Below, piece by piece: positions 1 through 64,000 of a DNA stretch of 64,000 bases. Both the position numbers and the translations under genes were made by a program. The DNA lies in IMG/VR virus record IMGVR_UViG_3300021389_000008, positions 1 through 64,000 of that record; one strand, 5' to 3'. Position 1 is the stretch's first letter. Each line of letters opens with the position of its first letter. The notes beneath the pieces are model-generated. The model did no database searches, was not told where the DNA came from, and saw only the letters and a program-made list of their open reading frames with translations. Origin of the DNA: a virus.

Positions 1-29
1 CCAACTTCTATGTAATCGATATTTAACAT
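1..29 (-). CDS. 5' end of the next gene, cut by the window edge
   Basis: An ATG at base 29 overlaps the TAA of the preceding small gene in a TAATG arrangement, and the frame stays open to base 1. The visible start reads MLNIDYIEV. The sequence GCGAGG a few bases upstream could serve as a ribosome binding site. TAATG couplings are common in this genome, so this is probably a real gene start, but only nine complete codons are visible and no function can be given. Confidence 0.45.
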
Positions 30-226
30 TAAATAGACCTCGCTTCTTTTCGAAGTTCGAACAGTTTTGCAATGAACCCGTGTTCACCACCTGCAGGGTT
101 TGGTACATTTTCGATACCAAATTCGTTTTGAATTGCAAAAATTACATTCCAAATATCCTTATCTGCCATAGACAGGATATCTTCCATAATTTCTTGGTTA
201 ATGTTATCGTTGTGAATGTTTGACAT
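29..226 (-). CDS. Small protein of unknown function (65 aa)
   Basis: I do not recognise this 65-residue, soluble, acidic protein. The start at 226 is chosen over a longer reading frame because a strong ribosome binding site (AAGGAG, seven bases before the ATG) precedes MSNIHNDN, and the upstream part of the frame runs into the promoter. The C-terminal part (GGEHGFIAKLFELRKEAR) looks helical and basic. A sigma70-like promoter lies directly upstream, and the next gene overlaps its stop codon, so it probably heads a short early transcription unit downstream of the tRNA. Confidence 0.75.
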   Translation of the reverse strand: MSNIHNDNINQEIMEDILSMADKDIWNVIFAIQNEFGIENVPNPAGGEHGFIAKLFELRKEARSI

Positions 227-253
227 ATTATCTCCTTTTTTCATTATACACAT

Positions 254-283
254 AGTATACAAAAAAGTGAGGGGCTTTGTCAA
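254..283 (-). promoter_or_regulatory. Sigma70-type (early) promoter
   Basis: On the minus strand a perfect -35 hexamer TTGACA (283-278) is followed after 18 bases by TATACT (259-254). A second TATAAT lies at 248-243. Transcription would start about 20-30 bases before the small gene that begins at 226. The spacer shares the string ACAAAGCC and a T-rich stretch with the promoter-like sequence at 405-434. This host-type promoter differs clearly from the TATAAATA late elements elsewhere in the window. Confidence 0.7.
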
Positions 284-300
284 ATTTAATTTGGGGGGGT

Positions 301-396
301 TTGGATTGGCGTCCCCGATAGGAGTCGAACCTATAACCTACAGCTTAGAAGGCTGTTGCTCTATCCAGTTGAGCTACAAGGACTTAATCAATCCAA
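301..396. repeat. Inverted repeat flanking the tRNA
   Basis: TTGGATTG at 301-308 and its reverse complement CAATCCAA at 389-396 flank the tRNA gene. The left arm overlaps the encoded CCA end. In the precursor RNA the arms could pair and extend the acceptor stem, which might help processing. The match is only 8 bp, so chance is possible. Confidence 0.4.
307..383 (-). tRNA. tRNA-Arg (anticodon TCT)
   Basis: The minus strand folds into a complete cloverleaf of 77 nt including an encoded CCA. The acceptor arms GTCCTTG and CGGGGAC pair using two G-T pairs. The D-arm contains AGCTC, the anticodon arm is ACAGC-CTTCTAA-GCTGT with anticodon TCT, and the T-arm contains GGTTCGAATCC. It reads AGA codons and possibly AGG. 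Phages often carry tRNAs for codons they use more than their host; AGA-Arg fits the AT-rich composition here. Its own promoter-like element lies just upstream (405-434). Confidence 0.96.
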
Positions 397-404
397 CAGA
401 TACT

Positions 405-434
405 ATAGTATCAAAAAGTTACTGGCTTTGTCTA
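405..434 (-). promoter_or_regulatory. Possible promoter for the tRNA
   Basis: TAGACA (434-429) followed by an 18-base spacer and TACTAT (410-405) resembles the stronger promoter at 254-283, including the same spacer length and a shared ACAAAGCC just after the -35. Transcription would start roughly 15 bases before the tRNA 5' end at 383. It partly overlaps the 3' end of the upstream oxygenase gene. A perfect 14-bp palindrome (399-412) covers the -10 region. Confidence 0.45.
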
Positions 435-1021
435 GTGGGTAATTGCATTCCTAGTAAAGAAAATTGGTCTTCTTTAAGGTCATTTGTGACCATATCGGTA
501 AGCATGTTGTTTGGGTCAGCGGAGAACCACATGGCGATAGTGTAACGAGGACATCTTCGAACCTTCTGTACACCATGTTCGTGATAAAGTCCTTGGAACA
601 GGACTCCCTGTCCCGATACAGGGTCGTGTGTATAGTCATCATCGGGGAAGTATGTCTTACCATCACCAAAGTTGCTATTGAGATTTAATATAAGAGTCCA
701 CTCTCTTTTAGGTTTGTCGTCATTCTCTAAACCGTAAATTAGTTCAACTGAAGAGTAGGTATCTTTATGTGGGCGTTGAAAACCACCGATTGGCCACTCT
801 GTCATAATACACATTTCGGGATACTGTTTACTACCAGTTCTTTTATAAATCTCTGCAACAGCATCAAATTGAATTCGTCTAAGGAGTGTCCTTATAAAAT
901 GGTCGTGTATGTGTATGATATTGATTCCAACGTAATCGGAACCATCACCAACACTTCTAAGGTCTTGTAAGTTTTCTCTAAACCACTGAATTAGAATCTG
1001 ATTCTCTTGCGGAGATGTCAT
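419..1021 (-). CDS. 2OG-Fe(II) oxygenase family protein
   Basis: The 200-residue protein has the pattern of 2-oxoglutarate/iron-dependent dioxygenases on a double-stranded beta-helix. H85 and D87 (RPHKD) form the HxD pair, the distal histidine is H147 or H149 (LYHEHG), and an arginine about ten residues on (R156 or R159) would bind 2-oxoglutarate. Family members hydroxylate protein side chains (for example proline), nucleobases or small molecules; the substrate here is unknown. Start chosen at MTSPQEN because longer frames overlap the upstream deformylase gene by over 100 bases. No strong ribosome binding site is seen, so the start could be further upstream. One of four such genes in the window. 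Confidence 0.8.
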   Translation of the reverse strand: MTSPQENQILIQWFRENLQDLRSVGDGSDYVGINIIHIHDHFIRTLLRRIQFDAVAEIYKRTGSKQYPEMCIMTEWPIGGFQRPHKDTYSSVELIYGLENDDKPKREWTLILNLNSNFGDGKTYFPDDDYTHDPVSGQGVLFQGLYHEHGVQKVRRCPRYTIAMWFSADPNNMLTDMVTNDLKEDQFSLLGMQLPTRQSQ

Positions 1022-1589
1022 CTCGTTCTGAGTTATTAGATTGAGCTTCCTGTTGTTCTTGGATGAATCTTGCATATGCTTGTCGTTTTTCATAATCTAG
1101 TCTTTTTCGTTTTTCTTTAGGACGTGATTTTAAAGCACGTTCTAATTTCAATTTACTCGCTCTTTGTAAGAACAAGATACCGTTGAGATGGTCTAGTTCA
1201 TGTTGTATACATCTTGCACCGATACCATCAAATAGTTGTGTGTTTTCTTCGCCCTTAGCGTTACTCCATCTAAGTTCACACACTTTGGGTCTCTTAATCA
1301 TAAGGTATATATCGGGGAACGATAAACACCCCTCTTTCATTAAGTCTGTTTCTTGAGACACTTTAGTTAACTCGGGATTAAAGAATGCTTGAATACCGTC
1401 CTGTGTTCTCATGACAAAAACTCTAGCATCTAGTCCCACTTGATTTGCACTCAAACCAAGACCACCATATTGTTCCATGGTCTCCGACAATTTACTCTCT
1501 ATCTCTTCAGCGTCTTCCCTTGTCTCAAAATCAAAATCATTTGGACGTGTCCTTAATACTTTACTCGCTTCTTCAACTAATTGATACAT
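978..1589 (-). CDS. def: Peptide deformylase
   Basis: All three deformylase motifs are present. GLGLSANQVG (43-52) is motif 1, EGCLS (86-90) carries the metal-binding Cys88, and QHELDH (129-134) carries His130, His134 and the catalytic Glu. The enzyme removes the formyl group from the N-terminal methionine of new proteins. At 203 residues it carries a basic, charged C-terminal tail of about 60 residues beyond the catalytic core. Deformylases are known from many marine phages, where they are thought to speed maturation of phage or host proteins during infection. The start codon overlaps the upstream stop as TAATG. Confidence 0.96.
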   Translation of the reverse strand: MYQLVEEASKVLRTRPNDFDFETREDAEEIESKLSETMEQYGGLGLSANQVGLDARVFVMRTQDGIQAFFNPELTKVSQETDLMKEGCLSFPDIYLMIKRPKVCELRWSNAKGEENTQLFDGIGARCIQHELDHLNGILFLQRASKLKLERALKSRPKEKRKRLDYEKRQAYARFIQEQQEAQSNNSERDDISARESDSNSVV

Positions 1590-2992
1590 TATTTAATCCT
1601 AATGCCTGAAGAACTCATATATAATGCTTTACCTGCCCAACCGCCGGACGCCCTTGTCCTCATAGTAATGGGAAGTTCACAATACTTCTTCAGTGGTTTA
1701 TATACAAACGACAAAGTAAAACTTTGTTGTCCCTTCACGTAATTGACTTTGATGTTCCCATAATTTTTAGGATTTTCATCGAGACATACTGCTTTTAATT
1801 CTTCATTAGCACCTACGTCTTTCATCTTTGACCCACTCTCTGAACCAATCAATAACTTGTATGGACATGGTGTAGAGTTAGCATCGGGATAAGTGTAATA
1901 CCCCATAGTGTTCAACATGTATAATAGGTTATTTGGTTTAGACAAGTGTTTTGACATCTGTTGGATAACAGAATTTCTAAATGGATAATAGAAATCTTCT
2001 GAATAAAAACTCAACCCATGTTTAGTGAATAGTTGACCTATCTTATAGAATGATGCTTTTGAACCACCTTCTGTGTACTTCTCTCTCTTAACTTTAGAAG
2101 TCCATTTAACTTTCAACTCTTTTTGCACTTCTTTGTTTTTAACACTATTGACTGCTTCATCCCATGCAACATCAATGTGATTCATAACTGATTTTAATTG
2201 TTTTGAATCCCCAAGTTTACTATACTGTGCGACAGCAGATGCATTCATCTTTGGTGTCATATCTTTACCAGCAGCAATCTTGTTAGAGTATCCTATGAAC
2301 GTTCCACTCGAAAGTTCAACCATAACATCTGAAGGGTTCTTATCTGAGATACCGCCTGGCTTTCCACGTGGTGTCCAGTATACATTCTTAATTGATTGAC
2401 CACTTAAGTCTTGCAGAATTGCTCTAGCATTGTGTTGACCAATCTTGATATCTCTTTGTGCAGTTTCATCTTTATCTATCAACTGAATCATGGTCTCATA
2501 GGTAAGCGGACTTCCGTCTCCAAGTAACACACCAGTCTTGCCTGACTTCTTACCTATTACCATCTCCCATTCCACGGAGTCCATTTTCATCTCACTGGTT
2601 TTATCTAAAAAATATACAGATAATAACTCATTCACATTAGATGAAGCTGTCGAATCCTTTCGTTTACCCATACCTAAGTGCGATTTAACAGCACTCTTAG
2701 TAGTCCTTACATAGTATGGAGTGTCACTTCCATTCTTTTCTACTTGGAAGAAAAACTTACCATTCCCTACAGAAAATATTTCTTGTCCACTTGCACTCTC
2801 AACATTCTTAAATTTAATATCACCTTCACCAACTTGTGCTGTGATAGCATCCATACTGATATCTAAATCATAATACGGATTCGCTACACCTCTTTGTGTG
2901 TAGTATGGAGATACAGTCAACTCACTTATTGTAGGTAAGTCTAACTTTATATCTTCTATTTTTGGTGTTTTAAATTCGGAAAAACTTTTCAT
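1589..2992 (-). CDS. Unknown protein, possible PD-(D/E)XK-like nuclease
   Basis: A 467-residue protein I cannot assign by name. The first ATG of the frame is at 2992. It has a stretch SSNVNELLSVYFL near residue 120 and then NPSDVMVEL followed by GTFIGYSNK around residues 220-238. A helix with a conserved Glu, then Asp, a hydrophobic strand and a Lys two residues later is the general layout of restriction-type PD-(D/E)XK nucleases, but the expected E/Q before K is replaced by Ser. The nuclease idea is weak. It lies directly downstream of the gp46/gp47 nuclease genes and is preceded by its own late-promoter element five bases before the ATG. Confidence 0.7.
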   Translation of the reverse strand: MKSFSEFKTPKIEDIKLDLPTISELTVSPYYTQRGVANPYYDLDISMDAITAQVGEGDIKFKNVESASGQEIFSVGNGKFFFQVEKNGSDTPYYVRTTKSAVKSHLGMGKRKDSTASSNVNELLSVYFLDKTSEMKMDSVEWEMVIGKKSGKTGVLLGDGSPLTYETMIQLIDKDETAQRDIKIGQHNARAILQDLSGQSIKNVYWTPRGKPGGISDKNPSDVMVELSSGTFIGYSNKIAAGKDMTPKMNASAVAQYSKLGDSKQLKSVMNHIDVAWDEAVNSVKNKEVQKELKVKWTSKVKREKYTEGGSKASFYKIGQLFTKHGLSFYSEDFYYPFRNSVIQQMSKHLSKPNNLLYMLNTMGYYTYPDANSTPCPYKLLIGSESGSKMKDVGANEELKAVCLDENPKNYGNIKVNYVKGQQSFTLSFVYKPLKKYCELPITMRTRASGGWAGKALYMSSSGIRIK

Positions 2993-2997
2993 AATAC

Positions 2998-3005
2998 TAT
3001 TTATC
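2998..3005 (-). promoter_or_regulatory. Late promoter element, leaderless arrangement
   Basis: GATAAATA followed by GTATT and then the ATG at 2992. This matches the T4 late consensus TATAAATA in seven of eight positions. With T4 spacing (element at -13 to -6) the transcript would begin on the A of the start codon. Confidence 0.55.
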
Positions 3006-4721
3006 CTATTCCGCCAGTCGTGAGAAATTTTTATGTTTCTCAAATCGAATTACATTCTCAAACCTGTCGTACAGTGCATCTCCCTTGTGACTAATTATAA
3101 ATGCATTAGTCTTTTCCGTCAAGGTGTTTAATAGTTTCATGAAGTCATCTGTTCCATTAACGTCTAGTGATGAATCAAACACTTCGTCAAGTATAAGCAA
3201 GTTAGTGTTTACACTGTTCTTCATACGTGCAACTGCTCTCCAAGTAAACAAAAGTGATAAATCGATTCTCATCTTTTCACCTTGTGAGAAGTTGTCGTAC
3301 TTAAACACGTCTCTAAATCTTGACTTGATAGTCTCTTCGAAACTTTCGTTGAGTTCGAACCCAACATAGAATTCTAATTGGGCGAGATACTTGTTAATCA
3401 TCTTATTCATAACAGGAACATACTGTTTAATAATCTTCTCCTTTACTCCTTGGTCTCTCAATAGAGTAGAAGCAATATCAAAGTAGTGTGCTTGGTCTAC
3501 TAGTGTCTTATGTTTTTGATGTAGAATTTCTAGTGTATCTTCTGATTCTTCGATTCGTTCATGGACATTAGAACTTACATTTTGTTCTATTTTTAGTTCT
3601 TCAATTTCCTTTTGAATCTTTGTAATGAACTTCTGATTTGAAAGTATCTCAGTTTGTAAAAGACCTTTCTGTTTTTGAATGGATTCTATTTCTCGTTGGA
3701 CTTCTGTGATTTCCGCCAATCGATTTCGGGTATCTTCGAGGGTGGTGTCAAGAGAAAGCAGCGCTTTCTTGATTTCATCTGACTTAAGTTTCTTCTCCTC
3801 AATGTGTTTCGTCTTGTGTTCATGGTCTAACCCCTGTTTACATGTTGGACAATCATCATGGTTTTCATAAAACTCTATCTCTTTCAGTGCTTTCTTACGT
3901 GCAGTTATAAGTTGCTGTTCTACTGCTTCTGCTTGTTTAAGTCTATCCCCTTGTGGGTCTCTGTCTGATATGGTCTCAAGCTTATTTACCACATCTTCTT
4001 CTTTAACACTTACCTTTTCTAGTAGTGTATCAATATTATCTTGCGTTTCTTGTACAGTATCTTCGTACTTTTGTATCTTAAGTTCTCTTGTTTCTCTCAG
4101 TGCTTCCAACTGTTCGTTGAGACCACTCACACGTTCTTCTATGAGTTCAACTTCATGGTTAGTTTCTTTCAACTCTATCTTATGTGCGGATACTTTCTTC
4201 CTTAAAATGTCTTTCATGGTACTGAAGATTGAAATGTCCAGCAAGTCTTCGACTAATTTACGTCTCTCTGCCGATTTCAATTGCATGAATGGAGTGAAGT
4301 TTGCTGACCCCAAGATAGCAACCTGTGTGAATGAACGGTAACTCATTTTGAGTACGTTCTTTTCTAAATGTTCTTGATAGTCTTTAACCGTAGCGTCTTG
4401 GTCTACCAACATATCATTTACATATAATTCAAACTTGTTAGGTTTTGCACCACGTATTACTTTGTATTCTCTTCGGCCAATCGTAAATTCGACCTCAACT
4501 ATCATTTCTTTTTGATTGATTGAGTTTATCAATAAGTCTTTTTTTAGATTCCGAAATCCACGTCCGTACAATCCGAAACACAATGCATCTAATAGTGTGG
4601 ATTTACCAGCACCGTTCTCACCCAATACTAGGGTTGTTTGATTTCTGTCTAATTGTATCTCAGTATATTTGTTGCCTGATGAAAGAAGATTCTTCCACCT
4701 CACAGTTTTGAAGTTTATCAT
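3006..4721 (-). CDS. 46: Recombination nuclease ATPase subunit gp46 (Rad50/SbcC-like)
   Basis: A 571-residue SMC-like ATPase. Walker A is GENGAGKST (34-42), a long coiled coil follows, and a CPTC zinc hook lies near residue 290. A second coil leads to the signature FSQGEKMRIDL near 477 and Walker B LLILDEVFD near 508. With gp47 it forms the nuclease that resects DNA ends during recombination-dependent replication and degrades host DNA in T4. The length is close to T4 gp46 (560 aa). The ATG overlaps the gp47 stop (ATGA), implying coupled translation of the two subunits. Confidence 0.97.
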   Translation of the reverse strand: MINFKTVRWKNLLSSGNKYTEIQLDRNQTTLVLGENGAGKSTLLDALCFGLYGRGFRNLKKDLLINSINQKEMIVEVEFTIGRREYKVIRGAKPNKFELYVNDMLVDQDATVKDYQEHLEKNVLKMSYRSFTQVAILGSANFTPFMQLKSAERRKLVEDLLDISIFSTMKDILRKKVSAHKIELKETNHEVELIEERVSGLNEQLEALRETRELKIQKYEDTVQETQDNIDTLLEKVSVKEEDVVNKLETISDRDPQGDRLKQAEAVEQQLITARKKALKEIEFYENHDDCPTCKQGLDHEHKTKHIEEKKLKSDEIKKALLSLDTTLEDTRNRLAEITEVQREIESIQKQKGLLQTEILSNQKFITKIQKEIEELKIEQNVSSNVHERIEESEDTLEILHQKHKTLVDQAHYFDIASTLLRDQGVKEKIIKQYVPVMNKMINKYLAQLEFYVGFELNESFEETIKSRFRDVFKYDNFSQGEKMRIDLSLLFTWRAVARMKNSVNTNLLILDEVFDSSLDVNGTDDFMKLLNTLTEKTNAFIISHKGDALYDRFENVIRFEKHKNFSRLAE

Positions 4722-5785
4722 AAATAAGAGTGTTCATCCAATGCTTCATTATACAACGTTGTCATCAATTCGTTAAGTGGCTTTTTCTTACCTTGGATTT
4801 CTAATCCATCGATGTAATTGGATAGGATAGTTAGAGTGTCTTCGATGTCTTCTACCTCATCATCTCCATAAAAATCCATATGTTTATTATCGTCCACAAC
4901 CGATACATGTAAAGGTGAAGCAGCATGTACCTTGTCCAAGAATGTATCAAACCAATACGGATTGTCTTTATTAACGACAATAATTTTCACAAACTTACCA
5001 GTGTAATTTGAATAATCTTTTTCACTTATAGTTTCAAAAGTTTCTTTAGCGTCATCATAGAAACCCTTTTCAAACATAGTAATAGGATTGTGTATTGGAG
5101 TTAGGGATTGGTCTTCAGTATCAAAAATATGGAAGTACTTCTTATCGTTATAATCCGACCAAGTAAATTCCATCTGTGAACCAACGTAGTGAATGTTCTT
5201 GACCTCTGACTTTTGATGGAAGTGCCCGCTATACACTTTATCAAAACGTTTTAAATATGAATGGTCTAGTCCATGTTGACATGTCATGCCTGGCATCATC
5301 AATGCACCTTCTATTTCAAAGTGACCCATAGCAACAGATGCTGGTGCTGAACGTAAAAATTCTACTGAGTCAGCATAGTTATCACTATTAATCCATGGCA
5401 CAAGTGCAATAGAAAACCCATCATACTCTTTAACTTCACACTCAGAATAAACAGATACGTTTGGTTGATTGTAAAGAAGTAATTCGGGAGCATTGACATC
5501 ATTGGTGTTCTTATAATATGTGTCATGATTACCAATTACTAAGTCCATGGTTATACCACGTTCAGTCATAGGTTCAATGAAGTGTTTGATATTTGCTTTC
5601 ATGGAAGCGAAGTTGATATACTTCCTTCTATCAAAGTAGTCACCCATGTGAATGATGTGTTTGATATCATGCTCATCTAAGTATGGGAAGAACACTTCAT
5701 TATAGAAACGTCCTTGATAATTAGACATCTCAATCATATCACCTCTCACTCCACAGTGAGTGTCATTCAATATCGCTATTTTCAT
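4718..5785 (-). CDS. 47: Recombination nuclease subunit gp47 (Mre11/SbcD-like)
   Basis: A 355-residue calcineurin-like phosphoesterase with the full motif set: D8-T-H10 in the first strand, GDYFDRR (48-54), GNHD (85-88) and GHFH (187-190). These bind two Mn ions in the Mre11 family. It is the nuclease partner of gp46. The start overlaps the gp55 stop by ATGA and the stop overlaps gp46, so 55-47-46 form one tightly coupled block, as in other T4-like phages. Confidence 0.97.
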   Translation of the reverse strand: MKIAILNDTHCGVRGDMIEMSNYQGRFYNEVFFPYLDEHDIKHIIHMGDYFDRRKYINFASMKANIKHFIEPMTERGITMDLVIGNHDTYYKNTNDVNAPELLLYNQPNVSVYSECEVKEYDGFSIALVPWINSDNYADSVEFLRSAPASVAMGHFEIEGALMMPGMTCQHGLDHSYLKRFDKVYSGHFHQKSEVKNIHYVGSQMEFTWSDYNDKKYFHIFDTEDQSLTPIHNPITMFEKGFYDDAKETFETISEKDYSNYTGKFVKIIVVNKDNPYWFDTFLDKVHAASPLHVSVVDDNKHMDFYGDDEVEDIEDTLTILSNYIDGLEIQGKKKPLNELMTTLYNEALDEHSYL

Positions 5786-6345
5786 TTATCTTCGAATTTC
5801 TCTAGTGAGTTTTGTTTTGTAGATTTCCTTGTTCTTTTTGATTTTCTTGGTTCATATGCAACCCTGTTCATATTCTCTTGCATCCATTCCACGTTAGTGT
5901 TGGTTAAGGTAGGGTCGTGTATTCCATCGATTGTATCAAATGCATCGAGTGTGAGTGAAGTAGCATCAATTGCTTGTTGTTTAATGTACACTTGTTTCTT
6001 TTCTTTCTGTATTCTTCTCAAGAAAGCATAGTAACAAATCTGTGTAACATATGCAAATGCATTGTTTGATTTTTCTACATTGAAGTTGCCAAGATACTGA
6101 ATACAATTCTCGATTGCATCACATATCATTTCATCTCGATAAGTGTAATTGATAAAGTTGGGTCTAGTAGATAGTCTTGTTGCAATCTTATAGATGCATT
6201 CTCCTATGTACTCTGACATTTGGGGTGGAGTTCCTTCCGACTCTTTCGCTTCTTTGATTGCAATTGCATACTCAGAAACTGCCGCTGTGAAGTCCTTGTT
6301 GTTGACGTAATGCGCCTGTGTTTTAGGGTCTTTTTTCTTAGTCAT
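5782..6345 (-). CDS. 55: Late-transcription sigma factor gp55
   Basis: A 187-residue protein matching T4 gp55 in size, gene order and sequence style. The core YRDEMICDAIENC through FLRRIQKEKKQ (about 75-125) corresponds to sigma region 2, which contacts the beta' coiled coil and the -10 element. gp55 directs host RNA polymerase to late promoters with TATAAATA at -10 and no -35. Many such elements are found in this window. TATAATG sits eight bases before the ATG, with a GGAG just upstream. The C-terminus is rich in Arg, Lys and Ser; in T4 the C-terminal end of gp55 contacts the sliding clamp. Confidence 0.93.
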   Translation of the reverse strand: MTKKKDPKTQAHYVNNKDFTAAVSEYAIAIKEAKESEGTPPQMSEYIGECIYKIATRLSTRPNFINYTYRDEMICDAIENCIQYLGNFNVEKSNNAFAYVTQICYYAFLRRIQKEKKQVYIKQQAIDATSLTLDAFDTIDGIHDPTLTNTNVEWMQENMNRVAYEPRKSKRTRKSTKQNSLEKFEDK

Positions 6346-6378
6346 GTATACATTATACTCCTTAGTTATAGGATTCCT

Positions 6379-6436
6379 AGTGGCTTTTTGAAATTATTTG
6401 GTAATAAAAAAAGATAAGTTTTTTTAAAAAGCCACT
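6379..6436. repeat. Inverted repeat downstream of the tiny-membrane-protein cluster
   Basis: AGTGGCTTTTT (6379-6389) is the exact reverse complement of AAAAAGCCACT (6426-6436), with 36 AT-rich bases between that include A and T runs. It lies in the 141-base gap between gp55 and the tiny membrane genes. A long stem next to T runs could end transcription from either side, or form a structured leader for gp55. Nothing else is recognised in the gap. Confidence 0.55.
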
Positions 6437-6486
6437 TGTGGATTAGAAAATCTATGTTAAAGTAGCTTATGTCCCCACAGGGAAGC

Positions 6487-6636
6487 TTATATAAAGAGAT
6501 TAACGATTAGAAATAGTACGAGTAGCGGAATCATTCCTAATAACATCGTTACTATGAAGTGAAATAATATCTCCATATAAGACGGTTCATAAGACATTGT
6601 AAATTTACGTTTTACTATATTATATAGTGTGTTCAT
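6487..6636 (-). CDS. Tiny membrane protein (49 aa)
   Basis: The last of five consecutive tiny genes. The sequence MNTLYNIVKRKFTMSYEPSY is followed by about 27 strongly hydrophobic residues ending in LFI, so one membrane helix at the C-terminus with a basic N-terminus is expected. Its ATG overlaps the TGA of the preceding gene (ATGA), arguing for translational coupling and a real gene. Function unknown; a lysis-related or superinfection-exclusion role is possible but unproven. Confidence 0.7.
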   Translation of the reverse strand: MNTLYNIVKRKFTMSYEPSYMEILFHFIVTMLLGMIPLLVLFLIVNLFI

Positions 6637-6833
6637 TGGACTAATTTATTGATGACGGCGAACGAGAGAATCATAAAACCGAATACACAAACCTGTACTA
6701 TACTTGCCCAAAAGATTTGTTTCATGGGATGTACATCTGTTAGTTTTTCTATAACTGATTCGTTGGGCGAGAGGTTGACTATCTGAAGTACTTTCTTTTC
6801 AGTCTCGGGTTTGGTAAACCAAGGTACGTACAT
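6633..6833 (-). CDS. Small membrane protein (66 aa)
   Basis: A 66-residue protein with a soluble N-terminal half (MYVPWFTKPETEKK) and one clear C-terminal membrane helix (WASIVQVCVFGFMILSFAVI). A good ribosome binding site, GGAGG, lies six bases before the ATG, inside the 3' end of the preceding tiny gene. Fourth of five coupled tiny genes. Function unknown. Confidence 0.82.
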   Translation of the reverse strand: MYVPWFTKPETEKKVLQIVNLSPNESVIEKLTDVHPMKQIFWASIVQVCVFGFMILSFAVINKLVQ

Positions 6834-6834
6834 A

Positions 6835-6927
6835 TTATACCTCCACTAAAGATAGAATGGTTATCATGAAGATAGATACTAGTGTGCCTATCTCCATGAG
6901 GTCTTTGAGGTTGGATGACTTCTTCAT
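6835..6927 (-). CDS. Tiny membrane protein (30 aa)
   Basis: Only 30 residues: MKKSSNLKDLMEIGTLVSIF followed by MITILSLVEV, a charged N-terminus and a single hydrophobic helix. The ATG overlaps the previous stop (ATGA), and its stop lies one base before the next ATG. At this size it would normally be ignored, but the unbroken chain of overlaps on both sides supports translation. The last codons also carry the ribosome binding site of the next gene. Function unknown. Confidence 0.6.
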   Translation of the reverse strand: MKKSSNLKDLMEIGTLVSIFMITILSLVEV

Positions 6928-7046
6928 GAGTTTGGACTCATATTATTAAACTCTGTGGCATTTCTTAAAGACCGCAAAGAGCCTGGGTCTCGGTCATATA
7001 GAATTGCCCATGAACCTAAAATGGTAAGAAGTATAAGTATCCGCAT
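6924..7046 (-). CDS. Tiny protein with N-terminal membrane or signal segment (40 aa)
   Basis: Forty residues. MRILILLTILGSWAILY is a hydrophobic N-terminal segment resembling an uncleaved signal anchor, followed by a polar tail rich in Arg, Asp and Asn. The start overlaps the previous stop (TAATG) and the end overlaps the next start (ATGA). In orientation it differs from its neighbours, whose hydrophobic segment is at the C-terminus. Function unknown. Confidence 0.65.
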   Translation of the reverse strand: MRILILLTILGSWAILYDRDPGSLRSLRNATEFNNMSPNS

Positions 7047-7210
7047 TAGAAATTTAATAATGTAAAATACATTATCATAAATGGTACTATAAAGGGAAGA
7101 GTCATGAATGCTAGAAATTCAATAACATCACAGAGAACACACACTTGCTTACTCTCTCTAATCTCTTTAGTTTTTCGCACCATGCTCTTAGCTATCGCAG
7201 CTGTTGTCAT
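7046..7210 (-). CDS. Tiny membrane protein (54 aa), first of a five-gene cluster
   Basis: Begins MTTAAIAKSMVRKTKEIRES with a basic soluble start, then a C-terminal hydrophobic stretch rich in Phe, Met and Leu (EFLAFMTLPFIVPFMIMYF) that would span the membrane. AGGAAAATACC before the ATG offers a ribosome binding site. It ends in a TAATG overlap with the next tiny gene. Two CxxC-spaced cysteines (CVLC) sit just before the membrane segment. Function unknown. Confidence 0.68.
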   Translation of the reverse strand: MTTAAIAKSMVRKTKEIRESKQVCVLCDVIEFLAFMTLPFIVPFMIMYFTLLNF

Positions 7211-7278
7211 GGTATTTTCCTAGTTGTTGTATATTAAAATATTGTATAATCAAATATAACTCTGATTTATACGCAGAC

Positions 7279-7286
7279 TATTTAGT
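7279..7286 (-). promoter_or_regulatory. Possible late promoter for the tiny-membrane cluster
   Basis: ACTAAATA at 7286-7279 and TATAAATC at 7271-7264 both resemble the late element and lie 55-75 bases before the first gene of the five-gene cluster. The CTAAATA form recurs upstream of several other genes here. Only sequence similarity supports this. Confidence 0.4.
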
Positions 7287-7298
7287 ATTCTTTTTTGC

Positions 7299-7760
7299 TC
7301 AATGAATTATCTTGGGGGTTCCACTAACATCAAGTATATCATCGTCCCATTCTTCGTCAAGTTCAGCATCACCCATGTAGTCTTCGAGTAGTTCATGCAT
7401 TCTCTGAAGTGATGGGGACTTAATAACTTGTCCTGTAGAAATGGGAATAGATTGTGCTTCTAACATCGTTGCCCAAGACGATGAAGCTTTATCATAAATG
7501 GGAATGAATTGTTCACTAACTTCTGCCCTGTACATGATATCTTCTTTATCGATAACTATGTTAGTGCTTTTACTAGTTGGTGCAAAGGGATAGAAGGTAG
7601 TGTTACTTGTTCCGTCTCCTGCTGGAGTGAGTGTATAACACATAGGTAGTGTTAACTCCAATTTATCAGCACGGTCTCTAGTCATTGCAACTAGTTCAGT
7701 ACCAATTTTAAGTTTAACTACTTCATATTGTTGTGGTGTGTGCAAGTCTTTTGCCTTCAT
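7299..7760 (-). CDS. Unknown phage protein (153 aa)
   Basis: I do not recognise the family. The N-terminal 75 residues (YEVVKLKIGTELVAM onward) alternate hydrophobic and polar residues and look like a small beta-barrel. The C-terminus is very acidic (DAELDEEWDDDILD). The ATG overlaps the uvsW stop (ATGA). A TATAAATA element inside the end of uvsW could provide late expression separate from the recombination genes. Confidence 0.8.
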   Translation of the reverse strand: MKAKDLHTPQQYEVVKLKIGTELVAMTRDRADKLELTLPMCYTLTPAGDGTSNTTFYPFAPTSKSTNIVIDKEDIMYRAEVSEQFIPIYDKASSSWATMLEAQSIPISTGQVIKSPSLQRMHELLEDYMGDAELDEEWDDDILDVSGTPKIIH

Positions 7761-9214
7761 GTAATGTTGAATTGTCTCATTTGATATACAAATCCCTCTT
7801 CGTTGTATATATTTATACGTTCCTTAAGGTGATTCAGAGTATGATTTTCACATTGTAAATCATCTGATATATCAAACAATCGCATTTCAGTTTTACCATC
7901 AGCCTTTCTAAGACCTCTACCAATAGATTGTAAGTTTCTTATTCGTGATTTGGAAGGAGATGCAAAGACTACATTATCAATCTTCTTAATATTAACACCA
8001 GTTGAGAAGGTACCGTATGACGCCAGTATGACGTTGTCATTTGCTTTCTCAACGATTTCCCTTACGTTCTCCCTATCCTTGGTATCGGTTCCGCCATAGA
8101 CATAGTGTAATTGTTCACCCAATCGACATGTCATCTTATTATGTAGAAGAACTCCATGTTTTTCGACATATTGAAATAGTACAAGTGTGTTCCCCTTAAG
8201 GGAATATACTAGGTTGCATATAAATTCGTTCCTACTATCATTTCCTACGAGATAATCCATCTCATCTTGGTATGACATTTTCTTCTGTTTGGTATGACGA
8301 AGTATGACACATTCTATATTTAAATTTGCAATCGTCCCTTCGTCCATTAACTCTTTTGTGGTTATGACCTTTTTGACTGGCCCAAACAAACCTTCTAGTT
8401 GTAGTCTATGAACTTCACTGCCATCAAGTGTACCAGTAGTTCCGATACGAATTGCAGTAGTTTTCATCTTCTCTAAAATACCTTTGAGTGTTTGTGCTTT
8501 AAATAAATGTGCTTCATCCCCTACCACAACATCAAATGATTGTAATACTTCTTTAGGTGCTTTTGCAAAGGACTGCCATGTTGTGACTGTTATAGAGGAA
8601 TCAAATACTTCTTGTCCACTGTATATTTTACAAATAGGTTCTTTGTATCCATACTCTTGAAAATCTTTGGTCATCTGTTCAACCAACGAAGTAGTAGGAA
8701 CTATTATTACAGTCTTACAATTGGGTAGAGACATCTCTCCTTCAAACCATCTGCATAACATATAAATGATTAATGACTTACCACTAGCAGTAGGAGATAA
8801 TAATAACTGTCTACCATACTGTACTGTAGATTTGAATGCATCTATTTGATAATCTCTTGGTGCAAAAGGAAGTCCCAAGCCTGGAATTAAGTCGTCTCCA
8901 TTGATAAAGAAGTCCACATCTTCATCTGATATTCTAGTCTTATCACCTATAACATCTTGGACACCTTCAAACTCAAATCCTCGTTCTCTACAGAACTCAT
9001 CGATGTATGGAAGTAATCCTATATAAATTTTGTTTGTTTTAATTGAGAAGAGTCGTACCTTACCGTCCCACATACGATTCTTATATGATGGCATAAATTT
9101 TGCATTGGGTACAGTAAATGAGAAAAATTCAAACAAGTCTCTAGAAAGTCCTTTATCACAATGGACTCTTAGAAATACTTCATCACATTTCTCTACTCTT
9201 ACAATGTTAGACAT
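7757..9214 (-). CDS. uvsW: Recombination helicase UvsW
   Basis: A 485-residue superfamily 2 helicase. An N-terminal domain of about 110 residues contains YKNRMWDGKVRLF, typical of UvsW. Motif I is SPTASGKS (140-147), motif II DEAH (233-236), motif III TGTLDG, and motif VI QSIGRGLRK. In T4 it unwinds R-loops and branched DNA, shutting off origin-dependent initiation in favour of recombination-dependent replication. The start at 9214 is the first ATG in frame; the frame further upstream has only a TTG. It overlaps the preceding oxygenase gene by eight bases. Confidence 0.96.
   Translation of the reverse strand: MSNIVRVEKCDEVFLRVHCDKGLSRDLFEFFSFTVPNAKFMPSYKNRMWDGKVRLFSIKTNKIYIGLLPYIDEFCRERGFEFEGVQDVIGDKTRISDEDVDFFINGDDLIPGLGLPFAPRDYQIDAFKSTVQYGRQLLLSPTASGKSLIIYMLCRWFEGEMSLPNCKTVIIVPTTSLVEQMTKDFQEYGYKEPICKIYSGQEVFDSSITVTTWQSFAKAPKEVLQSFDVVVGDEAHLFKAQTLKGILEKMKTTAIRIGTTGTLDGSEVHRLQLEGLFGPVKKVITTKELMDEGTIANLNIECVILRHTKQKKMSYQDEMDYLVGNDSRNEFICNLVYSLKGNTLVLFQYVEKHGVLLHNKMTCRLGEQLHYVYGGTDTKDRENVREIVEKANDNVILASYGTFSTGVNIKKIDNVVFASPSKSRIRNLQSIGRGLRKADGKTEMRLFDISDDLQCENHTLNHLKERINIYNEEGFVYQMRQFNIT
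7810..7817 (-). promoter_or_regulatory. Late promoter TATAAATA inside uvsW
   Basis: A perfect TATAAATA near the 3' end of uvsW. Transcription would start about 44 bases before the unknown gene that begins at 7760. Location inside a coding region lowers confidence. Confidence 0.45.
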
Positions 9215-9875
9215 ATGGGTCGCCAGCAAACCATCCCACTAGAGATTCACGTGTTCCATGTGTCACTGGTGTTACTTGGTGATATATAAATGATGGGAAT
9301 ATGATACATGTCCCCTTTGTCTTACCACTGAATGGTACTGTTCGAACAGAATTATTCATATCCAACTTCATCCCAAAACCTTTCCCCATACCGTTTAGTT
9401 GTTGAGTAGGTTCTAACCATTGGAAATTACCACCTTCATATTCTTCGGGGTCTGACAATTGAACTGTTAAACTTAATTTACGTATCTTACCATTTGGTAA
9501 AGGTTCTGGCCCGCTATCAGTGTGCCAAGTGTAAAAGTCTCCCTTCTTTTTTTTGGTTTTAGCGGGAGCATTGTATATGGTGTATTGAAGATTCTCAACA
9601 AATTCAATTTTATGATTCCATTCAGAACTTACATTCGCTTCTTCTATAAGTTTATATAATTTATCATACACATCGGGAATCGAGTTCTGCATATTTTGGT
9701 TCATAAACCATTTAACTTTACCCGAGCGTACTTGAGCATCATCTGCACCGCCTGTGGATGGGTCTCCAACCATTGCTACGACTTCTTCTTGTCCTTTTGC
9801 AACTCGTTTTATCTGTTCGACTTCATCGTCTGTGAATGCATTTTCAATAATGCACATGTTGTTTCGTAATATCAT
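9207..9875 (-). CDS. 2OG-Fe(II) oxygenase (prolyl-4-hydroxylase-like)
   Basis: A 222-residue protein with the dioxygenase metal site: H118 and D120 in YTWHTDSG, distal H199 in FIYHQVTPV, and R209 for 2-oxoglutarate ten residues later. The spacing and the PKHD-type context (LSLTVQLSDPEEYEGGNFQ) fit the phage and bacterial relatives of prolyl 4-hydroxylase. The substrate is unknown. It sits between uvsY and uvsW, one base after the uvsY stop, an insertion into a pair that is adjacent in many relatives. Confidence 0.88.
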   Translation of the reverse strand: MILRNNMCIIENAFTDDEVEQIKRVAKGQEEVVAMVGDPSTGGADDAQVRSGKVKWFMNQNMQNSIPDVYDKLYKLIEEANVSSEWNHKIEFVENLQYTIYNAPAKTKKKKGDFYTWHTDSGPEPLPNGKIRKLSLTVQLSDPEEYEGGNFQWLEPTQQLNGMGKGFGMKLDMNNSVRTVPFSGKTKGTCIIFPSFIYHQVTPVTHGTRESLVGWFAGDPYV

Positions 9876-9876
9876 C

Positions 9877-10320
9877 TTATTGACCTGCCATAAATTTTCT
9901 CCAATCGATTGTATTCTTAATCGTTTGGTGTCTCCAAGTGATATTTTGCATACAATCTTTTAGGAAGTTGATGGTTATTTTTAAGTATTCAATTTTAGCT
10001 TTAATTTCTCTGAGGTCTGAGTCTGAATTGTAAAAGAATTGCATGTCACTTTTCATAATCTTAAGACCATCGAATGGGTCATCTGCCCATCCCAGTTCTT
10101 TGATTCTATCTGAATCCATCTTACCATTATACCACAACCACTTATCTTTGAGAAGTTCATCATATTTGAACTCCCAATTTTTGAGTGTTAGTAATTTATT
10201 AGTGAGTTGGTCTTGGTACTTAGCATGAAGTTTGGGAACTTCGAGAGATGCGTTGTCCAATTCAATATCATCAATTTCACAATCTAATGCCCATTGGGCC
10301 TTTAATTCATCTAAAGTCAT
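9877..10320 (-). CDS. uvsY: Recombination mediator UvsY
   Basis: A 147-residue protein, close to T4 UvsY (137 aa). The C-terminal NITWRHQTIKNTIDWRKF is characteristic of the family. UvsY loads the recombinase UvsX onto gp32-coated single-stranded DNA. It lies downstream of the capsid block and upstream of uvsW, the usual T4-like order. A hairpin and an AT-rich TATAAT-like stretch separate it from the preceding gene. uvsX is not in the window. Confidence 0.93.
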   Translation of the reverse strand: MTLDELKAQWALDCEIDDIELDNASLEVPKLHAKYQDQLTNKLLTLKNWEFKYDELLKDKWLWYNGKMDSDRIKELGWADDPFDGLKIMKSDMQFFYNSDSDLREIKAKIEYLKITINFLKDCMQNITWRHQTIKNTIDWRKFMAGQ

Positions 10321-10332
10321 AATGTATATATT

Positions 10333-10352
10333 ATATCACGAAAAGGTGATAT
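10333..10352 (-). other. Hairpin before uvsY
   Basis: ATATCAC and GTGATAT pair over a six-base loop in the gap between the gp3-position gene and uvsY. There is no T run after it, so it is more likely an RNA-stability or processing element than a terminator. Confidence 0.4.
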
Positions 10353-10888
10353 TAACTAGTGGTTTCTATATCGAAATGTGTAAACCTAAACTCTACTGTA
10401 CATATAGCTGGTTCAGCATCTGAACCACTTTGTAAGTCTATACCGCTCAACGATATAGGGAATGCATCATAGAATTTAAAAAATCTGTTAGGGATATTTT
10501 TGTTAGTGTTAGTGACTAGTGTAATCTGTGAGTATTGTTGAAGGTCATCATTGATATCTGCCAATTGTCCTAGATTAGTTCTTTCAGTACCAGTTAGAGT
10601 ACTGAAGTCTACTGTATCTGATATAGGAATGATACTGTCCATCCAATCATATATCTCTTTATAGTTAGACACATCTTCGTCTACAATAAATGATACACTT
10701 AGATTACCAAACTCAACTTTATCGCCTGGGAAGAAAGCATTAACACCAATCCTTGTTGGTACACTTACTTCAACAAACGATAAACTAGGAATGCTAACAC
10801 TCTGAACATAGTATTCAACAGTGGGAACTTTCTCTATTAGTAATCTAAAATTATTTTTGTTTAATATTGATTTGTTAATATCAGTCAT
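10352..10888 (-). CDS. Tail-tube-fold structural protein in the gp3 position
   Basis: A 178-residue virion protein. NNFRLLIEKVPTVEYYVQSV, then PGDKVEFGNLSVSFIVDED and an IYDWM motif, are typical of the tail-tube-like beta-barrel proteins of T4-like phages (gp19/gp54/gp3 group). Its place between gp23 and uvsY is where related marine phages carry gp3, the tail completion and sheath stabiliser (176 aa in T4). I therefore suspect gp3, but the sequence alone does not decide. Overlaps the upstream gene by eight bases. Confidence 0.7.
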   Translation of the reverse strand: MTDINKSILNKNNFRLLIEKVPTVEYYVQSVSIPSLSFVEVSVPTRIGVNAFFPGDKVEFGNLSVSFIVDEDVSNYKEIYDWMDSIIPISDTVDFSTLTGTERTNLGQLADINDDLQQYSQITLVTNTNKNIPNRFFKFYDAFPISLSGIDLQSGSDAEPAICTVEFRFTHFDIETTS

Positions 10889-11108
10889 CTATCTTCATCA
10901 CCCTCTTGTTAACAGTAGTATCATGGTAATCACCATCATTTCTGTAGGTTCTAGTCTTTTCTTCTTCACACAGATATCCATCTGCTATGAATGTCGTCAC
11001 GACTCGTCTAGCGAGTATTTGATGTGTTTTTTCAACACCGTCTTCAAAGATTCCTCTTTCCCATGGGCCTTCCAAAACCTTCACATCTTTATAATATTTA
11101 TTTTCCAT
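10881..11108 (-). CDS. Small unknown protein after gp23 (75 aa)
   Basis: A 75-residue basic/acidic mixed protein beginning MENKYYKDVKVLEG. I do not recognise it. The start at 11108 is supported by a CTAAATA late element exactly five bases upstream, right after the gp23 terminator; no Shine-Dalgarno is present. It is followed by an overlapping structural gene, so it may be made late. Small genes in this position occur in other marine T4-like phages. Confidence 0.72.
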   Translation of the reverse strand: MENKYYKDVKVLEGPWERGIFEDGVEKTHQILARRVVTTFIADGYLCEEEKTRTYRNDGDYHDTTVNKRVMKIDD

Positions 11109-11113
11109 ACTTA

Positions 11114-11120
11114 TATTTAG
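11114..11120 (-). promoter_or_regulatory. Late promoter element, leaderless arrangement
   Basis: CTAAATA followed by TAAGT and the ATG at 11108. It lies between the gp23 terminator and the small downstream gene, so it would restart transcription exactly where the terminator has stopped it. With T4 spacing, +1 equals the A of ATG. Confidence 0.55.
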
Positions 11121-11122
11121 GT

Positions 11123-11151
11123 AAAAAAAAAGGTCTCCGAAGAGACCTTTT
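11123..11151 (-). terminator. Rho-independent terminator after gp23
   Basis: On the minus strand GGTCTC-TTCG-GAGACC, extended by A/T pairs, is followed by a long T run. The stable UUCG tetraloop makes this a textbook intrinsic terminator. It lies 20 bases after the gp23 stop and would insulate high-level capsid transcription from the recombination genes. Confidence 0.95.
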
Positions 11152-11170
11152 AAAATCAATTACTTCAGAT

Positions 11171-12475
11171 TTATAGGATGTTAGAAACAGCCATTTTTCT
11201 GTAGTATTGGTTAAGACCAGCAGTTGCAAGACCATCTCTGTCTTGTACGTTACCTGTGTCAACGAATGGGTTTGAAACCATACCGTATCTTGTCTTAAAT
11301 CCGATTTTTGGTTGGAATGTGTTCTCACCAACAGCACGTACCATTTGTAATGGAACGTATGGGCAATAGAACATACCAGCGTCATAAGGATTTGAACCTC
11401 TGTAACCAACAGTCATGTAATCGGCACTTGCATAAGGGTCGATATAGACTTTAACTCTTCCGTTTAGAACACCAGCAAAAGTATTACCAGTATCGTCTAC
11501 AGACAAGTTTGTTGATAAAGCAGGAGTGTAATCTAATACACCTGCCATTGAAAGAGCAGAAGCAACATCAGATGAACAAAGGATAAAGTTACCTTTTCCT
11601 CTTCTTGTATCTTTAGCGATGAAGTTTGATTCTCTTTCGATTTGGAACAATAGACCTTTGAACTTTTCAACTGACCATCTACCGTTAGCGTCAACATCTA
11701 AGTTGAAAGTACCAGCAGAAGCAGTGCCTTGAGCACCAGTTTTTGCTTGGTTGTTTACGCTTCTGATTACTTCCCTGTTGATTTCAGCAAGGATTTCAGA
11801 TGATAGGATGTTAGCGAGTTCTGACTCAGCGTCAAGACCGTGAATTGCTTTAAGGTCTTGTGCAAGTTCTAGTGTATATTCAGCTTTTAATGCTCTGGAT
11901 TTGGCAGTTACAGTAGCCTTCTCAATAGTGAATGACATTTCAGCAAACTGATTACCAGCAGCATCACCAAGTGCTTCTGCACTTGCTGTTGACATACCAG
12001 TAGAGGTTTGTGAAGCATATGAACCGTTGAAAGGGTCGCCTGAATGGTCTGTACCAACTGAAGTGGATGCAGTTTGTGCTGCTGCTGAGTAACCAGTTCT
12101 TGCTTCGTTGTGAAGCGCTTCTGATTCTGCAGTTCTAACAGCGTCTACATCGTCATGATATCTTGCTTTCATAGCAAAAATCAGACCAGTTGGGCCAGTC
12201 ATTGGTTGAACGCCACAAATGTCGTAAGCAACGAGATTTGGCATAGCACGTCTTACTAATGAAATCAAAATCGGATCCCAGTTAGAAATAGGTGCCCCAG
12301 TAGCATTTAAAGGTGCAGCTTCTTCAAGAGTTGCTCTATCTTCTTTAAGAGCCTTTTCTTGGTTTTCAAGAATTACTGCAGTAACCGCTTTCTTGTAGTT
12401 GTCTTCGATTTTTGGTAAATCGGAGTGCTCTAGAATTGGCGCCCACTTTTCTTGTAAGTTTTCTGATTGAAACAT
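11171..12475 (-). CDS. 23: Major capsid protein gp23
   Basis: A 434-residue homologue of T4 gp23 (521 aa). LVAYDICGVQPMTGPTGLIF (about 80-100), FAMKARY, and the C-terminal block from NPYDAGMFYCPYVPL to FKTRYGMVSNPF are landmarks of the family. The N-terminal ~60 charged residues are probably removed by the gp21 protease during head maturation, as in T4. A good ribosome binding site (AAGGAAAA) precedes the ATG, and a strong terminator follows the gene. No gp24 vertex protein gene is present in the window. Confidence 0.98.
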   Translation of the reverse strand: MFQSENLQEKWAPILEHSDLPKIEDNYKKAVTAVILENQEKALKEDRATLEEAAPLNATGAPISNWDPILISLVRRAMPNLVAYDICGVQPMTGPTGLIFAMKARYHDDVDAVRTAESEALHNEARTGYSAAAQTASTSVGTDHSGDPFNGSYASQTSTGMSTASAEALGDAAGNQFAEMSFTIEKATVTAKSRALKAEYTLELAQDLKAIHGLDAESELANILSSEILAEINREVIRSVNNQAKTGAQGTASAGTFNLDVDANGRWSVEKFKGLLFQIERESNFIAKDTRRGKGNFILCSSDVASALSMAGVLDYTPALSTNLSVDDTGNTFAGVLNGRVKVYIDPYASADYMTVGYRGSNPYDAGMFYCPYVPLQMVRAVGENTFQPKIGFKTRYGMVSNPFVDTGNVQDRDGLATAGLNQYYRKMAVSNIL

Positions 12476-12492
12476 TTTTATTTTCCTTTAAA

Positions 12493-13827
12493 TTAACCTA
12501 ATGGTTTTAGTTTAGATAATGCGTTAGCATATGTTGCGATTTCAGGTGCAAGTCTTGGTTCGTCTGATTCCTCAGAGATAACACCAGTACCTTCTTCAAC
12601 AACAGTATCTTCAACTAGTTTTTCACCATCTACAGGGAAGTATGCATTCTTAACTTCTGAAACTTTCTCAGCGAAATCTTCTTCAGTCTTAAAGTCTACT
12701 CCTTCTGCAAGTGAAACTAGTTTCTCTTTTTGTGATTCGGATAGGTCTTCGCAGGCCTCTCTTATCACGTTTGCTCTTTTGAGTGTATCCAACTCTTCAG
12801 TGACATCCATATTTCTATTTACTTCACCGTCAAGTTTTTGTTCCATCTCATCGAGACGATTTGCGAGTTCATCAATAACATCATACTTATCTTCAGGAAC
12901 GTCAACATAATGTTCTACGAACAATGTTTTCATACCTTCAATAAAGTTTTCAGTCATTTCCGACCTCAAACCACGTTCAATTGCAAGTTCATTTTCTTTC
13001 GTCCACTCTTCTGCAACATATGTTAGATACTTGTCTACGGATTCCGCAAGGTCACCTTTAACTTTTTCTACTGTGGTTTGTAATTCTTCTGAGTACTGTG
13101 ACTCAAGTGATTCTTTAATTTCTGCAACTTTTGAAGTTACAGCAGCCTTAAAGATAGTCTTTGCCTTCTCAGCATTTTCTTCAGAAAGTTCTAGCGCTTC
13201 TGAAATTGCGGATAGGTCGTCATCTATTTCAATTTCAACGAGTGAAGACTCTAGTTCAGCAGAAACTTCTTCGTCAACTTCAACTTCTGTTTCAGCGACT
13301 TCTTCTTCTACTTCTTCTTTCTTCTTCATCTTGCCATAAACTTCAGCGACCGACTCTTCGTCCATACCTTTTAAAGTATCAACAATCTTTCTAGCTTGTT
13401 CTGCTTTTGTCAAACTTTCGTCAACTTCTTCTTCTGTCAATCCACTACAGACTGTTTGAAGTTCTTCCTTTGTCATTTCCTTCATAGTGTTGACGATAGC
13501 TTTTATTGATTCCATTTTAGAAGGAGTAGACTCTTCTGACTCTTCTTCTTCTTTAACTTTTTGCAATTTAGGTTGACTATCAGCTTTACTAGCATTCTTT
13601 TGTGGGGCGTCACCACTGACTGCCTTAACATTTTCCGCCTTCTTTACTGAGTCAACTGCTTTGTCAACAGGATTTTCTTCAGGTTTAACGACTTCAACTT
13701 TGCCTGCCTCGATTGATTCGGCATCAGATGAACCTTGTTTGACTGGTTTTGAATCTCCCTTCTCAGCTTTAGCGTCAGGCTGACCTGCCTCTAAGACTGT
13801 TTCTAGGTTATTTTCTAACTCTGCCAT
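12493..13827 (-). CDS. 22: Prohead core scaffold protein gp22
   Basis: A 444-residue, extremely acidic, Glu/Lys-rich protein predicted to be mostly helical and coiled coil, located between protease gp21 and capsid gp23 exactly as T4 gp22. It is longer than T4 gp22 (269 aa) because of an N-terminal Glu/Ser/Val-rich low-complexity extension (about 1-220). The scaffold is degraded by gp21 after head assembly. A TATAAATA promoter and AGGAGATAAAC ribosome binding site precede the start. Assignment rests on position and composition as much as on sequence. Confidence 0.88.
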   Translation of the reverse strand: MAELENNLETVLEAGQPDAKAEKGDSKPVKQGSSDAESIEAGKVEVVKPEENPVDKAVDSVKKAENVKAVSGDAPQKNASKADSQPKLQKVKEEEESEESTPSKMESIKAIVNTMKEMTKEELQTVCSGLTEEEVDESLTKAEQARKIVDTLKGMDEESVAEVYGKMKKKEEVEEEVAETEVEVDEEVSAELESSLVEIEIDDDLSAISEALELSEENAEKAKTIFKAAVTSKVAEIKESLESQYSEELQTTVEKVKGDLAESVDKYLTYVAEEWTKENELAIERGLRSEMTENFIEGMKTLFVEHYVDVPEDKYDVIDELANRLDEMEQKLDGEVNRNMDVTEELDTLKRANVIREACEDLSESQKEKLVSLAEGVDFKTEEDFAEKVSEVKNAYFPVDGEKLVEDTVVEEGTGVISEESDEPRLAPEIATYANALSKLKPLG

Positions 13828-13855
13828 GTTTATCTCCTGTTTGAGTTTACTTTTT

Positions 13856-13863
13856 TATTTATA
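13856..13863 (-). promoter_or_regulatory. Late promoter TATAAATA for gp22
   Basis: A perfect late element in the gp21-gp22 gap. The predicted start at about 13850 gives a 23-base leader that includes AGGAG before the gp22 ATG. This is the conventional arrangement, unlike the leaderless cases. Confidence 0.8.
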
Positions 13864-13865
13864 TA

Positions 13866-14519
13866 TTATAGGTTTTTAACAAACTTTTTCCATAGATTAA
13901 GTTTGGTTTCTTCAAGATTATTTAGTGATGCAGTCTTTAACTCATTTTGCATCCTTTCCATATCTACTGCCTTCAATATACCATTCTCCATTACCCATTC
14001 TACCCCTTCATAAATACCTTCAACGAAAGCTTCGGGAGCGGATGGGTCTGCAACGATATCACCTGCCGTTGCAAGTTGGAAATCGTCTTTTACGTATTGA
14101 GCGCCACCCTTCTGTTCGAGCGAACCCAAACCTCTTGATGAAACACCCAACTTAGCACCGTCACTGATAAGACTTCTTACTATCTGACCGTTTGGTGTAC
14201 TTAAAATCTTTGCACGTCCCACGTAATTATTTCCATCTTCTTCTAAAGATGTAATCATGTGTGACACTTTGTCTAAATTAATTGTTGGCCCTTCGGGATG
14301 TCCTAACTCACCGAATGCCCTATCCTTGGCAACAAATTCCTTAACGTAACGGTTAACTTCTTTTTGCATTACTTCTTTAGGATATACTCTACCATTTCTG
14401 TTTTTGATTTCAGATTGCATAAAAATACCTTCAATAAAGTATTCTTTCTCACCCTTTTCGTTCTGTTCTATAATAACAGGGGTTACACTGTAATCATTAA
14501 ACTCTGATATTAATTTCAT
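13866..14519 (-). CDS. 21: Prohead core protease gp21
   Basis: A 217-residue serine protease of the T4 prohead protease family (212 aa in T4). FIEGIFMQSEIKNRNGRVYP is at the N-terminus, GELGHPEG carries His74, and GVSSRGLG carries the serine (127/128). It is built into the prohead core and cleaves gp22, gp23 and other core proteins before DNA packaging. The C-terminal part is presumably self-removed. The start overlaps the preceding small gene by 23 bases; a GGAG lies 11 bases upstream. Confidence 0.96.
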   Translation of the reverse strand: MKLISEFNDYSVTPVIIEQNEKGEKEYFIEGIFMQSEIKNRNGRVYPKEVMQKEVNRYVKEFVAKDRAFGELGHPEGPTINLDKVSHMITSLEEDGNNYVGRAKILSTPNGQIVRSLISDGAKLGVSSRGLGSLEQKGGAQYVKDDFQLATAGDIVADPSAPEAFVEGIYEGVEWVMENGILKAVDMERMQNELKTASLNNLEETKLNLWKKFVKNL

Positions 14520-14796
14520 TTATAATTTCTCCAAAAGGTATATCCTCTTTCACCATCTCTTCCATCATATGTCGGATAAGTTTAAATTCTCTCTCAGCCA
14601 CCTTGAGGTCTTCGTAGGACTCCTCTAAGACGTTGCCGTTTAAAACTATATGTGTGAGTCCTTTTCTGACAACAAATGCCACATCAACTGACTCTCCACA
14701 AAATCTCAATGTATTCCTTCTCATAGGAAAGAATCCAGCAGGAATGGTGTACTTCGCTTCCCTCAACTCGTTAGAGATTGATGAAAAGGTTTTCAT
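14497..14796 (-). CDS. Small prohead core protein, gp68 position
   Basis: A 99-residue protein starting MKTFSSISNELREAKYTIPA. The start at 14796 is set by AGGAAGG five bases upstream and lies one base after the previous stop. Between portal (20) and protease (21) T4 has genes 67 and 68, both small prohead core components, so this is the likely gp68 counterpart. The C-terminal 40 residues are charged and helical. Sequence similarity to gp68 is not obvious by eye. Confidence 0.65.
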   Translation of the reverse strand: MKTFSSISNELREAKYTIPAGFFPMRRNTLRFCGESVDVAFVVRKGLTHIVLNGNVLEESYEDLKVAEREFKLIRHMMEEMVKEDIPFGEIINEINIRV

Positions 14797-14797
14797 A

Positions 14798-14962
14798 CTA
14801 ACCTTCCTGTGGTTGTGACATCCAATCAACTTGCATCTCTACACGTTTCATGTCCACAACTTCTGCAGCTTTTTGTTTGATTCCATCATTGATAGAATCC
14901 TTTGCATCCTGTAACTGACCATCTTGTATTTGGTCTACGATTGTTTTCGCTATTTCGCTCAT
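14798..14962 (-). CDS. 67: Small prohead core protein, gp67 position
   Basis: A 54-residue gene. MSEIAKTIVDQIQDGQLQDA starts a hydrophilic helical protein, ending in VDWMSQPQEG. GGAGG lies eleven bases before its ATG, within the end of the portal gene's upstream neighbour sequence. T4 gp67 (80 aa) is a small acidic core protein encoded directly after gene 20 and is needed for head shape. The position and composition fit; the short length and lack of a clear motif leave doubt about homology. Confidence 0.65.
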   Translation of the reverse strand: MSEIAKTIVDQIQDGQLQDAKDSINDGIKQKAAEVVDMKRVEMQVDWMSQPQEG

Positions 14963-14965
14963 TTA

Positions 14966-16501
14966 TTAAAAGCCTCCAAAATTATCTTCGTCATCTTCGC
15001 CGTCATCACTTCCACCTTCGGATTTGATTTGAGCATCAATGACCTTTATTTCTTCTTCAGTTTGTCTTAGTATATACTTTCTGACATATTCGTCTGAGTA
15101 ATACTTACCAACATACTCTGAAGCCTGACTTAGTGTATCAAGTCTTTCTCTTATAATCTCTGCATCTTTCAACTCTGTAAAGTGGTTGTCCGTTGCAAAA
15201 TCAAATTGTAGAAAGTCTTTGTTCTTATCGAACTCTTCCACTGTCATTATTTCTTTGAGAACTAATTGTGTTCTCAACATATCTACAAACACCCTAGCAA
15301 ATTTCTTCTGCAATCTGTTTGTAAACTTATTAAACTTAAGTTCATCTCTAGAAATTTCTGAAGCACGACCCATATTGAATCCATTATCTGCTTCCATTCT
15401 AGTTGACGGTACGTTTAGTGACTGATATAGTTTCTTCTTGAAGTATTCTATATCATCTATGTCAGCAAGGTTCTGACCGCCAGGAAGTGTACTAATTTCT
15501 GTTCCTCTTCCGCCCTCTCTTCTTGGTAACCAAAAATCTTCCAACATACTCATATGTTTTCTGTCATCTTTGATTTCACCAGTGTCTGCATTGTAAACAA
15601 GTTTATTTTTATACTTGTTCATTACCTCTGCAAGGTACTGTTCTGCTTTTGCTTTAGGAAGGTTACCTACGTCAATGTAGAATATTCTTCTCTCGGGAGC
15701 CCTTGATATACGGTATATAACAAGTGCATCCTCCATCATTGATAACTGATTTGCAGTCTTCAATGCTTTATGCAAATAACCGATTACAACATTCTTAGTG
15801 TAATCTAATAATCCCGAAGTAGTGTATGTCACTGCTTCAGGTGCAATCTTTACAACATGTCCTTCTTGTGATGAGGATTTATCAAAACCCTTATCATTGA
15901 AGACATAGAACTCCTCAATCTTCTTGATTTGGTCTATTCCTGTCTTCTTGTCCTTTTCTTTTTCTACGTTTCTAACCTTCTTAATTTTAAGAGGGTCAAC
16001 ATTTCTTACGTCAACAATACCAAGTTTGGGTCTCTTGCCATCAACGACTTTATGGAAGTATATTCTTCCATCTACGTACCATTTTCTGAATAATTCATGA
16101 GAGTTCTGATTGAACTTCATTAGAGATAAGATGTGACTAAACTCGTCTTGCACCTTTTTCTTGATGCTTTCAGAGAGTTTTACATCTCTGAGGTCGAGCG
16201 TCACGATTCTATCTGAACTATCAGACGTGATACACTCATTAATAATATCTTCGATTGCAGAATCACATTCTGGCACCAAAGATGTTTCACGATATCTTCG
16301 AATGAGTTCTGCCTCATTCTTAATGCCGCCTTCCATGTCAACATAAGCACCATAAGCTCCGCCTGTAATGAACCCACTCTGTTGTTGAATGACGGGGGTA
16401 CCGTCATCCTCTAGAGAAGGTACAAACGACTTAGCGTTTGGTGCCTCTTTGACTCTTAACTCGTCTTTCTTACGAGTAATTTCAAACCCAAATATATCCA
16501 T
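14966..16501 (-). CDS. 20: Portal vertex protein gp20
   Basis: A 511-residue homologue of T4 gp20 (524 aa). Recognisable blocks include SEIIRRYRE-like AELIRRYRETSLVPECDSAIEDI near 60-85, APERRIFYIDVGNLPKAKAEQYL, EDFWLPRREGGRGTEISTLPGG, and DIEYFKKKLYQSLNVPSTR. The portal forms the dodecameric channel for DNA entry and docks the terminase and neck. The gene has no ribosome binding site close to its ATG. Instead TATAAATA lies five bases before it, suggesting leaderless late translation. Confidence 0.97.
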   Translation of the reverse strand: MDIFGFEITRKKDELRVKEAPNAKSFVPSLEDDGTPVIQQQSGFITGGAYGAYVDMEGGIKNEAELIRRYRETSLVPECDSAIEDIINECITSDSSDRIVTLDLRDVKLSESIKKKVQDEFSHILSLMKFNQNSHELFRKWYVDGRIYFHKVVDGKRPKLGIVDVRNVDPLKIKKVRNVEKEKDKKTGIDQIKKIEEFYVFNDKGFDKSSSQEGHVVKIAPEAVTYTTSGLLDYTKNVVIGYLHKALKTANQLSMMEDALVIYRISRAPERRIFYIDVGNLPKAKAEQYLAEVMNKYKNKLVYNADTGEIKDDRKHMSMLEDFWLPRREGGRGTEISTLPGGQNLADIDDIEYFKKKLYQSLNVPSTRMEADNGFNMGRASEISRDELKFNKFTNRLQKKFARVFVDMLRTQLVLKEIMTVEEFDKNKDFLQFDFATDNHFTELKDAEIIRERLDTLSQASEYVGKYYSDEYVRKYILRQTEEEIKVIDAQIKSEGGSDDGEDDEDNFGGF

Positions 16502-16506
16502 ACTAA

Positions 16507-16514
16507 TATTTATA
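16507..16514 (-). promoter_or_regulatory. Late promoter element, leaderless arrangement (gp20)
   Basis: TATAAATA followed by TTAGT and the gp20 ATG at 16501. A hairpin (TACCAC paired with GTGGTA) lies immediately upstream of the element. The predicted +1 is the A of ATG. Confidence 0.7.
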
Positions 16515-16546
16515 CCACCAATATGTGGTAGTTTTTCACTGTTTTA

Positions 16547-17044
16547 TTAAAGAACTCTTTCCCAGTGAGAATAAGTGAATCCTACCTCAAATGTCTCAAC
16601 TTCAGATGCTTCTGCACTTGATAGTGCAATTTCACCGATTGATGTTGGGAACATGTTGAAGAATTCATATCTCGCAAGGACGGAGTCATCTTTGTGTAAT
16701 TGTTCTACAAATGCACGTGATAGCAAGTAGTCTGTATCAGTTGCAGCTTCTGTTGTTGATAAAGATGCAATGTCATTTGACCATGCTTCGAGAGCAGTTC
16801 TTGTTGAAAAGTCTAGGTCATTGATAACCGTAATTGACCAGTCAGCGAATGTTCTATCACCAGCAAGTTTCAAATTTTGACCTCTGAAAGGTACACTAAT
16901 AGTATTAATTGTACTCTCAGGTATTTTAGTTGCGGTACACAAGAATTCTAATCTCTGACCAGCACGAGGTACAAACACTCTAAATCGGTTAGCTCTTGGG
17001 CCACCGCCGATTAGGTTTGCTTTAAATTGGTCTATTGTTGCCAT
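16547..17044 (-). CDS. 19: Tail tube protein gp19
   Basis: A 165-residue homologue of T4 gp19 (163 aa). RANRFRVFVP near 18, ATKIPESTINTISVPFRG (38-55), GDRTFADWSITVINDLDF and the C-terminal FEVGFTYSHWERV are family features. It polymerises as hexamer rings to form the inner tail tube inside the gp18 sheath. AGGAG precedes the ATG. It lies 13 bases after gp18, so the two are probably co-transcribed from the promoter at 19074. Confidence 0.96.
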   Translation of the reverse strand: MATIDQFKANLIGGGPRANRFRVFVPRAGQRLEFLCTATKIPESTINTISVPFRGQNLKLAGDRTFADWSITVINDLDFSTRTALEAWSNDIASLSTTEAATDTDYLLSRAFVEQLHKDDSVLARYEFFNMFPTSIGEIALSSAEASEVETFEVGFTYSHWERVL

Positions 17045-17057
17045 TTATATACTCCTA

Positions 17058-19031
17058 TTAAACTGCACTGTAAATCTCTTCAAAGTCGACACCACTTCTG
17101 GCAGCAACAAAGTTGAGAGTAATAAAGTTAATCGACCTAGCAGGTTTGACAAATATAGAACATACAAATTCATTTCTGTCAATTACTGTGTCTGTGTTAT
17201 TTGATTCGTCACAAACTACTGAGAAGTCTGTTAGACCACGTCTATTTTTAACGTCTCTTAAGAATGGTTCTACCGCAGCCCTAAACTGAGCACGTGTAAA
17301 TGCATCGTTGAATTCGAACAACTGAGACTTAGCAGCAATTGCGATTGCCTTTTCTAATATGATAAACAATCTTCTTACGTTGATTCTATCGAATGCAGAA
17401 GGCGAACTTAAAGCAGTCTTGTCACCGAATAATACGGTTCCTTGTCCAGCAAAAGTTACAATCGGGTTAACTCTTTGTCTATAAAGGTCATCTCTAGATG
17501 CCTTTTTAGGGTTGTAAGCAAGTTTAGTAATACCTAAGTATTGACCTCTTGAGAATCCAGCAGGTGAGAACCATGGGTCTCTTAGTAAGTCTGACCTTAC
17601 CATAATACCTGTTGTATGTCCGTTGCCTGGCACCCATACATATCTGTCGTTGAATCTATCATACTGGTATACCCATCCACTGTCGAATGAAGCATATGAT
17701 GAAGATGTTACTGAAGCGAAATCAGCAAGAACGTTAGTTGTTTGTAATGATTCTGAAGAAACGTTAACTACTGAAGTTCTTCTAGGTGATGCAATGACCA
17801 TACAATCTTTTCTCAATTCACAATCAAGAATTAACTGATTGACGATTGTATTATGGTCTGTAACTGAATCTGAACCTTGTGTTCTTGTTGAACCTACTAT
17901 CATGAATGAAACATCTATTGAATCTGCATCACTGAAGTTATCAGTGTAAGCAGCACTCTTTTGTCCAGCAGTAGGTAAACTACCATCGTTTCCGTTTGAA
18001 AGAACTGATTTTACTGGTAAAGCAGGTGTTGGGAAAGCAGAACCACCAGCAATATCTGCAATAGTGTAGTGTGTACTTGCAGCTGCGTGTGAAGTTCCGT
18101 GACCTGACCACCAAATCCAATCTGATTTTTGTGCGATTACGTTTCTGTAATAGTTTAATTGACCGCCTGAATCTTTAGCATCTGAACACTTAGACACGAA
18201 ACCGTATGTTTCTAATACTGTCTGTGGTGTTCCTGTGATTACGCCTGTTCTGTCGACAACAACTACGTGCATCTCATCATTCGCAATACCACCGTTAACG
18301 GCAGCAGCTGATGAGCCTGGTGCTTTATCAAATAAAGCGTAGTGTTCCCAATATCTATCGACTGCAATGTTATCTGCAATTGCAGTTGTTAGACCACCTT
18401 TAACTGGTTGTCCGATTGATTCGATAGTTAAAGCGTTAGTGTTGATTGCGGTAATTCTGTATTGTGTTGAGTGACCTGAGAAAGTAATAATGTCTCTGAC
18501 TAGGAAATTAGCTCCAGCGTCTACAGCAACCACAGTAGCGCCGGCGGCGTAACCACTGACATTATCTACGAGAGATGCAGAACCTTTGAAATATGCATCA
18601 CTTGTTGCACATACGTGTACGTCTATATTATTACCTAAAGCGCCTGGGCACCTAGCAATAAATGAACCAACACCGCCTGCACCACCTTCATATGTTGATG
18701 CATAGTCTTCTGAACCTTTCAGAAGTTTACTTGCCGTATTGGCAGCGTTTGCGTTAGACATACCTGTGGTATTAATCCTAACTACTCTTAGTGATGAACC
18801 ATATTTCAGAAATGACTCAGCAGTATAGAAATCTTCTGCACCAGCATCTGTGTTAGCAGGTGTGAAGAAAGATTCTATTAAACCGTTTGAGTCTGAAACT
18901 GTTACTACTTCATCAACAGGGCCCCATTGAAATGAACCAGCGTATGCACCTACTGTAGATGATACTGCGGGCACAACATTTGTAAGGTCAACTTCCTTGA
19001 CCTGTACGCCTGGTGATACTTGAAATGCCAT
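17058..19031 (-). CDS. 18: Tail sheath protein gp18
   Basis: A 657-residue contractile sheath protein, like T4 gp18 (659 aa). The N-terminus VSPGVQVKEVDLTNVVPAV is the standard sheath start. The C-terminal half contains YNPKKASRDDLYRQRVNPIV, INVRRLFIILEKAI and the final strand region that links subunits. The middle, variable part (about 100-400) is Ala/Gly/Thr-rich surface domain. AGGAG precedes the ATG and a perfect late promoter lies 43 bases upstream. Confidence 0.97.
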   Translation of the reverse strand: MAFQVSPGVQVKEVDLTNVVPAVSSTVGAYAGSFQWGPVDEVVTVSDSNGLIESFFTPANTDAGAEDFYTAESFLKYGSSLRVVRINTTGMSNANAANTASKLLKGSEDYASTYEGGAGGVGSFIARCPGALGNNIDVHVCATSDAYFKGSASLVDNVSGYAAGATVVAVDAGANFLVRDIITFSGHSTQYRITAINTNALTIESIGQPVKGGLTTAIADNIAVDRYWEHYALFDKAPGSSAAAVNGGIANDEMHVVVVDRTGVITGTPQTVLETYGFVSKCSDAKDSGGQLNYYRNVIAQKSDWIWWSGHGTSHAAASTHYTIADIAGGSAFPTPALPVKSVLSNGNDGSLPTAGQKSAAYTDNFSDADSIDVSFMIVGSTRTQGSDSVTDHNTIVNQLILDCELRKDCMVIASPRRTSVVNVSSESLQTTNVLADFASVTSSSYASFDSGWVYQYDRFNDRYVWVPGNGHTTGIMVRSDLLRDPWFSPAGFSRGQYLGITKLAYNPKKASRDDLYRQRVNPIVTFAGQGTVLFGDKTALSSPSAFDRINVRRLFIILEKAIAIAAKSQLFEFNDAFTRAQFRAAVEPFLRDVKNRRGLTDFSVVCDESNNTDTVIDRNEFVCSIFVKPARSINFITLNFVAARSGVDFEEIYSAV

Positions 19032-19073
19032 ACTTTTCTCCTGTTAATGTAAAAAGTTTTGTTTTACTTGATA

Positions 19074-19081
19074 TATTTATA
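19074..19081 (-). promoter_or_regulatory. Late promoter TATAAATA for gp18
   Basis: A perfect late element in the 72-base gap between gp17 and gp18. The predicted leader of about 37 bases contains CAGGAG before the gp18 ATG. Confidence 0.8.
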
Positions 19082-19103
19082 ACTTTAAAGATTCTAAGAA
19101 TTC

Positions 19104-20702
19104 TTAAGGATTGTTCCTTTCGGCTTCAAAGAACCATCTATCTCCACCCTCATCTACAAAACTGCCCTCTGTATATGGGTCACCCCCAAATATTCCAGCT
19201 GGTAACATATCATCTTCAATGACTCTTTGTTGCTCTGAGTATAAGAGATTTTTAACTTGATGGTTTGTGAGGTGAGTAAAATAATCAGTTGTAATAAACC
19301 AAGAAAATAATACGCAATTCATAACCATATCATCGTGATATCCTCTATCTGCTTCAAAAGACATCCCTTTATTTATGAAAGTCATAAGCTCGGTAATCGT
19401 GCTTCTGTCAATCAAATTTAATCGGTTCTCCTCTAATATCTCTTTTAGTGTAGAACATCCGATTCTTTTAATTTTTTTGGTCATGGTAACACCAATATCT
19501 TCAGCTTTAGTCATCCCCTGTGTGAATACATTGTCGTATTCTATATCATAGTGTAACTGACTTGCTACCATAGACCCTTCTGCATTGTTTTCTATTATAA
19601 CTAATGCAGTGTTGTATGCTGTTGCATACTTATTTATAATATCGGGAAATAACATAGGTGATATCATACTATCCCGATACGTTGCAACTTGTGTGAATGG
19701 GTCTGTACTCACATCAAATATAGTCATGGTAGAGAAATCCATTCCTCTGCCTTTTGCAACATCTACTGTACATATATAGGTGTGGTCTTCAACAGGTTTT
19801 TGATACACACTAAAACCATCCTTGTACCACTCAGCATCCCATGCTTTTAGACCTAGTAGTGTATTAGAATTGATAAGTGTATTACCTGTTCCTAAGAAAC
19901 TGTTACCGTACTCTTGTTCGAATTGTGCTTCTGAAGTGTTTGCAATAGTTTCTTTCTTCCATTCTTCGTCTCTGCCTGGCACATCATACCAGTTGATTGT
20001 GAATGATTTATACTCAGATTGTTCATGTATTGCAGATTCGTATATCTTGTGGAACATATTACCCACACCATTTGCAGTAGATGTGATAATAACCTTTGAA
20101 TCCTTACCCGAGGTCACAACGGGATATGTTGCAGTATAGAATGTCTCTGCATCGTCTACGAATGCAAACTCATCTAGGTATAGTAGGTTAATTGACAATC
20201 CACGAATGGATGATGATGACGTTGCAGCTGCTACAATCTTACTATCGTTTGCAAACTCTATTGAACCTTTGTTGAGAATCTTTACACCAGGCTGCAAGAA
20301 GAACGGAACAGACTCTAACATGGTTACAATACGTGCAATCATCTCTCTAGAAATTGCACCTTTGTTAGCAAGAACCGCTACTGTTACTTCGGGTTTAAAT
20401 AACAGAAACCACAACAAGTATGCACACGAAGTAATTGATTTACCACTCTGACGTGATGCAAGGACTACATTGAAACGATTTGCATCATAGTGTTCAATAA
20501 GTTTATCTTGATAACCACGAAGTTTAAAGGGTACCATACCTTCATCTAGTGATATAATCTGTGTGTAGTTTTCAATGAAATGACATGGGTTCTCAGAACA
20601 CTTTAAATATTCAGCCATTTCATCTGTAGTGTACTGGTGTTCGATACCAGCACGTTTAATCATGCTGTTACCTAAGTAACCTTCATTCTTATTAACTGTC
20701 AT
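19104..20702 (-). CDS. 17: Large terminase subunit gp17
   Basis: A 532-residue packaging motor. The ATPase Walker A is SRQSGKS (83-89) and Walker B LLYLDEFA (173-180), with TSTANG as the coupling motif near 208. The RNase H-like nuclease domain starts around TVDVAKG with Asp314, followed by VIIENNAEGS and GYHDDMVMN as the other acidic metal-binding segments. T4 gp17 is 610 aa. It cuts concatemers and drives DNA into the prohead through gp20. It overlaps gp16 by 11 bases. Confidence 0.98.
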   Translation of the reverse strand: MTVNKNEGYLGNSMIKRAGIEHQYTTDEMAEYLKCSENPCHFIENYTQIISLDEGMVPFKLRGYQDKLIEHYDANRFNVVLASRQSGKSITSCAYLLWFLLFKPEVTVAVLANKGAISREMIARIVTMLESVPFFLQPGVKILNKGSIEFANDSKIVAAATSSSSIRGLSINLLYLDEFAFVDDAETFYTATYPVVTSGKDSKVIITSTANGVGNMFHKIYESAIHEQSEYKSFTINWYDVPGRDEEWKKETIANTSEAQFEQEYGNSFLGTGNTLINSNTLLGLKAWDAEWYKDGFSVYQKPVEDHTYICTVDVAKGRGMDFSTMTIFDVSTDPFTQVATYRDSMISPMLFPDIINKYATAYNTALVIIENNAEGSMVASQLHYDIEYDNVFTQGMTKAEDIGVTMTKKIKRIGCSTLKEILEENRLNLIDRSTITELMTFINKGMSFEADRGYHDDMVMNCVLFSWFITTDYFTHLTNHQVKNLLYSEQQRVIEDDMLPAGIFGGDPYTEGSFVDEGGDRWFFEAERNNP

Positions 20703-21111
20703 TCTTATTTTTCTTCAGAAACTTCTGTAGTTCGGAAGTAGAACCAACATATAAATGATTCTCTTGTTTCCCTATTCTCTGTTGGTCTTCGCCCTCTAAC
20801 TTCTTTAATTTGGTTTGAACATCTAGTAATTTCTCAGCGGTTTCTCCTACAGTTTTAATTAACTGACCAGCAACTTCATATGCACGTGGGTTTTCTGTCT
20901 CCTTACATACATCTAAGATGCCGTCAATTGCATCCTGTCCTCGCTCAACGAGACCATAGAGATTCTCTCTAGTGTATTTGTAATCGGTTTCTATATTTTT
21001 AGAACGTTTGTCATCTGTTGGAACAGATTTGACAATCTCTCCAGTCTGTATTTGAATATCCGAAGTTATATCTAGAACTTCGTCTAATTTAGAATCTATA
21101 TCTTTTGCCAT
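20692..21111 (-). CDS. 16: Small terminase subunit gp16
   Basis: A 139-residue, mainly helical protein located directly before gp17, like T4 gp16 (164 aa). NIETDYKYTRENLYGLVERG, then the central helices (DAIDGILDVCKETENPRAYEV), are typical of this family; a coiled coil follows to about residue 110. gp16 forms a ring that stimulates gp17 ATPase and recognises DNA. The gene begins two bases after gp15 and has only a weak ribosome binding site. Confidence 0.93.
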   Translation of the reverse strand: MAKDIDSKLDEVLDITSDIQIQTGEIVKSVPTDDKRSKNIETDYKYTRENLYGLVERGQDAIDGILDVCKETENPRAYEVAGQLIKTVGETAEKLLDVQTKLKKLEGEDQQRIGKQENHLYVGSTSELQKFLKKNKNDS

Positions 21112-21113
21112 AA

Positions 21114-22172
21114 TTAACTCGCATCGGTAACCTTATCATCAGCAAATGTACTGATTGTTCCGTCATCATAAAATGTAACATTTTCAGCAACAACAAATGT
21201 ATCATTTGGTTGTACCGACCCAACAAACTTTAGTGTTTCTCCTTCCGAAATAGCATTTGCTTCGTTAGTAGTTATTGTACGTCTGTCATCAGAAATTGTG
21301 GCCACAACCACATTTCCAAATGCGCCTCTGAAACCAAATACTTCATCCCCAACACTTATCTTACTATTTATTGCATTCGCAAAGGTATATGTTGTCGAAG
21401 TGCCATCATTTGCAGCACTAACAATCTCAGCGAATGCTGGTTCATAGTGCTTGACCTCTTTAACAAGACCAGCACCATCAATTTGTGTTGTAGTAAATGT
21501 ACCACTTGTTTGATTTATATAATCTCTTTCGACAACACTCTTAATAACATCTCCAGTATACACAGGCCCAAAGAAGTATAACTTCATAGTGAATTCTAGT
21601 GCATAAGATATGACACGTCTTTCAGTGAAATCACCTTCGTATGTGTCTTCCATATTAACACTAGTTAATTGAATTGGTACGTCTCTAATGTCTGACATAG
21701 AATCTACCATCTTCATTGTAACTGTATACTCGGGTTGAAAGTATGGTAAGATTTGTTCTACAATCTGTAGAGCATCATTCATATTCTTTGCAAGAACATT
21801 CAAAGTAAAGTTCAAGTTGTACGGAGCTGGTTGGTATTGATATCCTCTCTTATTACCATCACTAGTTTCTAGTTGCGATTTACTGTGACGTAATAGTTTA
21901 TTTTGTTGTCTAGTAGCATCATACTCAAACCCTGTAAGTTCGAATGCAAGTCTTGGTAAAGATATCGCACTTCTATTGTTATCACTTAAGTCTGCTTCTT
22001 GTTGTAGTCTGGCGAGGAACTTTTGTTTTGGCCCATATGAAATTGGAACCTTCTGTTCATGTAATACAGTTCCGTCTTCTTTTATTTTCTTGACTGTTAT
22101 GTTATTAAATACGGTACCAAAGATTGACACCGCTCGCTTCATTGTCTCATTATAAAAAAATGTTCCAAACAT
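21114..22172 (-). CDS. 15: Proximal tail sheath stabiliser gp15
   Basis: A 352-residue protein. The N-terminus MFGTFFYNETMKRAVSIFGT and FNNITVKK are characteristic of T4 gp15 (272 aa). It caps the top of tail tube and sheath and joins the tail to the head through gp13/gp14. The C-terminal 130 residues, after YFFGPVYTG, are an extra beta-rich extension with a segment of low complexity. The ATG overlaps the gp14 stop as TAATG. Confidence 0.94.
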   Translation of the reverse strand: MFGTFFYNETMKRAVSIFGTVFNNITVKKIKEDGTVLHEQKVPISYGPKQKFLARLQQEADLSDNNRSAISLPRLAFELTGFEYDATRQQNKLLRHSKSQLETSDGNKRGYQYQPAPYNLNFTLNVLAKNMNDALQIVEQILPYFQPEYTVTMKMVDSMSDIRDVPIQLTSVNMEDTYEGDFTERRVISYALEFTMKLYFFGPVYTGDVIKSVVERDYINQTSGTFTTTQIDGAGLVKEVKHYEPAFAEIVSAANDGTSTTYTFANAINSKISVGDEVFGFRGAFGNVVVATISDDRRTITTNEANAISEGETLKFVGSVQPNDTFVVAENVTFYDDGTISTFADDKVTDAS

Positions 22173-23026
22173 TATGTAACCTCACCGAATGGGTTTGTCT
22201 CTGAGAAGTCTAAGTATCCATCTGCTTTTGTTTCAAAGTCTTTGTTTTGTGCAGACTTATCATAAGAGAAGTTTAAAACATCTTCAATACTATAAACAAT
22301 ATATTCTGCTCCTGAGTCTACACCTATGAGTGTATTACCAACAGCAATCGCTGTAGTGTTATCTTTGATATTCAGTTCTCTAGTGGTAGGAACCCAACCA
22401 ACAACTTCACCCACAACTGCACCACCAAGGGTAACATTCTCACCACGTGTGTAGTTTCCAGTACCATCTGCTTGTAGAATCATATCTATTGTGTAGGCGT
22501 TTTCAGTTTCAATTAAGTCGACAGCACCACCAACATCAAAATCTTCTCCACTGTATTCAAAGAGTTCACATTGTAATTTAAATACAAATAGTTTTCCAAC
22601 TTGATAGAAAGGATTTTCGTGTTCTACAAATTTGATTTCAAACATAGAACCACTAAGTGGGAAGTAAATCAAGTCTCCTTCGTTTGGTCTTAATGATGTT
22701 GCAAGGTTAGAGTCTAGTGATATAAATCTTTCCCACGTTCTTAAAGAAAGAACAAAGGTTGCTTGGTCTCTTACTTGTATACCAAACTTGGACATAAGGT
22801 CTCCTTCTCCCTCATATCCTTCTGTATTTTCTAAATACATTTCTACAGAATATGCATCTCCAAATTTAGACTGTACATCTTCACCAAGTATAGCGTCTTC
22901 CTCTACAATTTCTCTTGGTAGATAGTACGTCTCATTACCATACATACGTAATGACTCAACAACCAAATCTTCGTATAGGTGTTGTTCAGTCTGTACTGCA
23001 TGGTTAAAAAATACGTTTGTTGGCAT
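22172..23026 (-). CDS. 14: Neck protein gp14
   Basis: A 284-residue homologue of T4 gp14 (256 aa). The features are VFFNHAVQTEQHLYEDLVVE at the N-terminus, GNETYYLPREI, and EDAILGEDVQSKFGDAY. gp13 and gp14 together form the neck to which the completed tail and the whiskers attach. A GGGATAA ribosome binding site precedes the ATG. It sits between gp13 and gp15 with gaps of three bases or fewer. Confidence 0.95.
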   Translation of the reverse strand: MPTNVFFNHAVQTEQHLYEDLVVESLRMYGNETYYLPREIVEEDAILGEDVQSKFGDAYSVEMYLENTEGYEGEGDLMSKFGIQVRDQATFVLSLRTWERFISLDSNLATSLRPNEGDLIYFPLSGSMFEIKFVEHENPFYQVGKLFVFKLQCELFEYSGEDFDVGGAVDLIETENAYTIDMILQADGTGNYTRGENVTLGGAVVGEVVGWVPTTRELNIKDNTTAIAVGNTLIGVDSGAEYIVYSIEDVLNFSYDKSAQNKDFETKADGYLDFSETNPFGEVT

Positions 23027-23029
23027 ATA

Positions 23030-23845
23030 TTATCCCATCATATCGAGAACTGGCATTTCAAAATTCAGTCTCGACTCTTCTTCTAATCTTGTAATTTCTT
23101 CTTGCGCTTCAGTTTTCATCTGAGTAGCGTCTAGTGTGACTCCGCCTGGAAGTTGAATACCTGAGAACTTAGATAAATTTTCACCCCACTGATACTTAAC
23201 TAAAGCGGTACAATACTTTTTCAACCACATATCGTTATAGATATCAGTCATATCTGTTGGGTCTAACTTTCTATAACACTCGATGATAATGTACTCACCT
23301 ACGTTAAATTTCTCAACACTGTAGTCTAGATACAATCTATTTGAGTGTGACTTGTATCTGATTGGAACTTGTCCAACTAGAATATCATTCATCATAGATA
23401 GATGCGACTGTACTTGAGCATAGTATAAAACACTAGTTGATGTTAAATCCCATAAATCATTGAGTCTTAACTGATACTGGATATCAAACATACTCGATGT
23501 TGTGCCTGAACTGAATGGAAATACTTGTATTACACTTAACACATGTTCGGGTAGTGTGATGTAACTATTACTCTCTAAGTACGTCTGATTTGATACAGCT
23601 TGTGTACCAGTTGTAGCTGCGTTATGTGTTGCATTCGTTTTAAATGAGTCAATATCTGATTGGGTTAGTTGGTGTTTTAGATATGTTTTAACTGCACCAT
23701 CGTAATGGTACTCTCTGAAATACTGAAGACCCTCATCGATTCTATCATCGAATTGGTCATCATCAACGTTAACCTCTAGTACAGGAGCTCCGAGTTTTCT
23801 TTTTATATACTCTTTTAAAGATGCTTTTGAATTTGGTTCTGCCAT
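23030..23845 (-). CDS. 13: Neck protein gp13
   Basis: A 271-residue homologue of T4 gp13 (309 aa). The N-terminus SKASLKEYIKRKLGAPVLEV followed by DDQFDDRIDEGLQYFREYHY is typical, as are the C-terminal KYCTALVKYQWGENLSKF and PGGVTL. It is the head-completion protein that binds the portal. It is the first gene of the run 13-14-15-16-17 and has a perfect late promoter with a 26-base leader. Confidence 0.95.
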   Translation of the reverse strand: MAEPNSKASLKEYIKRKLGAPVLEVNVDDDQFDDRIDEGLQYFREYHYDGAVKTYLKHQLTQSDIDSFKTNATHNAATTGTQAVSNQTYLESNSYITLPEHVLSVIQVFPFSSGTTSSMFDIQYQLRLNDLWDLTSTSVLYYAQVQSHLSMMNDILVGQVPIRYKSHSNRLYLDYSVEKFNVGEYIIIECYRKLDPTDMTDIYNDMWLKKYCTALVKYQWGENLSKFSGIQLPGGVTLDATQMKTEAQEEITRLEEESRLNFEMPVLDMMG

Positions 23846-23876
23846 GTTTTAAATCCGTAGTATTTGTGTCTACTAC

Positions 23877-23884
23877 TATTTATA
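23877..23884 (-). promoter_or_regulatory. Late promoter TATAAATA for gp13
   Basis: TATAAATA followed by GTAGTAG. Predicted +1 near 23871 gives a 26-base leader for gp13. It heads the neck-terminase run. Confidence 0.8.
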
Positions 23885-23896
23885 ACAGTTGAGAAC

Positions 23897-24157
23897 CTAT
23901 TCTTGGAAGTAAGTTTTAGAAACTACTCTATCTAGTTTAGAATCTAGTTTATCCATCTTGTCGATAATTCTCTGAAACTCTGTTTCTATTTGGTCTCTTG
24001 TGACATATTCACGGGCTATTTCTTCCCTAGTTTTATTAACCAAAATGTCTATACGTTTTTGTTCGGATAAGAGTGTTCTAACAAGAAATCCCATAGGTAG
24101 GACAAAAAGTGTTAGAAATATATTCCAAAGTACGCCTGGCGAGATAGCAATTTCCAT
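23897..24157 (-). CDS. Small membrane-anchored coiled-coil protein (86 aa)
   Basis: The N-terminal 30 residues (PGVLWNIFLTLFVLPMGFLV) form one membrane helix, and the rest is a charged coiled coil (QKRIDILVNKTREEIAREY, IIDKMDKLDSKLDRVV). The start at 24157 is supported by a CTAAATA element five bases upstream; there is no Shine-Dalgarno. A single helix plus cytoplasmic coil resembles small phage membrane proteins such as antiholins or spanin parts, but no specific motif is seen. It lies between an oxygenase gene and gp13. Confidence 0.75.
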   Translation of the reverse strand: MEIAISPGVLWNIFLTLFVLPMGFLVRTLLSEQKRIDILVNKTREEIAREYVTRDQIETEFQRIIDKMDKLDSKLDRVVSKTYFQE

Positions 24158-24162
24158 ACAGT

Positions 24163-24169
24163 TATTTAG
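24163..24169 (-). promoter_or_regulatory. Late promoter element, leaderless arrangement
   Basis: CTAAATA followed by ACTGT and the ATG at 24157. The upstream oxygenase gene ends only 13 bases away, so the promoter fills almost the whole gap. Confidence 0.55.
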
Positions 24170-24182
24170 GAAAGTATGCCTG

Positions 24183-24926
24183 TCAACCCTGCTCTTTTTC
24201 CCAGTCAATAGGTTCATATTGATACTTTTGTAACATACCATTTTCATCTAAACCGAATGTATTCTCATCGGGATGCCAACCTGTAGCGAAATTATTTCTA
24301 TAAGCATCATAGTCTTTAATTTGAAATGCTGAGTTGAATGATATTGAATATCTGTCTTTGTCTGTCAAGTTTGGTGCTACCATATGCATCATACCACTAG
24401 GGAATAAAATCAATTCCCCTGTTCTTGGTTTGAAGTCCCATGACTCTTGGTGTCTATTGGAGTTTGGCATATCAGAAACAACTTTAGGGTCTGTATTAAT
24501 AGCAACAAAATCTCCTTCGTCACCATCAGCATGGATATAGAAGACGCCACTATACCAACAACCATTATGTAAGTGTGGTCTGTTCCATGCAGTTTTATCA
24601 TTTATATTTGCCCAACAGTTACCCATTTGAAATGCTGTTTTTGTTGGGTCAATCCCAAAGTAATTCCAAACCTCTTGGTAGAATACTGTACTAATTCGAT
24701 TCATCAATTTTTGGAACGTTGGATTATTGTCTACACCATCGTTAGACTGCCATCCAGTATAAGCATTTGAAACTTGTCTACCAACACCATCACGTCTACG
24801 CATAGCATCCATCTCATCTTTCAGCATCTTCATGTATTCATCATCTAGAACGAGGTCATCCCCCATCTGTGTCGGACATGTCATGTTTCTTTGAAAGATA
24901 ACGGTTGGGAATAAATATCTAATCAT
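24183..24926 (-). CDS. 2OG-Fe(II) oxygenase (TIGR02466-like)
   Basis: A 247-residue protein matching the pattern of the putative 2OG-Fe(II) oxygenase group seen in marine phages. It has MGNCWANIN, PHLHNGCWYSGVFYIH (117-132), an NTDP segment, GELILFPSGMMHMVAPN (170-186) with distal His181, and Arg192 in RYSISFN. The fold would be a double-stranded beta-helix; the substrate is unknown. It overlaps the previous gene by eight bases and lies downstream of the repeat-fibre and glycosyltransferase genes, so it may act on virion proteins (inference). Confidence 0.85.
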   Translation of the reverse strand: MIRYLFPTVIFQRNMTCPTQMGDDLVLDDEYMKMLKDEMDAMRRRDGVGRQVSNAYTGWQSNDGVDNNPTFQKLMNRISTVFYQEVWNYFGIDPTKTAFQMGNCWANINDKTAWNRPHLHNGCWYSGVFYIHADGDEGDFVAINTDPKVVSDMPNSNRHQESWDFKPRTGELILFPSGMMHMVAPNLTDKDRYSISFNSAFQIKDYDAYRNNFATGWHPDENTFGLDENGMLQKYQYEPIDWEKEQG

Positions 24927-25830
24927 TAAAGTCTAACTCCAGTTGAACCTCAGTAGGTTCTTGTTCTTCACTTATGTGCATAGGGCATTCGGGTGGGGGA
25001 TTATCATTTTTAAATAGTCTAGCTTTAGGCACCCAATAACCTTTATTTCTATACGGGCCCAAATCTCTAATGCCATCCTTCCCTTCAAATGGCGCTTTAT
25101 GACCCCATTCTTGCATTGATAAAACCGTCTCAGTAGAACTGTCATGTGGGTCTATCTTATACCCTCTTCCTTTAGTTTCTTGCCAGTGTTCATGTGATTT
25201 TATTTCAAATGAAGCATGCCACTCTTCTCTCTTAAACGGTATAATCTGACAAAGAGGGGTTCCTTTTGGTATAACAAATGAATGGTCGACTTTAGGATAA
25301 AAAATTATCTGTGCATTGTCTAGACCAACATTAAATGTATCAGTATCAATAATACCCTGCCAACATGCAAAGTATTTATTCTGAAATAAGAATGGGTCTA
25401 AGTAGAAGCATGAATAGCCTGGCGGAGTTTTTATGTTCCACGGATTTCTAAATTTAAATGCATCTTTTATAGGAGCTTTACCGTCACCGCTACCATAGTA
25501 TTCAAAAGATTCTCTAACTTGTTCTTTAGGATGAGACATTGAATGGGTTCCAGCATCTTTACCATCCCAAGTAAATACTTTATTGGTACCACTATCTGTG
25601 ATACTATCACCATTTATAACATGAATGTCTCTATTAGCAACAATAATCCATCCGCTCTTTAACCAATCATCCATTGCTGGACAAGCACGAATAGTTTGTT
25701 GTGTTCTGGCTTGAGTAAACTCCGCTACCTTAGTTTTCTTCCACCACTCGGGTAAAATACTCTTTGCTAATACTGGTTTAAAATCAGCGAGGGTCTCTGA
25801 GCTGTAACTGTGAAATTCTATCATTGGCAT
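24919..25830 (-). CDS. Unknown protein, possibly DUF6065-like (303 aa)
   Basis: The start MPMIEFHSYS is fixed by GAAGGAG nine bases upstream. An N-terminal ILPEWWKKTK motif, RACPAMDDWLKSGWIIVAN (about 45-65), a Pro-rich middle (FRNPWNIKTPPGYSCFYLDP) and QIIPFKREEWHASF are visible. This combination resembles an uncharacterised family (DUF6065-like) found in marine phages and bacteria. No catalytic motif is evident. It overlaps the flanking oxygenase genes on both sides, so the three are translated together. Confidence 0.75.
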   Translation of the reverse strand: MPMIEFHSYSSETLADFKPVLAKSILPEWWKKTKVAEFTQARTQQTIRACPAMDDWLKSGWIIVANRDIHVINGDSITDSGTNKVFTWDGKDAGTHSMSHPKEQVRESFEYYGSGDGKAPIKDAFKFRNPWNIKTPPGYSCFYLDPFLFQNKYFACWQGIIDTDTFNVGLDNAQIIFYPKVDHSFVIPKGTPLCQIIPFKREEWHASFEIKSHEHWQETKGRGYKIDPHDSSTETVLSMQEWGHKAPFEGKDGIRDLGPYRNKGYWVPKARLFKNDNPPPECPMHISEEQEPTEVQLELDFND

Positions 25831-26635
25831 GATATTCTTCTCCTTCATGTGTAAGTGATACTTCATCACCTCTTAATACTATGGAACGTCTGTCCATGTA
25901 TCGTGCTTTTGATGTAGGTGCATCCGCACCATGTGGTATTCTTCCATCAAACATTAATAATCTATTTGGTTTATATTCTACAGAAGCAACTTGGTGATTC
26001 TTGACGTGGTCTTCTCTCCCATCAAGTCCAAATTGCATAGTATCATAAATTCTCAAATCTCCACCCCATGATGGATACCATACAGGGCTACAATAATATA
26101 AGAACGATATATTCCAATCTTCATCTTGAGCGCAATCAGAATGTGTTGTCCCATCTAGTCCTTGTGTTTGAGAGTTCAATCCCATGTATTGAAATTTCTC
26201 CCATTTAAATCCAAATTCAGTTCTCAGTCTGCTATCTATATATCTAGCAAACACGGCATTCAATGGGTCTGACCCTCTCTCAAGAACCAAATTACCTTTA
26301 CCTAGTCTGCCATCCTCTTGAAATGCTCCTCTAAAGTAAGTTGCACCCCAAAAACTATGATGGGGGAATCCAGTAGCACTATCGCTCTGAACTTCATTTG
26401 TTTTAGACCATTCACTATAAGTCCTTAGATGGACATTTGCATAGTGATGAAATAAATCAACACTGAGCCAATCATCTAATACATAGATATCTTGTAAAGG
26501 TAGGTCTTGAATCTTAAAAGGTTTATCAATATGAACAACCTTTGGATTTAAATTAACCGCCAATTTTTGTATCCTTTTGAAATTGGTGATTATCTGTTTC
26601 GGGAATTGATTGTGGTTGTGGTAGTTGTTCCACAT
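25784..26635 (-). CDS. 2OG-Fe(II) oxygenase (prolyl-hydroxylase-like)
   Basis: The dioxygenase signature is clear: H165 and D167 in TTHSDCAQDED, WNISFLYYCSPVWYPSWGGD typical of the P4H core, distal H235 in GRIPHGADAP, and R249 or R250. Residues 30-60 contain YVLDDWLS, like the start of P4H-type domains. The first in-frame ATG (26635) gives an 82-base overlap with the upstream gene. A TTG at 26563 preceded by AAAAGGATAC would shorten the overlap to 11 bases and may be the true start. The substrate is unknown. Confidence 0.85.
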   Translation of the reverse strand: MWNNYHNHNQFPKQIITNFKRIQKLAVNLNPKVVHIDKPFKIQDLPLQDIYVLDDWLSVDLFHHYANVHLRTYSEWSKTNEVQSDSATGFPHHSFWGATYFRGAFQEDGRLGKGNLVLERGSDPLNAVFARYIDSRLRTEFGFKWEKFQYMGLNSQTQGLDGTTHSDCAQDEDWNISFLYYCSPVWYPSWGGDLRIYDTMQFGLDGREDHVKNHQVASVEYKPNRLLMFDGRIPHGADAPTSKARYMDRRSIVLRGDEVSLTHEGEEYHANDRISQLQLRDPR

Positions 26636-27143
26636 AACTAGCAAAATCTCTAAGAGTATCTTCTCTAGTTCCTACAATCTCATTCATGACTTGGTCAAAG
26701 ATGTGCCATAATGCATCAGCATACTCCATAACACGTCTAGCATTAGACCTGTAAGGATGGTTGGAACCTTCTCTGCCAACATAGACAACCTCTGCTATAT
26801 CAGAAAAATTAAATCCGCCAGCACATGCTTCAACATTCTTATTACACATATAAGCTAGTTGTTCAATGTATTGACCATTTAAGGTGACACCCATAGGTGG
26901 TTCTGAATTTTTAATGTAAGTTTCGACAGCGTCCTTTTCATCCGCACTTAAAGGAATTTGTTCTTGGTCTGGGAATTCTTTTTGGACATCCCAGTTTAGA
27001 ATCTTAAGTTCTTCTTCAGCGTAGACTAGAACATCATAATCAAATCCCAATTCGGGTTTGTCGACATTATCAAACTTATAATGCAAACCATTAGGTTTAG
27101 TAATCATAAGTTCATTGTTTTCTGTGTAAATTAGTGCATTCAT
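26553..27143 (-). CDS. Unknown protein (196 aa)
   Basis: I do not recognise this protein. It starts MNALIYTENNELMITKPNGL; a mostly acidic middle includes PLSADEKDAVETYIKN, and the C-terminal half (YRSNARRVMEYADALWHIFD) is helical. The C-terminus is Gln/Pro-rich. An AAGGAT ribosome binding site precedes the ATG. It lies between the glycosyltransferase and an oxygenase in one unbroken run, and could be a chaperone or partner for the fibre-modification genes, but this is only by position. Confidence 0.75.
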   Translation of the reverse strand: MNALIYTENNELMITKPNGLHYKFDNVDKPELGFDYDVLVYAEEELKILNWDVQKEFPDQEQIPLSADEKDAVETYIKNSEPPMGVTLNGQYIEQLAYMCNKNVEACAGGFNFSDIAEVVYVGREGSNHPYRSNARRVMEYADALWHIFDQVMNEIVGTREDTLRDFASYVEQLPQPQSIPETDNHQFQKDTKIGG

Positions 27144-27181
27144 AATATATCCTTTTTCTCCATTATATCATAAGATTGTTA

Positions 27182-28777
27182 TCACAACAAGCTGTTTTTA
27201 ACTTTGTTGTAGTGTTCTAAATTATTTATGTGTCCTGTATCCATCCCATTTATCCATGGCCCACCTCTTGTATAGTGAACAGCAGAGAAATCCCACTTAA
27301 CCTCGGGGTCATCATATCCCTCAACGAACACATACTTCTCGGGGATGGGAGCAATCTTATCAGTCCATTCGAATTGATGTAATTGGGCACCTGTCCAAGT
27401 GTTAACCACTTCGGGTGTCAACTTCTTACAGTCGGGATGACTGTTATTGAAGAACATCATAGATGACCATAGTTTACATGGATAATCTATATTAACTTCT
27501 CCATCAAACTTGGTTTCATCATGTTTAATTTGTGGATACTTGATACATGCTACTGCATCATCTTGACCTAGGTAATAGAACATAGGCATAGGGTTTTTAT
27601 TAAAGATGAAGTCATCATCTACAAACATACTAAACCCTTCATAGTTCTCAAGATACGGTATTAAGAATCTACTGTATGTAAATTCAGTAGATTGATTTGC
27701 ATACTCTCTAGTGTACTCGGGTATCTTTGAAATGTCAAGTATTTTAATTTCTGGCGTAAACCTAGTGTAATCAACAAATCTCCCACCACCAACACTTCTC
27801 TTCACTGCATCTAATATAGATTGCTTGGAGTACAACTCTAGATTATTGTGTCTAGGGTCATAACCAATATAAATTGTTAGAGGTTTTCCAGCAGAAAGTT
27901 CTGTAAACTTCTTACTATGTTTCCAAACTTCTCTTCTAAATTCTATATTGGAATGGTCGGATTGATATTCAAGTGTACCATTAGTAAATATAACACTCAA
28001 GTTTTTATGATTGCATTTTGTATTACCATTGAGGATGGTTTCTTTCCAGTAATTCAAAGAATCGTCTATGGACATTGCTGGAATGTCGGGGAATGTATCT
28101 TGGAAATCCCATATCAAAAGTTCATGTGTTGGGTCTTCCATCTCTTCAAATACACCTGAACGTACACTGCCTGGATGTATCATAAGTTGTGTGAAATTAG
28201 TACCGTTAGGAGATTGAGTATATCCTTGAATAGGAGCCCACAATCCCTCCTCTCTAATACTTTGTGTAATCCAATGAGCTTTCGCACTATGATAATACAT
28301 TGAATTCATAGACATGTCAAAATCTTCTGAATAAAAGTCACGTGGGTCGGTTGCTTCACCACAGTAGTCTTGAATTTTTTGCACTTCATCATCAACAGTG
28401 GCAACTTGGAATTTTGTTGTTATGTTTGTTTCACCTTCGGGTTGGATTCCTGAAGTGTAAATATCTGGCATGAATTTGTGATATGCATTACACTGAAATT
28501 GTAATCCATTAAAGGTCGTAATCTCTTTCTTTCTTCTCAGTGTATCAAGGTCTGACCACTTAAGAAGTCGTAGGGGAGGCATAACATTATCAAAAAAGTA
28601 TGATAAGACTTTATAGAACTCGCTGTCTTTATCAATCTCATCAATATTAGTAGACCCTAAATGATATTGGGGTAATAGATGTCTCTGAGCATGACCATAG
28701 GTTTTGAGTTCTTCAGTTGGTATAGGGGTTTCTTCTAATTTTAGAAGTAGTGCATCAAGTGTTGTTATTTTTTCCAT
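27182..28777 (-). CDS. Glycosyltransferase with large N-terminal domain
   Basis: A 531-residue protein. The C-terminal ~240 residues look like a GT-A glycosyltransferase of the GT8-like type: LTIYIGYDPRHNNLELYSKQ starts the nucleotide-sugar fold, TYSRFLIPYL leads to MFVDDDFIFN with a metal-binding DxD near residues 386-388, and AVHYTRGGPW near the end supplies the usual HxxG-like element. The N-terminal ~290 residues are of unknown role. It is the first gene after the repeat-fibre proteins and has its own CTAAATA promoter. Virion-protein glycosylation is a plausible role, but the acceptor is unknown. Confidence 0.85.
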   Translation of the reverse strand: MEKITTLDALLLKLEETPIPTEELKTYGHAQRHLLPQYHLGSTNIDEIDKDSEFYKVLSYFFDNVMPPLRLLKWSDLDTLRRKKEITTFNGLQFQCNAYHKFMPDIYTSGIQPEGETNITTKFQVATVDDEVQKIQDYCGEATDPRDFYSEDFDMSMNSMYYHSAKAHWITQSIREEGLWAPIQGYTQSPNGTNFTQLMIHPGSVRSGVFEEMEDPTHELLIWDFQDTFPDIPAMSIDDSLNYWKETILNGNTKCNHKNLSVIFTNGTLEYQSDHSNIEFRREVWKHSKKFTELSAGKPLTIYIGYDPRHNNLELYSKQSILDAVKRSVGGGRFVDYTRFTPEIKILDISKIPEYTREYANQSTEFTYSRFLIPYLENYEGFSMFVDDDFIFNKNPMPMFYYLGQDDAVACIKYPQIKHDETKFDGEVNIDYPCKLWSSMMFFNNSHPDCKKLTPEVVNTWTGAQLHQFEWTDKIAPIPEKYVFVEGYDDPEVKWDFSAVHYTRGGPWINGMDTGHINNLEHYNKVKNSLL

Positions 28778-28808
28778 AAACTAAATTCCAGTAAATTGCT
28801 TCTACCAG

Positions 28809-28815
28809 TATTTAG
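28809..28815 (-). promoter_or_regulatory. Late promoter CTAAATA for the glycosyltransferase
   Basis: ACTAAATACTGGTAG upstream of the glycosyltransferase. The predicted leader is 26 bases with GGAAT near the ATG, the same leader length as gp13. Confidence 0.55.
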
Positions 28816-28828
28816 TCGATGAAAAAAA

Positions 28829-30508
28829 TTAACTTATATCAGCAGCAGGCCACTGTTGTGACAAGTTACCATCCCAACGTATAACAGGTGTTCTACCTTG
28901 TCTAGCATATGTTGAAGGTTGTCTGTTCTGATAAGTGAACGGTGTTCTACCTTGTCTACTATATGTTGAAGGTTGTCTGTGTTGATACGTGAAAGGAGTT
29001 TGTCCTTGTCGTGCATATGTGCCAGGTTGTCTATTTTGATAAGTGAACGGTGTTCTACCCTGTCTAGCATATGTGCCAGGTTGTCTAGCGTTAGCGATAT
29101 ATGGTTGTTGACCATTCACTGGGTTTCTATACGTACTAGGTTGTCTAGCGTTAGCGATATATGGTTGTTGTCCATTCACTGGGTTTCTATACGTACTAGG
29201 TTGTCTATTTGGGTACGTAAATGTCGTTTGACCTTGTCTAGCATATGTGCCAGGTTGTCTATTACTGTATGTAAATGGTGTCTGACCTTGTCTAGCATAC
29301 GTGCCAGGTTGTCTATTTTGGTACGTAAATGGCGTTTGACCTTGTCTAGCATATGTACTAGGTTGTCTGTTCTGATACGTAAATGGTATCTGATAACTTA
29401 CAGGGTTTCCATAGATAGCAGGTTGTCTATTACTGTATGTAAATGGTACTTGATAACCTACAGGGTTTCTATATGTAAACGGAGACCTGTTCTGATACGT
29501 AAATGGCGATTGACCATTCACTGGGTTTCTATACGTACTCGGTTGTCTATTTTGGTACGTGAAAGGAGTTTGTCCTTGTCGTGCATATGTGCCAGGCTGT
29601 CTGTTCTGATACGTAAATGGCGTTTGACCTTGTCTAGCATATGTGCCAGGTTGTCTATTACTGTATGTAAATGGTGTTTGAGCATTTACTGGGTTTCTAT
29701 ACGTACTAGGTTGTCTATTACTGTATGTAAATGGTGTTTGACCTTGTCTAGCATATGTACCAGGCTGTCTATTTTGGTATGTGAACGGTGTTCTACCCTG
29801 TCTAGCATATGTACTAGGTTGCCTATTTTGGTACGTGAACGGTGTTTGACTGTTCGCAATATATGGATACGGTTGTTGAGCACTTGCAATGTACGGTTGT
29901 TGACCGTTTACAGGGTTCCTATATGTGAATGGGTTTCTTGCGTTAGCAATATATGGTTGCTGTGCTGATACTGGATTTCTGTAACCAGCAGGTTGTCTAG
30001 CGTTAGCGATATATGGTTGTTGTCCTGAAACAGGGTTTCTGTAACCAGCAGGTTGTCTAGCGTTAGCAATATAAGGCGATTGAGCATTTACAGGGTTTCT
30101 ATATGTAAATGGTTGTCTATTATTATAAGTAAATGGCACACGATAACTTACAGGGTTCCTATATGTAAATGGAGACCTGTTTTGGTATGTGAACGGAACC
30201 CTATATGTGAATGGGTTACGATATGTACTAGGTTGTCTAGCATTCGCAATATAAGGCACACGATACGTGAATGGGTTACGATATGTACTAGGTTGTCTTG
30301 CGTTAGCAATGTATGGCACACGATACGTAAATGGGTTCCTATAGGTGCCAGGTTGTCTAGCATTCGCAATATAAGGCACACGATACGTAAATGGGTTCCT
30401 ATAGGTGCCAGGCTGTCTTGCGTTAGCAATGTATGGCACACGATACGATGCGCTGTACGTGAACGGTTGTTGTGCAATGGACGGAACCTGATAACTGCCT
30501 TGTGCCAT
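28829..30508 (-). CDS. Modular Pro/Tyr/Gln-rich repeat protein (559 aa), probable fibre
   Basis: Almost the entire protein is made of short modules. Four near-identical tandem 20-mers (VPYIANARQPGTYRNPFTYR type) lie near the N-terminus. Modules such as PFTYQNRQPGTYARQGQT, RQPSTYRNPVNGQQ and PYIANARQPAGYRNPVS then follow in shuffled order. Each unit has a Pro after (Q/R)-x, then an aromatic or Ile strand and Asn. The C-terminus RWDGNLSQQWPAADIS is unique. No signal peptide or membrane segment is seen. I infer an extended fibre or adhesin on the virion because it lies among fibre genes. AGGAAAAAGAC precedes the ATG. Confidence 0.85.
   Translation of the reverse strand: MAQGSYQVPSIAQQPFTYSASYRVPYIANARQPGTYRNPFTYRVPYIANARQPGTYRNPFTYRVPYIANARQPSTYRNPFTYRVPYIANARQPSTYRNPFTYRVPFTYQNRSPFTYRNPVSYRVPFTYNNRQPFTYRNPVNAQSPYIANARQPAGYRNPVSGQQPYIANARQPAGYRNPVSAQQPYIANARNPFTYRNPVNGQQPYIASAQQPYPYIANSQTPFTYQNRQPSTYARQGRTPFTYQNRQPGTYARQGQTPFTYSNRQPSTYRNPVNAQTPFTYSNRQPGTYARQGQTPFTYQNRQPGTYARQGQTPFTYQNRQPSTYRNPVNGQSPFTYQNRSPFTYRNPVGYQVPFTYSNRQPAIYGNPVSYQIPFTYQNRQPSTYARQGQTPFTYQNRQPGTYARQGQTPFTYSNRQPGTYARQGQTTFTYPNRQPSTYRNPVNGQQPYIANARQPSTYRNPVNGQQPYIANARQPGTYARQGRTPFTYQNRQPGTYARQGQTPFTYQHRQPSTYSRQGRTPFTYQNRQPSTYARQGRTPVIRWDGNLSQQWPAADIS
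28890..30450. repeat. Short tandem and interspersed repeats within the 559-aa gene
   Basis: The DNA has periods of 54 and 60 bases. Around 30240-30450 the 60-base units alternate between two versions (one containing cattcgcaatataagg, the other cgttagcaatgtatgg), so the true higher-order period is 120 bases. All variants keep the reading frame. Copies differ mostly at silent positions, showing both duplication and divergence under protein-level constraint. Confidence 0.9.
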
Positions 30509-30520
30509 GTCTTTTTCCTA

Positions 30521-30781
30521 TTATTCTCTTAGTTCACTTGGATTCAGAGGGTTTTGGTAATACTTCTGCCAAGCCCAAACTTCCAAGTTGTTTGCAATAC
30601 AAGAATCGATATCCGCCTCAGCTTGTACTAAGTCCGTATTGTCTCCTACTGTGTATGCTGCTTTAAATCCTGTTTGTGTACAAGTTACATCTCCACCAAT
30701 ATCAGAGAATACGAAATCTTTATTTAAAGCAATTTCAGTACTTCCATCGGGGTTTGTTATTGTTGTTTCATATAATGCCAT
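30521..30781 (-). CDS. Small protein between the repeat-fibre genes (86 aa)
   Basis: An 86-residue protein starting MALYETTITNPDGSTEIALN. It contains a beta-strand N-terminal half and a helical C-terminal half (SCIANNLEVWAWQKYYQNPL), with two cysteines. It has none of the repeat modules. AGGAATTAG precedes the ATG. Placed between two repeat-protein genes, it may be a chaperone or cap for them, but the function is unknown. Confidence 0.75.
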   Translation of the reverse strand: MALYETTITNPDGSTEIALNKDFVFSDIGGDVTCTQTGFKAAYTVGDNTDLVQAEADIDSCIANNLEVWAWQKYYQNPLNPSELRE

Positions 30782-30792
30782 ATTTCTAATTC

Positions 30793-33000
30793 CTATTTTG
30801 TTACACTTATTCTAAGAGCCCCGTAAACACCGGCAGGACTGTTTTCTCTTATCATATTTCTACCTTGTATATACCATCTACCTTGTGAGAACTGCATGTA
30901 CTGGAATGGTAGAGAGAACGGTGATGGGTAATAACCTCTAGTCCACTGAGTCATAATTTGACTAAGCGGCCCAATTGGTAGTGAATTTGTACCACCAATG
31001 AAAAACGTTGTAGGTGCGCTAGAAGAATTTTGGTATGCAATGACAGAGTAAAATGGCGATTGAGAACCAGTAACAATACCAAACTGCTGTAAAGAACCAA
31101 GTGATGACTGATAAGTTCCCAAGGCGGCACCGAAGGCTGAATATTTACCCACTCCCTCAGCATATCCCATCTGATAACTTTGAACATAATTAGTACTAGA
31201 TTCCCAATAACCAACAGGTGCCCTGTATGGATAGGTGCCAGGAGTTCTTGAACTCACAGATGCTCTAGCATTAGCAGTATAAATCGCTGGATACCTAGCA
31301 TTGTAAGTAAACGGTGTTTGAGAGTTACTTGGTGACTGAGCGCTAGCAGGGTATCTTGCGTTGTAAGTAAACGGTGTTTGTGAGTTACTTGGTGACTGAG
31401 CATTAGCAGGATACCTAGCATTGTAAGTAAACGGCGACTGAGCGTTACTAGGACTCTGAGCGTTAGCAGGGTATCTTGCGTTGTAAGTAAACGGCGACTG
31501 AGCGTTACTAGGACTCTGAGCGTTAGCAGGGTATCTAGCGTTAGCAATATATGGTTGCTGTGCTGATACTGGATTTCTATATCCAGCAGGTTGCCTTGCA
31601 TTAGCAATGTAAGGTTGCTGTCCATTCACTGGGTTTCTATACGTACTTGGTTGTCTGTTTTGGTATGTAAACGGTACTCGATAACCTACAGGGTTTCTGT
31701 AAGTAAACGGTGACCTATTTTGATACGTAAACGGTACTTGGTATCCTACAGGATTTCTGTATGTAAATGGAGACCTGTTTTGGTACGTAAATGGTTGTTG
31801 TCCGTTTACTGGACTCCTATATGTAAATGGAGACCTGTTTTGATACGTAAACGGTGTTCTACCTTGTCGGGCGTATGTGTTTGGTTGTCTAGCGTTAGCA
31901 ATATAAGGCGTTTGAGCATTAGCAATATATGGATACGGTTGCTGAGCATTTGCAATATAAGGACTTTGACTATTTGCTATATACGGATATGGTTGTTGAG
32001 CATTCGCAATGTAAGGTGTCTGTGCATTTACTGGGTTTCTATACGTACTAGGTTGTCTAGCATTCGCAATGTATGGAGTCTGACTGTTAGCAATATATGG
32101 ATACGGTTGCTGTGCATTCGCAATATAAGGCGTTTGACTATTAGCAATGTAAGGATACGGTTGCTGTGCATTCGCAATATAAGGCGATTGAGCATTTACA
32201 GGGTTTCTATATGTAAATGGTTGTCTAGCGTTAGCGATATATGGTTGTTGTGCAGAAACAGGGTTTCTATATCCAGCAGGTTGTCTTGCCTGAGCAATGT
32301 AAGGTGTCTGTGAACTTGATGGATTCTGATAAATAGCAGGTTGTCTAGCGTTAGCAATATAAGGCGATTGAGCATTAGCAATGTACGGATACGGTTGCTG
32401 TGCATTCGCAATATATGGTGTTTGACTATTAGCAATGTAAGGATACGGTTGTTGAGCATCCGCAATATATGGGGTCTGACTATTAGCAATGTAAGGATAC
32501 GGTTGCTGAGCGTTAGCGATATAAGGCGTTTGAGCGTTAACTGGGTTCCTATATGTAAATGGTGTCCTGTTCTGATACGTAAATGGTGTCTGTGCATTTA
32601 CAGGATTCCTATATGTAAATGGACTCCTATTCTGATACGTAAATGGGGTTTGACTATCCGCTATATAAGGATACGGTTGTTGTGCATTTGCAATGTAAGG
32701 TGTCTGATTATTGGCAATGTACGGATACGGTTGCTGAGCGTTAGCGATATAAGGCGTCTGTGCATTAGCAATGTAAGGATACGGTTGCTGTGCATTCGCA
32801 ATATATGGGGTCTGACTATTAGCAATGTATGGGTAAGGTTGTTGTACAGACTGTTGACCCGATGCATTATTCCACCCTGTAGGTGTCTTAACATAAATTT
32901 GGTCTACCGCTTTCCATGTGGATGAACCTGTTTTAACCCAAGCACCTTGGGTAGAATTCCAGCCCTGCGGTGTTTTTACCTTCTGTGAACCTGATGCCAT
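30793..33000 (-). CDS. Modular repeat protein (735 aa) with N-terminal domain and C-terminal tip
   Basis: Three parts. Residues 1-48 contain two VKTPxGWN units with WVKTGSSTWK between them, like the short N-terminal modules of phage tail proteins. Residues 50-580 are nearly pure repeats: close to thirty PYIAN-type modules alternating QQPYPYIANS and QTPYIANA, mixed with PFTYQNR and RNPVNAQ modules, then four 20-mers (YPANAQSPSNAQSPFTYNAR type). Residues 585-735 are non-repetitive and contain YSAFGAALGTYQ, shared with the 536-aa protein. I infer a long shaft with a receptor-contacting or assembly tip. A terminator lies just upstream. Confidence 0.88.
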   Translation of the reverse strand: MASGSQKVKTPQGWNSTQGAWVKTGSSTWKAVDQIYVKTPTGWNNASGQQSVQQPYPYIANSQTPYIANAQQPYPYIANAQTPYIANAQQPYPYIANNQTPYIANAQQPYPYIADSQTPFTYQNRSPFTYRNPVNAQTPFTYQNRTPFTYRNPVNAQTPYIANAQQPYPYIANSQTPYIADAQQPYPYIANSQTPYIANAQQPYPYIANAQSPYIANARQPAIYQNPSSSQTPYIAQARQPAGYRNPVSAQQPYIANARQPFTYRNPVNAQSPYIANAQQPYPYIANSQTPYIANAQQPYPYIANSQTPYIANARQPSTYRNPVNAQTPYIANAQQPYPYIANSQSPYIANAQQPYPYIANAQTPYIANARQPNTYARQGRTPFTYQNRSPFTYRSPVNGQQPFTYQNRSPFTYRNPVGYQVPFTYQNRSPFTYRNPVGYRVPFTYQNRQPSTYRNPVNGQQPYIANARQPAGYRNPVSAQQPYIANARYPANAQSPSNAQSPFTYNARYPANAQSPSNAQSPFTYNARYPANAQSPSNSQTPFTYNARYPASAQSPSNSQTPFTYNARYPAIYTANARASVSSRTPGTYPYRAPVGYWESSTNYVQSYQMGYAEGVGKYSAFGAALGTYQSSLGSLQQFGIVTGSQSPFYSVIAYQNSSSAPTTFFIGGTNSLPIGPLSQIMTQWTRGYYPSPFSLPFQYMQFSQGRWYIQGRNMIRENSPAGVYGALRISVTK
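31263..32855. repeat. Tandem and interspersed repeats within the 735-aa gene
   Basis: Around 31296-31536 there are four 60-base tandem units; the two at 31441-31500 and 31381-31440 or 31501-31536 share long identical stretches. From about 31880 to 32850, 54-base units encoding QQPYPYIANx plus QTPYIANA recur many times. The same modules occur in the three other repeat genes. The arrays are frame-preserving throughout. Confidence 0.9.
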
Positions 33001-33020
33001 TTATATTATACCTTAAAAAT

Positions 33021-33048
33021 TAAAAAAATATACTCTATTAAGAGTATA
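33021..33048 (-). terminator. Rho-independent terminator overlapping the 852-aa stop codon
   Basis: TATACTCT-TAAT-AGAGTATA followed by seven T on the minus strand. The stop codon of the upstream gene lies in the loop. It separates the shaft gene from the repeat-fibre genes, which must then have their own promoter or be reached by read-through. Confidence 0.85.
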
Positions 33049-35596
33049 AAATCCACATATCACCAACTGCGCCATCAGAACTTTGGGGTGCTGATGTGTT
33101 TTGATATATGTTTCTCACATATCCACCTGAATTACTAGCGTTAGTTGTAGTAATTGTTCCTAGTGTTGCGTTTGAACCACTCTCGTATTTAGTGTTCAAA
33201 GCAGTCTGTAATCCGTCAACATTTGCAATCGTATGATTATGTGAATCATCTGCAACTGCAGCTGAAATTGTAATATTACCAGTTCCATCAAATGATGCAG
33301 ACCCTGATAAATCTCCACCCAATGCAATTGTTCTTGCAGTAGTTAACTTAGCAGCACTAGATGCAGTTGAAGCGTTTCCTGTTAATGAACCTTCAAAAGA
33401 AGATGCCTTAACATTATATGAACCAAATGTCCACTCGTCTTCCGACTCGTCCCATGTTAATGAAACATTAGCAGAAGTTCCTCTTTCAACTTCAATACCT
33501 GAATCCTGTGAAGGTGTCCCAGTAACATCATTGTTAAGTGTAATGATATTATCAGACACATTAAGCGTTGCAGTGTTAACAGTTGTTGTAGTTCCATTTA
33601 CTGTCAAGTTGCCAGAAAGCGTAAGGTCTGCAAATGATACATCACTTGTAGTTGCAACTGCCTGACCGATACTAAATGCACCGCCTGAATATGATACACC
33701 AGTTCCAGCACTTAAATGCGCCCTTACTTCTGAAGAACTTGGGCCTGTATATGTTATTACACCAGTACCACTATTGTATGCAAGTGAACCATCTCCACCA
33801 CCATCTGTGACTGAGATTTTACCTCTTACTTGTGAATCACTAATACCTGAGTATGTAATCGCACCAGTTGAAGAGTTGTATGATAATGAACCGTCTCCAG
33901 CATTATCAGTAACAGAAATTAATCCTCTTACTTCAGCATCTGTTCTCTCTGTGAATGAGAATGCACCAGTTCCACTGTTGTATGATAAATCACCACCAGC
34001 AGATACTAATCCTCTGATATTTGCATCTGACAAACCAGCAAGTGTAAGTGTTCCAGCAGTATCGTCATATGTTGATGTGATGTTTGTTCCACCAACTATC
34101 AAACCATTTACGATATCTTCGATTTCTTCTTCAGTTTTTCCTGAAGAGTTAATTGTAAGTGTTCCAGCAGAGTCATCGTATGCAAGTGTTATGTTTGTTC
34201 CAGCAGTCGCCATACCACCAACAACATCTTGAACTCTTTCTGTTGTATGATAAAGGTTTCCATTTTCTGATACATCACCAGTGTCTAGTGTGACTGCACT
34301 ACCTAAGGCAGTTGCACTTCCGTTAACTGTGATTGAACTATTAGCAAGTTTTGCGTTTGATATAGAACCCGCCAACATAGCGTCTGTAATACCAAGTGCT
34401 TTTACTTGTAATGTGTCTGAACTTGTTTCGATTGAACTATCGTCAACATTTACTGCAAGTGATAATGCACCTGTAGTTCCACCACCTGATAAACCGTCTC
34501 CAGCAGTGACACTTTCGATATCACCAGCATCGTTTGTGAAACTAATTACACCAGTTGAGTTATCGTATGATAAATCTCCACTTGCTGATATTAAACCCCT
34601 AACATGTGATGTTGATACTGCAAGGTCGATTGCACCGTCACCAGCATCATCGTAAGTTGCTGTAAGACCAGTGTGTGAACCGTTGGTTGCAAACTGAGTA
34701 CCAACTGTATCTTGTATATTCTCGTAAGGTACTCTAATTTCTAAATCGCCATTCGCATCATCATAAGTCAATGCGACATTGACACCTGCAGATAATAAAC
34801 CGTTTACTCTATCGTCAACTCTTTCGTTTGTGAAGAATAGATTTCCGTTTTCTGCAAAATCACCAGTGTCTAAATTTAATGTCCCACCCAATGATAGTGC
34901 ATTAGAATTTATTGTTACACTTGAATTGGATAGTTTATTATTATCAACAGAACCCGCCAACATGGCATTAGTAATACCACCCGCTTTGACTCTTAGTGTG
35001 TCTGAATCTGTTTCAATTGAACTATCGTCTACTTGGACAGCAAGTGATACATCACCACTTGTACCGCCACCTGTAAGACCATCACCAGCAGTAACACCTG
35101 TAATATCACCAACTTGTCCGTTAAGTGTAAGTGTTCCAGCACTGTCATCATATGTAGATGTAAGTCCTGTTCCAGCAACGATTAAAGAATTAACTCTGTC
35201 GTCAACTCTTTCATTTGTAAAGTAAAGGTTTGACCCTTCTGATAAGTCACCCGTATCGAATGCAGACATATTAACTGCGATATCATCTGCGTTTACAGTG
35301 ATACCTGTACCAGCACCGATGTTTAATGTTGCATCACCCGAACTTGCAGTACCAGTTAAACCAGCACCAGCATTAACTCCAGTGATATCACCTTGTTGTC
35401 CGTTAATTGTTAGTGTATTAGCAGCATCGTCATATGTCAATGACACACCTGTTCCTGCTGTTAGTAACGAAGCGACTCTATCGTCAATTGTTTCAGTACC
35501 AATAGCAGCACCAGTAATTTGACCACTTGAGTCAATTACCTCAACACCATTGACGTTTAACCCATTCTTAATATTAAAATTCTTTTCACCAGCCAT
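33038..35596 (-). CDS. Large tail-fibre-type virion protein (852 aa)
   Basis: A beta-rich fibre protein with long imperfect repeats. NLYFTNERVDDRV or a close variant occurs about four times, alternating with AGTGVSLTYDD-type and GDGLTGGGTSGDVSLAV-type units, plus AMLAGSVDNNKL segments. This style is common in shaft regions of marine phage tail fibres. The C-terminus (YVRNIYQNTSAPQSSDGAVG, then MWILYS) resembles short C-terminal pieces of related fibres. GGAGG precedes the ATG, which overlaps the previous stop as TAATG. The receptor and the exact position on the virion are unknown. Confidence 0.85.
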   Translation of the reverse strand: MAGEKNFNIKNGLNVNGVEVIDSSGQITGAAIGTETIDDRVASLLTAGTGVSLTYDDAANTLTINGQQGDITGVNAGAGLTGTASSGDATLNIGAGTGITVNADDIAVNMSAFDTGDLSEGSNLYFTNERVDDRVNSLIVAGTGLTSTYDDSAGTLTLNGQVGDITGVTAGDGLTGGGTSGDVSLAVQVDDSSIETDSDTLRVKAGGITNAMLAGSVDNNKLSNSSVTINSNALSLGGTLNLDTGDFAENGNLFFTNERVDDRVNGLLSAGVNVALTYDDANGDLEIRVPYENIQDTVGTQFATNGSHTGLTATYDDAGDGAIDLAVSTSHVRGLISASGDLSYDNSTGVISFTNDAGDIESVTAGDGLSGGGTTGALSLAVNVDDSSIETSSDTLQVKALGITDAMLAGSISNAKLANSSITVNGSATALGSAVTLDTGDVSENGNLYHTTERVQDVVGGMATAGTNITLAYDDSAGTLTINSSGKTEEEIEDIVNGLIVGGTNITSTYDDTAGTLTLAGLSDANIRGLVSAGGDLSYNSGTGAFSFTERTDAEVRGLISVTDNAGDGSLSYNSSTGAITYSGISDSQVRGKISVTDGGGDGSLAYNSGTGVITYTGPSSSEVRAHLSAGTGVSYSGGAFSIGQAVATTSDVSFADLTLSGNLTVNGTTTTVNTATLNVSDNIITLNNDVTGTPSQDSGIEVERGTSANVSLTWDESEDEWTFGSYNVKASSFEGSLTGNASTASSAAKLTTARTIALGGDLSGSASFDGTGNITISAAVADDSHNHTIANVDGLQTALNTKYESGSNATLGTITTTNASNSGGYVRNIYQNTSAPQSSDGAVGDMWILYS

Positions 35597-35826
35597 TAGA
35601 TAGTTCCTCCGTCAATCTGAACATTATTCAGTGTCTTAGATGTCGATGCATCCGACATGTGTGTGTCTACTAAAGAGTTTGCGTAGTACTTAGCGGAACC
35701 TTCGGAAAGATTATCAGTTGTTAAATCTGAAATTGCAGCTGCAACGATTTTTCCTGATGAATTAATTACTTCGGTGGTTCCAACACTGACTCCGTACTCT
35801 ACTACAAATTTATTTTGTGTTGCCAT
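35596..35826 (-). CDS. Short fibre-related protein ending in DGGTI (76 aa)
   Basis: A 76-residue protein whose start (KFVVEYGVSVGTTEVINSSG) resembles the N-terminus of the downstream 852-aa fibre (INxNGVEVIDSSGQI type). Its C-terminus QIDGGTI matches the DGGTF ends of two other fibre-region proteins. It looks like an independent short fibre or an N-terminal duplicate. A CTAAATA promoter and a 38-base leader precede it. Confidence 0.75.
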   Translation of the reverse strand: MATQNKFVVEYGVSVGTTEVINSSGKIVAAAISDLTTDNLSEGSAKYYANSLVDTHMSDASTSKTLNNVQIDGGTI

Positions 35827-35869
35827 TTTTGCGTGTGTCCTGTACGTTAAATGTGATTTCTTACTACTG

Positions 35870-35876
35870 TATTTAG
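35870..35876 (-). promoter_or_regulatory. Late promoter CTAAATA
   Basis: TCTAAATACAGTAGTAA, with sequence downstream of the element like that at gp13 (GTAGTAG). The predicted leader of about 38 bases contains AGGAC before the 76-aa gene. Confidence 0.55.
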
Positions 35877-35909
35877 AACATTGGAGTGTTCATAACAGGG
35901 GGAATCGGG

Positions 35910-36653
35910 TTAAACTTTTAAAATATTTCTACTAAATTTAAATACTGTTGAAGTCGCTGAAGCGGGGGTGACTCTAAGTCTAACACTACCCGATGAAGTG
36001 TCAACAGAAAGTGTGAAAAGGGAACTTCCTGTTGTTATATCACCATACTGTGAGAAGTAAGCATTGGTTCCATCATGGATTACCATCACTTCTGTAGCAT
36101 GATAATTACTACCACTAGATGCTTGTACATGGTACTTACCACTTCTATATGCTAGTAGTGAAAACGTATCTAATGTAGCTTCAGTTGTTGAAGTTGTAGT
36201 GACTGAATCATTAGCATCTACTCTTAGATTGCCTAAACTCAGTGGCCCAACTGCTGTCAGCTGACCTGTCGCCTCTATATCACCAGCTTTAAAATCTGCA
36301 AATGCAAATCCTGAACCAGTAGCGTCAACAGTATTGCCTGGTTCTAATTCTAATCCGTCAAACAACTTCCATGTTGAGTCGGAAGCATCTCTGAATAAAC
36401 CAGTATATTCAGTTGCGCCATCTGACAATCCATCATCATAGTTTCCATAGAGACCAATATCGATTAAGTCACTTGAAGTGTTTCCACTTGCAAGTTCAAA
36501 CATAGAATCTGTAACAGAAACTGTTGTTGAATCAATTGTAAAACTAGTACCCGAAACAGTTAGATTGCCAGTGACTGTTAAGTCACCATCTACTGTCGAG
36601 TTATCTTGGGATGCTATCCCTAGGTCTGTGTAGAACTTTGATTTCGTTGCCAT
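35910..36653 (-). CDS. Virion protein with shared C-terminal domain (247 aa)
   Basis: The N-terminal half (VDGDLTVTGNLTVSGTSF) is a fibre-type beta-repeat. The C-terminal ~95 residues (YRSGKYHVQASSGSNYHATE, VMVIHDGTNAYFSQYGD, VRLRVTPASATSTVFKFSR) form a domain that recurs in the next two upstream genes. It probably trimerises or forms the outward end of a short fibre. TATAAATA lies five bases before the ATG and a terminator lies just upstream, so the gene may be an independent leaderless late unit. Confidence 0.82.
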   Translation of the reverse strand: MATKSKFYTDLGIASQDNSTVDGDLTVTGNLTVSGTSFTIDSTTVSVTDSMFELASGNTSSDLIDIGLYGNYDDGLSDGATEYTGLFRDASDSTWKLFDGLELEPGNTVDATGSGFAFADFKAGDIEATGQLTAVGPLSLGNLRVDANDSVTTTSTTEATLDTFSLLAYRSGKYHVQASSGSNYHATEVMVIHDGTNAYFSQYGDITTGSSLFTLSVDTSSGSVRLRVTPASATSTVFKFSRNILKV

Positions 36654-36658
36654 GATAC

Positions 36659-36666
36659 TATTTATA
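36659..36666 (-). promoter_or_regulatory. Late promoter element, leaderless arrangement
   Basis: TATAAATA followed by GTATC and the ATG at 36653. It lies just downstream of an intrinsic terminator, as at gp23. No ribosome binding site is present. Confidence 0.7.
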
Positions 36667-36680
36667 CATTATGAGAGTTA

Positions 36681-36705
36681 AAAAAAGGGGACTAAAAAGT
36701 CCCCT
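36681..36705 (-). terminator. Rho-independent terminator
   Basis: AGGGGACT-TTTT-AGTCCCCT followed by T6 on the minus strand, about 20 bases after the stop of the 136-aa gene. The next gene restarts from its own TATAAATA. Confidence 0.95.
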
Positions 36706-36725
36706 AAAAATAGTTTTTTTAATAA

Positions 36726-37136
36726 TTAAGCGTCTACCGTTGTCCTATCAAATTTGATAACTGTAGATGAACCACTTGCTGGAGTTACTTTTAATCTTAC
36801 ATCTGAACCACTAATGTCAGCATCAAACGATGCAAGGTTAGATGATTTCAATGTTCCATATTGAGTTAGAGTCACTGCTGAACCGTCATGTACTACGACA
36901 ATTTCAGTAGAGTGAAACTCTGACCCTTGGGACATAGCAACAACATATCTTGCAGCTCTATACGTTGCGTGAGCAAATGTATCGAGTGCAACCTCTGTTA
37001 CTGCAGTAGTGGTAGAACCACCCTGTGTATGTCCATTAGAACGAATATCCTTTGTAGTAGTAATAACATCATTACTGACATCAAACTGTATACCACGGAT
37101 TAACTCGGCAAGTTCGAAACCTCTTGTTTTAGCCAT
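36726..37136 (-). CDS. Short virion protein with shared C-terminal domain (136 aa)
   Basis: A compact version of the shared domain. A short N-terminal part (MAKTRGFELAELIRGIQFDV) is followed by YRAARYVVAMSQGSEFHSTE, IVVVHDGSAVTLTQYG and VRLKVTPASGSSTVIKFDR. It aligns by eye with the C-termini of its two neighbours. GGGAGG precedes the ATG. A strong terminator follows. Likely a small decoration or fibre protein. Confidence 0.82.
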   Translation of the reverse strand: MAKTRGFELAELIRGIQFDVSNDVITTTKDIRSNGHTQGGSTTTAVTEVALDTFAHATYRAARYVVAMSQGSEFHSTEIVVVHDGSAVTLTQYGTLKSSNLASFDADISGSDVRLKVTPASGSSTVIKFDRTTVDA

Positions 37137-37149
37137 TTCTTATGCCTCC

Positions 37150-37974
37150 CTATTGCATTCTAATTTGGAACGTTTTGAATGTAGTATTCGTATTAGCAGG
37201 TGTTACCAGCAATCTCATGTTGTTACTATTCATATCACTAGAAAGTGTGAATAGAGATGAACCTGAGTATGCATCACCATACTGAACGAAGTATACATTC
37301 GTACCGTCATTGATTAAAAGAACCTCAGCAGCGTGAGTACCACCAGTAGCATGTGTTGCAACAATTACATGTTTAATTGCAATTACTGCTTTTGCGTTAG
37401 AAGTCAATACTTGGTCAGCAGTCGTTGCTGTTAAAGCAACTGTCGTGAAGAAACCTTGTACAAGGTTTGATATTGAAGTCTGTGCAACTACTTGTAATAC
37501 ATCTCCCGCCACAGCGTTCGCCTGTAATGTGATAACTGAAGTACTAGTTGTAGCATAGTCATCACCACTCACTAATTTAACACCATTCAGATAGACTTGT
37601 TCTAGTCCAACAGTGTAAGCAAGTGTTACACCATTATCATCTGAACCTGAAATTACGGTTGTGTTACCAGTTATATCATATTTGAAAGTTACAACACCAG
37701 TGCTTGGTGCATTTACGAAACCTAAAGTTCCACTTCCATTTGTTGATAATAACTGACCACTTGTACCGTCTGCAGTTGGGAATGTTAAAGCATCATTGAT
37801 AGTAAGAGAAGTCGGGTTAGACCCAACTTCTACAACAGCAGCAGAACCATCATTCTTCTCAGTGTAAAACCTACCGTGGTAAGTGTTTACCGCTAATTCA
37901 CCAAGTGCAAGGTCACTTACGCCTGGTAATGCGTTCTGAGTAGAACTTCTTTTAAATTGGATTACTGTTGCCAT
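37150..37974 (-). CDS. Fibre protein with shared C-terminal domain (274 aa)
   Basis: The N-terminus MATVIQFKRSSTQNALPGVS and DLALGELAVNTYHGRFYTEK is the common start of phage tail-fibre and hyaluronidase-like proteins. It is followed by a beta-rich linker (VEQVYLNGVKLVSGDDYATT type). The C-terminal ~95 residues are the third copy of the shared domain (VLLINDGTNVYFVQYGD, MRLLVTPANTNTTFKTFQ). An AGGAGAAG ribosome binding site is present. Confidence 0.83.
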   Translation of the reverse strand: MATVIQFKRSSTQNALPGVSDLALGELAVNTYHGRFYTEKNDGSAAVVEVGSNPTSLTINDALTFPTADGTSGQLLSTNGSGTLGFVNAPSTGVVTFKYDITGNTTVISGSDDNGVTLAYTVGLEQVYLNGVKLVSGDDYATTSTSVITLQANAVAGDVLQVVAQTSISNLVQGFFTTVALTATTADQVLTSNAKAVIAIKHVIVATHATGGTHAAEVLLINDGTNVYFVQYGDAYSGSSLFTLSSDMNSNNMRLLVTPANTNTTFKTFQIRMQ

Positions 37975-38012
37975 TTTCTTCTCCTATTGAATCGGTTAAT
38001 TTGGATTATTAA

Positions 38013-39647
38013 TTAAAATGTTCCGCCGTCAATAGCAGTAACTGTTACCGCACCACTTGATACTGTAAAGTTACTTGAAGCAAAAGAAGCAATACCTTTT
38101 ACTGAAGCTGTTGCATCTTTAATAGATACAGCACCACTTGAAACATCAAAGATAGCAGAAGCAAAGCTTGCGATACCTTTATTAGATGTTGTAGCATCTT
38201 CAGCAGCGATTGTTATTGCACCGTCAGCATTAGTTACATCGATACCTTCACCAGCAGTTAGAGTTGCAAGTTCCATGTCTCCATTAGAACCATTACCAAC
38301 CAATAACTCACCAGCAGCAGGAGCCGCACCGTCTACAGAAGTGATTGAACCACTTAATGCAAGACCAGCACCTGAAAGGTTACCACCTGTTGAAAGACTA
38401 CCAACTGTTAATGCACCAAATTCTGCATCACCAACACTTCCTGAGAAGACTGAAGATGTATCTGTTGCATCTTGGATGAACTTAAACTTACCGTCTGAAT
38501 CGTCCATACCAAAGAAACCAATCTTAGCAGCTGAACCATTGTGCCAGTTAAATTTAATACCTCTGTCTAAGTTATCGTCTGAAGTTCCTTCACCGATTTC
38601 AAATACAGGGTCATCAATTTCTACTGTTGTAGAGTTAACTGTTGTTGTAGTACCGTTTACTGTCAAGTTGCCTGAAACTGTTAGGTTACCTGAAGCAGCG
38701 ATGTTTGTAGATGTGATGTCATCCGATGTAAGTGTTCCATCAACGTCTACGTTGTTGAAAGTTACGTTAGATGTTGTTGCAACTGCCTGACCAATAGCGA
38801 AAGTCGCTGCTTGACCTGAAACAGAAGTTGTTACACCAGTTCCACCAGTAAATGTGATTGACTGAGAGTCTAAGTCGACTGAACCACTTCCACTGTCACC
38901 AGCAAGGTCTAAGTCCTGTGCTGTGATGTTTGAATCTACATATGCTTTAACAGATTGCTGAGAAGGAACTTTGACTGCTGAATCAGATGACATGTCATCT
39001 TCGTCAACTAAGAAGTTAATCTTATCTACTGTTACATTAGCGTTTAGAATCTTAGCAGTTGTAACTTTATCGTTTCCGATTGTTACTGCACCACTAGATG
39101 CCATAGTTGCATCACCACTCATTGATACGTTATCGAATGAATTACTTCCATCATGAACAAGCATTTGTCCGCCTGTTGGAGATGAAATATCTGAATCCGT
39201 TGCACCTGCTAGTGTTGATGTTGTTGATAAGAATGATAAGTTTCCACTACCATCTGTACCAATTACTTGGTTTGCAGAACCGTCTGCTGTAGGTAGAGTA
39301 AAGGTTGTCGAAGCACCCAATGTGTCAGCAGCTTTTAATGCAACGAAGTTCGTTCCATTATCACTGTCTTCCATTAACTGAACACTTGCACCAGCAGTTG
39401 CACCATTACCAACTTTAAAGTTAGCAGGCGTTGCAGCTGAACCACCTAGTATATCCGTATAATATTTACCACCAATTGCTTGAATAAGTGGAGTAGAGTT
39501 ATCTGAGTCTACTGATTCGATATATAGTTTCGCACCAGCACCTGAATTCGCTCTATCTTGTACATATGCCAACTCACCTACTGATAAATCACTCGTAGAT
39601 GGAGCCGCAACACCTGTACTTCTTTTAATTTGAATTACTGTTGCCAT
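38013..39647 (-). CDS. Tail-fibre-type virion protein ending in DGGTF (544 aa)
   Basis: The N-terminus MATVIQIKRSTGVAAPSTSD matches the 274-aa protein (MATVIQ-KRS). The body has LTLPTADGSANQVIGTDGSG, NLTVSGNLTVNGTTTTVNST and a repeated KGIASFASAIFDVSSGAVSI segment near the C-terminus. It ends AIDGGTF, shared with two short neighbours. A shaft-like trimeric beta structure is likely. CAGGAG precedes the ATG; the promoter is about 130 bases upstream. Confidence 0.83.
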   Translation of the reverse strand: MATVIQIKRSTGVAAPSTSDLSVGELAYVQDRANSGAGAKLYIESVDSDNSTPLIQAIGGKYYTDILGGSAATPANFKVGNGATAGASVQLMEDSDNGTNFVALKAADTLGASTTFTLPTADGSANQVIGTDGSGNLSFLSTTSTLAGATDSDISSPTGGQMLVHDGSNSFDNVSMSGDATMASSGAVTIGNDKVTTAKILNANVTVDKINFLVDEDDMSSDSAVKVPSQQSVKAYVDSNITAQDLDLAGDSGSGSVDLDSQSITFTGGTGVTTSVSGQAATFAIGQAVATTSNVTFNNVDVDGTLTSDDITSTNIAASGNLTVSGNLTVNGTTTTVNSTTVEIDDPVFEIGEGTSDDNLDRGIKFNWHNGSAAKIGFFGMDDSDGKFKFIQDATDTSSVFSGSVGDAEFGALTVGSLSTGGNLSGAGLALSGSITSVDGAAPAAGELLVGNGSNGDMELATLTAGEGIDVTNADGAITIAAEDATTSNKGIASFASAIFDVSSGAVSIKDATASVKGIASFASSNFTVSSGAVTVTAIDGGTF

Positions 39648-39795
39648 TTTTTTCTCCTGAAAAAATTAGTTATTTTTTAATAAAATTATGTTAATTCTAG
39701 TTGTCTAGAATATGAATCATTATGTAGTCTGTCCACTCACTATGTGGGTCGCTGTCTCACTGTCGACAACCTTGATTTGTCTTTTATTTAGACAA
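39648..39795 (-). other. Long untranslated leader with hairpins upstream of the 544-aa gene
   Basis: This 148-base gap is the longest in the window. A CTAAATA element at 39791-39785 would give a leader of about 130 bases, far longer than at other late genes. A hairpin TTCTAG-ACAA-CTAGAA and a GTCG/CGAC-based fold are visible, followed by an AT-rich stretch and CAGGAG. No open reading frame or tRNA is seen. It may regulate translation of the fibre gene. Confidence 0.45.
39785..39791 (-). promoter_or_regulatory. Late promoter CTAAATA
   Basis: GTCTAAATAAAAGAC, just after the stop of the 84-aa gene. It is the only late-type element in the long gap before the 544-aa fibre gene. Confidence 0.45.
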
Positions 39796-40050
39796 TTAGA
39801 ATGTTCCACCATCGAGGATGGTAGTTGTAGTCCACTTGTCTGAAGCTGCATCATATGATAACAATCCGTTATCAGTTTCTGTTGCATCTACGTCTGCAAG
39901 TTCATTGATAGATTTTGCAGTGATGTCTGAACCACCTGCTACAGAAGCTGCGTTACCTACTGCGACTTGTTTCGCACGTAAGTTACTTCCACCTTGTACT
40001 CTGCCACCTATTGTTGCGACTCTGCTTAATGTTCCTTTAATATTGCTCAT
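39796..40050 (-). CDS. Short fibre-region protein ending in DGGTF (84 aa)
   Basis: An 84-residue Ala/Gly/Thr-rich protein. KSINELADVDATETDNGLLS followed by YDAASDKWTTTTILDGGTF is a motif widely found near the N- or C-terminus of phage tail fibres (the L-x-DV-D pattern). It ends DGGTF like the 544-aa protein. GGGAG precedes the ATG, and it overlaps the preceding gene by four bases. Confidence 0.78.
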   Translation of the reverse strand: MSNIKGTLSRVATIGGRVQGGSNLRAKQVAVGNAASVAGGSDITAKSINELADVDATETDNGLLSYDAASDKWTTTTILDGGTF

Positions 40051-40379
40051 CTTGTAACTCCCGGCGTAATTATAGCTTGTCCCTCAACAACACGTGTCTT
40101 GAGACCACTACCATCAGTTGTGACCAAGTCATAAACATACCTGCCTGGACTCATAGCTGCTGTTACAGCGTCGGTGAGTGACATAGTGACCTGTCCTGAG
40201 GCCTCTGTTACAGTACAAGTAAATGTTGCTGCTACTGTACTAGATTCATAAGTTTTTCGAATTTGTCCTGTTGCAGTATACCCTGACATATTCAAAACTG
40301 CACCGTTAACATCTGTAACGTCAACAGTAATCTGAAAGTCAGCGCCTTGGTCTATGAATATATTTGCAATTATGGCCAT
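40047..40379 (-). CDS. Small beta-sandwich virion protein (110 aa)
   Basis: A 110-residue protein predicted to be all beta. DFQITVDVTDVNGAVLNMSG, YTATGQIRKTYES and PGRYVYDLVTTDGSGLKTRV follow the pattern of an Ig-like or BppU N-terminal-like domain in phage baseplates, where it often anchors fibres. No ribosome binding site is close to the ATG; TATAAATA lies five bases upstream. The gene overlaps the next one by ATGA. Confidence 0.78.
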   Translation of the reverse strand: MAIIANIFIDQGADFQITVDVTDVNGAVLNMSGYTATGQIRKTYESSTVAATFTCTVTEASGQVTMSLTDAVTAAMSPGRYVYDLVTTDGSGLKTRVVEGQAIITPGVTR

Positions 40380-40384
40380 TTAAC

Positions 40385-40392
40385 TATTTATA
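40385..40392 (-). promoter_or_regulatory. Late promoter element, leaderless arrangement
   Basis: TATAAATA followed by GTTAA and the ATG at 40379. AAAGG lies before the element and so would not be in the transcript if +1 is as in T4. Confidence 0.7.
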
Positions 40393-40397
40393 CCTTT

Positions 40398-41516
40398 TTA
40401 TGTTTTACTAAACTGTGCAGTTGGAACAGATTGGTGAATCTTCTCTACAGTGCCACTATCATTGACATACACTTTATCTAGTTTCTTTATTTGGTTTCCA
40501 TCATTTACATATATCCCTTTAACTTTAGCGATCGGCCCAATACTTCTAGTTGTACTATAATCTTGTTGGTATATGTAAGGTTGCTGTACTTGGTATGCAA
40601 CTTGATATGTAACTTGGTATGTAGTGGGTTGTCTAGCATTAGCAATATAAGGTTGTTGTGCATTCGCAATATACGGATAAGGTTGTTGTGTTATCCTAAT
40701 AACAGGGGTGTTATATGCCCTCTGTAAAATGTAAGGTGTCTGTGCATTAGCAATGTAAGGTGTCTGTGCATTTACAGGATTCCTATATGTAAATGGACTC
40801 CTATTCTGATACGTAAACGGTGTTTGTGCATTAGCAACTGCAGTACTAGGTTGTCTATGTTGATAGGTGAACGGTGTCTGTGCATCAGCAGTAAATGGAT
40901 ACGTTTGTATCGCTGGTTGTTGATGATTATAATTCCTATCTGATATTACAGGGTATGTAGTAGGTTGTCTAGCATTAGCAATATAAGGTTGTCTAGCTTC
41001 TCTAGTATATGTAAACGGGGTTTGTCCTTGTCGTGCATATGTGAATGGATGTCTATAAGACACCTGTGTTTGTGCAACACCTTGTCTAGAATACGTTGTC
41101 GGGTGTTGATATGCAACTTGATATATAGCAGGTTGTCTATGTTGATAAGTAGACGGTTGCTGTGAAGTAGTCGGACTCTGAAGCTGATACGTAGAAGGTT
41201 GTTGGTTTATATACGGAGCATTTTGTTGTATAGATACCTGTATTTCTTTTTGTGCAGTTCTAGAATATGTAAATGGACTCTGATAAGTCGTCTGTGCTTG
41301 AGCATTTGTAGTATATGGGTAAGTACCGATAACAGGTGTCCTATAACTAGCAGGGTGTTGATACGTAACCTGATAATCTTGCTGTCCGATAGCAGGATAT
41401 GAATACGTAGCTGGTTGTTGTGCTATAGCAGGTACAGGTCTTTGCCCTTCAGTTTCCACATTCAACGTTTGTTGGAATGTGAAAGGGTTATTTTGTTGTG
41501 TAAATCCTATAGCCAT
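40398..41516 (-). CDS. Degenerate modular repeat protein (372 aa)
   Basis: A shorter member of the repeat family. Residues 1-320 contain the same modules as the 735- and 559-aa proteins (NAQTPFTYQNRSPFTYRNPV, QQPYPYIANA, GTYP-like units) mixed with many diverged copies (QQPSTYQLQSP, HPFTYARQGQTPFTYT). Unlike its relatives it ends with two IYVNDxxxIKKL-type units (KVKGIYVNDGNQIKKLDKVY), a module known from phage tail proteins. Non-repetitive N-terminus: MAIGFTQQNNPFTFQQTL. Probably a virion fibre. Confidence 0.82.
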   Translation of the reverse strand: MAIGFTQQNNPFTFQQTLNVETEGQRPVPAIAQQPATYSYPAIGQQDYQVTYQHPASYRTPVIGTYPYTTNAQAQTTYQSPFTYSRTAQKEIQVSIQQNAPYINQQPSTYQLQSPTTSQQPSTYQHRQPAIYQVAYQHPTTYSRQGVAQTQVSYRHPFTYARQGQTPFTYTREARQPYIANARQPTTYPVISDRNYNHQQPAIQTYPFTADAQTPFTYQHRQPSTAVANAQTPFTYQNRSPFTYRNPVNAQTPYIANAQTPYILQRAYNTPVIRITQQPYPYIANAQQPYIANARQPTTYQVTYQVAYQVQQPYIYQQDYSTTRSIGPIAKVKGIYVNDGNQIKKLDKVYVNDSGTVEKIHQSVPTAQFSKT

Positions 41517-41517
41517 C

Positions 41518-43128
41518 TTAATAGAACCTCAATCGTTTAGGGGCATTCAATACTGTGTAACCTTGAACAGATGATGGTAGTCCTCCACCAACAATCCAAT
41601 TCACCCCTTGAATATCATATATTCCTTGAGTTGGGCCTTGGACATTGACTGCTTGCATATATATTACTGGTATTCCACCGATATGATTCCATGTATTGGA
41701 GCTATAACTCCAGTAAGCATATTCTATCCTATTCCACTGACCAGTAGCATTTAATCTCATAGGTTGACTTGGTTTTAATTGTATATGATTATTCACAGAT
41801 GGGTCATGTGAGTACAATCCAGTCCAAGGCATTGTTCCACCCATTCTTTGAGTTGTCTTCCAAGTTGGTGATACGCCTGGTGTCGCTTGACCCGCTAGCG
41901 CCTGAGCGGGTACGCCAACGGTCGGCGGTAAGTAAGCACCTGTTGCGCCATTTTGAGGGGAACCACTGTTAGTATTACCATCAACACCTGCTGGAGCATA
42001 GTATGTCCCAAGTGGGGCACCCATAGCGGCATATAGGTCTGTTCCGACTAGTCCCCCATACGAATAACTTTGGAAATTTCCTGTACCATGGAAATATTCT
42101 CCAATTATAGGGTCGGGATAATTATATGAGACTGCTAATTGGTTTTGTCCTGAAGCAGGAACCTGATTTGGTTGTTGATATATGTAAGGTTGTTGTAATT
42201 GGGTTTGATAACTTGCTTGGTAATTACCAGTCGCTGTATATATCACTGGTCTTTGAGCAATTGCTTGTGTAGTGAACTGATATGATGCTGGTTGTCTAAA
42301 CCCATAATTAGCTTGCACCTGAGCAATATAAGGTGATTGAGCTTGCACACTCGCCTGGGCGTTTGCTTGATATGTGTATTCTTGTATTGCTGGTTGTTGT
42401 GCAATAACTTGATATGTAGCATTCACCGCTGTTTGTCTACTTGCAATTGAAGGATTAGCATTATCAATCGTAGTTTGTCTATTTGCAATTACAGGATGTC
42501 TGTAAGACGCTGGTTGTTGAGCAGTGTTTTGTCTATTTGCAATGTACGGATATGTATAAGGTTGTTGTGTTTGTGCTACATATTGTCCATTAGCAATGTA
42601 CGGATACGGTTGCTGGGCATTAGCAGTATACTGATACGTTGTTTGATTGGTATACGTAAACGGTATCTGTTTATTAACTTGGTTTTGATAAGGTTGTTGT
42701 GCAATAACAGGATTCTGATACGGAATATTACCCTGTAGGTTATAGATACTAGGTTGCCTTGCATTAGCAATATAAGGTGTTTGAATCTGATTTTGATACG
42801 TACTCGGTTGTCTAGCGCTAGCGATATATGGTTGTTGACCATTCACTGGATTTCTATACGTACTAGGTTGTTGATTTACATAAGTAGAGGGTTGTCTACC
42901 TTGTCCAACATATGTAGCAGGAACTTGATGATTATATGGTGCTGGCGTTCGACCCTGTCTAGCATAGGTGAATGGACTTCTATTAGAATATGTAAAGGGT
43001 ACTTGTTGATTGGCAGGCTGACGAGCTATACGTTGTCTTATGATTGGTGCTGTACCAGTTGCAATAGCTTGTCCTTGATACGGTTGTTGTATCGTAGAGC
43101 CAATGTTTATATAAATTTCATCTGCCAT
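41518..43128 (-). CDS. Degenerate modular repeat protein with C-terminal tip (536 aa)
   Basis: Residues 1-340 are a degraded version of the repeat arrays (QQPYPYIANGQ, SARQPSTYQNQIQTPYIANA, RQPASYRHPVIANRQT). Copies differ far more from each other than in the 559- and 735-aa proteins. Residues 345-536 are non-repetitive; YAAMGAPLGTYYAP near 366 matches YSAFGAALGTYQSS of the 735-aa protein, so the two share a tip domain, here expanded and Gly/Pro-rich. It stops one base before the 372-aa gene. No good ribosome binding site is seen. Confidence 0.83.
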   Translation of the reverse strand: MADEIYINIGSTIQQPYQGQAIATGTAPIIRQRIARQPANQQVPFTYSNRSPFTYARQGRTPAPYNHQVPATYVGQGRQPSTYVNQQPSTYRNPVNGQQPYIASARQPSTYQNQIQTPYIANARQPSIYNLQGNIPYQNPVIAQQPYQNQVNKQIPFTYTNQTTYQYTANAQQPYPYIANGQYVAQTQQPYTYPYIANRQNTAQQPASYRHPVIANRQTTIDNANPSIASRQTAVNATYQVIAQQPAIQEYTYQANAQASVQAQSPYIAQVQANYGFRQPASYQFTTQAIAQRPVIYTATGNYQASYQTQLQQPYIYQQPNQVPASGQNQLAVSYNYPDPIIGEYFHGTGNFQSYSYGGLVGTDLYAAMGAPLGTYYAPAGVDGNTNSGSPQNGATGAYLPPTVGVPAQALAGQATPGVSPTWKTTQRMGGTMPWTGLYSHDPSVNNHIQLKPSQPMRLNATGQWNRIEYAYWSYSSNTWNHIGGIPVIYMQAVNVQGPTQGIYDIQGVNWIVGGGLPSSVQGYTVLNAPKRLRFY

Positions 43129-43129
43129 A

Positions 43130-45625
43130 TCATATCACAAACCATAGATGACCACTACTAGTACTTCCGACTGCTGTAGGTGCGCTACTTGTTATTTCAT
43201 AATCTAATGCCAAATCTATTCTCCCATCGGTAGTGGTATTGTCACCACCATCAGCGTTATCGTTATATGATAATTTAATACCATTATTATATGTAGGTGT
43301 TCCGTTTGAGACCTTTAATGTGTCTGCAACTCTATTGTCTGTGAAATATACAAAGTCGCTGGTCTCTTGTACAGAACTTGTAGTTGTACTTTGGTCGCCT
43401 GGCACCCAAGAAGAACCACTCCACACTAGTACCTGACCATTGCCTGCACCAGCAGAAACATTACTTAGGTCTTCTATACTAGCAGCACCAATTCTTCCGT
43501 CTGCTCTGGCATCTGCTCTTGCGTTTGTAAAGTACAGATTGGTTTCTTCTGTTATCCCTGAAGTTTTAAGTGTAATATTTGCACTACCATCGAATGATTG
43601 ACCTGAAATACTTCTTGCAGTAGCAAGTGTAGTTGCTGTGGCTGCATTACCGCTTGTATCTTGATTACCTGTAGTGTTTACGCCAGGAAGGTTAATAGCT
43701 TGTGTACCATCGAATGACACTCCACCAATATTTCTTGCAGTTTCCAATGCTGTAGCAGTAGCTGCGTTACCAGTAGTGTCTTGATTACCTTGAGCGTTTA
43801 CGCCAGGCAAATTGATATTTGCACTACCATCAAAAGATACACCACCAAGAGTTCTTGCAGTTGCTAAAGTTGTCGCTGTTGAAGCGTTTCCGTTCAATTC
43901 ACCATAGAAATTTGTTGAGTAGACTTTCGCCCACTTCTTAGTATCTGAACCTAAATCATATGTATTATTATCATCTGGCATGATATCTGAATCAACATCA
44001 GCACCAAAAACAATATTGTCTGTGTCTGCATCACCTAGTGTTATGTCACCGTTTGCAGTAATACTTCCAGTAGCAGTAATGTTACCACCAACATTTAAAT
44101 TCTTTGCGATTGCAACACCACCATCAACAATCAAAGCACCACTTGACAAAGATGAAGATTGTGTAGTGTTGTTTAAATTTGTTACACCAGTTACGTCTAG
44201 TATGTTTGATAATGTTGTAGCACCTGTAACACCAAGTGTACCGCTCAAGGATGCATTACTTAAAGATGTATCTCCTGTAACTCCTAGAGTTCCACCTACA
44301 GTTGTGTTTCCTGTAACTCCTAGAGTTCCACCTACAGTTGTGTTTCCTGTAACACCCAATGTACTTGATAATGTTGCAGCGCCTGTAACTCCTAATGTAC
44401 TTGATAATGTTGTAGCGCCTGTAACTCCTAAAGTTCCGCCTATTAATGCGTTAGTAGAGATGTTTGCACTACCGTTAAGGTCTAAATCACCATCGATTGT
44501 AGTACCGTCTAGTGTTGTAGCACCATCAACATCCAGCGTTCCTGTCATTGATGTATTACCAGCAACACTTAAATCTGCTCGTAATGTTGTGTTATTAAGA
44601 ACGTCTAGTGTCGAATCGATATCTGTAGCACCATCAATGTTAACACTTCCACTTAATACTGAGTTACCATCTACTTGTAGATTTGCAGCAAAGTCGGCAT
44701 TCCCACCGACAAATAATTTCTTTTTGATTCCAACACCACCATCAACAATCAAAGCACCTGTTGAAATACTTGAAGATTCTGTCGTGTTGTTTAAATTTGT
44801 TATACCAGTTACATCTAATGAACTAGATAATGTTGAAGCACCTTGAACACCAAATGTGCCTCCAACTGTTGTATTACCTGTGACACCAAGTGTACCACCA
44901 AACGTACCAGCATCGCCGACACTCAAGTCTCCAGTAAGTGTTGCATCAATACCAGCGTAATCACCACCAGTAATTGTAGCACCACTACCATCTGTAAGTG
45001 TTGGAGATGTTAATGTACCTCCAGTATGGACGGTTACATCACCATTGATTTTTGTCTTACCTTCTAACTGAATTTTGATATCAGAACTTTCACGAGAGGT
45101 TACCCTAGGGTCAACCTCACCGTTAATGATAACACCTTTTGAGTTATTATTATAGATATCACCTGTAGCAGTGGTAGACCAAAAACCTGTTGTTGAACCA
45201 GCGGCATCTGTTCCTAAGTATGAACCTGTGAATGAGAAAACGGTTACTTCATCGCCGACTGAAGCAGCAGACTGTAACTGGATTGAATTGTAAGTAGTTG
45301 CGTTAAGTATACCAAATCCACCGATAGAATATTCACTAGAAAAGTTCTTTTGTATACCATTGACATACACTTGAACTCTATTAGCTTTAAATTCTAACTC
45401 GTGATTTGCAACATCATTACCACTAAACGTGGTTTGACCTGCTGTTGCAACGAAGCGATATTCTTGGAAAAAGAATGCTTTATCTTCAATACTATTAACT
45501 GCATCGACAAGAGTTTCTTGACTCTCTGTTCTCAGACCACTTGTGTCTCCCATATCCGAAGATACTTCATTGAAGACTTGTCTGAATGTTTCTATAGTAC
45601 TGTATTGGTCTACTTGTTTAGCCAT
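43130..45625 (-). CDS. Long tail-fibre protein with collagen-like beta repeats (831 aa)
   Basis: Residues 1-150 start MAKQVDQYSTIETFRQVFNE and contain FSSEYSIGGFGILNATTYNS, a common fibre N-terminal attachment domain. The middle is made of 12-residue repeats (LGVTGNTTVGGT and variants such as LSVAGNTSMTGTLDVDGATT). Near 560-700 come three ATxLxTARxIGGVSFDGxANI units, and the C-terminus has NLYFTNARADARADGRIG. A trimeric beta-prism shaft is likely. It overlaps the preceding small gene by eight bases. Confidence 0.87.
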   Translation of the reverse strand: MAKQVDQYSTIETFRQVFNEVSSDMGDTSGLRTESQETLVDAVNSIEDKAFFFQEYRFVATAGQTTFSGNDVANHELEFKANRVQVYVNGIQKNFSSEYSIGGFGILNATTYNSIQLQSAASVGDEVTVFSFTGSYLGTDAAGSTTGFWSTTATGDIYNNNSKGVIINGEVDPRVTSRESSDIKIQLEGKTKINGDVTVHTGGTLTSPTLTDGSGATITGGDYAGIDATLTGDLSVGDAGTFGGTLGVTGNTTVGGTFGVQGASTLSSSLDVTGITNLNNTTESSSISTGALIVDGGVGIKKKLFVGGNADFAANLQVDGNSVLSGSVNIDGATDIDSTLDVLNNTTLRADLSVAGNTSMTGTLDVDGATTLDGTTIDGDLDLNGSANISTNALIGGTLGVTGATTLSSTLGVTGAATLSSTLGVTGNTTVGGTLGVTGNTTVGGTLGVTGDTSLSNASLSGTLGVTGATTLSNILDVTGVTNLNNTTQSSSLSSGALIVDGGVAIAKNLNVGGNITATGSITANGDITLGDADTDNIVFGADVDSDIMPDDNNTYDLGSDTKKWAKVYSTNFYGELNGNASTATTLATARTLGGVSFDGSANINLPGVNAQGNQDTTGNAATATALETARNIGGVSFDGTQAINLPGVNTTGNQDTSGNAATATTLATARSISGQSFDGSANITLKTSGITEETNLYFTNARADARADGRIGAASIEDLSNVSAGAGNGQVLVWSGSSWVPGDQSTTTSSVQETSDFVYFTDNRVADTLKVSNGTPTYNNGIKLSYNDNADGGDNTTTDGRIDLALDYEITSSAPTAVGSTSSGHLWFVI
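44273..44352. repeat. Exact 36-bp tandem repeat in the 831-aa gene
   Basis: Two identical 36-base units (44273-44308 and 44309-44344) plus the first eight bases of a third encode LGVTGNTTVGGT twice. Neighbouring 36-base units are diverged copies. It is a likely site of copy-number change. Confidence 0.9.
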
Positions 45626-45830
45626 GAATTTTATCTACCAGTTGTGTTAATAATGTTTTAATATCTGAAACATCTTTCTTTAAATTATTTATCTCTTCTA
45701 CTTGTCTTTTGAAGCTTTCTTTCCTAAGTTTTTGCGCCCTATAAGCATTAATATCAGTATTCACCACAGCAGTAGATTCTGAATCTCTTGCTAATGATGA
45801 ATGACCATCTACTTTCCAATATTCAGACAT
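45618..45830 (-). CDS. Small coiled-coil protein (70 aa)
   Basis: Start MSEYWKVDGHSSLARDSEST; the ATG overlaps the stop of the giant upstream gene (TAATG). The second half (RAQKLRKESFKRQVEEINNL, then KKDVSDIKTLL) is a strong coiled coil. Such a protein could connect the giant baseplate protein with the following fibre or trimerise on its own. The GATAAATA at 45693-45686 inside it may be a late promoter for the 831-aa gene. Confidence 0.75.
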   Translation of the reverse strand: MSEYWKVDGHSSLARDSESTAVVNTDINAYRAQKLRKESFKRQVEEINNLKKDVSDIKTLLTQLVDKIHG

Positions 45831-48800
45831 TATGCAAGTCCTAAACATCTAAGAGCAGATACCATAGGAATTACTGAAGTGTTTGTTGCTTTACCTACAA
45901 TCTTAACTGAGAAAGCACTAAACTCTGGCAAGTCTTCGACTGACCATTCGTTTTCTTTAAAGTTTCTAGCATCCGACTCTACTGCAGTGTCTGGCGAACC
46001 ATCACCATTAAAGTATGACCACCCTAAATCATCAAACGGTGTTGAGTCATCATTCTTCAGCACTTTATATAGTACTTCAACACCTGTAGTTTCGGGTTTA
46101 AATACATCTGCAACAACTCTTAGAGATGTAGCAGGAGTTTTTAGATTGACTTTTCTAGTGATATAAACCATTGCATTGTTATCACCATCGGGGTCTGTTG
46201 ACGGGATATAATTAGTAACAGGACTTCCTGGCTCTCCAGGCACGTCTGCAGAAGTATCAATGTTGTTAATTCTATTCAATATCGCAATAGCACCAACTGT
46301 ACCCACGTCTATGACTGGTGATATATTAGGTGTTGCTGATTGTAGTTGCAACGTACACGTAAAGGATTTCGTACTTGCCATTTCATTTTGTTCATTGATT
46401 GGCGATGCAACAACACTTGATGTTCCAAAGTATGCGTTGTCATTTAGTGTAATGAAATCTTGTGTTGAGTTCTTATCATATGCGTTCCCACCTTGGTTAT
46501 AACCTTCAGGCGAATCCATAGGTGTTCTAGTTACTGCAGCCAAAACTCTTGTCAATGGCGGAATAACATTCGGAATCATTGTGTGTATAGAATCGTAGTA
46601 GTAGTTTCTTGTTGCAAAAGAATTCGAACCACCACCTACTGTAGATTCCAAGGCACCATAACTTGATTTTAAATCATATGATGATAGGTCGGGTACTATT
46701 GTGAATGCATCGATTTCTATATTACTAATAGTACTATATCCAAGAGTTCTATTCAACTCTTCGATTGGGAACCCACCTAGAGTATCACCAACCTTATCGA
46801 TAACTATTGTACAATCCGCTGTTCCACCATCAAAGTCTGTGAATGTTAAAGTGTTACCAACAGCATGTCCTTCGCCAGGGTTCGTAATAGTAGAACTAGT
46901 GATGTTATTGTTTACAACTACAATTTCTACAGAACAACCAGTACCACTACCAGTTGTACTTGTTTGTTGTACAGTATATGTACCAGCACTTGGTGTTCCC
47001 GATACACTAGGTGTTGCAATTCGTAATACACCATTTAATGCATTACCTGTTATGCCACTTAGAATAACATTTGAATCTGACTTATACATACCATGTGAGT
47101 AGTTATATACCTTCACATAGTTTTTACCAATGTATGTTTCAATCGGGTTCGATTGCAGTTTTGTAGTTGGTAATGCATCATTTTCAAATACCAATTTTGG
47201 TGTTTTTGATTGGTTAAATACAGCCCTTTTGATTGTAAACTTGAGGTCATCTTCCTGTGTAGCAGTCCATGTTGATGCGTTCTGTGATAAGAACAATGAA
47301 CCAGCATATGGTTGTCCAGCAATTGTCTGACCTGTTGCAATATCTTTTTCACCCATTCTAGATATGAAAGCCTCATACTCATTTGAGTTAGAGTAAACTA
47401 CAAAACAATACTCAACATCTTGTTGAAGGTATACTGGTGATTCAAAAGTAAATGTTGTCGCCTTGCTTCCATCTTGTGATATGTTGACAGCAGATGGGTT
47501 CAATGTTACCACTGAGAAAGGCATTACTATTTGGCCAGGATATCCATTAACCATGTTTCTAATTTCAACAGAAACTGGGATATGTGTATCTTTAGACTGG
47601 AAGAATACATCAATTCCAGTTGCAAAGGTACCACCTGATTGTTCCACTAGGAATGATTGAGCAAGTGGGTCACCCCATCCTCTTTCCATCTCGGGGAATT
47701 GAGGTGATATATTTCGACCCGTGAAATCTCGCCAAGTGTCTATGGGTTCATTTATGACTACAGGTTCTGGCGGTGACACTGGAACGGGCGGAACAAAAAC
47801 AGGTGGCGGAGTTGTATCATTTGGTATTGGAATGAAAACAGGCGGTGATTGAATTACTGATATAACAGGAACTTCAACCTCCACGATTCTTTCAATAATA
47901 ACTTCTTCTATTAAAATCTGTGGTGGAAGTTCAATGTAAACTTCTCTAATAGGTGGTATTTCGGGAATAGGCACTGGTGGTGCAACAGTATCCCAAGGCA
48001 AGATATTCGTCCTTTCGCCAGGTTTTGTAATCTGTCTTTCGCCACTTGTTCTTTCACGAATAACTCTACCATTTCTTGTAGATGTAACTTCAGTTTGAGT
48101 TGATGTTAAATGACCCTGAGCCTGATACATACCACTACCATGTGAATTAGGTGATGATATATTACTGTAACTTGAAGTAACTCTTAATTCTCTTTGACCA
48201 GTAGGGAATTTTCCGCCTGGCAAAAAGAAGTTCGCCTTCAGTTCACCATTTTTGTCTGTCTTTGAAATTGATAGGACGGTTGTTCCACCATTATGTGAGT
48301 ATGTAGAACTAGTAGGTGCGATGAAATCATCTATTCTTTCGTTATCAAAGAAGAAATAATGGAATGTATTTGGTTTTAAGTTTGTACAATGTATCGCAAT
48401 AGTTCTAGCACGCATGAATGGTATAAGTGTTACACTTACAACTCTGTCATTTCTTGTTTCTACAAAGTCTTCAACAACACTTGTTGATACACCAGTTCTT
48501 GTTTGTGTTTCTACAGTCTCTGTAATCTCTCTTGTTACCTGAAATCCTGAAGTCCATTGACCATGTTGTGTTGGGTCTCCATTCCAAGAACCATTTGAAG
48601 TTGCTTGTACTTCAGTAGCAACCATTTCGGGTTTACCCGCCCATGTAGTCTGCCATTCGTTCCAAACGGTTCCCATAGCATTTTTATTTTCAGACACAAG
48701 TGCATCGAAGTTACCTTCTCTATTAATTCTTACTTCTGGCAATTGGTCTCTGTCTTGCCAAATATCTGTTTCGGGTGTTAACTTAACATTACCAAAGAAA

Positions 48801-51800
48801 CTGAATACGTGATATGGGTTGACATTGATATGTCTAGAGGCCTTATCATTTTGTGCTAAATTAATAGTTGTATATGGTAAGGTAATTAAATCCCCTGTCT
48901 TCTGATAATCAGAAGAAAGAGCAGTGTTTAAAGATATATCAAAGAACTGTGAGAAGTTCTTAGGTCTCATAGCACCAAGTTCAGTGTCAATAGCAACGTT
49001 ATAGTCGGGATGGTTAACATCTCCAACTCTGTGTCCTTTAAAGTTATCAACTAAGAAACCTGACTTGAATCTATCGAATCCATCTGCATCTAGTATTTGT
49101 TTTGTTTGTGTGTCTTTTTCTAATAGAGAAAGAGATGTAATTCTTTCTAAGTTAGTCACACGGTTATTAATCCTACCGATATCTTTCATCGTAAATCTAC
49201 GATGGTCATGTGACCTTACTTTAACATTTTTTATACTAGAAGTATAAGCAGGAACCTGTAGTTCAAATAACTCAATAGCATCATCTATACCTTTTGGTTT
49301 AGTTGGTGATAGTGAAGGTATCCCTACTGCAGTTTGGAATGTACCTGATTTGTGTAGATATACTTTATCGGTTCTACCTACATAGAATTTTATATCACCA
49401 GTTACACTTGAGCCTGGAACTGGGGAATCATTTGTGATTGCATGTGTTTGTGTAATGCCAACTCTTGAGTCACTAAAGTTTCTACCTGTATCATAACCAA
49501 ACGGAGCAAATACAGCACCAGTTGTATTATTTGATAAATCAATTGCGTTGGTTGGAGTTTTTGAATTGTCTATTTTAAAATTAGAAGTTCCAAGAATCTG
49601 TCCAGCAACTGGTCTAAAGTCAATACAATCTGAAAGTTCAAATGTTCCATCGGGTTCTAAACCACCCAAGTCTATTCTATTGGGGGAATATACTGGTATG
49701 TCATCATAGTCGATTGACTTATATGATTCAACATCAAAATATTCTCCAGCAGCAGCAGAAAAATAATCGAAACAAATAAGTAGTGGGCCGTTAGGAGCAG
49801 GTTCTCCAGTTTTTCTTGTTAGTTTTCCAAGGTCATAGTAACCATCTCTTTGACCATTATCAAAGAAGTATCTACTCTTAATATCTTCTGAACCTTGATG
49901 TACGTTTGATATAGTAACAGATGCACTTGATGATGCGCCAACAATTACCTCATTCTCAACAAATGAACCACTAACCATTCTATAATGAGATATAGCACCA
50001 CTACCAGCATAGTATACCAATATTGCACGTGCATTTGATGTCTGACCAACCAAAGTTTCGTATTGTGTAAATGTTCCAGTAACTGTACCAAAACTTGCAT
50101 TCGGCATAACTGGTGCAGTTCCACCTTCGTATATTGCATGAATCTTATGAACGTCAGCAACACCTAGTGTAATTTCTTTATCATCATATGCAGTTCCATA
50201 ATAACCATTAGCACTTCTAGGTTGAGTGACTTTAAGCAATCTTGATTTGTTTAGTGTTTTAGAACGAGATGTTGGAGAAGTCAACAATACTGTAGATGTA
50301 ACTTTAAGAACCGCACCACTATTGTTTGCTAGTGTACATGTTAATTGATTACCAGTCACATTGGGACTTAGGTCTTCGATGTCTAGTAAATCCCCAGCAT
50401 CGAATGCGCCACTATCTGTAGATGCTTTTACCACTGCGATTGAGAAGTTATCTGTATTTCTAGCTTCGAAGGTTGCTTGAGAACCAGCACTAATAGTGAA
50501 TGCACCACTGTTTATTGTTACTATGTGTTGTCTTCTTACTTTAACATTCTTACCAGTATGTTCAGCAACCCAATCTCTAGGCCATGCGTAGATAGCTGCA
50601 GTTTGGTCTTGTTTATGAATTCTAACTCTACGTCTTGTTACATTACCATTTGAGATTGGAGATACGCCAGTGTTGTCGGTACACTGAGCATTACTAGAAT
50701 CTGTAACAGTTTGAATAACTCTTTCGTTGCCAGTACCATCAATGATGATGTCACCTTCTTTAAGTTCGGATGCGAATCTTGAACCAAATCCTGTTAGTGC
50801 GCCTTGTGCCGTTAATGAAATAGAACCTGATAAAGTATTGTCGGCATCTGCAACAGCATCACCAACGAATGTTTGTAAAGTAGTATCTTTTGAAGCTTGT
50901 GTAACCCCACGAGTACGGTCTACGTTATAGGTTCTTGTCTCTGTAATTGTTCCTGTTGCACTTGTCTTACCTTTAGTGGATATAGTATCACCAGTATAGA
51001 AACCACCAGTAACATCGTGAATATATACAGTTGTGTTACTTGTGTTGTATGCGACAATACCTGTACCAACTATTTGACCTGCTGAGTTTGTAGATACTAT
51101 TTGGTCGCCTTCAGTAAATGTACCAGTAAATGTATTTGCTTTAACTTCAGTATACATTTTGATATCAAATAGATATATGTTCCAAATAGAAGTAGTTTGG
51201 TTATATTCACCACTTGAATCCGAAGCACCACTATGTAAGTCTACATTTCTAATACGTGCTTTACCAATATGCTTTCCAGCAAAACTTGGCGACCCAGCAT
51301 TAACGTTTGTTGAATTCTGTACAGTATCATACAAGTCCATATCACCATATCTTTCTTGACTTGCATTTGTGCCTTCATTACCAAATTCTGGCAATCCATG
51401 TGCATTTGTGACTCTTAAAATATTACCTAATCTGACTGGTGTATTAGAACCAGCGAGTGTGACTGTTGACCTCGCTTTTGCAAAGTTTAGAGATGTTGTA
51501 CCAATTTTATCAATCTCAAAACCTTTAACATACGCTTTACCTGGCGATATTTGCATAACAAATCTGTCTGCATCACCACCATATTGTTCAGTATAAAAAC
51601 CATTATTTGTTGTGTTGTTTAGATGTTCTCTAAGACTATGTGTAAATTGATTAACAACAAAATCACCGTTAGCATCAAATGTTCTTCGTGCTAATGTTTG
51701 TTCAATCTGACCATACTGCGGTCTACTGATTTTACTTTCGATGATACCACCATTAACTCTTGCAAGTTCAATAAAGTCAGCGTCATCTGTTGTGTCTAAT

Positions 51801-52603
51801 TTAAATTTAGAGAGGACAAGTTCCATCTTAAGTCTGTCTGCTCCAGCAGCATTCTCGTTTGATGTACCTTGTGAGTTGTCCAATAGTGTAGTGTCTGTTG
51901 CACTATCTATAATTGTTTCTGTTACGTTTAGACCTATTCTATAACTTGGAGCAGCAGAATATTTCTCTAGAACAATTTGTTGTTTATCTACTAAACAGAA
52001 GAATCCTCTAATAAAAACAATACCTTCTGAAATACTAGCAAGAGATGCCCTACCTATCGGGTCGTCTGTAGTTGCTTTAATTGTAAACTCATTATTATTA
52101 CCACCAACAACGTTAATCGTACCATCTTCAGAAATCGATACTTCTTGTAGTACCTCATTTTGATAGAATACTGGTGAGTTATAAACATCTGTACCCTGTG
52201 AATGGAAATGAAGGAATAGTGTTACAGGGTCGTCTGTAGTTTCTGCTGTAGAGTTTGTTACCTTTGCAACAACACCTGAACTTTTACCTTGAACATATTT
52301 ACCATGAAATGCAGTTCTGTACGTTTCAACCGATGTTTGACCGCTAGCATTAGGATTAGCAGACTTGACCTTCACATAAAAGACATCCATGTCAATATCA
52401 GATTCCGCACCTGTTACTAATGAACCTTCTTCAAAGATATGAGAACCAAATCTCTCAATCTGTCCTTGAAGAATGGATTGGGATTGTGTTAGTTCTCTTG
52501 CTTGTAGAGGACGCCCAGCTCGATAAAGTATTTTACTATACTTTTTATCTTCTGAATAATCGTCATAATACGGAGATATATTTAAATCTGTCTTTTCTGG
52601 CAT
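45830..52603 (-). CDS. Giant virion structural protein, DUF4815-type N-terminus (2257 aa)
   Basis: The largest gene in the window. PYYDDYSEDKKYSKILYRAG then RPLQARELTQSQSILQGQIE is the typical start of DUF4815 proteins, which are virion/baseplate proteins in marine phages. The region to about 1500 is beta-rich with repeated GTFTQYETLVGQTS-like turns. Residues about 1535-1615 form a Pro/Val/Ile-rich hinge (PPVPIPEIPP, PPPVFVPPVPV). A C-terminal ~600-residue domain follows, starting near WGDPLAQSFLVEQ. It may take the gp10 position in the baseplate. GGAAT precedes the ATG. Confidence 0.88.
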   Translation of the reverse strand: MPEKTDLNISPYYDDYSEDKKYSKILYRAGRPLQARELTQSQSILQGQIERFGSHIFEEGSLVTGAESDIDMDVFYVKVKSANPNASGQTSVETYRTAFHGKYVQGKSSGVVAKVTNSTAETTDDPVTLFLHFHSQGTDVYNSPVFYQNEVLQEVSISEDGTINVVGGNNNEFTIKATTDDPIGRASLASISEGIVFIRGFFCLVDKQQIVLEKYSAAPSYRIGLNVTETIIDSATDTTLLDNSQGTSNENAAGADRLKMELVLSKFKLDTTDDADFIELARVNGGIIESKISRPQYGQIEQTLARRTFDANGDFVVNQFTHSLREHLNNTTNNGFYTEQYGGDADRFVMQISPGKAYVKGFEIDKIGTTSLNFAKARSTVTLAGSNTPVRLGNILRVTNAHGLPEFGNEGTNASQERYGDMDLYDTVQNSTNVNAGSPSFAGKHIGKARIRNVDLHSGASDSSGEYNQTTSIWNIYLFDIKMYTEVKANTFTGTFTEGDQIVSTNSAGQIVGTGIVAYNTSNTTVYIHDVTGGFYTGDTISTKGKTSATGTITETRTYNVDRTRGVTQASKDTTLQTFVGDAVADADNTLSGSISLTAQGALTGFGSRFASELKEGDIIIDGTGNERVIQTVTDSSNAQCTDNTGVSPISNGNVTRRRVRIHKQDQTAAIYAWPRDWVAEHTGKNVKVRRQHIVTINSGAFTISAGSQATFEARNTDNFSIAVVKASTDSGAFDAGDLLDIEDLSPNVTGNQLTCTLANNSGAVLKVTSTVLLTSPTSRSKTLNKSRLLKVTQPRSANGYYGTAYDDKEITLGVADVHKIHAIYEGGTAPVMPNASFGTVTGTFTQYETLVGQTSNARAILVYYAGSGAISHYRMVSGSFVENEVIVGASSSASVTISNVHQGSEDIKSRYFFDNGQRDGYYDLGKLTRKTGEPAPNGPLLICFDYFSAAAGEYFDVESYKSIDYDDIPVYSPNRIDLGGLEPDGTFELSDCIDFRPVAGQILGTSNFKIDNSKTPTNAIDLSNNTTGAVFAPFGYDTGRNFSDSRVGITQTHAITNDSPVPGSSVTGDIKFYVGRTDKVYLHKSGTFQTAVGIPSLSPTKPKGIDDAIELFELQVPAYTSSIKNVKVRSHDHRRFTMKDIGRINNRVTNLERITSLSLLEKDTQTKQILDADGFDRFKSGFLVDNFKGHRVGDVNHPDYNVAIDTELGAMRPKNFSQFFDISLNTALSSDYQKTGDLITLPYTTINLAQNDKASRHINVNPYHVFSFFGNVKLTPETDIWQDRDQLPEVRINREGNFDALVSENKNAMGTVWNEWQTTWAGKPEMVATEVQATSNGSWNGDPTQHGQWTSGFQVTREITETVETQTRTGVSTSVVEDFVETRNDRVVSVTLIPFMRARTIAIHCTNLKPNTFHYFFFDNERIDDFIAPTSSTYSHNGGTTVLSISKTDKNGELKANFFLPGGKFPTGQRELRVTSSYSNISSPNSHGSGMYQAQGHLTSTQTEVTSTRNGRVIRERTSGERQITKPGERTNILPWDTVAPPVPIPEIPPIREVYIELPPQILIEEVIIERIVEVEVPVISVIQSPPVFIPIPNDTTPPPVFVPPVPVSPPEPVVINEPIDTWRDFTGRNISPQFPEMERGWGDPLAQSFLVEQSGGTFATGIDVFFQSKDTHIPVSVEIRNMVNGYPGQIVMPFSVVTLNPSAVNISQDGSKATTFTFESPVYLQQDVEYCFVVYSNSNEYEAFISRMGEKDIATGQTIAGQPYAGSLFLSQNASTWTATQEDDLKFTIKRAVFNQSKTPKLVFENDALPTTKLQSNPIETYIGKNYVKVYNYSHGMYKSDSNVILSGITGNALNGVLRIATPSVSGTPSAGTYTVQQTSTTGSGTGCSVEIVVVNNNITSSTITNPGEGHAVGNTLTFTDFDGGTADCTIVIDKVGDTLGGFPIEELNRTLGYSTISNIEIDAFTIVPDLSSYDLKSSYGALESTVGGGSNSFATRNYYYDSIHTMIPNVIPPLTRVLAAVTRTPMDSPEGYNQGGNAYDKNSTQDFITLNDNAYFGTSSVVASPINEQNEMASTKSFTCTLQLQSATPNISPVIDVGTVGAIAILNRINNIDTSADVPGEPGSPVTNYIPSTDPDGDNNAMVYITRKVNLKTPATSLRVVADVFKPETTGVEVLYKVLKNDDSTPFDDLGWSYFNGDGSPDTAVESDARNFKENEWSVEDLPEFSAFSVKIVGKATNTSVIPMVSALRCLGLA

Positions 52604-52625
52604 AATTCCACTCTTTTATTTTAAT

Positions 52626-52644
52626 GTGGGGAACAAGTCCCCAC
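52626..52644 (-). other. Hairpin between gp8 and the giant gene
   Basis: GTGGGGA-CTTGT-TCCCCAC lies right after the gp8 stop. The following bases are ATTAAAATAAAA rather than a T run, so termination is doubtful. It may stabilise the gp8 mRNA end or slow polymerase. Confidence 0.5.
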
Positions 52645-52647
52645 GAA

Positions 52648-54129
52648 TTACATTTCGATGATAAGTTTAATATCTTCGATTTGGTCAGCAGCACGTGTTA
52701 CCGCACCTCTGTTTTCAACATATAATAAATTACCACTGAATCTTTCTACTTCGGGGAATGCAGCATCTACTGAAGAAACATCACTAATACTACTTGAACC
52801 TCTGAATACTGTATCAGAAGCTGTAAAGGCGACATATTGACCTTTAGCATTGGCAATCGGTTGGTGAGTAACAACGTTACCACTAACTGAAATCACTCTT
52901 GATTTTGCAGTTCCAGCCACTTCTGTACCAGCAGAAGCAATTAAGTCATCAACCTCTAAAGAACTAGCGTTTGCAAGTGTCATTTTTGAACATACATTTG
53001 CAGTTGTATCTGTAAACACAGATGTAGTACCCTTAGCAAATGGGTCTTGTAGAAGACCGATTCTTCTAAAGTCATTATCTGTTGGGAAGTCCCCTGAACC
53101 TTCAGCAAACTCAAATCTTGAGTTTACAATGATATGGTTACCACCAAGTTCTTCAACTGGGTCTGCACCATGTCCGTTCATAGGTGAAATTATTGGTGTT
53201 AATACCGCACCCGAACCAGCAACAAGTCCTGATTGACCTGATTCAGCAAGTTCGATTGAAGCACGTTTGTAACCCGAACCATATGCGGTTGTGGTTAAGT
53301 TAACTGCATCGATAGCGCCATCACTACCAACAACAATTGAACATGTAGCACCTGTACCGTCACCAGCAATTGGAACTCCAGTATATGTTCCAGCAGTGTA
53401 ACTTGCACCACCGTTATCAACTCTTACGTGATATATAGCACCATTAACTGCACTATTCTCAACATCCCACAATGATGAAGAATCGTCTGTTGCAGTAGAA
53501 CCCAATGTACCATTAGTACCAGTACCAGCAACAGCTGCTACAGCACCAAGAGTTTTAACTGGGATGAAATCTGAAGTAACATATTTGATTGTATCAGCGG
53601 CAGTAACTGTATACATATATTTCCAAATATATCCTTGTGGATAAGCGTTGTTTGAACCATCAACATCTGAAGTGTAAATTAAAGATGTTGCGGATGTTCC
53701 TGTAGGTTTAACGTTTGAACCAACTACAGCGCCTGCACTGTTTCTTGCAGTTCTAATACATTTGTATACATTGTAGTCATCTGTCATTACATAGAATTTA
53801 CCACCCCATAGATTACTACCATTATTTGGTGTAGTGTTTGCTGTACTGTAATCGTGTGCGTACTCATCGTAAATTGTGTTTAGAGTCCAATCGTATCTTG
53901 GTAAACAATGTGATACATCACCACTACCCACTTTCTTCATTGAAAGCATGTCATCAAATGAATCCATCTCTTCGCTGGTTCCGTTTACTGGAACAGGGGG
54001 TGAAGTATCAGTTGGCCATGCGTGTGACCTTCCTATGAAAATATACGTTGATGAAGCTGATTCACCAAAGTCCTCTTTGAACTGTTTCGCATTATGGGTA
54101 CGAAACTTTTCTGTTATAATTGCTGCCAT
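52648..54129 (-). CDS. 8: Baseplate wedge protein gp8
   Basis: Landmarks shared with T4 gp8 appear in order: ITEKFRTHN at the N-terminus (T4 SKFRTEK), FIGRSHAWP (T4 FGRSEPW), PRYDW (T4 PRRDW), YVMTDDYNVYKCI, GYIWKYMYTV (T4 GYVWEYLF), and the end FSGNLLYVENR through IEDIKLII (T4 HSGEMIYMENR ... EEINILF). At 493 residues it is longer than T4 gp8 (334 aa) because of a central beta-rich insertion. It has a TATAAATA promoter and AGGAG. Confidence 0.88.
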   Translation of the reverse strand: MAAIITEKFRTHNAKQFKEDFGESASSTYIFIGRSHAWPTDTSPPVPVNGTSEEMDSFDDMLSMKKVGSGDVSHCLPRYDWTLNTIYDEYAHDYSTANTTPNNGSNLWGGKFYVMTDDYNVYKCIRTARNSAGAVVGSNVKPTGTSATSLIYTSDVDGSNNAYPQGYIWKYMYTVTAADTIKYVTSDFIPVKTLGAVAAVAGTGTNGTLGSTATDDSSSLWDVENSAVNGAIYHVRVDNGGASYTAGTYTGVPIAGDGTGATCSIVVGSDGAIDAVNLTTTAYGSGYKRASIELAESGQSGLVAGSGAVLTPIISPMNGHGADPVEELGGNHIIVNSRFEFAEGSGDFPTDNDFRRIGLLQDPFAKGTTSVFTDTTANVCSKMTLANASSLEVDDLIASAGTEVAGTAKSRVISVSGNVVTHQPIANAKGQYVAFTASDTVFRGSSSISDVSSVDAAFPEVERFSGNLLYVENRGAVTRAADQIEDIKLIIEM

Positions 54130-54161
54130 TTTTAGTTATCTCCTACAGATATTTATTATAC

Positions 54162-54169
54162 TATTTATA
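54162..54169 (-). promoter_or_regulatory. Late promoter TATAAATA for gp8
   Basis: TATAAATAGTATAA at the very end of the gp7-like gene. The predicted leader of about 27 bases contains AGGAG before the gp8 ATG. Confidence 0.75.
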
Positions 54170-54172
54170 CAG

Positions 54173-57100
54173 TTATGCCGACTTTACGTAGGCAGAATAT
54201 GATAAATCTATGCGTTTTCTTTCGTTAGTCTTAAACTTAGGCATAAACATCTTCGGATAAACAAAATCCAAATCTGAAATTCTAAGTCCTTCGGGTATGG
54301 AATCTTCATTTAACATGGTTCCATATCCGTCCTCCATCAATATACCATCATCTTCTTCATCTTTAATATAATAGGAGATGCGATATGTCTGCTGACCGCT
54401 CATTGTATTTATGGTTTTAAATGTTGGGCCAAATGGGATATATGTTGTAATACTATTTTCAGAAGCTTCTTCGTCTGTTATCGGTGAACCATCTTCCATC
54501 ACCAATCTTAAACCGTCTTCTGTCAATGTATATTTATCATCATAATCAATTGTAGCTTCTGAGACAAAGAATGTTTTTTCTTCGTCTGTTGTAGCACTTT
54601 CTAATCTTATATTGAACTCACCATCCTCTGATATGAAGGTGGAACCAAACTCACCTTTAACGATAGCACCCAGTTGTTCTTCTGCTCTCATTAAACATGC
54701 ATCTTCTTCGAATTCTATATAACAACCGTCTTCCATAATGAGTTTTTCTTCACTATGTACATGTAAACTTTGTATCTTACCTTGGTCAGCTGCAACGAAC
54801 TTTCTATTATGATAATCAAGTGTTATTTGATTGTCCATTAAATTGACTGAACCTACAGACCTAACAACACCTCTTACATTATCTACTCTAACTGAAGGAA
54901 CTGATTTATTAACAATCTTAAGGATGTTCATATGTCGACTTCTATGTGAAGAATCACCATATTCTGTTCTTGGTTCTGTTATTCCACCACCAGTTCTAGG
55001 GTCTGTATTAGATACAGGTTGTCCTGCTTCGTCAAGCGTTAATAGTCCAACACCACCTTCGGGGCCTGTTGAAGACATGTCTGCATGGAGTAAATATGTT
55101 CTCAATGAGTTTGAGAATGCATCGGGTACATACAAAACAGGTTTCATAACCAAGATAATTGTTGGTACAAATTTAGATGTAGGTGAAATACCTGTTACTG
55201 ACTTTTCTAGTCCAACCTCACCAAAGAATATATGTCCAGCAGGATGTAACAAGTCCTTTACTACTGACCTGTATTTGTTAATAGACTCTGCAACTTTAAT
55301 TACATATGAGTGTGTTTGATAATACAAACTATCTTGTAAGTGGTTAGCGGAAGTATTGAGTTGTCCTTTGTCTGTGACAAACTGTTCTTGCATGTTACCT
55401 TCACCAGCAAACTTACCAATACCATTATATGGATTTGTTTTTAAAATCTTAAATGTGTCGACATTGTTAAATGCAACAGTCTCATTATCAGCGAAACAGC
55501 CACTTAAGTTTTTATACACTAGTATGTGTCTTGTTGCATCATACTTAACAATGGTTGCAGTACTTCCTGAAACTTGTCCTTCAATGACTACATTTTGTTG
55601 TGGTACTGCTGATGGACTACTAATTAACATTGGGAAGAAACTAGTATCTGATAAAATACCATCTGAATAGAAATGACTACCCTGTTCGATGAGATTTATA
55701 GATGTGATACCACCGATATCATCTGAGTATGCAAATAATCTAGCACCCTCACCTCTAGTAACCTGTGTTTCGACATTCACTCTACTAGTGGATGTTGTAC
55801 CACCAATAATTGTTTCCCCATTTTGGTATCCACCAGTGTCTGTCGGCAATCGTTTGACCACTAGTCGGTTTCTATCTTCTTCTATACGCAAGATAGTAGA
55901 TGTTGCACCAGTTGTGCCACCTGTAACTGTTTCACCAACTTCAAATCCACTAAGGTCATTAAAGTAAATGTAACCACCAGGCCAACAAGCAGGGACTTGT
56001 TCGTATCCACTACCACCTGATTTAATTCGTACACTTCTAACATTTCCTATGGTAGTTTCTAGTACAATGGTATCTCCATTGTTTGTATTATCTTCATATG
56101 TTAGTCTGTTAAATTCGGTATATAAGTCGACTCTATCGCCAGCATTCAAACCTGCAGTGAATACAACTCTATCGTTTCTATGTGTATAATCGTGTGTAGT
56201 GTAAGTAGTGTTTGGTGTTTGTCTTATATCATTTTTAAAAACTACAAGGTCTGCATCATTGAAGAATATTGCCATACCATTGTCATCTGTAACTCCAGCA
56301 CCACCAAATAGTGTTTGCCCTTGAGTTGCAGTAATAGTAAAGTGACCATATGCTGTACCACCTTCGAGCATGACTTCGTCACCTACAGAACCAATTACTG
56401 CTTCTGCACCACCACCTGAAGTTCCAACATTATCAAATACAATTAAGTCCTCACCCTCATAACCAGTACCTTCTGCATCGATGTAGATTTTAGTGATACC
56501 ACCTCTAGTCAAACCATCAACAGCACCTCTAGCGTTTAGTGCTGTGTGATTACTTTTACTTCCAGTGAATTCTATAATATCATTCTTAGTGTATAATGAA
56601 CCTAAACCTTGTTGTTCGAATAATAGTCCACCTTCATCTTCACCTTCTAGTAAGATGACACCGTTATCGTCATGCGATACATAAGTTGAAGAGGATTCTC
56701 TACTAACTTGATTGATGATACCTAATACAGTACCAGTATATTCTGTTATACCATCTCTGTCAATGAAAGTTACTACACTACCTTGAGTGAATGTGCCTGA
56801 GTGATTTATAGTAATCTCTAAGGCATACTCTTTTGCATCGAAGTTATCTACGAACACATTTTCGATAATAGCTTCTGCTTCTACAAATTTGCTGTTGGGG
56901 GTGTATTGAATAATTCTATCTGTTGCAGATGGTAGTCCTGTATCTACTACAACACGTAATCTTCTAATTTCGTTATAACCCGATTCAGATATATACTGTG
57001 TTTCATTATCGGGATATCTAATTGTTGCATCCTCACCGTACAACAATCTCATAAGGAACTTGACTGATTCAGCAGTACCTTTTGATTGATATAAATCTTT

Positions 57101-57712
57101 TATGTTTTTAATCGTAAGTCTACGATTAACAGTATTACCAATATCTAAAGATGGGATTAAATCATTTTGGAAATACTGAAGGAATTCTTCTGTTGTTCTG
57201 TCTACATCTGAATAGTCTAACAACTTATTTGTTGCAAGAACTGTATTCTGTTTGAAACTTTCTACAACTGCTGTTTGTAAAGACTCTCTACCAGTAATAG
57301 TTTCTTCTTTTTGAAAACCATGTCCTTCAATTGTCTGTACATATAGTTTATCAGTTGTAACTAATGTTATCTTACCAACTGACTTACTTTTACTACCAAC
57401 AACATACTCACCCTTAATAAACGGGGAAGCAGTCTTTTCTGTGTTAGTAATACTTTGTTCTGTGACTATGTTTCTTGACTCATCACTAAACCTGTTAGAG
57501 ACGGTGCCGTCTTCTAATATTAAGTCCCCGACACCGTCTTCTAAACTCAAGTTATCTAAAGTAGATTGTGAAGAGAGAGTAATAATCTCTGCTTCTAAAA
57601 ATTCAAAGTACGCCTTTAGAAAGCTTTCAAGCGCTGGAGATTCTTCCTTCAAATACTCGGGAAGTAAAGAAGGAAGTCTCGAACTCAAACTATCTGTTTG
57701 GTACTCTTGCAT
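54173..57712 (-). CDS. Baseplate wedge protein, gp7-like (1179 aa)
   Basis: The gene lies between gp6 and gp8, where T4 has gp7 (1032 aa). The N-terminal RLPSLLPEYLKEESPALESF with LKAYFEFLE (15-40), and NRRLTIKNIKDLYQSKGTAE followed by LMRLLYGED (about 195-230), are typical of the long baseplate wedge proteins of marine T4-like phages. The middle has repeated FxVGExVTGGTTGATSTI segments. The C-terminal third has repeated LxMEDGxxI motifs. Direct similarity to T4 gp7 is not visible by eye. The start has no clear ribosome binding site and lies 11 bases after the previous stop. Confidence 0.72.
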   Translation of the reverse strand: MQEYQTDSLSSRLPSLLPEYLKEESPALESFLKAYFEFLEAEIITLSSQSTLDNLSLEDGVGDLILEDGTVSNRFSDESRNIVTEQSITNTEKTASPFIKGEYVVGSKSKSVGKITLVTTDKLYVQTIEGHGFQKEETITGRESLQTAVVESFKQNTVLATNKLLDYSDVDRTTEEFLQYFQNDLIPSLDIGNTVNRRLTIKNIKDLYQSKGTAESVKFLMRLLYGEDATIRYPDNETQYISESGYNEIRRLRVVVDTGLPSATDRIIQYTPNSKFVEAEAIIENVFVDNFDAKEYALEITINHSGTFTQGSVVTFIDRDGITEYTGTVLGIINQVSRESSSTYVSHDDNGVILLEGEDEGGLLFEQQGLGSLYTKNDIIEFTGSKSNHTALNARGAVDGLTRGGITKIYIDAEGTGYEGEDLIVFDNVGTSGGGAEAVIGSVGDEVMLEGGTAYGHFTITATQGQTLFGGAGVTDDNGMAIFFNDADLVVFKNDIRQTPNTTYTTHDYTHRNDRVVFTAGLNAGDRVDLYTEFNRLTYEDNTNNGDTIVLETTIGNVRSVRIKSGGSGYEQVPACWPGGYIYFNDLSGFEVGETVTGGTTGATSTILRIEEDRNRLVVKRLPTDTGGYQNGETIIGGTTSTSRVNVETQVTRGEGARLFAYSDDIGGITSINLIEQGSHFYSDGILSDTSFFPMLISSPSAVPQQNVVIEGQVSGSTATIVKYDATRHILVYKNLSGCFADNETVAFNNVDTFKILKTNPYNGIGKFAGEGNMQEQFVTDKGQLNTSANHLQDSLYYQTHSYVIKVAESINKYRSVVKDLLHPAGHIFFGEVGLEKSVTGISPTSKFVPTIILVMKPVLYVPDAFSNSLRTYLLHADMSSTGPEGGVGLLTLDEAGQPVSNTDPRTGGGITEPRTEYGDSSHRSRHMNILKIVNKSVPSVRVDNVRGVVRSVGSVNLMDNQITLDYHNRKFVAADQGKIQSLHVHSEEKLIMEDGCYIEFEEDACLMRAEEQLGAIVKGEFGSTFISEDGEFNIRLESATTDEEKTFFVSEATIDYDDKYTLTEDGLRLVMEDGSPITDEEASENSITTYIPFGPTFKTINTMSGQQTYRISYYIKDEEDDGILMEDGYGTMLNEDSIPEGLRISDLDFVYPKMFMPKFKTNERKRIDLSYSAYVKSA

Positions 57713-57722
57713 ATATATCTAC

Positions 57723-58202
57723 TTAAGCAAAACTTACTGTTGCGCCAGTGTTTGCGACTAGGTTCCATGCAGTACCAGTCCAAATCAATACAACAGCTTC
57801 ACCTTGTGAATCCAATACGATTTGTGGAGCAGCTGTAGTTGACTTCTGCCAATTAGTAACTGTAACTCTACCTTCGTATGAAGATGCTGGTTCTGTGCCT
57901 GCGATAATAATTTTTAACTGACCAACTGCAGTACCATCATCCAACGTAAAGTTGGTATGAGCACCCCAACCATTACCATTAATAATAGTAACGAATGAAG
58001 ATGCAAGGTCTGTTGCACTTGCTGTTAAAGTTGTGATATCGTCACTCGCCAAGAATGTAGGGATGTTTTTAAAAAGTTGAGCAATAGTCATCTTTTTATT
58101 AACAGGTGTACCGCCTGGGTTGTCTACGATATGTAGTAAATCATCTCCACCAATTGCTGCGTCAGCAACCGCTGTTAATGCGCTAATTTTTTTATCTGCC
58201 AT
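57723..58202 (-). CDS. Small virion structural protein (159 aa)
   Basis: MADKKISALTAVADAAIGGD followed by LLHIVDNPGGTPVNKKMTIA is a well-known N-terminal attachment motif of phage fibre and structural proteins. The C-terminal 100 residues (VTNWQKSTTAAPQIVLDSQG, AVVLIWTGTAWNLVA) are beta-rich and end like a capping domain. It is inserted between gp6 and the gp7-like gene, a place where T4 has no such gene. AGGAG precedes the ATG. Confidence 0.82.
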   Translation of the reverse strand: MADKKISALTAVADAAIGGDDLLHIVDNPGGTPVNKKMTIAQLFKNIPTFLASDDITTLTASATDLASSFVTIINGNGWGAHTNFTLDDGTAVGQLKIIIAGTEPASSYEGRVTVTNWQKSTTAAPQIVLDSQGEAVVLIWTGTAWNLVANTGATVSFA

Positions 58203-58244
58203 TTTGTTTTTCTCCTATAAAAACCAAGTTAATGGAATGCTACT

Positions 58245-58268
58245 CTAGGCACACACCATGTGTCCTAG
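58245..58268. other. Hairpin upstream of the 159-aa gene
   Basis: CTAGG and ACACA pair with TGTGT and CCTAG around a three-base loop, with one bulged base, in the 81-base gap after gp6. No T run follows. It may form part of the leader of the 159-aa mRNA or an RNA-processing site. No promoter is recognised in the gap. Confidence 0.5.
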
Positions 58269-58283
58269 ACCACTTTATGCATA

Positions 58284-60158
58284 CTAATATGATGTACTAG
58301 ATGTTGAGTTATACCCAACACCAGCACTACTTTCACCACTTGCGATGGTGTCTATCTCACCTTTAACCGAAATCATTTGTTGGTCGATGTCAACTAGATT
58401 ACCTCTAGAAGCAACAACATCAAATGATGCTGGTATAATGGTGAAGTCAATCGTACTATCTGTCTTCTCTGTTGAAGTGAAGAAGATATTATTAATTGAA
58501 ATTTTACCAGTAGAATACTCAACTGTTCCAGCTGAATTATCTAGATAAATTCTTGTTGCGCCTGATAGATAGAATCTTCTTAGATTTCCTTTTCCATCAT
58601 CGTCAAAATATTGTGTGTTTACTGTGTCCCCTGACACTTTGAAACCAGTGGTAACTATGATACCACCTATTTCTGTTGCATAACCTGCTACAGGGTTGTA
58701 GAACCCATTACCAAAGTCTACTGTAACACCTTTGGATTGGTCTGTACTCACTTTCTGTGATTTACGTAATCTTAGGTTTGTGATGTTAGAAAGTATAGAA
58801 TCATTTGCTTCGTCTATAGATTTCACTAAATTAGAATGTCTGAATATAGAATCGAAGTTACTTAAATTAGATGCATCAAATGTGTTAATAGCATTGGTTA
58901 TAATACTCTCAAGTTCACCTTTACTTAGTGTGGTTCCAGCAGGGTTATATTTGAATGTAGTAGAAATTAATATCTTAATAATCTCGGGGTTGACAATAGT
59001 TGGTCTAACTGTTAACATGTTTAATGCATTCAGTTTTTGGACAACTTGTTTCTGTTCTACTTCTGATAGGTAGTCTGCGTTCTTAGGTTTAAGTGCAATA
59101 AACACTTTACCATATTCGGGTGGATTGTTGTCTTCACCACCCCATACTGCAACTGCATCTGCGTTTGGATAATACTCACTGACCTTTGCTTTATAGTCAT
59201 TCAACGTTACCAGTCTGTTTTGTGAAGTGTAAAACTTTGTTGCTTTAAATTTGATTGAGTCGATAGATTCTTTTTCAGAACCACCAGCGGCCTTGCTACT
59301 AGTCAATACAGAAATATTACTGAAACCATTAATACCATTTACAGGTGTGAATGTCTGAGCACCATTTGCATGATAGTCATCGACTACGATATAAGTTACT
59401 GTAATGATGTCACCATCTTTAAGAGCTGCACCTAGTACACCATCCCCAAAATATATTTCTCTATACCCATCTTCGTTTTCTTGTTCATAGAATACTTTAG
59501 ATGTAGTTGTGATATTTGAGATACCAGTTGACAGTGTGTAAGTAGAAGAAGTCCCACCTGAATTCACACTTATTTGGATGTGTTGTTTATCTACTCTGGC
59601 ATTACTAAGGACAAACTTTGGATTTGACATTTGTGTATCAAATACAAAGGTATCATTTGCATAAGTGCCTTGTGTGAGTCCTACGTTTGAATATCTAAAT
59701 TCATTTCCGTTCTGAGATGGTTTCACACTCTCTGTAACAACAAAATCATAAGTACTTCCATCATATACAGTTTGATAGATTGAACCCCTGTTGAGTGTCA
59801 TGTCGCCAGAAGTTGGTATACTACCATCGCCATTTCTAACACTTGAAACAGTCAAATCAACAAGTGCTGTTGCACCAGTTTCTGAAGAGGGAACAAATCC
59901 TAAATCTTTAGCACGAGATACTACATTCTTTCTTATCTGTGCGGAATCAAGAAACAATTCACTACCAGCAATGTTAGTGTTAACTGCACTGATATGAGAA
60001 GAGTATGCAAGAAGGTCAATCAATACTGACATAGTTGACCCTTCGAAGTTATAATCTTTTAGTTGGTCTTGTCCCTTTAAAAAGTCTTTTAGATTCAGAG
60101 CAATATTATCAAAGTCTAATTCCGTAATGTTTAATTGTGAACTGTTTACTTTTGCCAT
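58284..60158 (-). CDS. 6: Baseplate wedge protein gp6
   Basis: A 624-residue homologue of T4 gp6 (660 aa). The N-terminal ITELDFDNIALNLKDFLKGQ and FEGSTMSVLIDLLAYSSHIS, AVNTNIAGSELFLDSAQIRK and VVSRAKDLGF form the conserved core. The C-terminal part has TLNDYKAKVSEYYPNADAVA, as in gpJ-like baseplate proteins. gp6 forms the wedge ring that triggers sheath contraction. A GAGGG ribosome binding site precedes the ATG, one base after gp25. Confidence 0.95.
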   Translation of the reverse strand: MAKVNSSQLNITELDFDNIALNLKDFLKGQDQLKDYNFEGSTMSVLIDLLAYSSHISAVNTNIAGSELFLDSAQIRKNVVSRAKDLGFVPSSETGATALVDLTVSSVRNGDGSIPTSGDMTLNRGSIYQTVYDGSTYDFVVTESVKPSQNGNEFRYSNVGLTQGTYANDTFVFDTQMSNPKFVLSNARVDKQHIQISVNSGGTSSTYTLSTGISNITTTSKVFYEQENEDGYREIYFGDGVLGAALKDGDIITVTYIVVDDYHANGAQTFTPVNGINGFSNISVLTSSKAAGGSEKESIDSIKFKATKFYTSQNRLVTLNDYKAKVSEYYPNADAVAVWGGEDNNPPEYGKVFIALKPKNADYLSEVEQKQVVQKLNALNMLTVRPTIVNPEIIKILISTTFKYNPAGTTLSKGELESIITNAINTFDASNLSNFDSIFRHSNLVKSIDEANDSILSNITNLRLRKSQKVSTDQSKGVTVDFGNGFYNPVAGYATEIGGIIVTTGFKVSGDTVNTQYFDDDGKGNLRRFYLSGATRIYLDNSAGTVEYSTGKISINNIFFTSTEKTDSTIDFTIIPASFDVVASRGNLVDIDQQMISVKGEIDTIASGESSAGVGYNSTSSTSY

Positions 60159-60159
60159 T

Positions 60160-60582
60160 TTATCTTACCCTCGTTACTGCGATTTTTACGGATTGGTCTT
60201 TTACTCCATTTTTAATACTATATGATACTGATACATCTAGTGTGTTGGTATCGAATTTATCTTCATCTATACGAATTGTTACATTCTCAACTCTTGGTTC
60301 AAAGGTTGTTATAGTTTTAGATAACGATTCCCCAACTCTTCGGATTCCTCTATCTGTATTTAATTCAAATAGTTTACTTGTTAGATTGCCACCAAAGCCT
60401 GGTTTGAATGGTCTTTCATATGCATTTGTTAGAACAATATTTCTTACTGCCCTTTTAATAGATGCAACATCTGTTTTCCTAGTCACATCGCCAGTAACTG
60501 GATGTGGTTGAAACAATAAATCCAAATCAGAATATAAATTTGAAGTTGCTACGGTTGAAGCATTGTTTTTTACATCTTTCAT
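60160..60582 (-). CDS. 25: Baseplate wedge protein gp25
   Basis: A 140-residue protein similar to T4 gp25 (132 aa). DLDLLFQPHPVTGDVTRKTD, VRNIVLTNAYERPFKPGFGG and the EPR motif at 95-97 (TTFEPRVENV) are the family signature, the EPR being the conserved core seen in contractile injection systems. It connects the sheath to gp6. There is no ribosome binding site; TATAAATA lies five bases before the ATG. Confidence 0.95.
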   Translation of the reverse strand: MKDVKNNASTVATSNLYSDLDLLFQPHPVTGDVTRKTDVASIKRAVRNIVLTNAYERPFKPGFGGNLTSKLFELNTDRGIRRVGESLSKTITTFEPRVENVTIRIDEDKFDTNTLDVSVSYSIKNGVKDQSVKIAVTRVR

Positions 60583-60587
60583 AGTTC

Positions 60588-60595
60588 TATTTATA
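60588..60595 (-). promoter_or_regulatory. Late promoter element, leaderless arrangement (gp25)
   Basis: TATAAATA followed by GAACT and the gp25 ATG at 60582. It fills the 27-base gap between gp5 and gp25, and the predicted +1 is the A of ATG. Confidence 0.7.
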
Positions 60596-60609
60596 CGTTC
60601 TTACAGCGC

Positions 60610-61929
60610 TTATGCATCGGGAACACTTGTATTTTTCTTCTTACCAGCATTTGAACCTGAACCAGTATCTTGTGAAGTTGCTTTGTGTTTATGGGTTGCA
60701 AGTGTTGGGCCATTTCCAGCATCAGTTGATATATCACCAACTGCATCAATTGTGGAGTCATTTGTCTGAGCACCAGTGATATGAACCGTACCGTCAACTG
60801 TTAAATTTGTAGTCATTTTTGTAGTTGGTGAAGTGAATGTTGTGTTACCCACTACATCTGCATTTAATGTTCCACCTATCTGTGCATCTACATTACCATC
60901 AATGACCTCGGATACATTACCCTTAACATATAAGTCAACGTTTCCTTCCATAACCTTAGTGTCAACATTACCCTTGAGTACTGTTGTAGATACATTACCT
61001 GTATTCACATTGATAGTGACATTACCTTTTTCTACAGTTATATCAGCATTACCTGCTATATAAAGTTTGTCGTCCTTTGCAATTACTTGATAGTTATCAT
61101 TTACTATACGTTGCACCACACTACCATCGGGATGGATTTCCTGAAACGTTCCTGAACGATGTTCAATCGCTAGTCTTTCTAGTGTAGGAGTGTCATCAAT
61201 TTCTATCAAGTGACCCGATTCAGTTTCTATTGTTTTGTTAAAAGGATATATTGGTGCCGCTACTGAAGGTATCATACCCATCGGTGTATCGGGTTTGGAG
61301 TTAACTGCACTTATATCTCTACTAGTGTAATCTTTATCTCCTGTTGCGGATTGAGATACATCTGTCTTATCATAATACAAAGGATAGTAAGGCAAATCCG
61401 TCTCTGTAAGTTCTAATTCTGTTATTGTAGACCCTGTACCATCTACGAGATTTATCTCAATCTCTTTAGGTTTCTTGGGGAACTCATCTAAACCTTTCTC
61501 TAAACCAAATGTACGATTTGGAGATTGTGCAGGCGAAGCGCCATCGGGGGTGTCAGCATAGTCTGCTGATGTTAATCTACGTGGGTCATTAAATCCTTTG
61601 ATGACCTCTCTCTTTATTAACTCATCGGTTATAGATTCTTTATATCCTTGAGCAGGAATCCCAGCAACAGACCCTGTTACTACAAAATCTTGTTGGACAT
61701 TTTCATCTCTAAAGTAACCAATAACAGTAGACCCCTCAACGAGTCCGTGTTGTGTTCCGAATCCCGATAGTCCAGCAGAAGTTGTTGGTAGAATAACTTG
61801 AGACCATGACAAATCGGGGGTTGCAATCATCTGTTTATCATCTGTATGTAAACCATGTACACGAACTCTAACACGACCAATCTTCAATGGGTCGTTACGG
61901 TCTTCTACTATACCATAAAACATTTTCAT
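60610..61929 (-). CDS. 5: Baseplate central spike/hub protein gp5
   Basis: A 439-residue gp5/VgrG-type protein. The OB domain is at the N-terminus (GIVEDRNDPLKIGRVRVRVH, VILPTTSAGLSGFGTQHGLV). A Pro-rich linker follows (about 110-230), and then a needle with repeated short strands (GNVTINVNTGNVSTTVLKGN, VDTKVMEGNVDLYVKGNV). T4 gp5 (575 aa) has a lysozyme domain between OB and needle; no lysozyme motif is visible here. The C-terminus has THKHK followed by a basic tail. GAGGA precedes the ATG. Confidence 0.92.
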   Translation of the reverse strand: MKMFYGIVEDRNDPLKIGRVRVRVHGLHTDDKQMIATPDLSWSQVILPTTSAGLSGFGTQHGLVEGSTVIGYFRDENVQQDFVVTGSVAGIPAQGYKESITDELIKREVIKGFNDPRRLTSADYADTPDGASPAQSPNRTFGLEKGLDEFPKKPKEIEINLVDGTGSTITELELTETDLPYYPLYYDKTDVSQSATGDKDYTSRDISAVNSKPDTPMGMIPSVAAPIYPFNKTIETESGHLIEIDDTPTLERLAIEHRSGTFQEIHPDGSVVQRIVNDNYQVIAKDDKLYIAGNADITVEKGNVTINVNTGNVSTTVLKGNVDTKVMEGNVDLYVKGNVSEVIDGNVDAQIGGTLNADVVGNTTFTSPTTKMTTNLTVDGTVHITGAQTNDSTIDAVGDISTDAGNGPTLATHKHKATSQDTGSGSNAGKKKNTSVPDA

Positions 61930-63392
61930 TAATCGTCCTCGGGTGCTTCCATAGTGTCTTGTGGGTTGATGGATGTTATTGATTTAGCAAAACTCTCCTT
62001 AACACACTCTATATTACATAGACCACCATTCTCTAATACATTTCCTTGGAAACATATATCAGTAATTAAATATCTACCGTCATTCAGTTTATCTTTACTT
62101 TCTGCATTAGATGCTAGTTGCGGTTCGGGCAATTCTAACTTGATAATAGTTCCGCAACTAATATCTGTTCTAAATGGAATAGACACTACCATAGTATGTT
62201 GTTGTAGTATCTCCATCATCGATTGTCTTTCTAATTTTGCGTTGTCTTTATTCTTCTGACCTTGAAACACCTCATTTTCAGTAAGAGATGTTGATTGGTC
62301 AAATACATGTGTAGTAGTGTAATCATAGACCACAACACTATCAAATGCTTTGTTGGGTGCTAAATTTGCATCCACCTCAGTTACATTGGGAGATACAAAT
62401 TTGTCAACAATATCTTCTGTAGTAAGTGTCATCTCAGTAAAAGATTCACCACCATCTGTTAATATTATTGGATTTTTGCCAGAAACATGATTGCCCTTTT
62501 TAAAACTTTCTTCCAAGTCAAATACAATATCCTCTTCAATTTTCCTGACGGGGTCATACACTTTCATGGAACTAGCATACGCTCCAGCGATAGTACCTCT
62601 AAGCGTATCGAATGCTTGTGGTTTAGTGTAACTTATAATTTGTGTGTTCAAACCACTTGGGGCATTGATGTCGGTTTCTCCAGTATCTAAGTTTTCTGTT
62701 CTTGGTCTGAAAGAAAATGACAGTGGGTATTCTTGTTCCATCATAGTGTCAATGGATTTGAACTTATACTTACCATTTAATGTTTGGAAAAAGAACATAC
62801 CATTTTTAAATGATGTCTTGTTTCCTATAGATGAGTTTTGTGTTATCCAGTCTATTATTTTAGAGACTTTCCAGTTGGGCCATATCATCTGATTGTTGTC
62901 GGGCATGGTCGTTTCCCATGAGTCGAACTCTTCGGGTTTCATCTTAACGTCTTCTACTAAGATATTTTGTAACATCTTATCATACGAACCACGCATCGCC
63001 TTACTTACACGTACACGTTCACACGCAAACATTCGTGGGTCACATAGTCTCAATACATACGTCTGTGTAGTATCATTGACACGGTTTATATTTGATGCCT
63101 TATATACACGAAAGTCTCTATCGATACTATCTTCTTTAGCCGCCTTTTCTCCAGTTCCCTGTTTCATAGATATAGAAACACGTATGAACTCCTGACCAGT
63201 AAACCTGAAATTTTTAATTAGATTAAGACCATCAATGAAGTGTACTTCTCCAGTAGTGTACTTTTTATAGATAGATTCGTACAAGCGAAATCCAGTTATG
63301 AGTTTGGTTATCTCAACGGATTCTTTAAATTGATTGGAGAGTGTTATTGAGTTTATAAAAAACTCACCACCCTTACGGTTATCTGTTGTCAT
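61929..63392 (-). CDS. Baseplate hub protein, gp27-like
   Basis: A 487-residue protein located directly upstream of gp5. VEITKLITGFRLYESIYKKY then GEVHFIDGLNLIKNF, and RVYKASNINRVNDTTQTYVL and IWPNWKVSKIIDWITQNSSI, follow the layout of gp27/gpD-type hub proteins that form the trimeric ring holding the gp5 spike. T4 gp27 has 391 aa. Sequence identity to T4 is low by eye, so the name is inferred from position and style. The start is 3 bases after the gp53 stop, without a strong ribosome binding site. Confidence 0.75.
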   Translation of the reverse strand: MTTDNRKGGEFFINSITLSNQFKESVEITKLITGFRLYESIYKKYTTGEVHFIDGLNLIKNFRFTGQEFIRVSISMKQGTGEKAAKEDSIDRDFRVYKASNINRVNDTTQTYVLRLCDPRMFACERVRVSKAMRGSYDKMLQNILVEDVKMKPEEFDSWETTMPDNNQMIWPNWKVSKIIDWITQNSSIGNKTSFKNGMFFFQTLNGKYKFKSIDTMMEQEYPLSFSFRPRTENLDTGETDINAPSGLNTQIISYTKPQAFDTLRGTIAGAYASSMKVYDPVRKIEEDIVFDLEESFKKGNHVSGKNPIILTDGGESFTEMTLTTEDIVDKFVSPNVTEVDANLAPNKAFDSVVVYDYTTTHVFDQSTSLTENEVFQGQKNKDNAKLERQSMMEILQQHTMVVSIPFRTDISCGTIIKLELPEPQLASNAESKDKLNDGRYLITDICFQGNVLENGGLCNIECVKESFAKSITSINPQDTMEAPEDD

Positions 63393-63395
63393 ATA

Positions 63396-64000
63396 TTAAA
63401 CTTGCAAAAGTGATTCGTATTGGGTTACCACAGTTTTTATATACTGTGGTTTGATTACTTTAATTTTTCTCTTATCTTCATTAAGTGCATTTTCCATTTC
63501 CCATATACTTACACTTTGAAATCCAGCCTGAGGTGTTGTGGATTTTATACCCTTACTATTAATGTAGTGTGATATGGAATCTCTTGGTTGCACTACACCT
63601 TGTACTGTAGAACTCTTGAGAGAGCCTGTTATAGTTTGGTCTGCAACCCAATCTCCAGCAGTAACTCTAAGTCGATTGTTTGATGGGTCGACCTGTAATA
63701 CGTGTCCTGTTGTTGTACCTTGTGTGACTAGTTCACCCAATAAAAATTTATTATCGGATGTGATATTGCCCTGACCATCTGTGTTGTGTGGGCCAACAAT
63801 ATCTGTTGAAGATGATGCGGTTAGATATACACCTTCATATTTTCTATCTAGATAATTATTAAAAGTGGAGTTGTCCATATACCAATCATAGTAATTATCT
63901 ATCTCATTCACTAGGAATAGTACCCAGTGTAAATCACTATCTCCGTATAGTTTGGAAGCAACTATATCGGGTCTTTCACCTTCATCTAATTGATAAAATT
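63396..64000 (-). CDS. 53: Baseplate wedge protein gp53, 5' end missing
   Basis: The frame is open to the window edge, so the N-terminus lies beyond base 64000. The visible part starts YQLDEGERPDIVASKLYGDS then DLHWVLFLVNEI, matching the T4 gp53 segment RPEELANAIYGNPQLYWVLL, and ends DKRKIKVIKPQYIKTVVTQY like the T4 C-terminus ENEKLRQIKIIAKSDI. gp53 holds neighbouring baseplate wedges together. The internal GTG at 63911 is not the true start. About 201 residues are visible, already T4-sized (196), so an insertion (about 60-120) is likely. Confidence 0.9.
   Translation of the reverse strand, partial: FYQLDEGERPDIVASKLYGDSDLHWVLFLVNEIDNYYDWYMDNSTFNNYLDRKYEGVYLTASSSTDIVGPHNTDGQGNITSDNKFLLGELVTQGTTTGHVLQVDPSNNRLRVTAGDWVADQTITGSLKSSTVQGVVQPRDSISHYINSKGIKSTTPQAGFQSVSIWEMENALNEDKRKIKVIKPQYIKTVVTQYESLLQV

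Follow-up and report, generated by a model that had tools for sequence, protein, structure and literature searches.

Small membrane-protein genes of a T4-like phage, probably infecting SAR86, and their association with genes of electron carriers

Cyanophages carry genes of photosynthetic electron transport, among them psbA, hli, petE, and PTOX. Single-TM proteins of 30-70 aa, such as CydX, CcoQ, and subunit IV of the aa3 oxidase, are encoded together with respiratory genes. A general statement on the electron-transport genes of cyanophages is made in the abstract of PMC5082946. A 2017 paper (PMC5332604) describes environmental genomes of T4-like type that encode IscU and A-type carriers, one IscU being close to SAR86, and cbb3 oxidase genes in viral fractions, together with SAR86 host predictions, were published in 2012 (PMC3474794). 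As far as the available portions of PMC3474794 (2012) and PMC5332604 (2017) go, neither reports an isolated SAR86 phage. In the open-licence literature on alternative oxidase (AOX), pseudoazurin, or cytochrome c with SAR86 phages, no description of the cassette presented here was found.

The window analysed is a stretch of 64,000 nt (positions 1 to 64,000 of IMG/VR record IMGVR_UViG_3300021389_000008) and represents a portion of a 95,966-base virus record with T4-like genes. Five small ORFs, designated A to E, are coded there on the minus strand in the following arrangement:

5782-6345, minus strand, gp55, late sigma factor, flanking gene (PHROG 234, E 1.6e-56)
6487-6636, minus strand, ORF E, 49 aa
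6633-6833, minus strand, ORF D (D66), 66 aa
6835-6927, minus strand, ORF C, 30 aa
6924-7046, minus strand, ORF B, 40 aa
7046-7210, minus strand, ORF A, 54 aa
7211-7298, minus strand, leader preceding A; contains inverted GTATAA...TTATAC, CTAAATA, and AGGAAA ribosome site
7299-7760, minus strand, X153, T4-GC139-like 153-aa protein, flanking gene
7757-9229, minus strand, uvsW helicase, flanking gene

Upstream of the cluster are uvsW and X153, a type labelled 'methylamine utilization' in cyanophages, and downstream gp55 is followed by a gp47/gp46-type pair; these flanks place the cluster inside a genuine virus genome. The uvsW-GC139-gp55 region of the isolated kyanoviruses P-HM2, Mosig, and Melnitz-3 (Kyanoviridae) has the same flanking genes in the same order, but the cassette is absent there, and the gap contains no more than a single ORF of about 31-36 aa. 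The genomes of PMC5332604 are T4-like, have IscU/IscA, and are linked to SAR86, as here (an IscA-like gene is at G000 88659-88985 of the window's record), and judged from the available part of that paper they likely belong to the same broad group. Membrane miniproteins, the focus here, are unmentioned in that part, and the words 'cytochrome' and 'oxidase' are absent from the text.

The lengths and junctions given for the five genes in the sequence-only reading of the window proved exact to the base: A and B join at TAATG, B and C at ATGA, C and D are separated by a one-base gap, and D and E overlap by ATGA. Its description of one hydrophobic segment per protein, four of them C-terminal, was likewise correct, with C-terminal segments in A, C, D, and E and an N-terminal one in B, the latter weak (mean Kyte-Doolittle 1.27). 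The statement that four of the five genes fall below gene-calling size was slightly overstated, since only the 30-codon gene approaches the minimum length that gene callers commonly apply. No above-threshold match to a PHROG or Pfam family was obtained for any of the five small genes; their small size is why the miniproteins escape family libraries.

ORF A has a basic N-terminal helix followed by a Pro-containing C-terminal TM, and its family is recognized by the motif M..A..(I/F)AKSMVRK....D.IEF...TLPF..PF. ORF B, the start of which overlaps the A stop by 1 nt, has the N-terminal hydrophobic segment and then a RDPGSLRSLRN tail; its relatives are found in L144, L183, and L274 at varying positions. 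ORF C has a short N-terminal arm and a C-terminal TM, and family C, with LRDTLEITTLVAIFMVSVISITG in relatives, occurs in most cassettes. ORF E consists of a basic N-terminal arm and a C-terminal TM. It is limited to the close clade of the window (L002-L010), and family G is in its place in other phages. B and G are similar in layout, with a profile score of 1%.

These five tiny overlapping ORFs are real, conserved genes, as judged from sequence comparison. In L010, a diverged relative that keeps all five ORFs with protein identity of 62-72%, dN/dS was 0.38 for A, 0.26 for B, 0.10 for C, 0.31 for D, and 0.12 for E, with 0.06 for gp55. The excess of changes at third codon positions was significant for B (p = 0.02), C (0.009), D (0.025), and E (0.004); ORF A alone did not reach significance (p = 0.23), and the A profile matches 125 ORFs in related loci. 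When the in-frame start nearest to coupling was chosen each time, related loci gave 261 junctions where small genes adjoin, of which 183 were overlaps of 4 nt or 1 nt and 226 were spaced from -4 to +5 nt; these counts come from the best-scoring relatives listed, related sequences included, and so are not independent events. Conservation of frames and overlaps in relatives, which had been proposed as a check, is thus seen as purifying selection and recurring coupled junctions, and both support the claim of translated, coupled small membrane-protein genes.

The AT-rich leader of about 85 nt is recognisable in most relatives of the window's type and is present in a single copy within the 96-kb record; it is a possible promoter or regulatory element of the cassette. 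Control by a late promoter through TATAAAT, located 61 nt upstream of A, was considered and rejected, because this motif lies between X153 and A in only 4 of 47 distinct relatives and shuffled sequences give 4.5. In the gap between E and gp55 (window 6346-6486), an inverted repeat AGTGGCTTTTT / AAAAAGCCACT was observed, possibly a terminator or regulatory element. The length of this gap is steady (about 130-160 nt) in most relatives.

ORF D is preceded by the ribosome site GGAGG within C and starts after the 1-nt gap. Its product has two short helices, a conserved HPM(K/R)Q, and then a TM helix at 36-65 with a conserved Q..VFG.M; the AlphaFold model likewise shows a pair of short helices and one long TM helix, with pLDDT above 90 in the TM. 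The family has 17 invariant residues across 16 diverse members and was confirmed in stretches of at least 540 IMG/VR contigs, and no credible match of D66 was found among 50,697 annotated phage records. A second family, D2, is an uncharacterised membrane protein of 60-70 aa from SAR86 (for example, L342 1162-1344) and has no PHROG or Pfam family above threshold. Profiles of D and D2 matched with 94.5% probability, while the other 27 family pairs were below 20% (the next best 19.7%); homology among the remaining miniproteins was rejected, as the all-pairs comparison leaves D-D2 only. Since the TM motif is common to both, the most suitable view is of one D/D2 superfamily that includes D, the homology being established for the membrane segment. 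In size, single TM, and respiratory gene company, the miniproteins resemble the oxidase small subunits CydX, CcoQ, and aa3 subunit IV, but D, D2, and the others have no Pfam match above cut-off and D has no structural match in PDB according to Foldseek.

In uncultured T4-like phages, the uvsW-gp55 slot holds a variable cassette. Its usual order at distinct loci is X153-A-C-D-G-gp55, often X153-A-C-cytochrome c-D-G-gp55, with family A as the conserved core present in most related cassettes; the A-B-C-D-E order of the window is that of a small clade. In some cassettes D2 replaces D, sometimes together with IscU/IscA. A second site of D has the order nrdA-nrdB-D-glutaredoxin, with cytochrome c beside D or in its place, and 32 of the 34 nrdB-D junctions there are overlapping (ATGA or -1). 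Among ten long phage records, seven have one full copy of D, in either slot, one has a marginal D match (1.5e-4), and two are without any. Copies from the two slots interleave in the D tree, where the window clade groups with nrdB-site copies and many forks are unresolved. Many phages carry D without an electron-carrier gene alongside, and in the window's 96-kb record neither cytochrome c, which is absent from its cassette, nor alternative oxidase was found. Among the 50,697 annotated phage records, none matched the region closely at the DNA level, and neither D2 nor such a cytochrome c was found.

A family of membrane-anchored class I cytochromes c was recognized in uncultured T4-like phages (for example, L041 3999-4442 and L068 5165-5605). 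The ORF codes for 147 aa with an N-terminal anchor, a conserved CxxxC, and then CAACHG; it matches Pfam Cytochrom_C with E 1.7e-8 and solved c552/c554/c4 structures with E 1e-15 to 1e-12. An AlphaFold model of the cytochrome made from 9 sequences was poor (mean pLDDT 59) and was not used. A scan from the cytochrome side found 502 IMG/VR viral stretches, and among 50 distinct cytochrome loci, 24 are in the gp55 slot, where 19 touch D, and 21 are in the nrdB slot, where 8 do. In L274, D2 follows cytochrome c where D is missing.

Other genes were observed at these sites. Phage AOX genes (L297 4191-4772, L310 4396-4968, L311 4098-4667, and L313 4395-4973; Pfam AOX E 3.8e-70) are 71-74% identical to SAR86 AOX and lie about 1 kb downstream of nrdB-cytochrome c-glutaredoxin, near nrdA. 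The only AOX among annotated phage records is that of Phage C48C1 (OQ984149), labelled hypothetical and with no host named. A segment of L272 (3457-6119) has ferritin-like, cysteine-desulfurase-like, and IscU genes and ends in D2; this phage contig also carries cytochrome c. A small exported EF-hand protein (L080 29-277, L097 3469-3768) is coded directly ahead of D in L080 and L081 and ahead of D2 in L091-L093 and L097.

When 84,980 cellular genomes were scanned for D, six contigs were found. Four of these (L163, L164, L167, and L168) resemble phage contigs that ended up within MAGs, so they were left out of the host count. The other two are SAR86 chromosomal stretches with D directly behind a cupredoxin gene (PF00127), corresponding to 2 of 203 SAR86-order genomes, and in the D tree the SAR86 copies fall within the phage diversity at an unresolved fork. 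Sibling SAR86 genomes have alternative oxidase or nothing behind the cupredoxin, and one sibling has D2 ahead of it. D2 itself is present in 38 of the 203 genomes. Taking as testable the 33 D2 genomes where a cupredoxin match appeared among the matches listed, D2 adjoins a co-oriented cupredoxin of the plastocyanin/azurin family in 31, upstream in 16 and downstream in 15; the pair in two orders points to a functional link rather than frozen synteny. No chromosomal homologue of A was found in SAR86-order genomes; weak matches were rejected, as they correspond to interior parts of a larger membrane protein, presumably MarC-like by inspection. A small SAR86 cytochrome is similar to the phage one in layout (anchor, paired Cys, CxACHG) and matches the phage profile with E 1e-21, the best of 399 phylum-drawn genomes reaching 4.5e-19, a likeness which is suggestive, not decisive. 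Judged from gene similarity, SAR86 is probably the host of this T4-like phage.

The genes of D and D2 thus lie, in several arrangements, next to genes of exported proteins, chiefly phage cytochrome c and SAR86 cupredoxin. This pairing hints at a role in the membrane in which D/D2 would hold or mature the carrier or dock it at a respiratory complex. Of the readings considered, these comparisons best support, with moderate confidence, one in which D66 is linked to the respiratory electron carriers of the host. D/D2 would act as a tether, assembly factor, or docking subunit of the exported carriers and would sit between carrier and respiratory complex. The phage would bring in its own D, in some cases accompanied by a cytochrome c, an alternative oxidase, or Fe-S assembly proteins likewise of its own, and electron flow would thereby be kept going during infection. 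Taken as a whole, a respiration/redox cassette of coupled single-pass miniproteins in which D/D2 partners exported electron carriers and phage D sustains host electron flow is somewhat favoured. A, C, and G/E/B may be other membrane parts of the cassette, perhaps on the same membrane complex as D. The adjacency of D/D2 and carriers could also stem from shared expression rather than contact. Conserved K/R ahead of the TM suggests a cytoplasmic location for the N-terminal soluble part of D. Such a location agrees with a periplasmic partner only in an indirect way, as contact would then be made via the far end of the TM or a shared complex.

Lysis timing and superinfection exclusion, both named in the sequence-only reading, would have the miniproteins serve the phage's own envelope ends, as holin/antiholin or exclusion proteins. 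A coupled operon that encodes several miniproteins with a single TM in a lytic-type phage, with basic N-terminal arms and a C-terminal TM in A, C, and E, would suit such a role, but no family match to holins, spanins, or exclusion proteins of the Imm or Sp type was obtained above threshold in the PHROG and Pfam searches. The cell-wall hydrolase (Hydrolase_2, G000 76264-76785) is about 69 kb from the cluster; the T4 holin is likewise unlinked, so this distance is a weak argument. Chromosomal homologues of D/D2 beside SAR86 cupredoxin are unexpected for a lysis protein, and both proposals, which found no backing here, are considered quite unlikely. Host takeover, the third proposal of that reading, stands in a specific form, as D66 and D2 travel with cytochrome c in phages and with cupredoxin in SAR86.

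The same cupredoxin pairs bear on two further explanations. According to one, the cassette would act during infection to tune a protease, an insertase, or a transport complex of the host membrane (FtsH, YidC, Sec); miniproteins of other phages target host proteases. The association with carriers would then be incidental, because both occupy variable slots where accessory genes gather; IscU, IscA, and EF-hand genes are indeed also accepted in the nrdB-grx and X153-gp55 slots, with alternative oxidase downstream. This is unlikely, since D2 and cupredoxin adjoin in either order in the host chromosome, away from any phage slot, and this adjacency needs a separate explanation. According to the other, D/D2 is an iron/redox membrane factor for ribonucleotide reductase supply (nrdB-D-grx, IscU, IscA, ferritin) and not for respiration. 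It agrees with the overlapping nrdB-D junctions and with D2 in the phage with ferritin-like, cysteine-desulfurase-like, and IscU genes, but SAR86 D2 adjoins cupredoxin, not nrd or isc genes, in 31 of the 33 testable genomes, and the explanation is very unlikely.

The gene pairing of D/D2 with exported electron carriers suggests that what the phage does is adjust host respiration, and not lyse or guard the cell. A broader proposal, put forward tentatively, is that T4-like phages of SAR86, an abundant uncultured heterotroph, have a respiratory equivalent to the photosynthesis cassette of cyanophages, with cytochrome c, AOX, and D/D2, in which A, C, and G/E/B would re-wire the respiratory membrane; phage D/D2 would, as part of the same tentative proposal, be copied from, or common with, a host periplasmic-carrier family. 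As in the cyanophage set, there are phage-borne carriers, an AOX-family oxidase, and small single-TM proteins thought to sustain host electron flow, but the carrier here is a cytochrome c, the host partner is a cupredoxin of a heterotroph, and the miniproteins A-E and D2 lack family matches. An anonymous string of tiny ORFs thereby becomes a testable lead to a small membrane-protein family of SAR86 and its presumed phages that accompanies electron carriers. Much less work has gone into the control of respiration by phages of marine heterotrophs than into phage control of photosynthesis.
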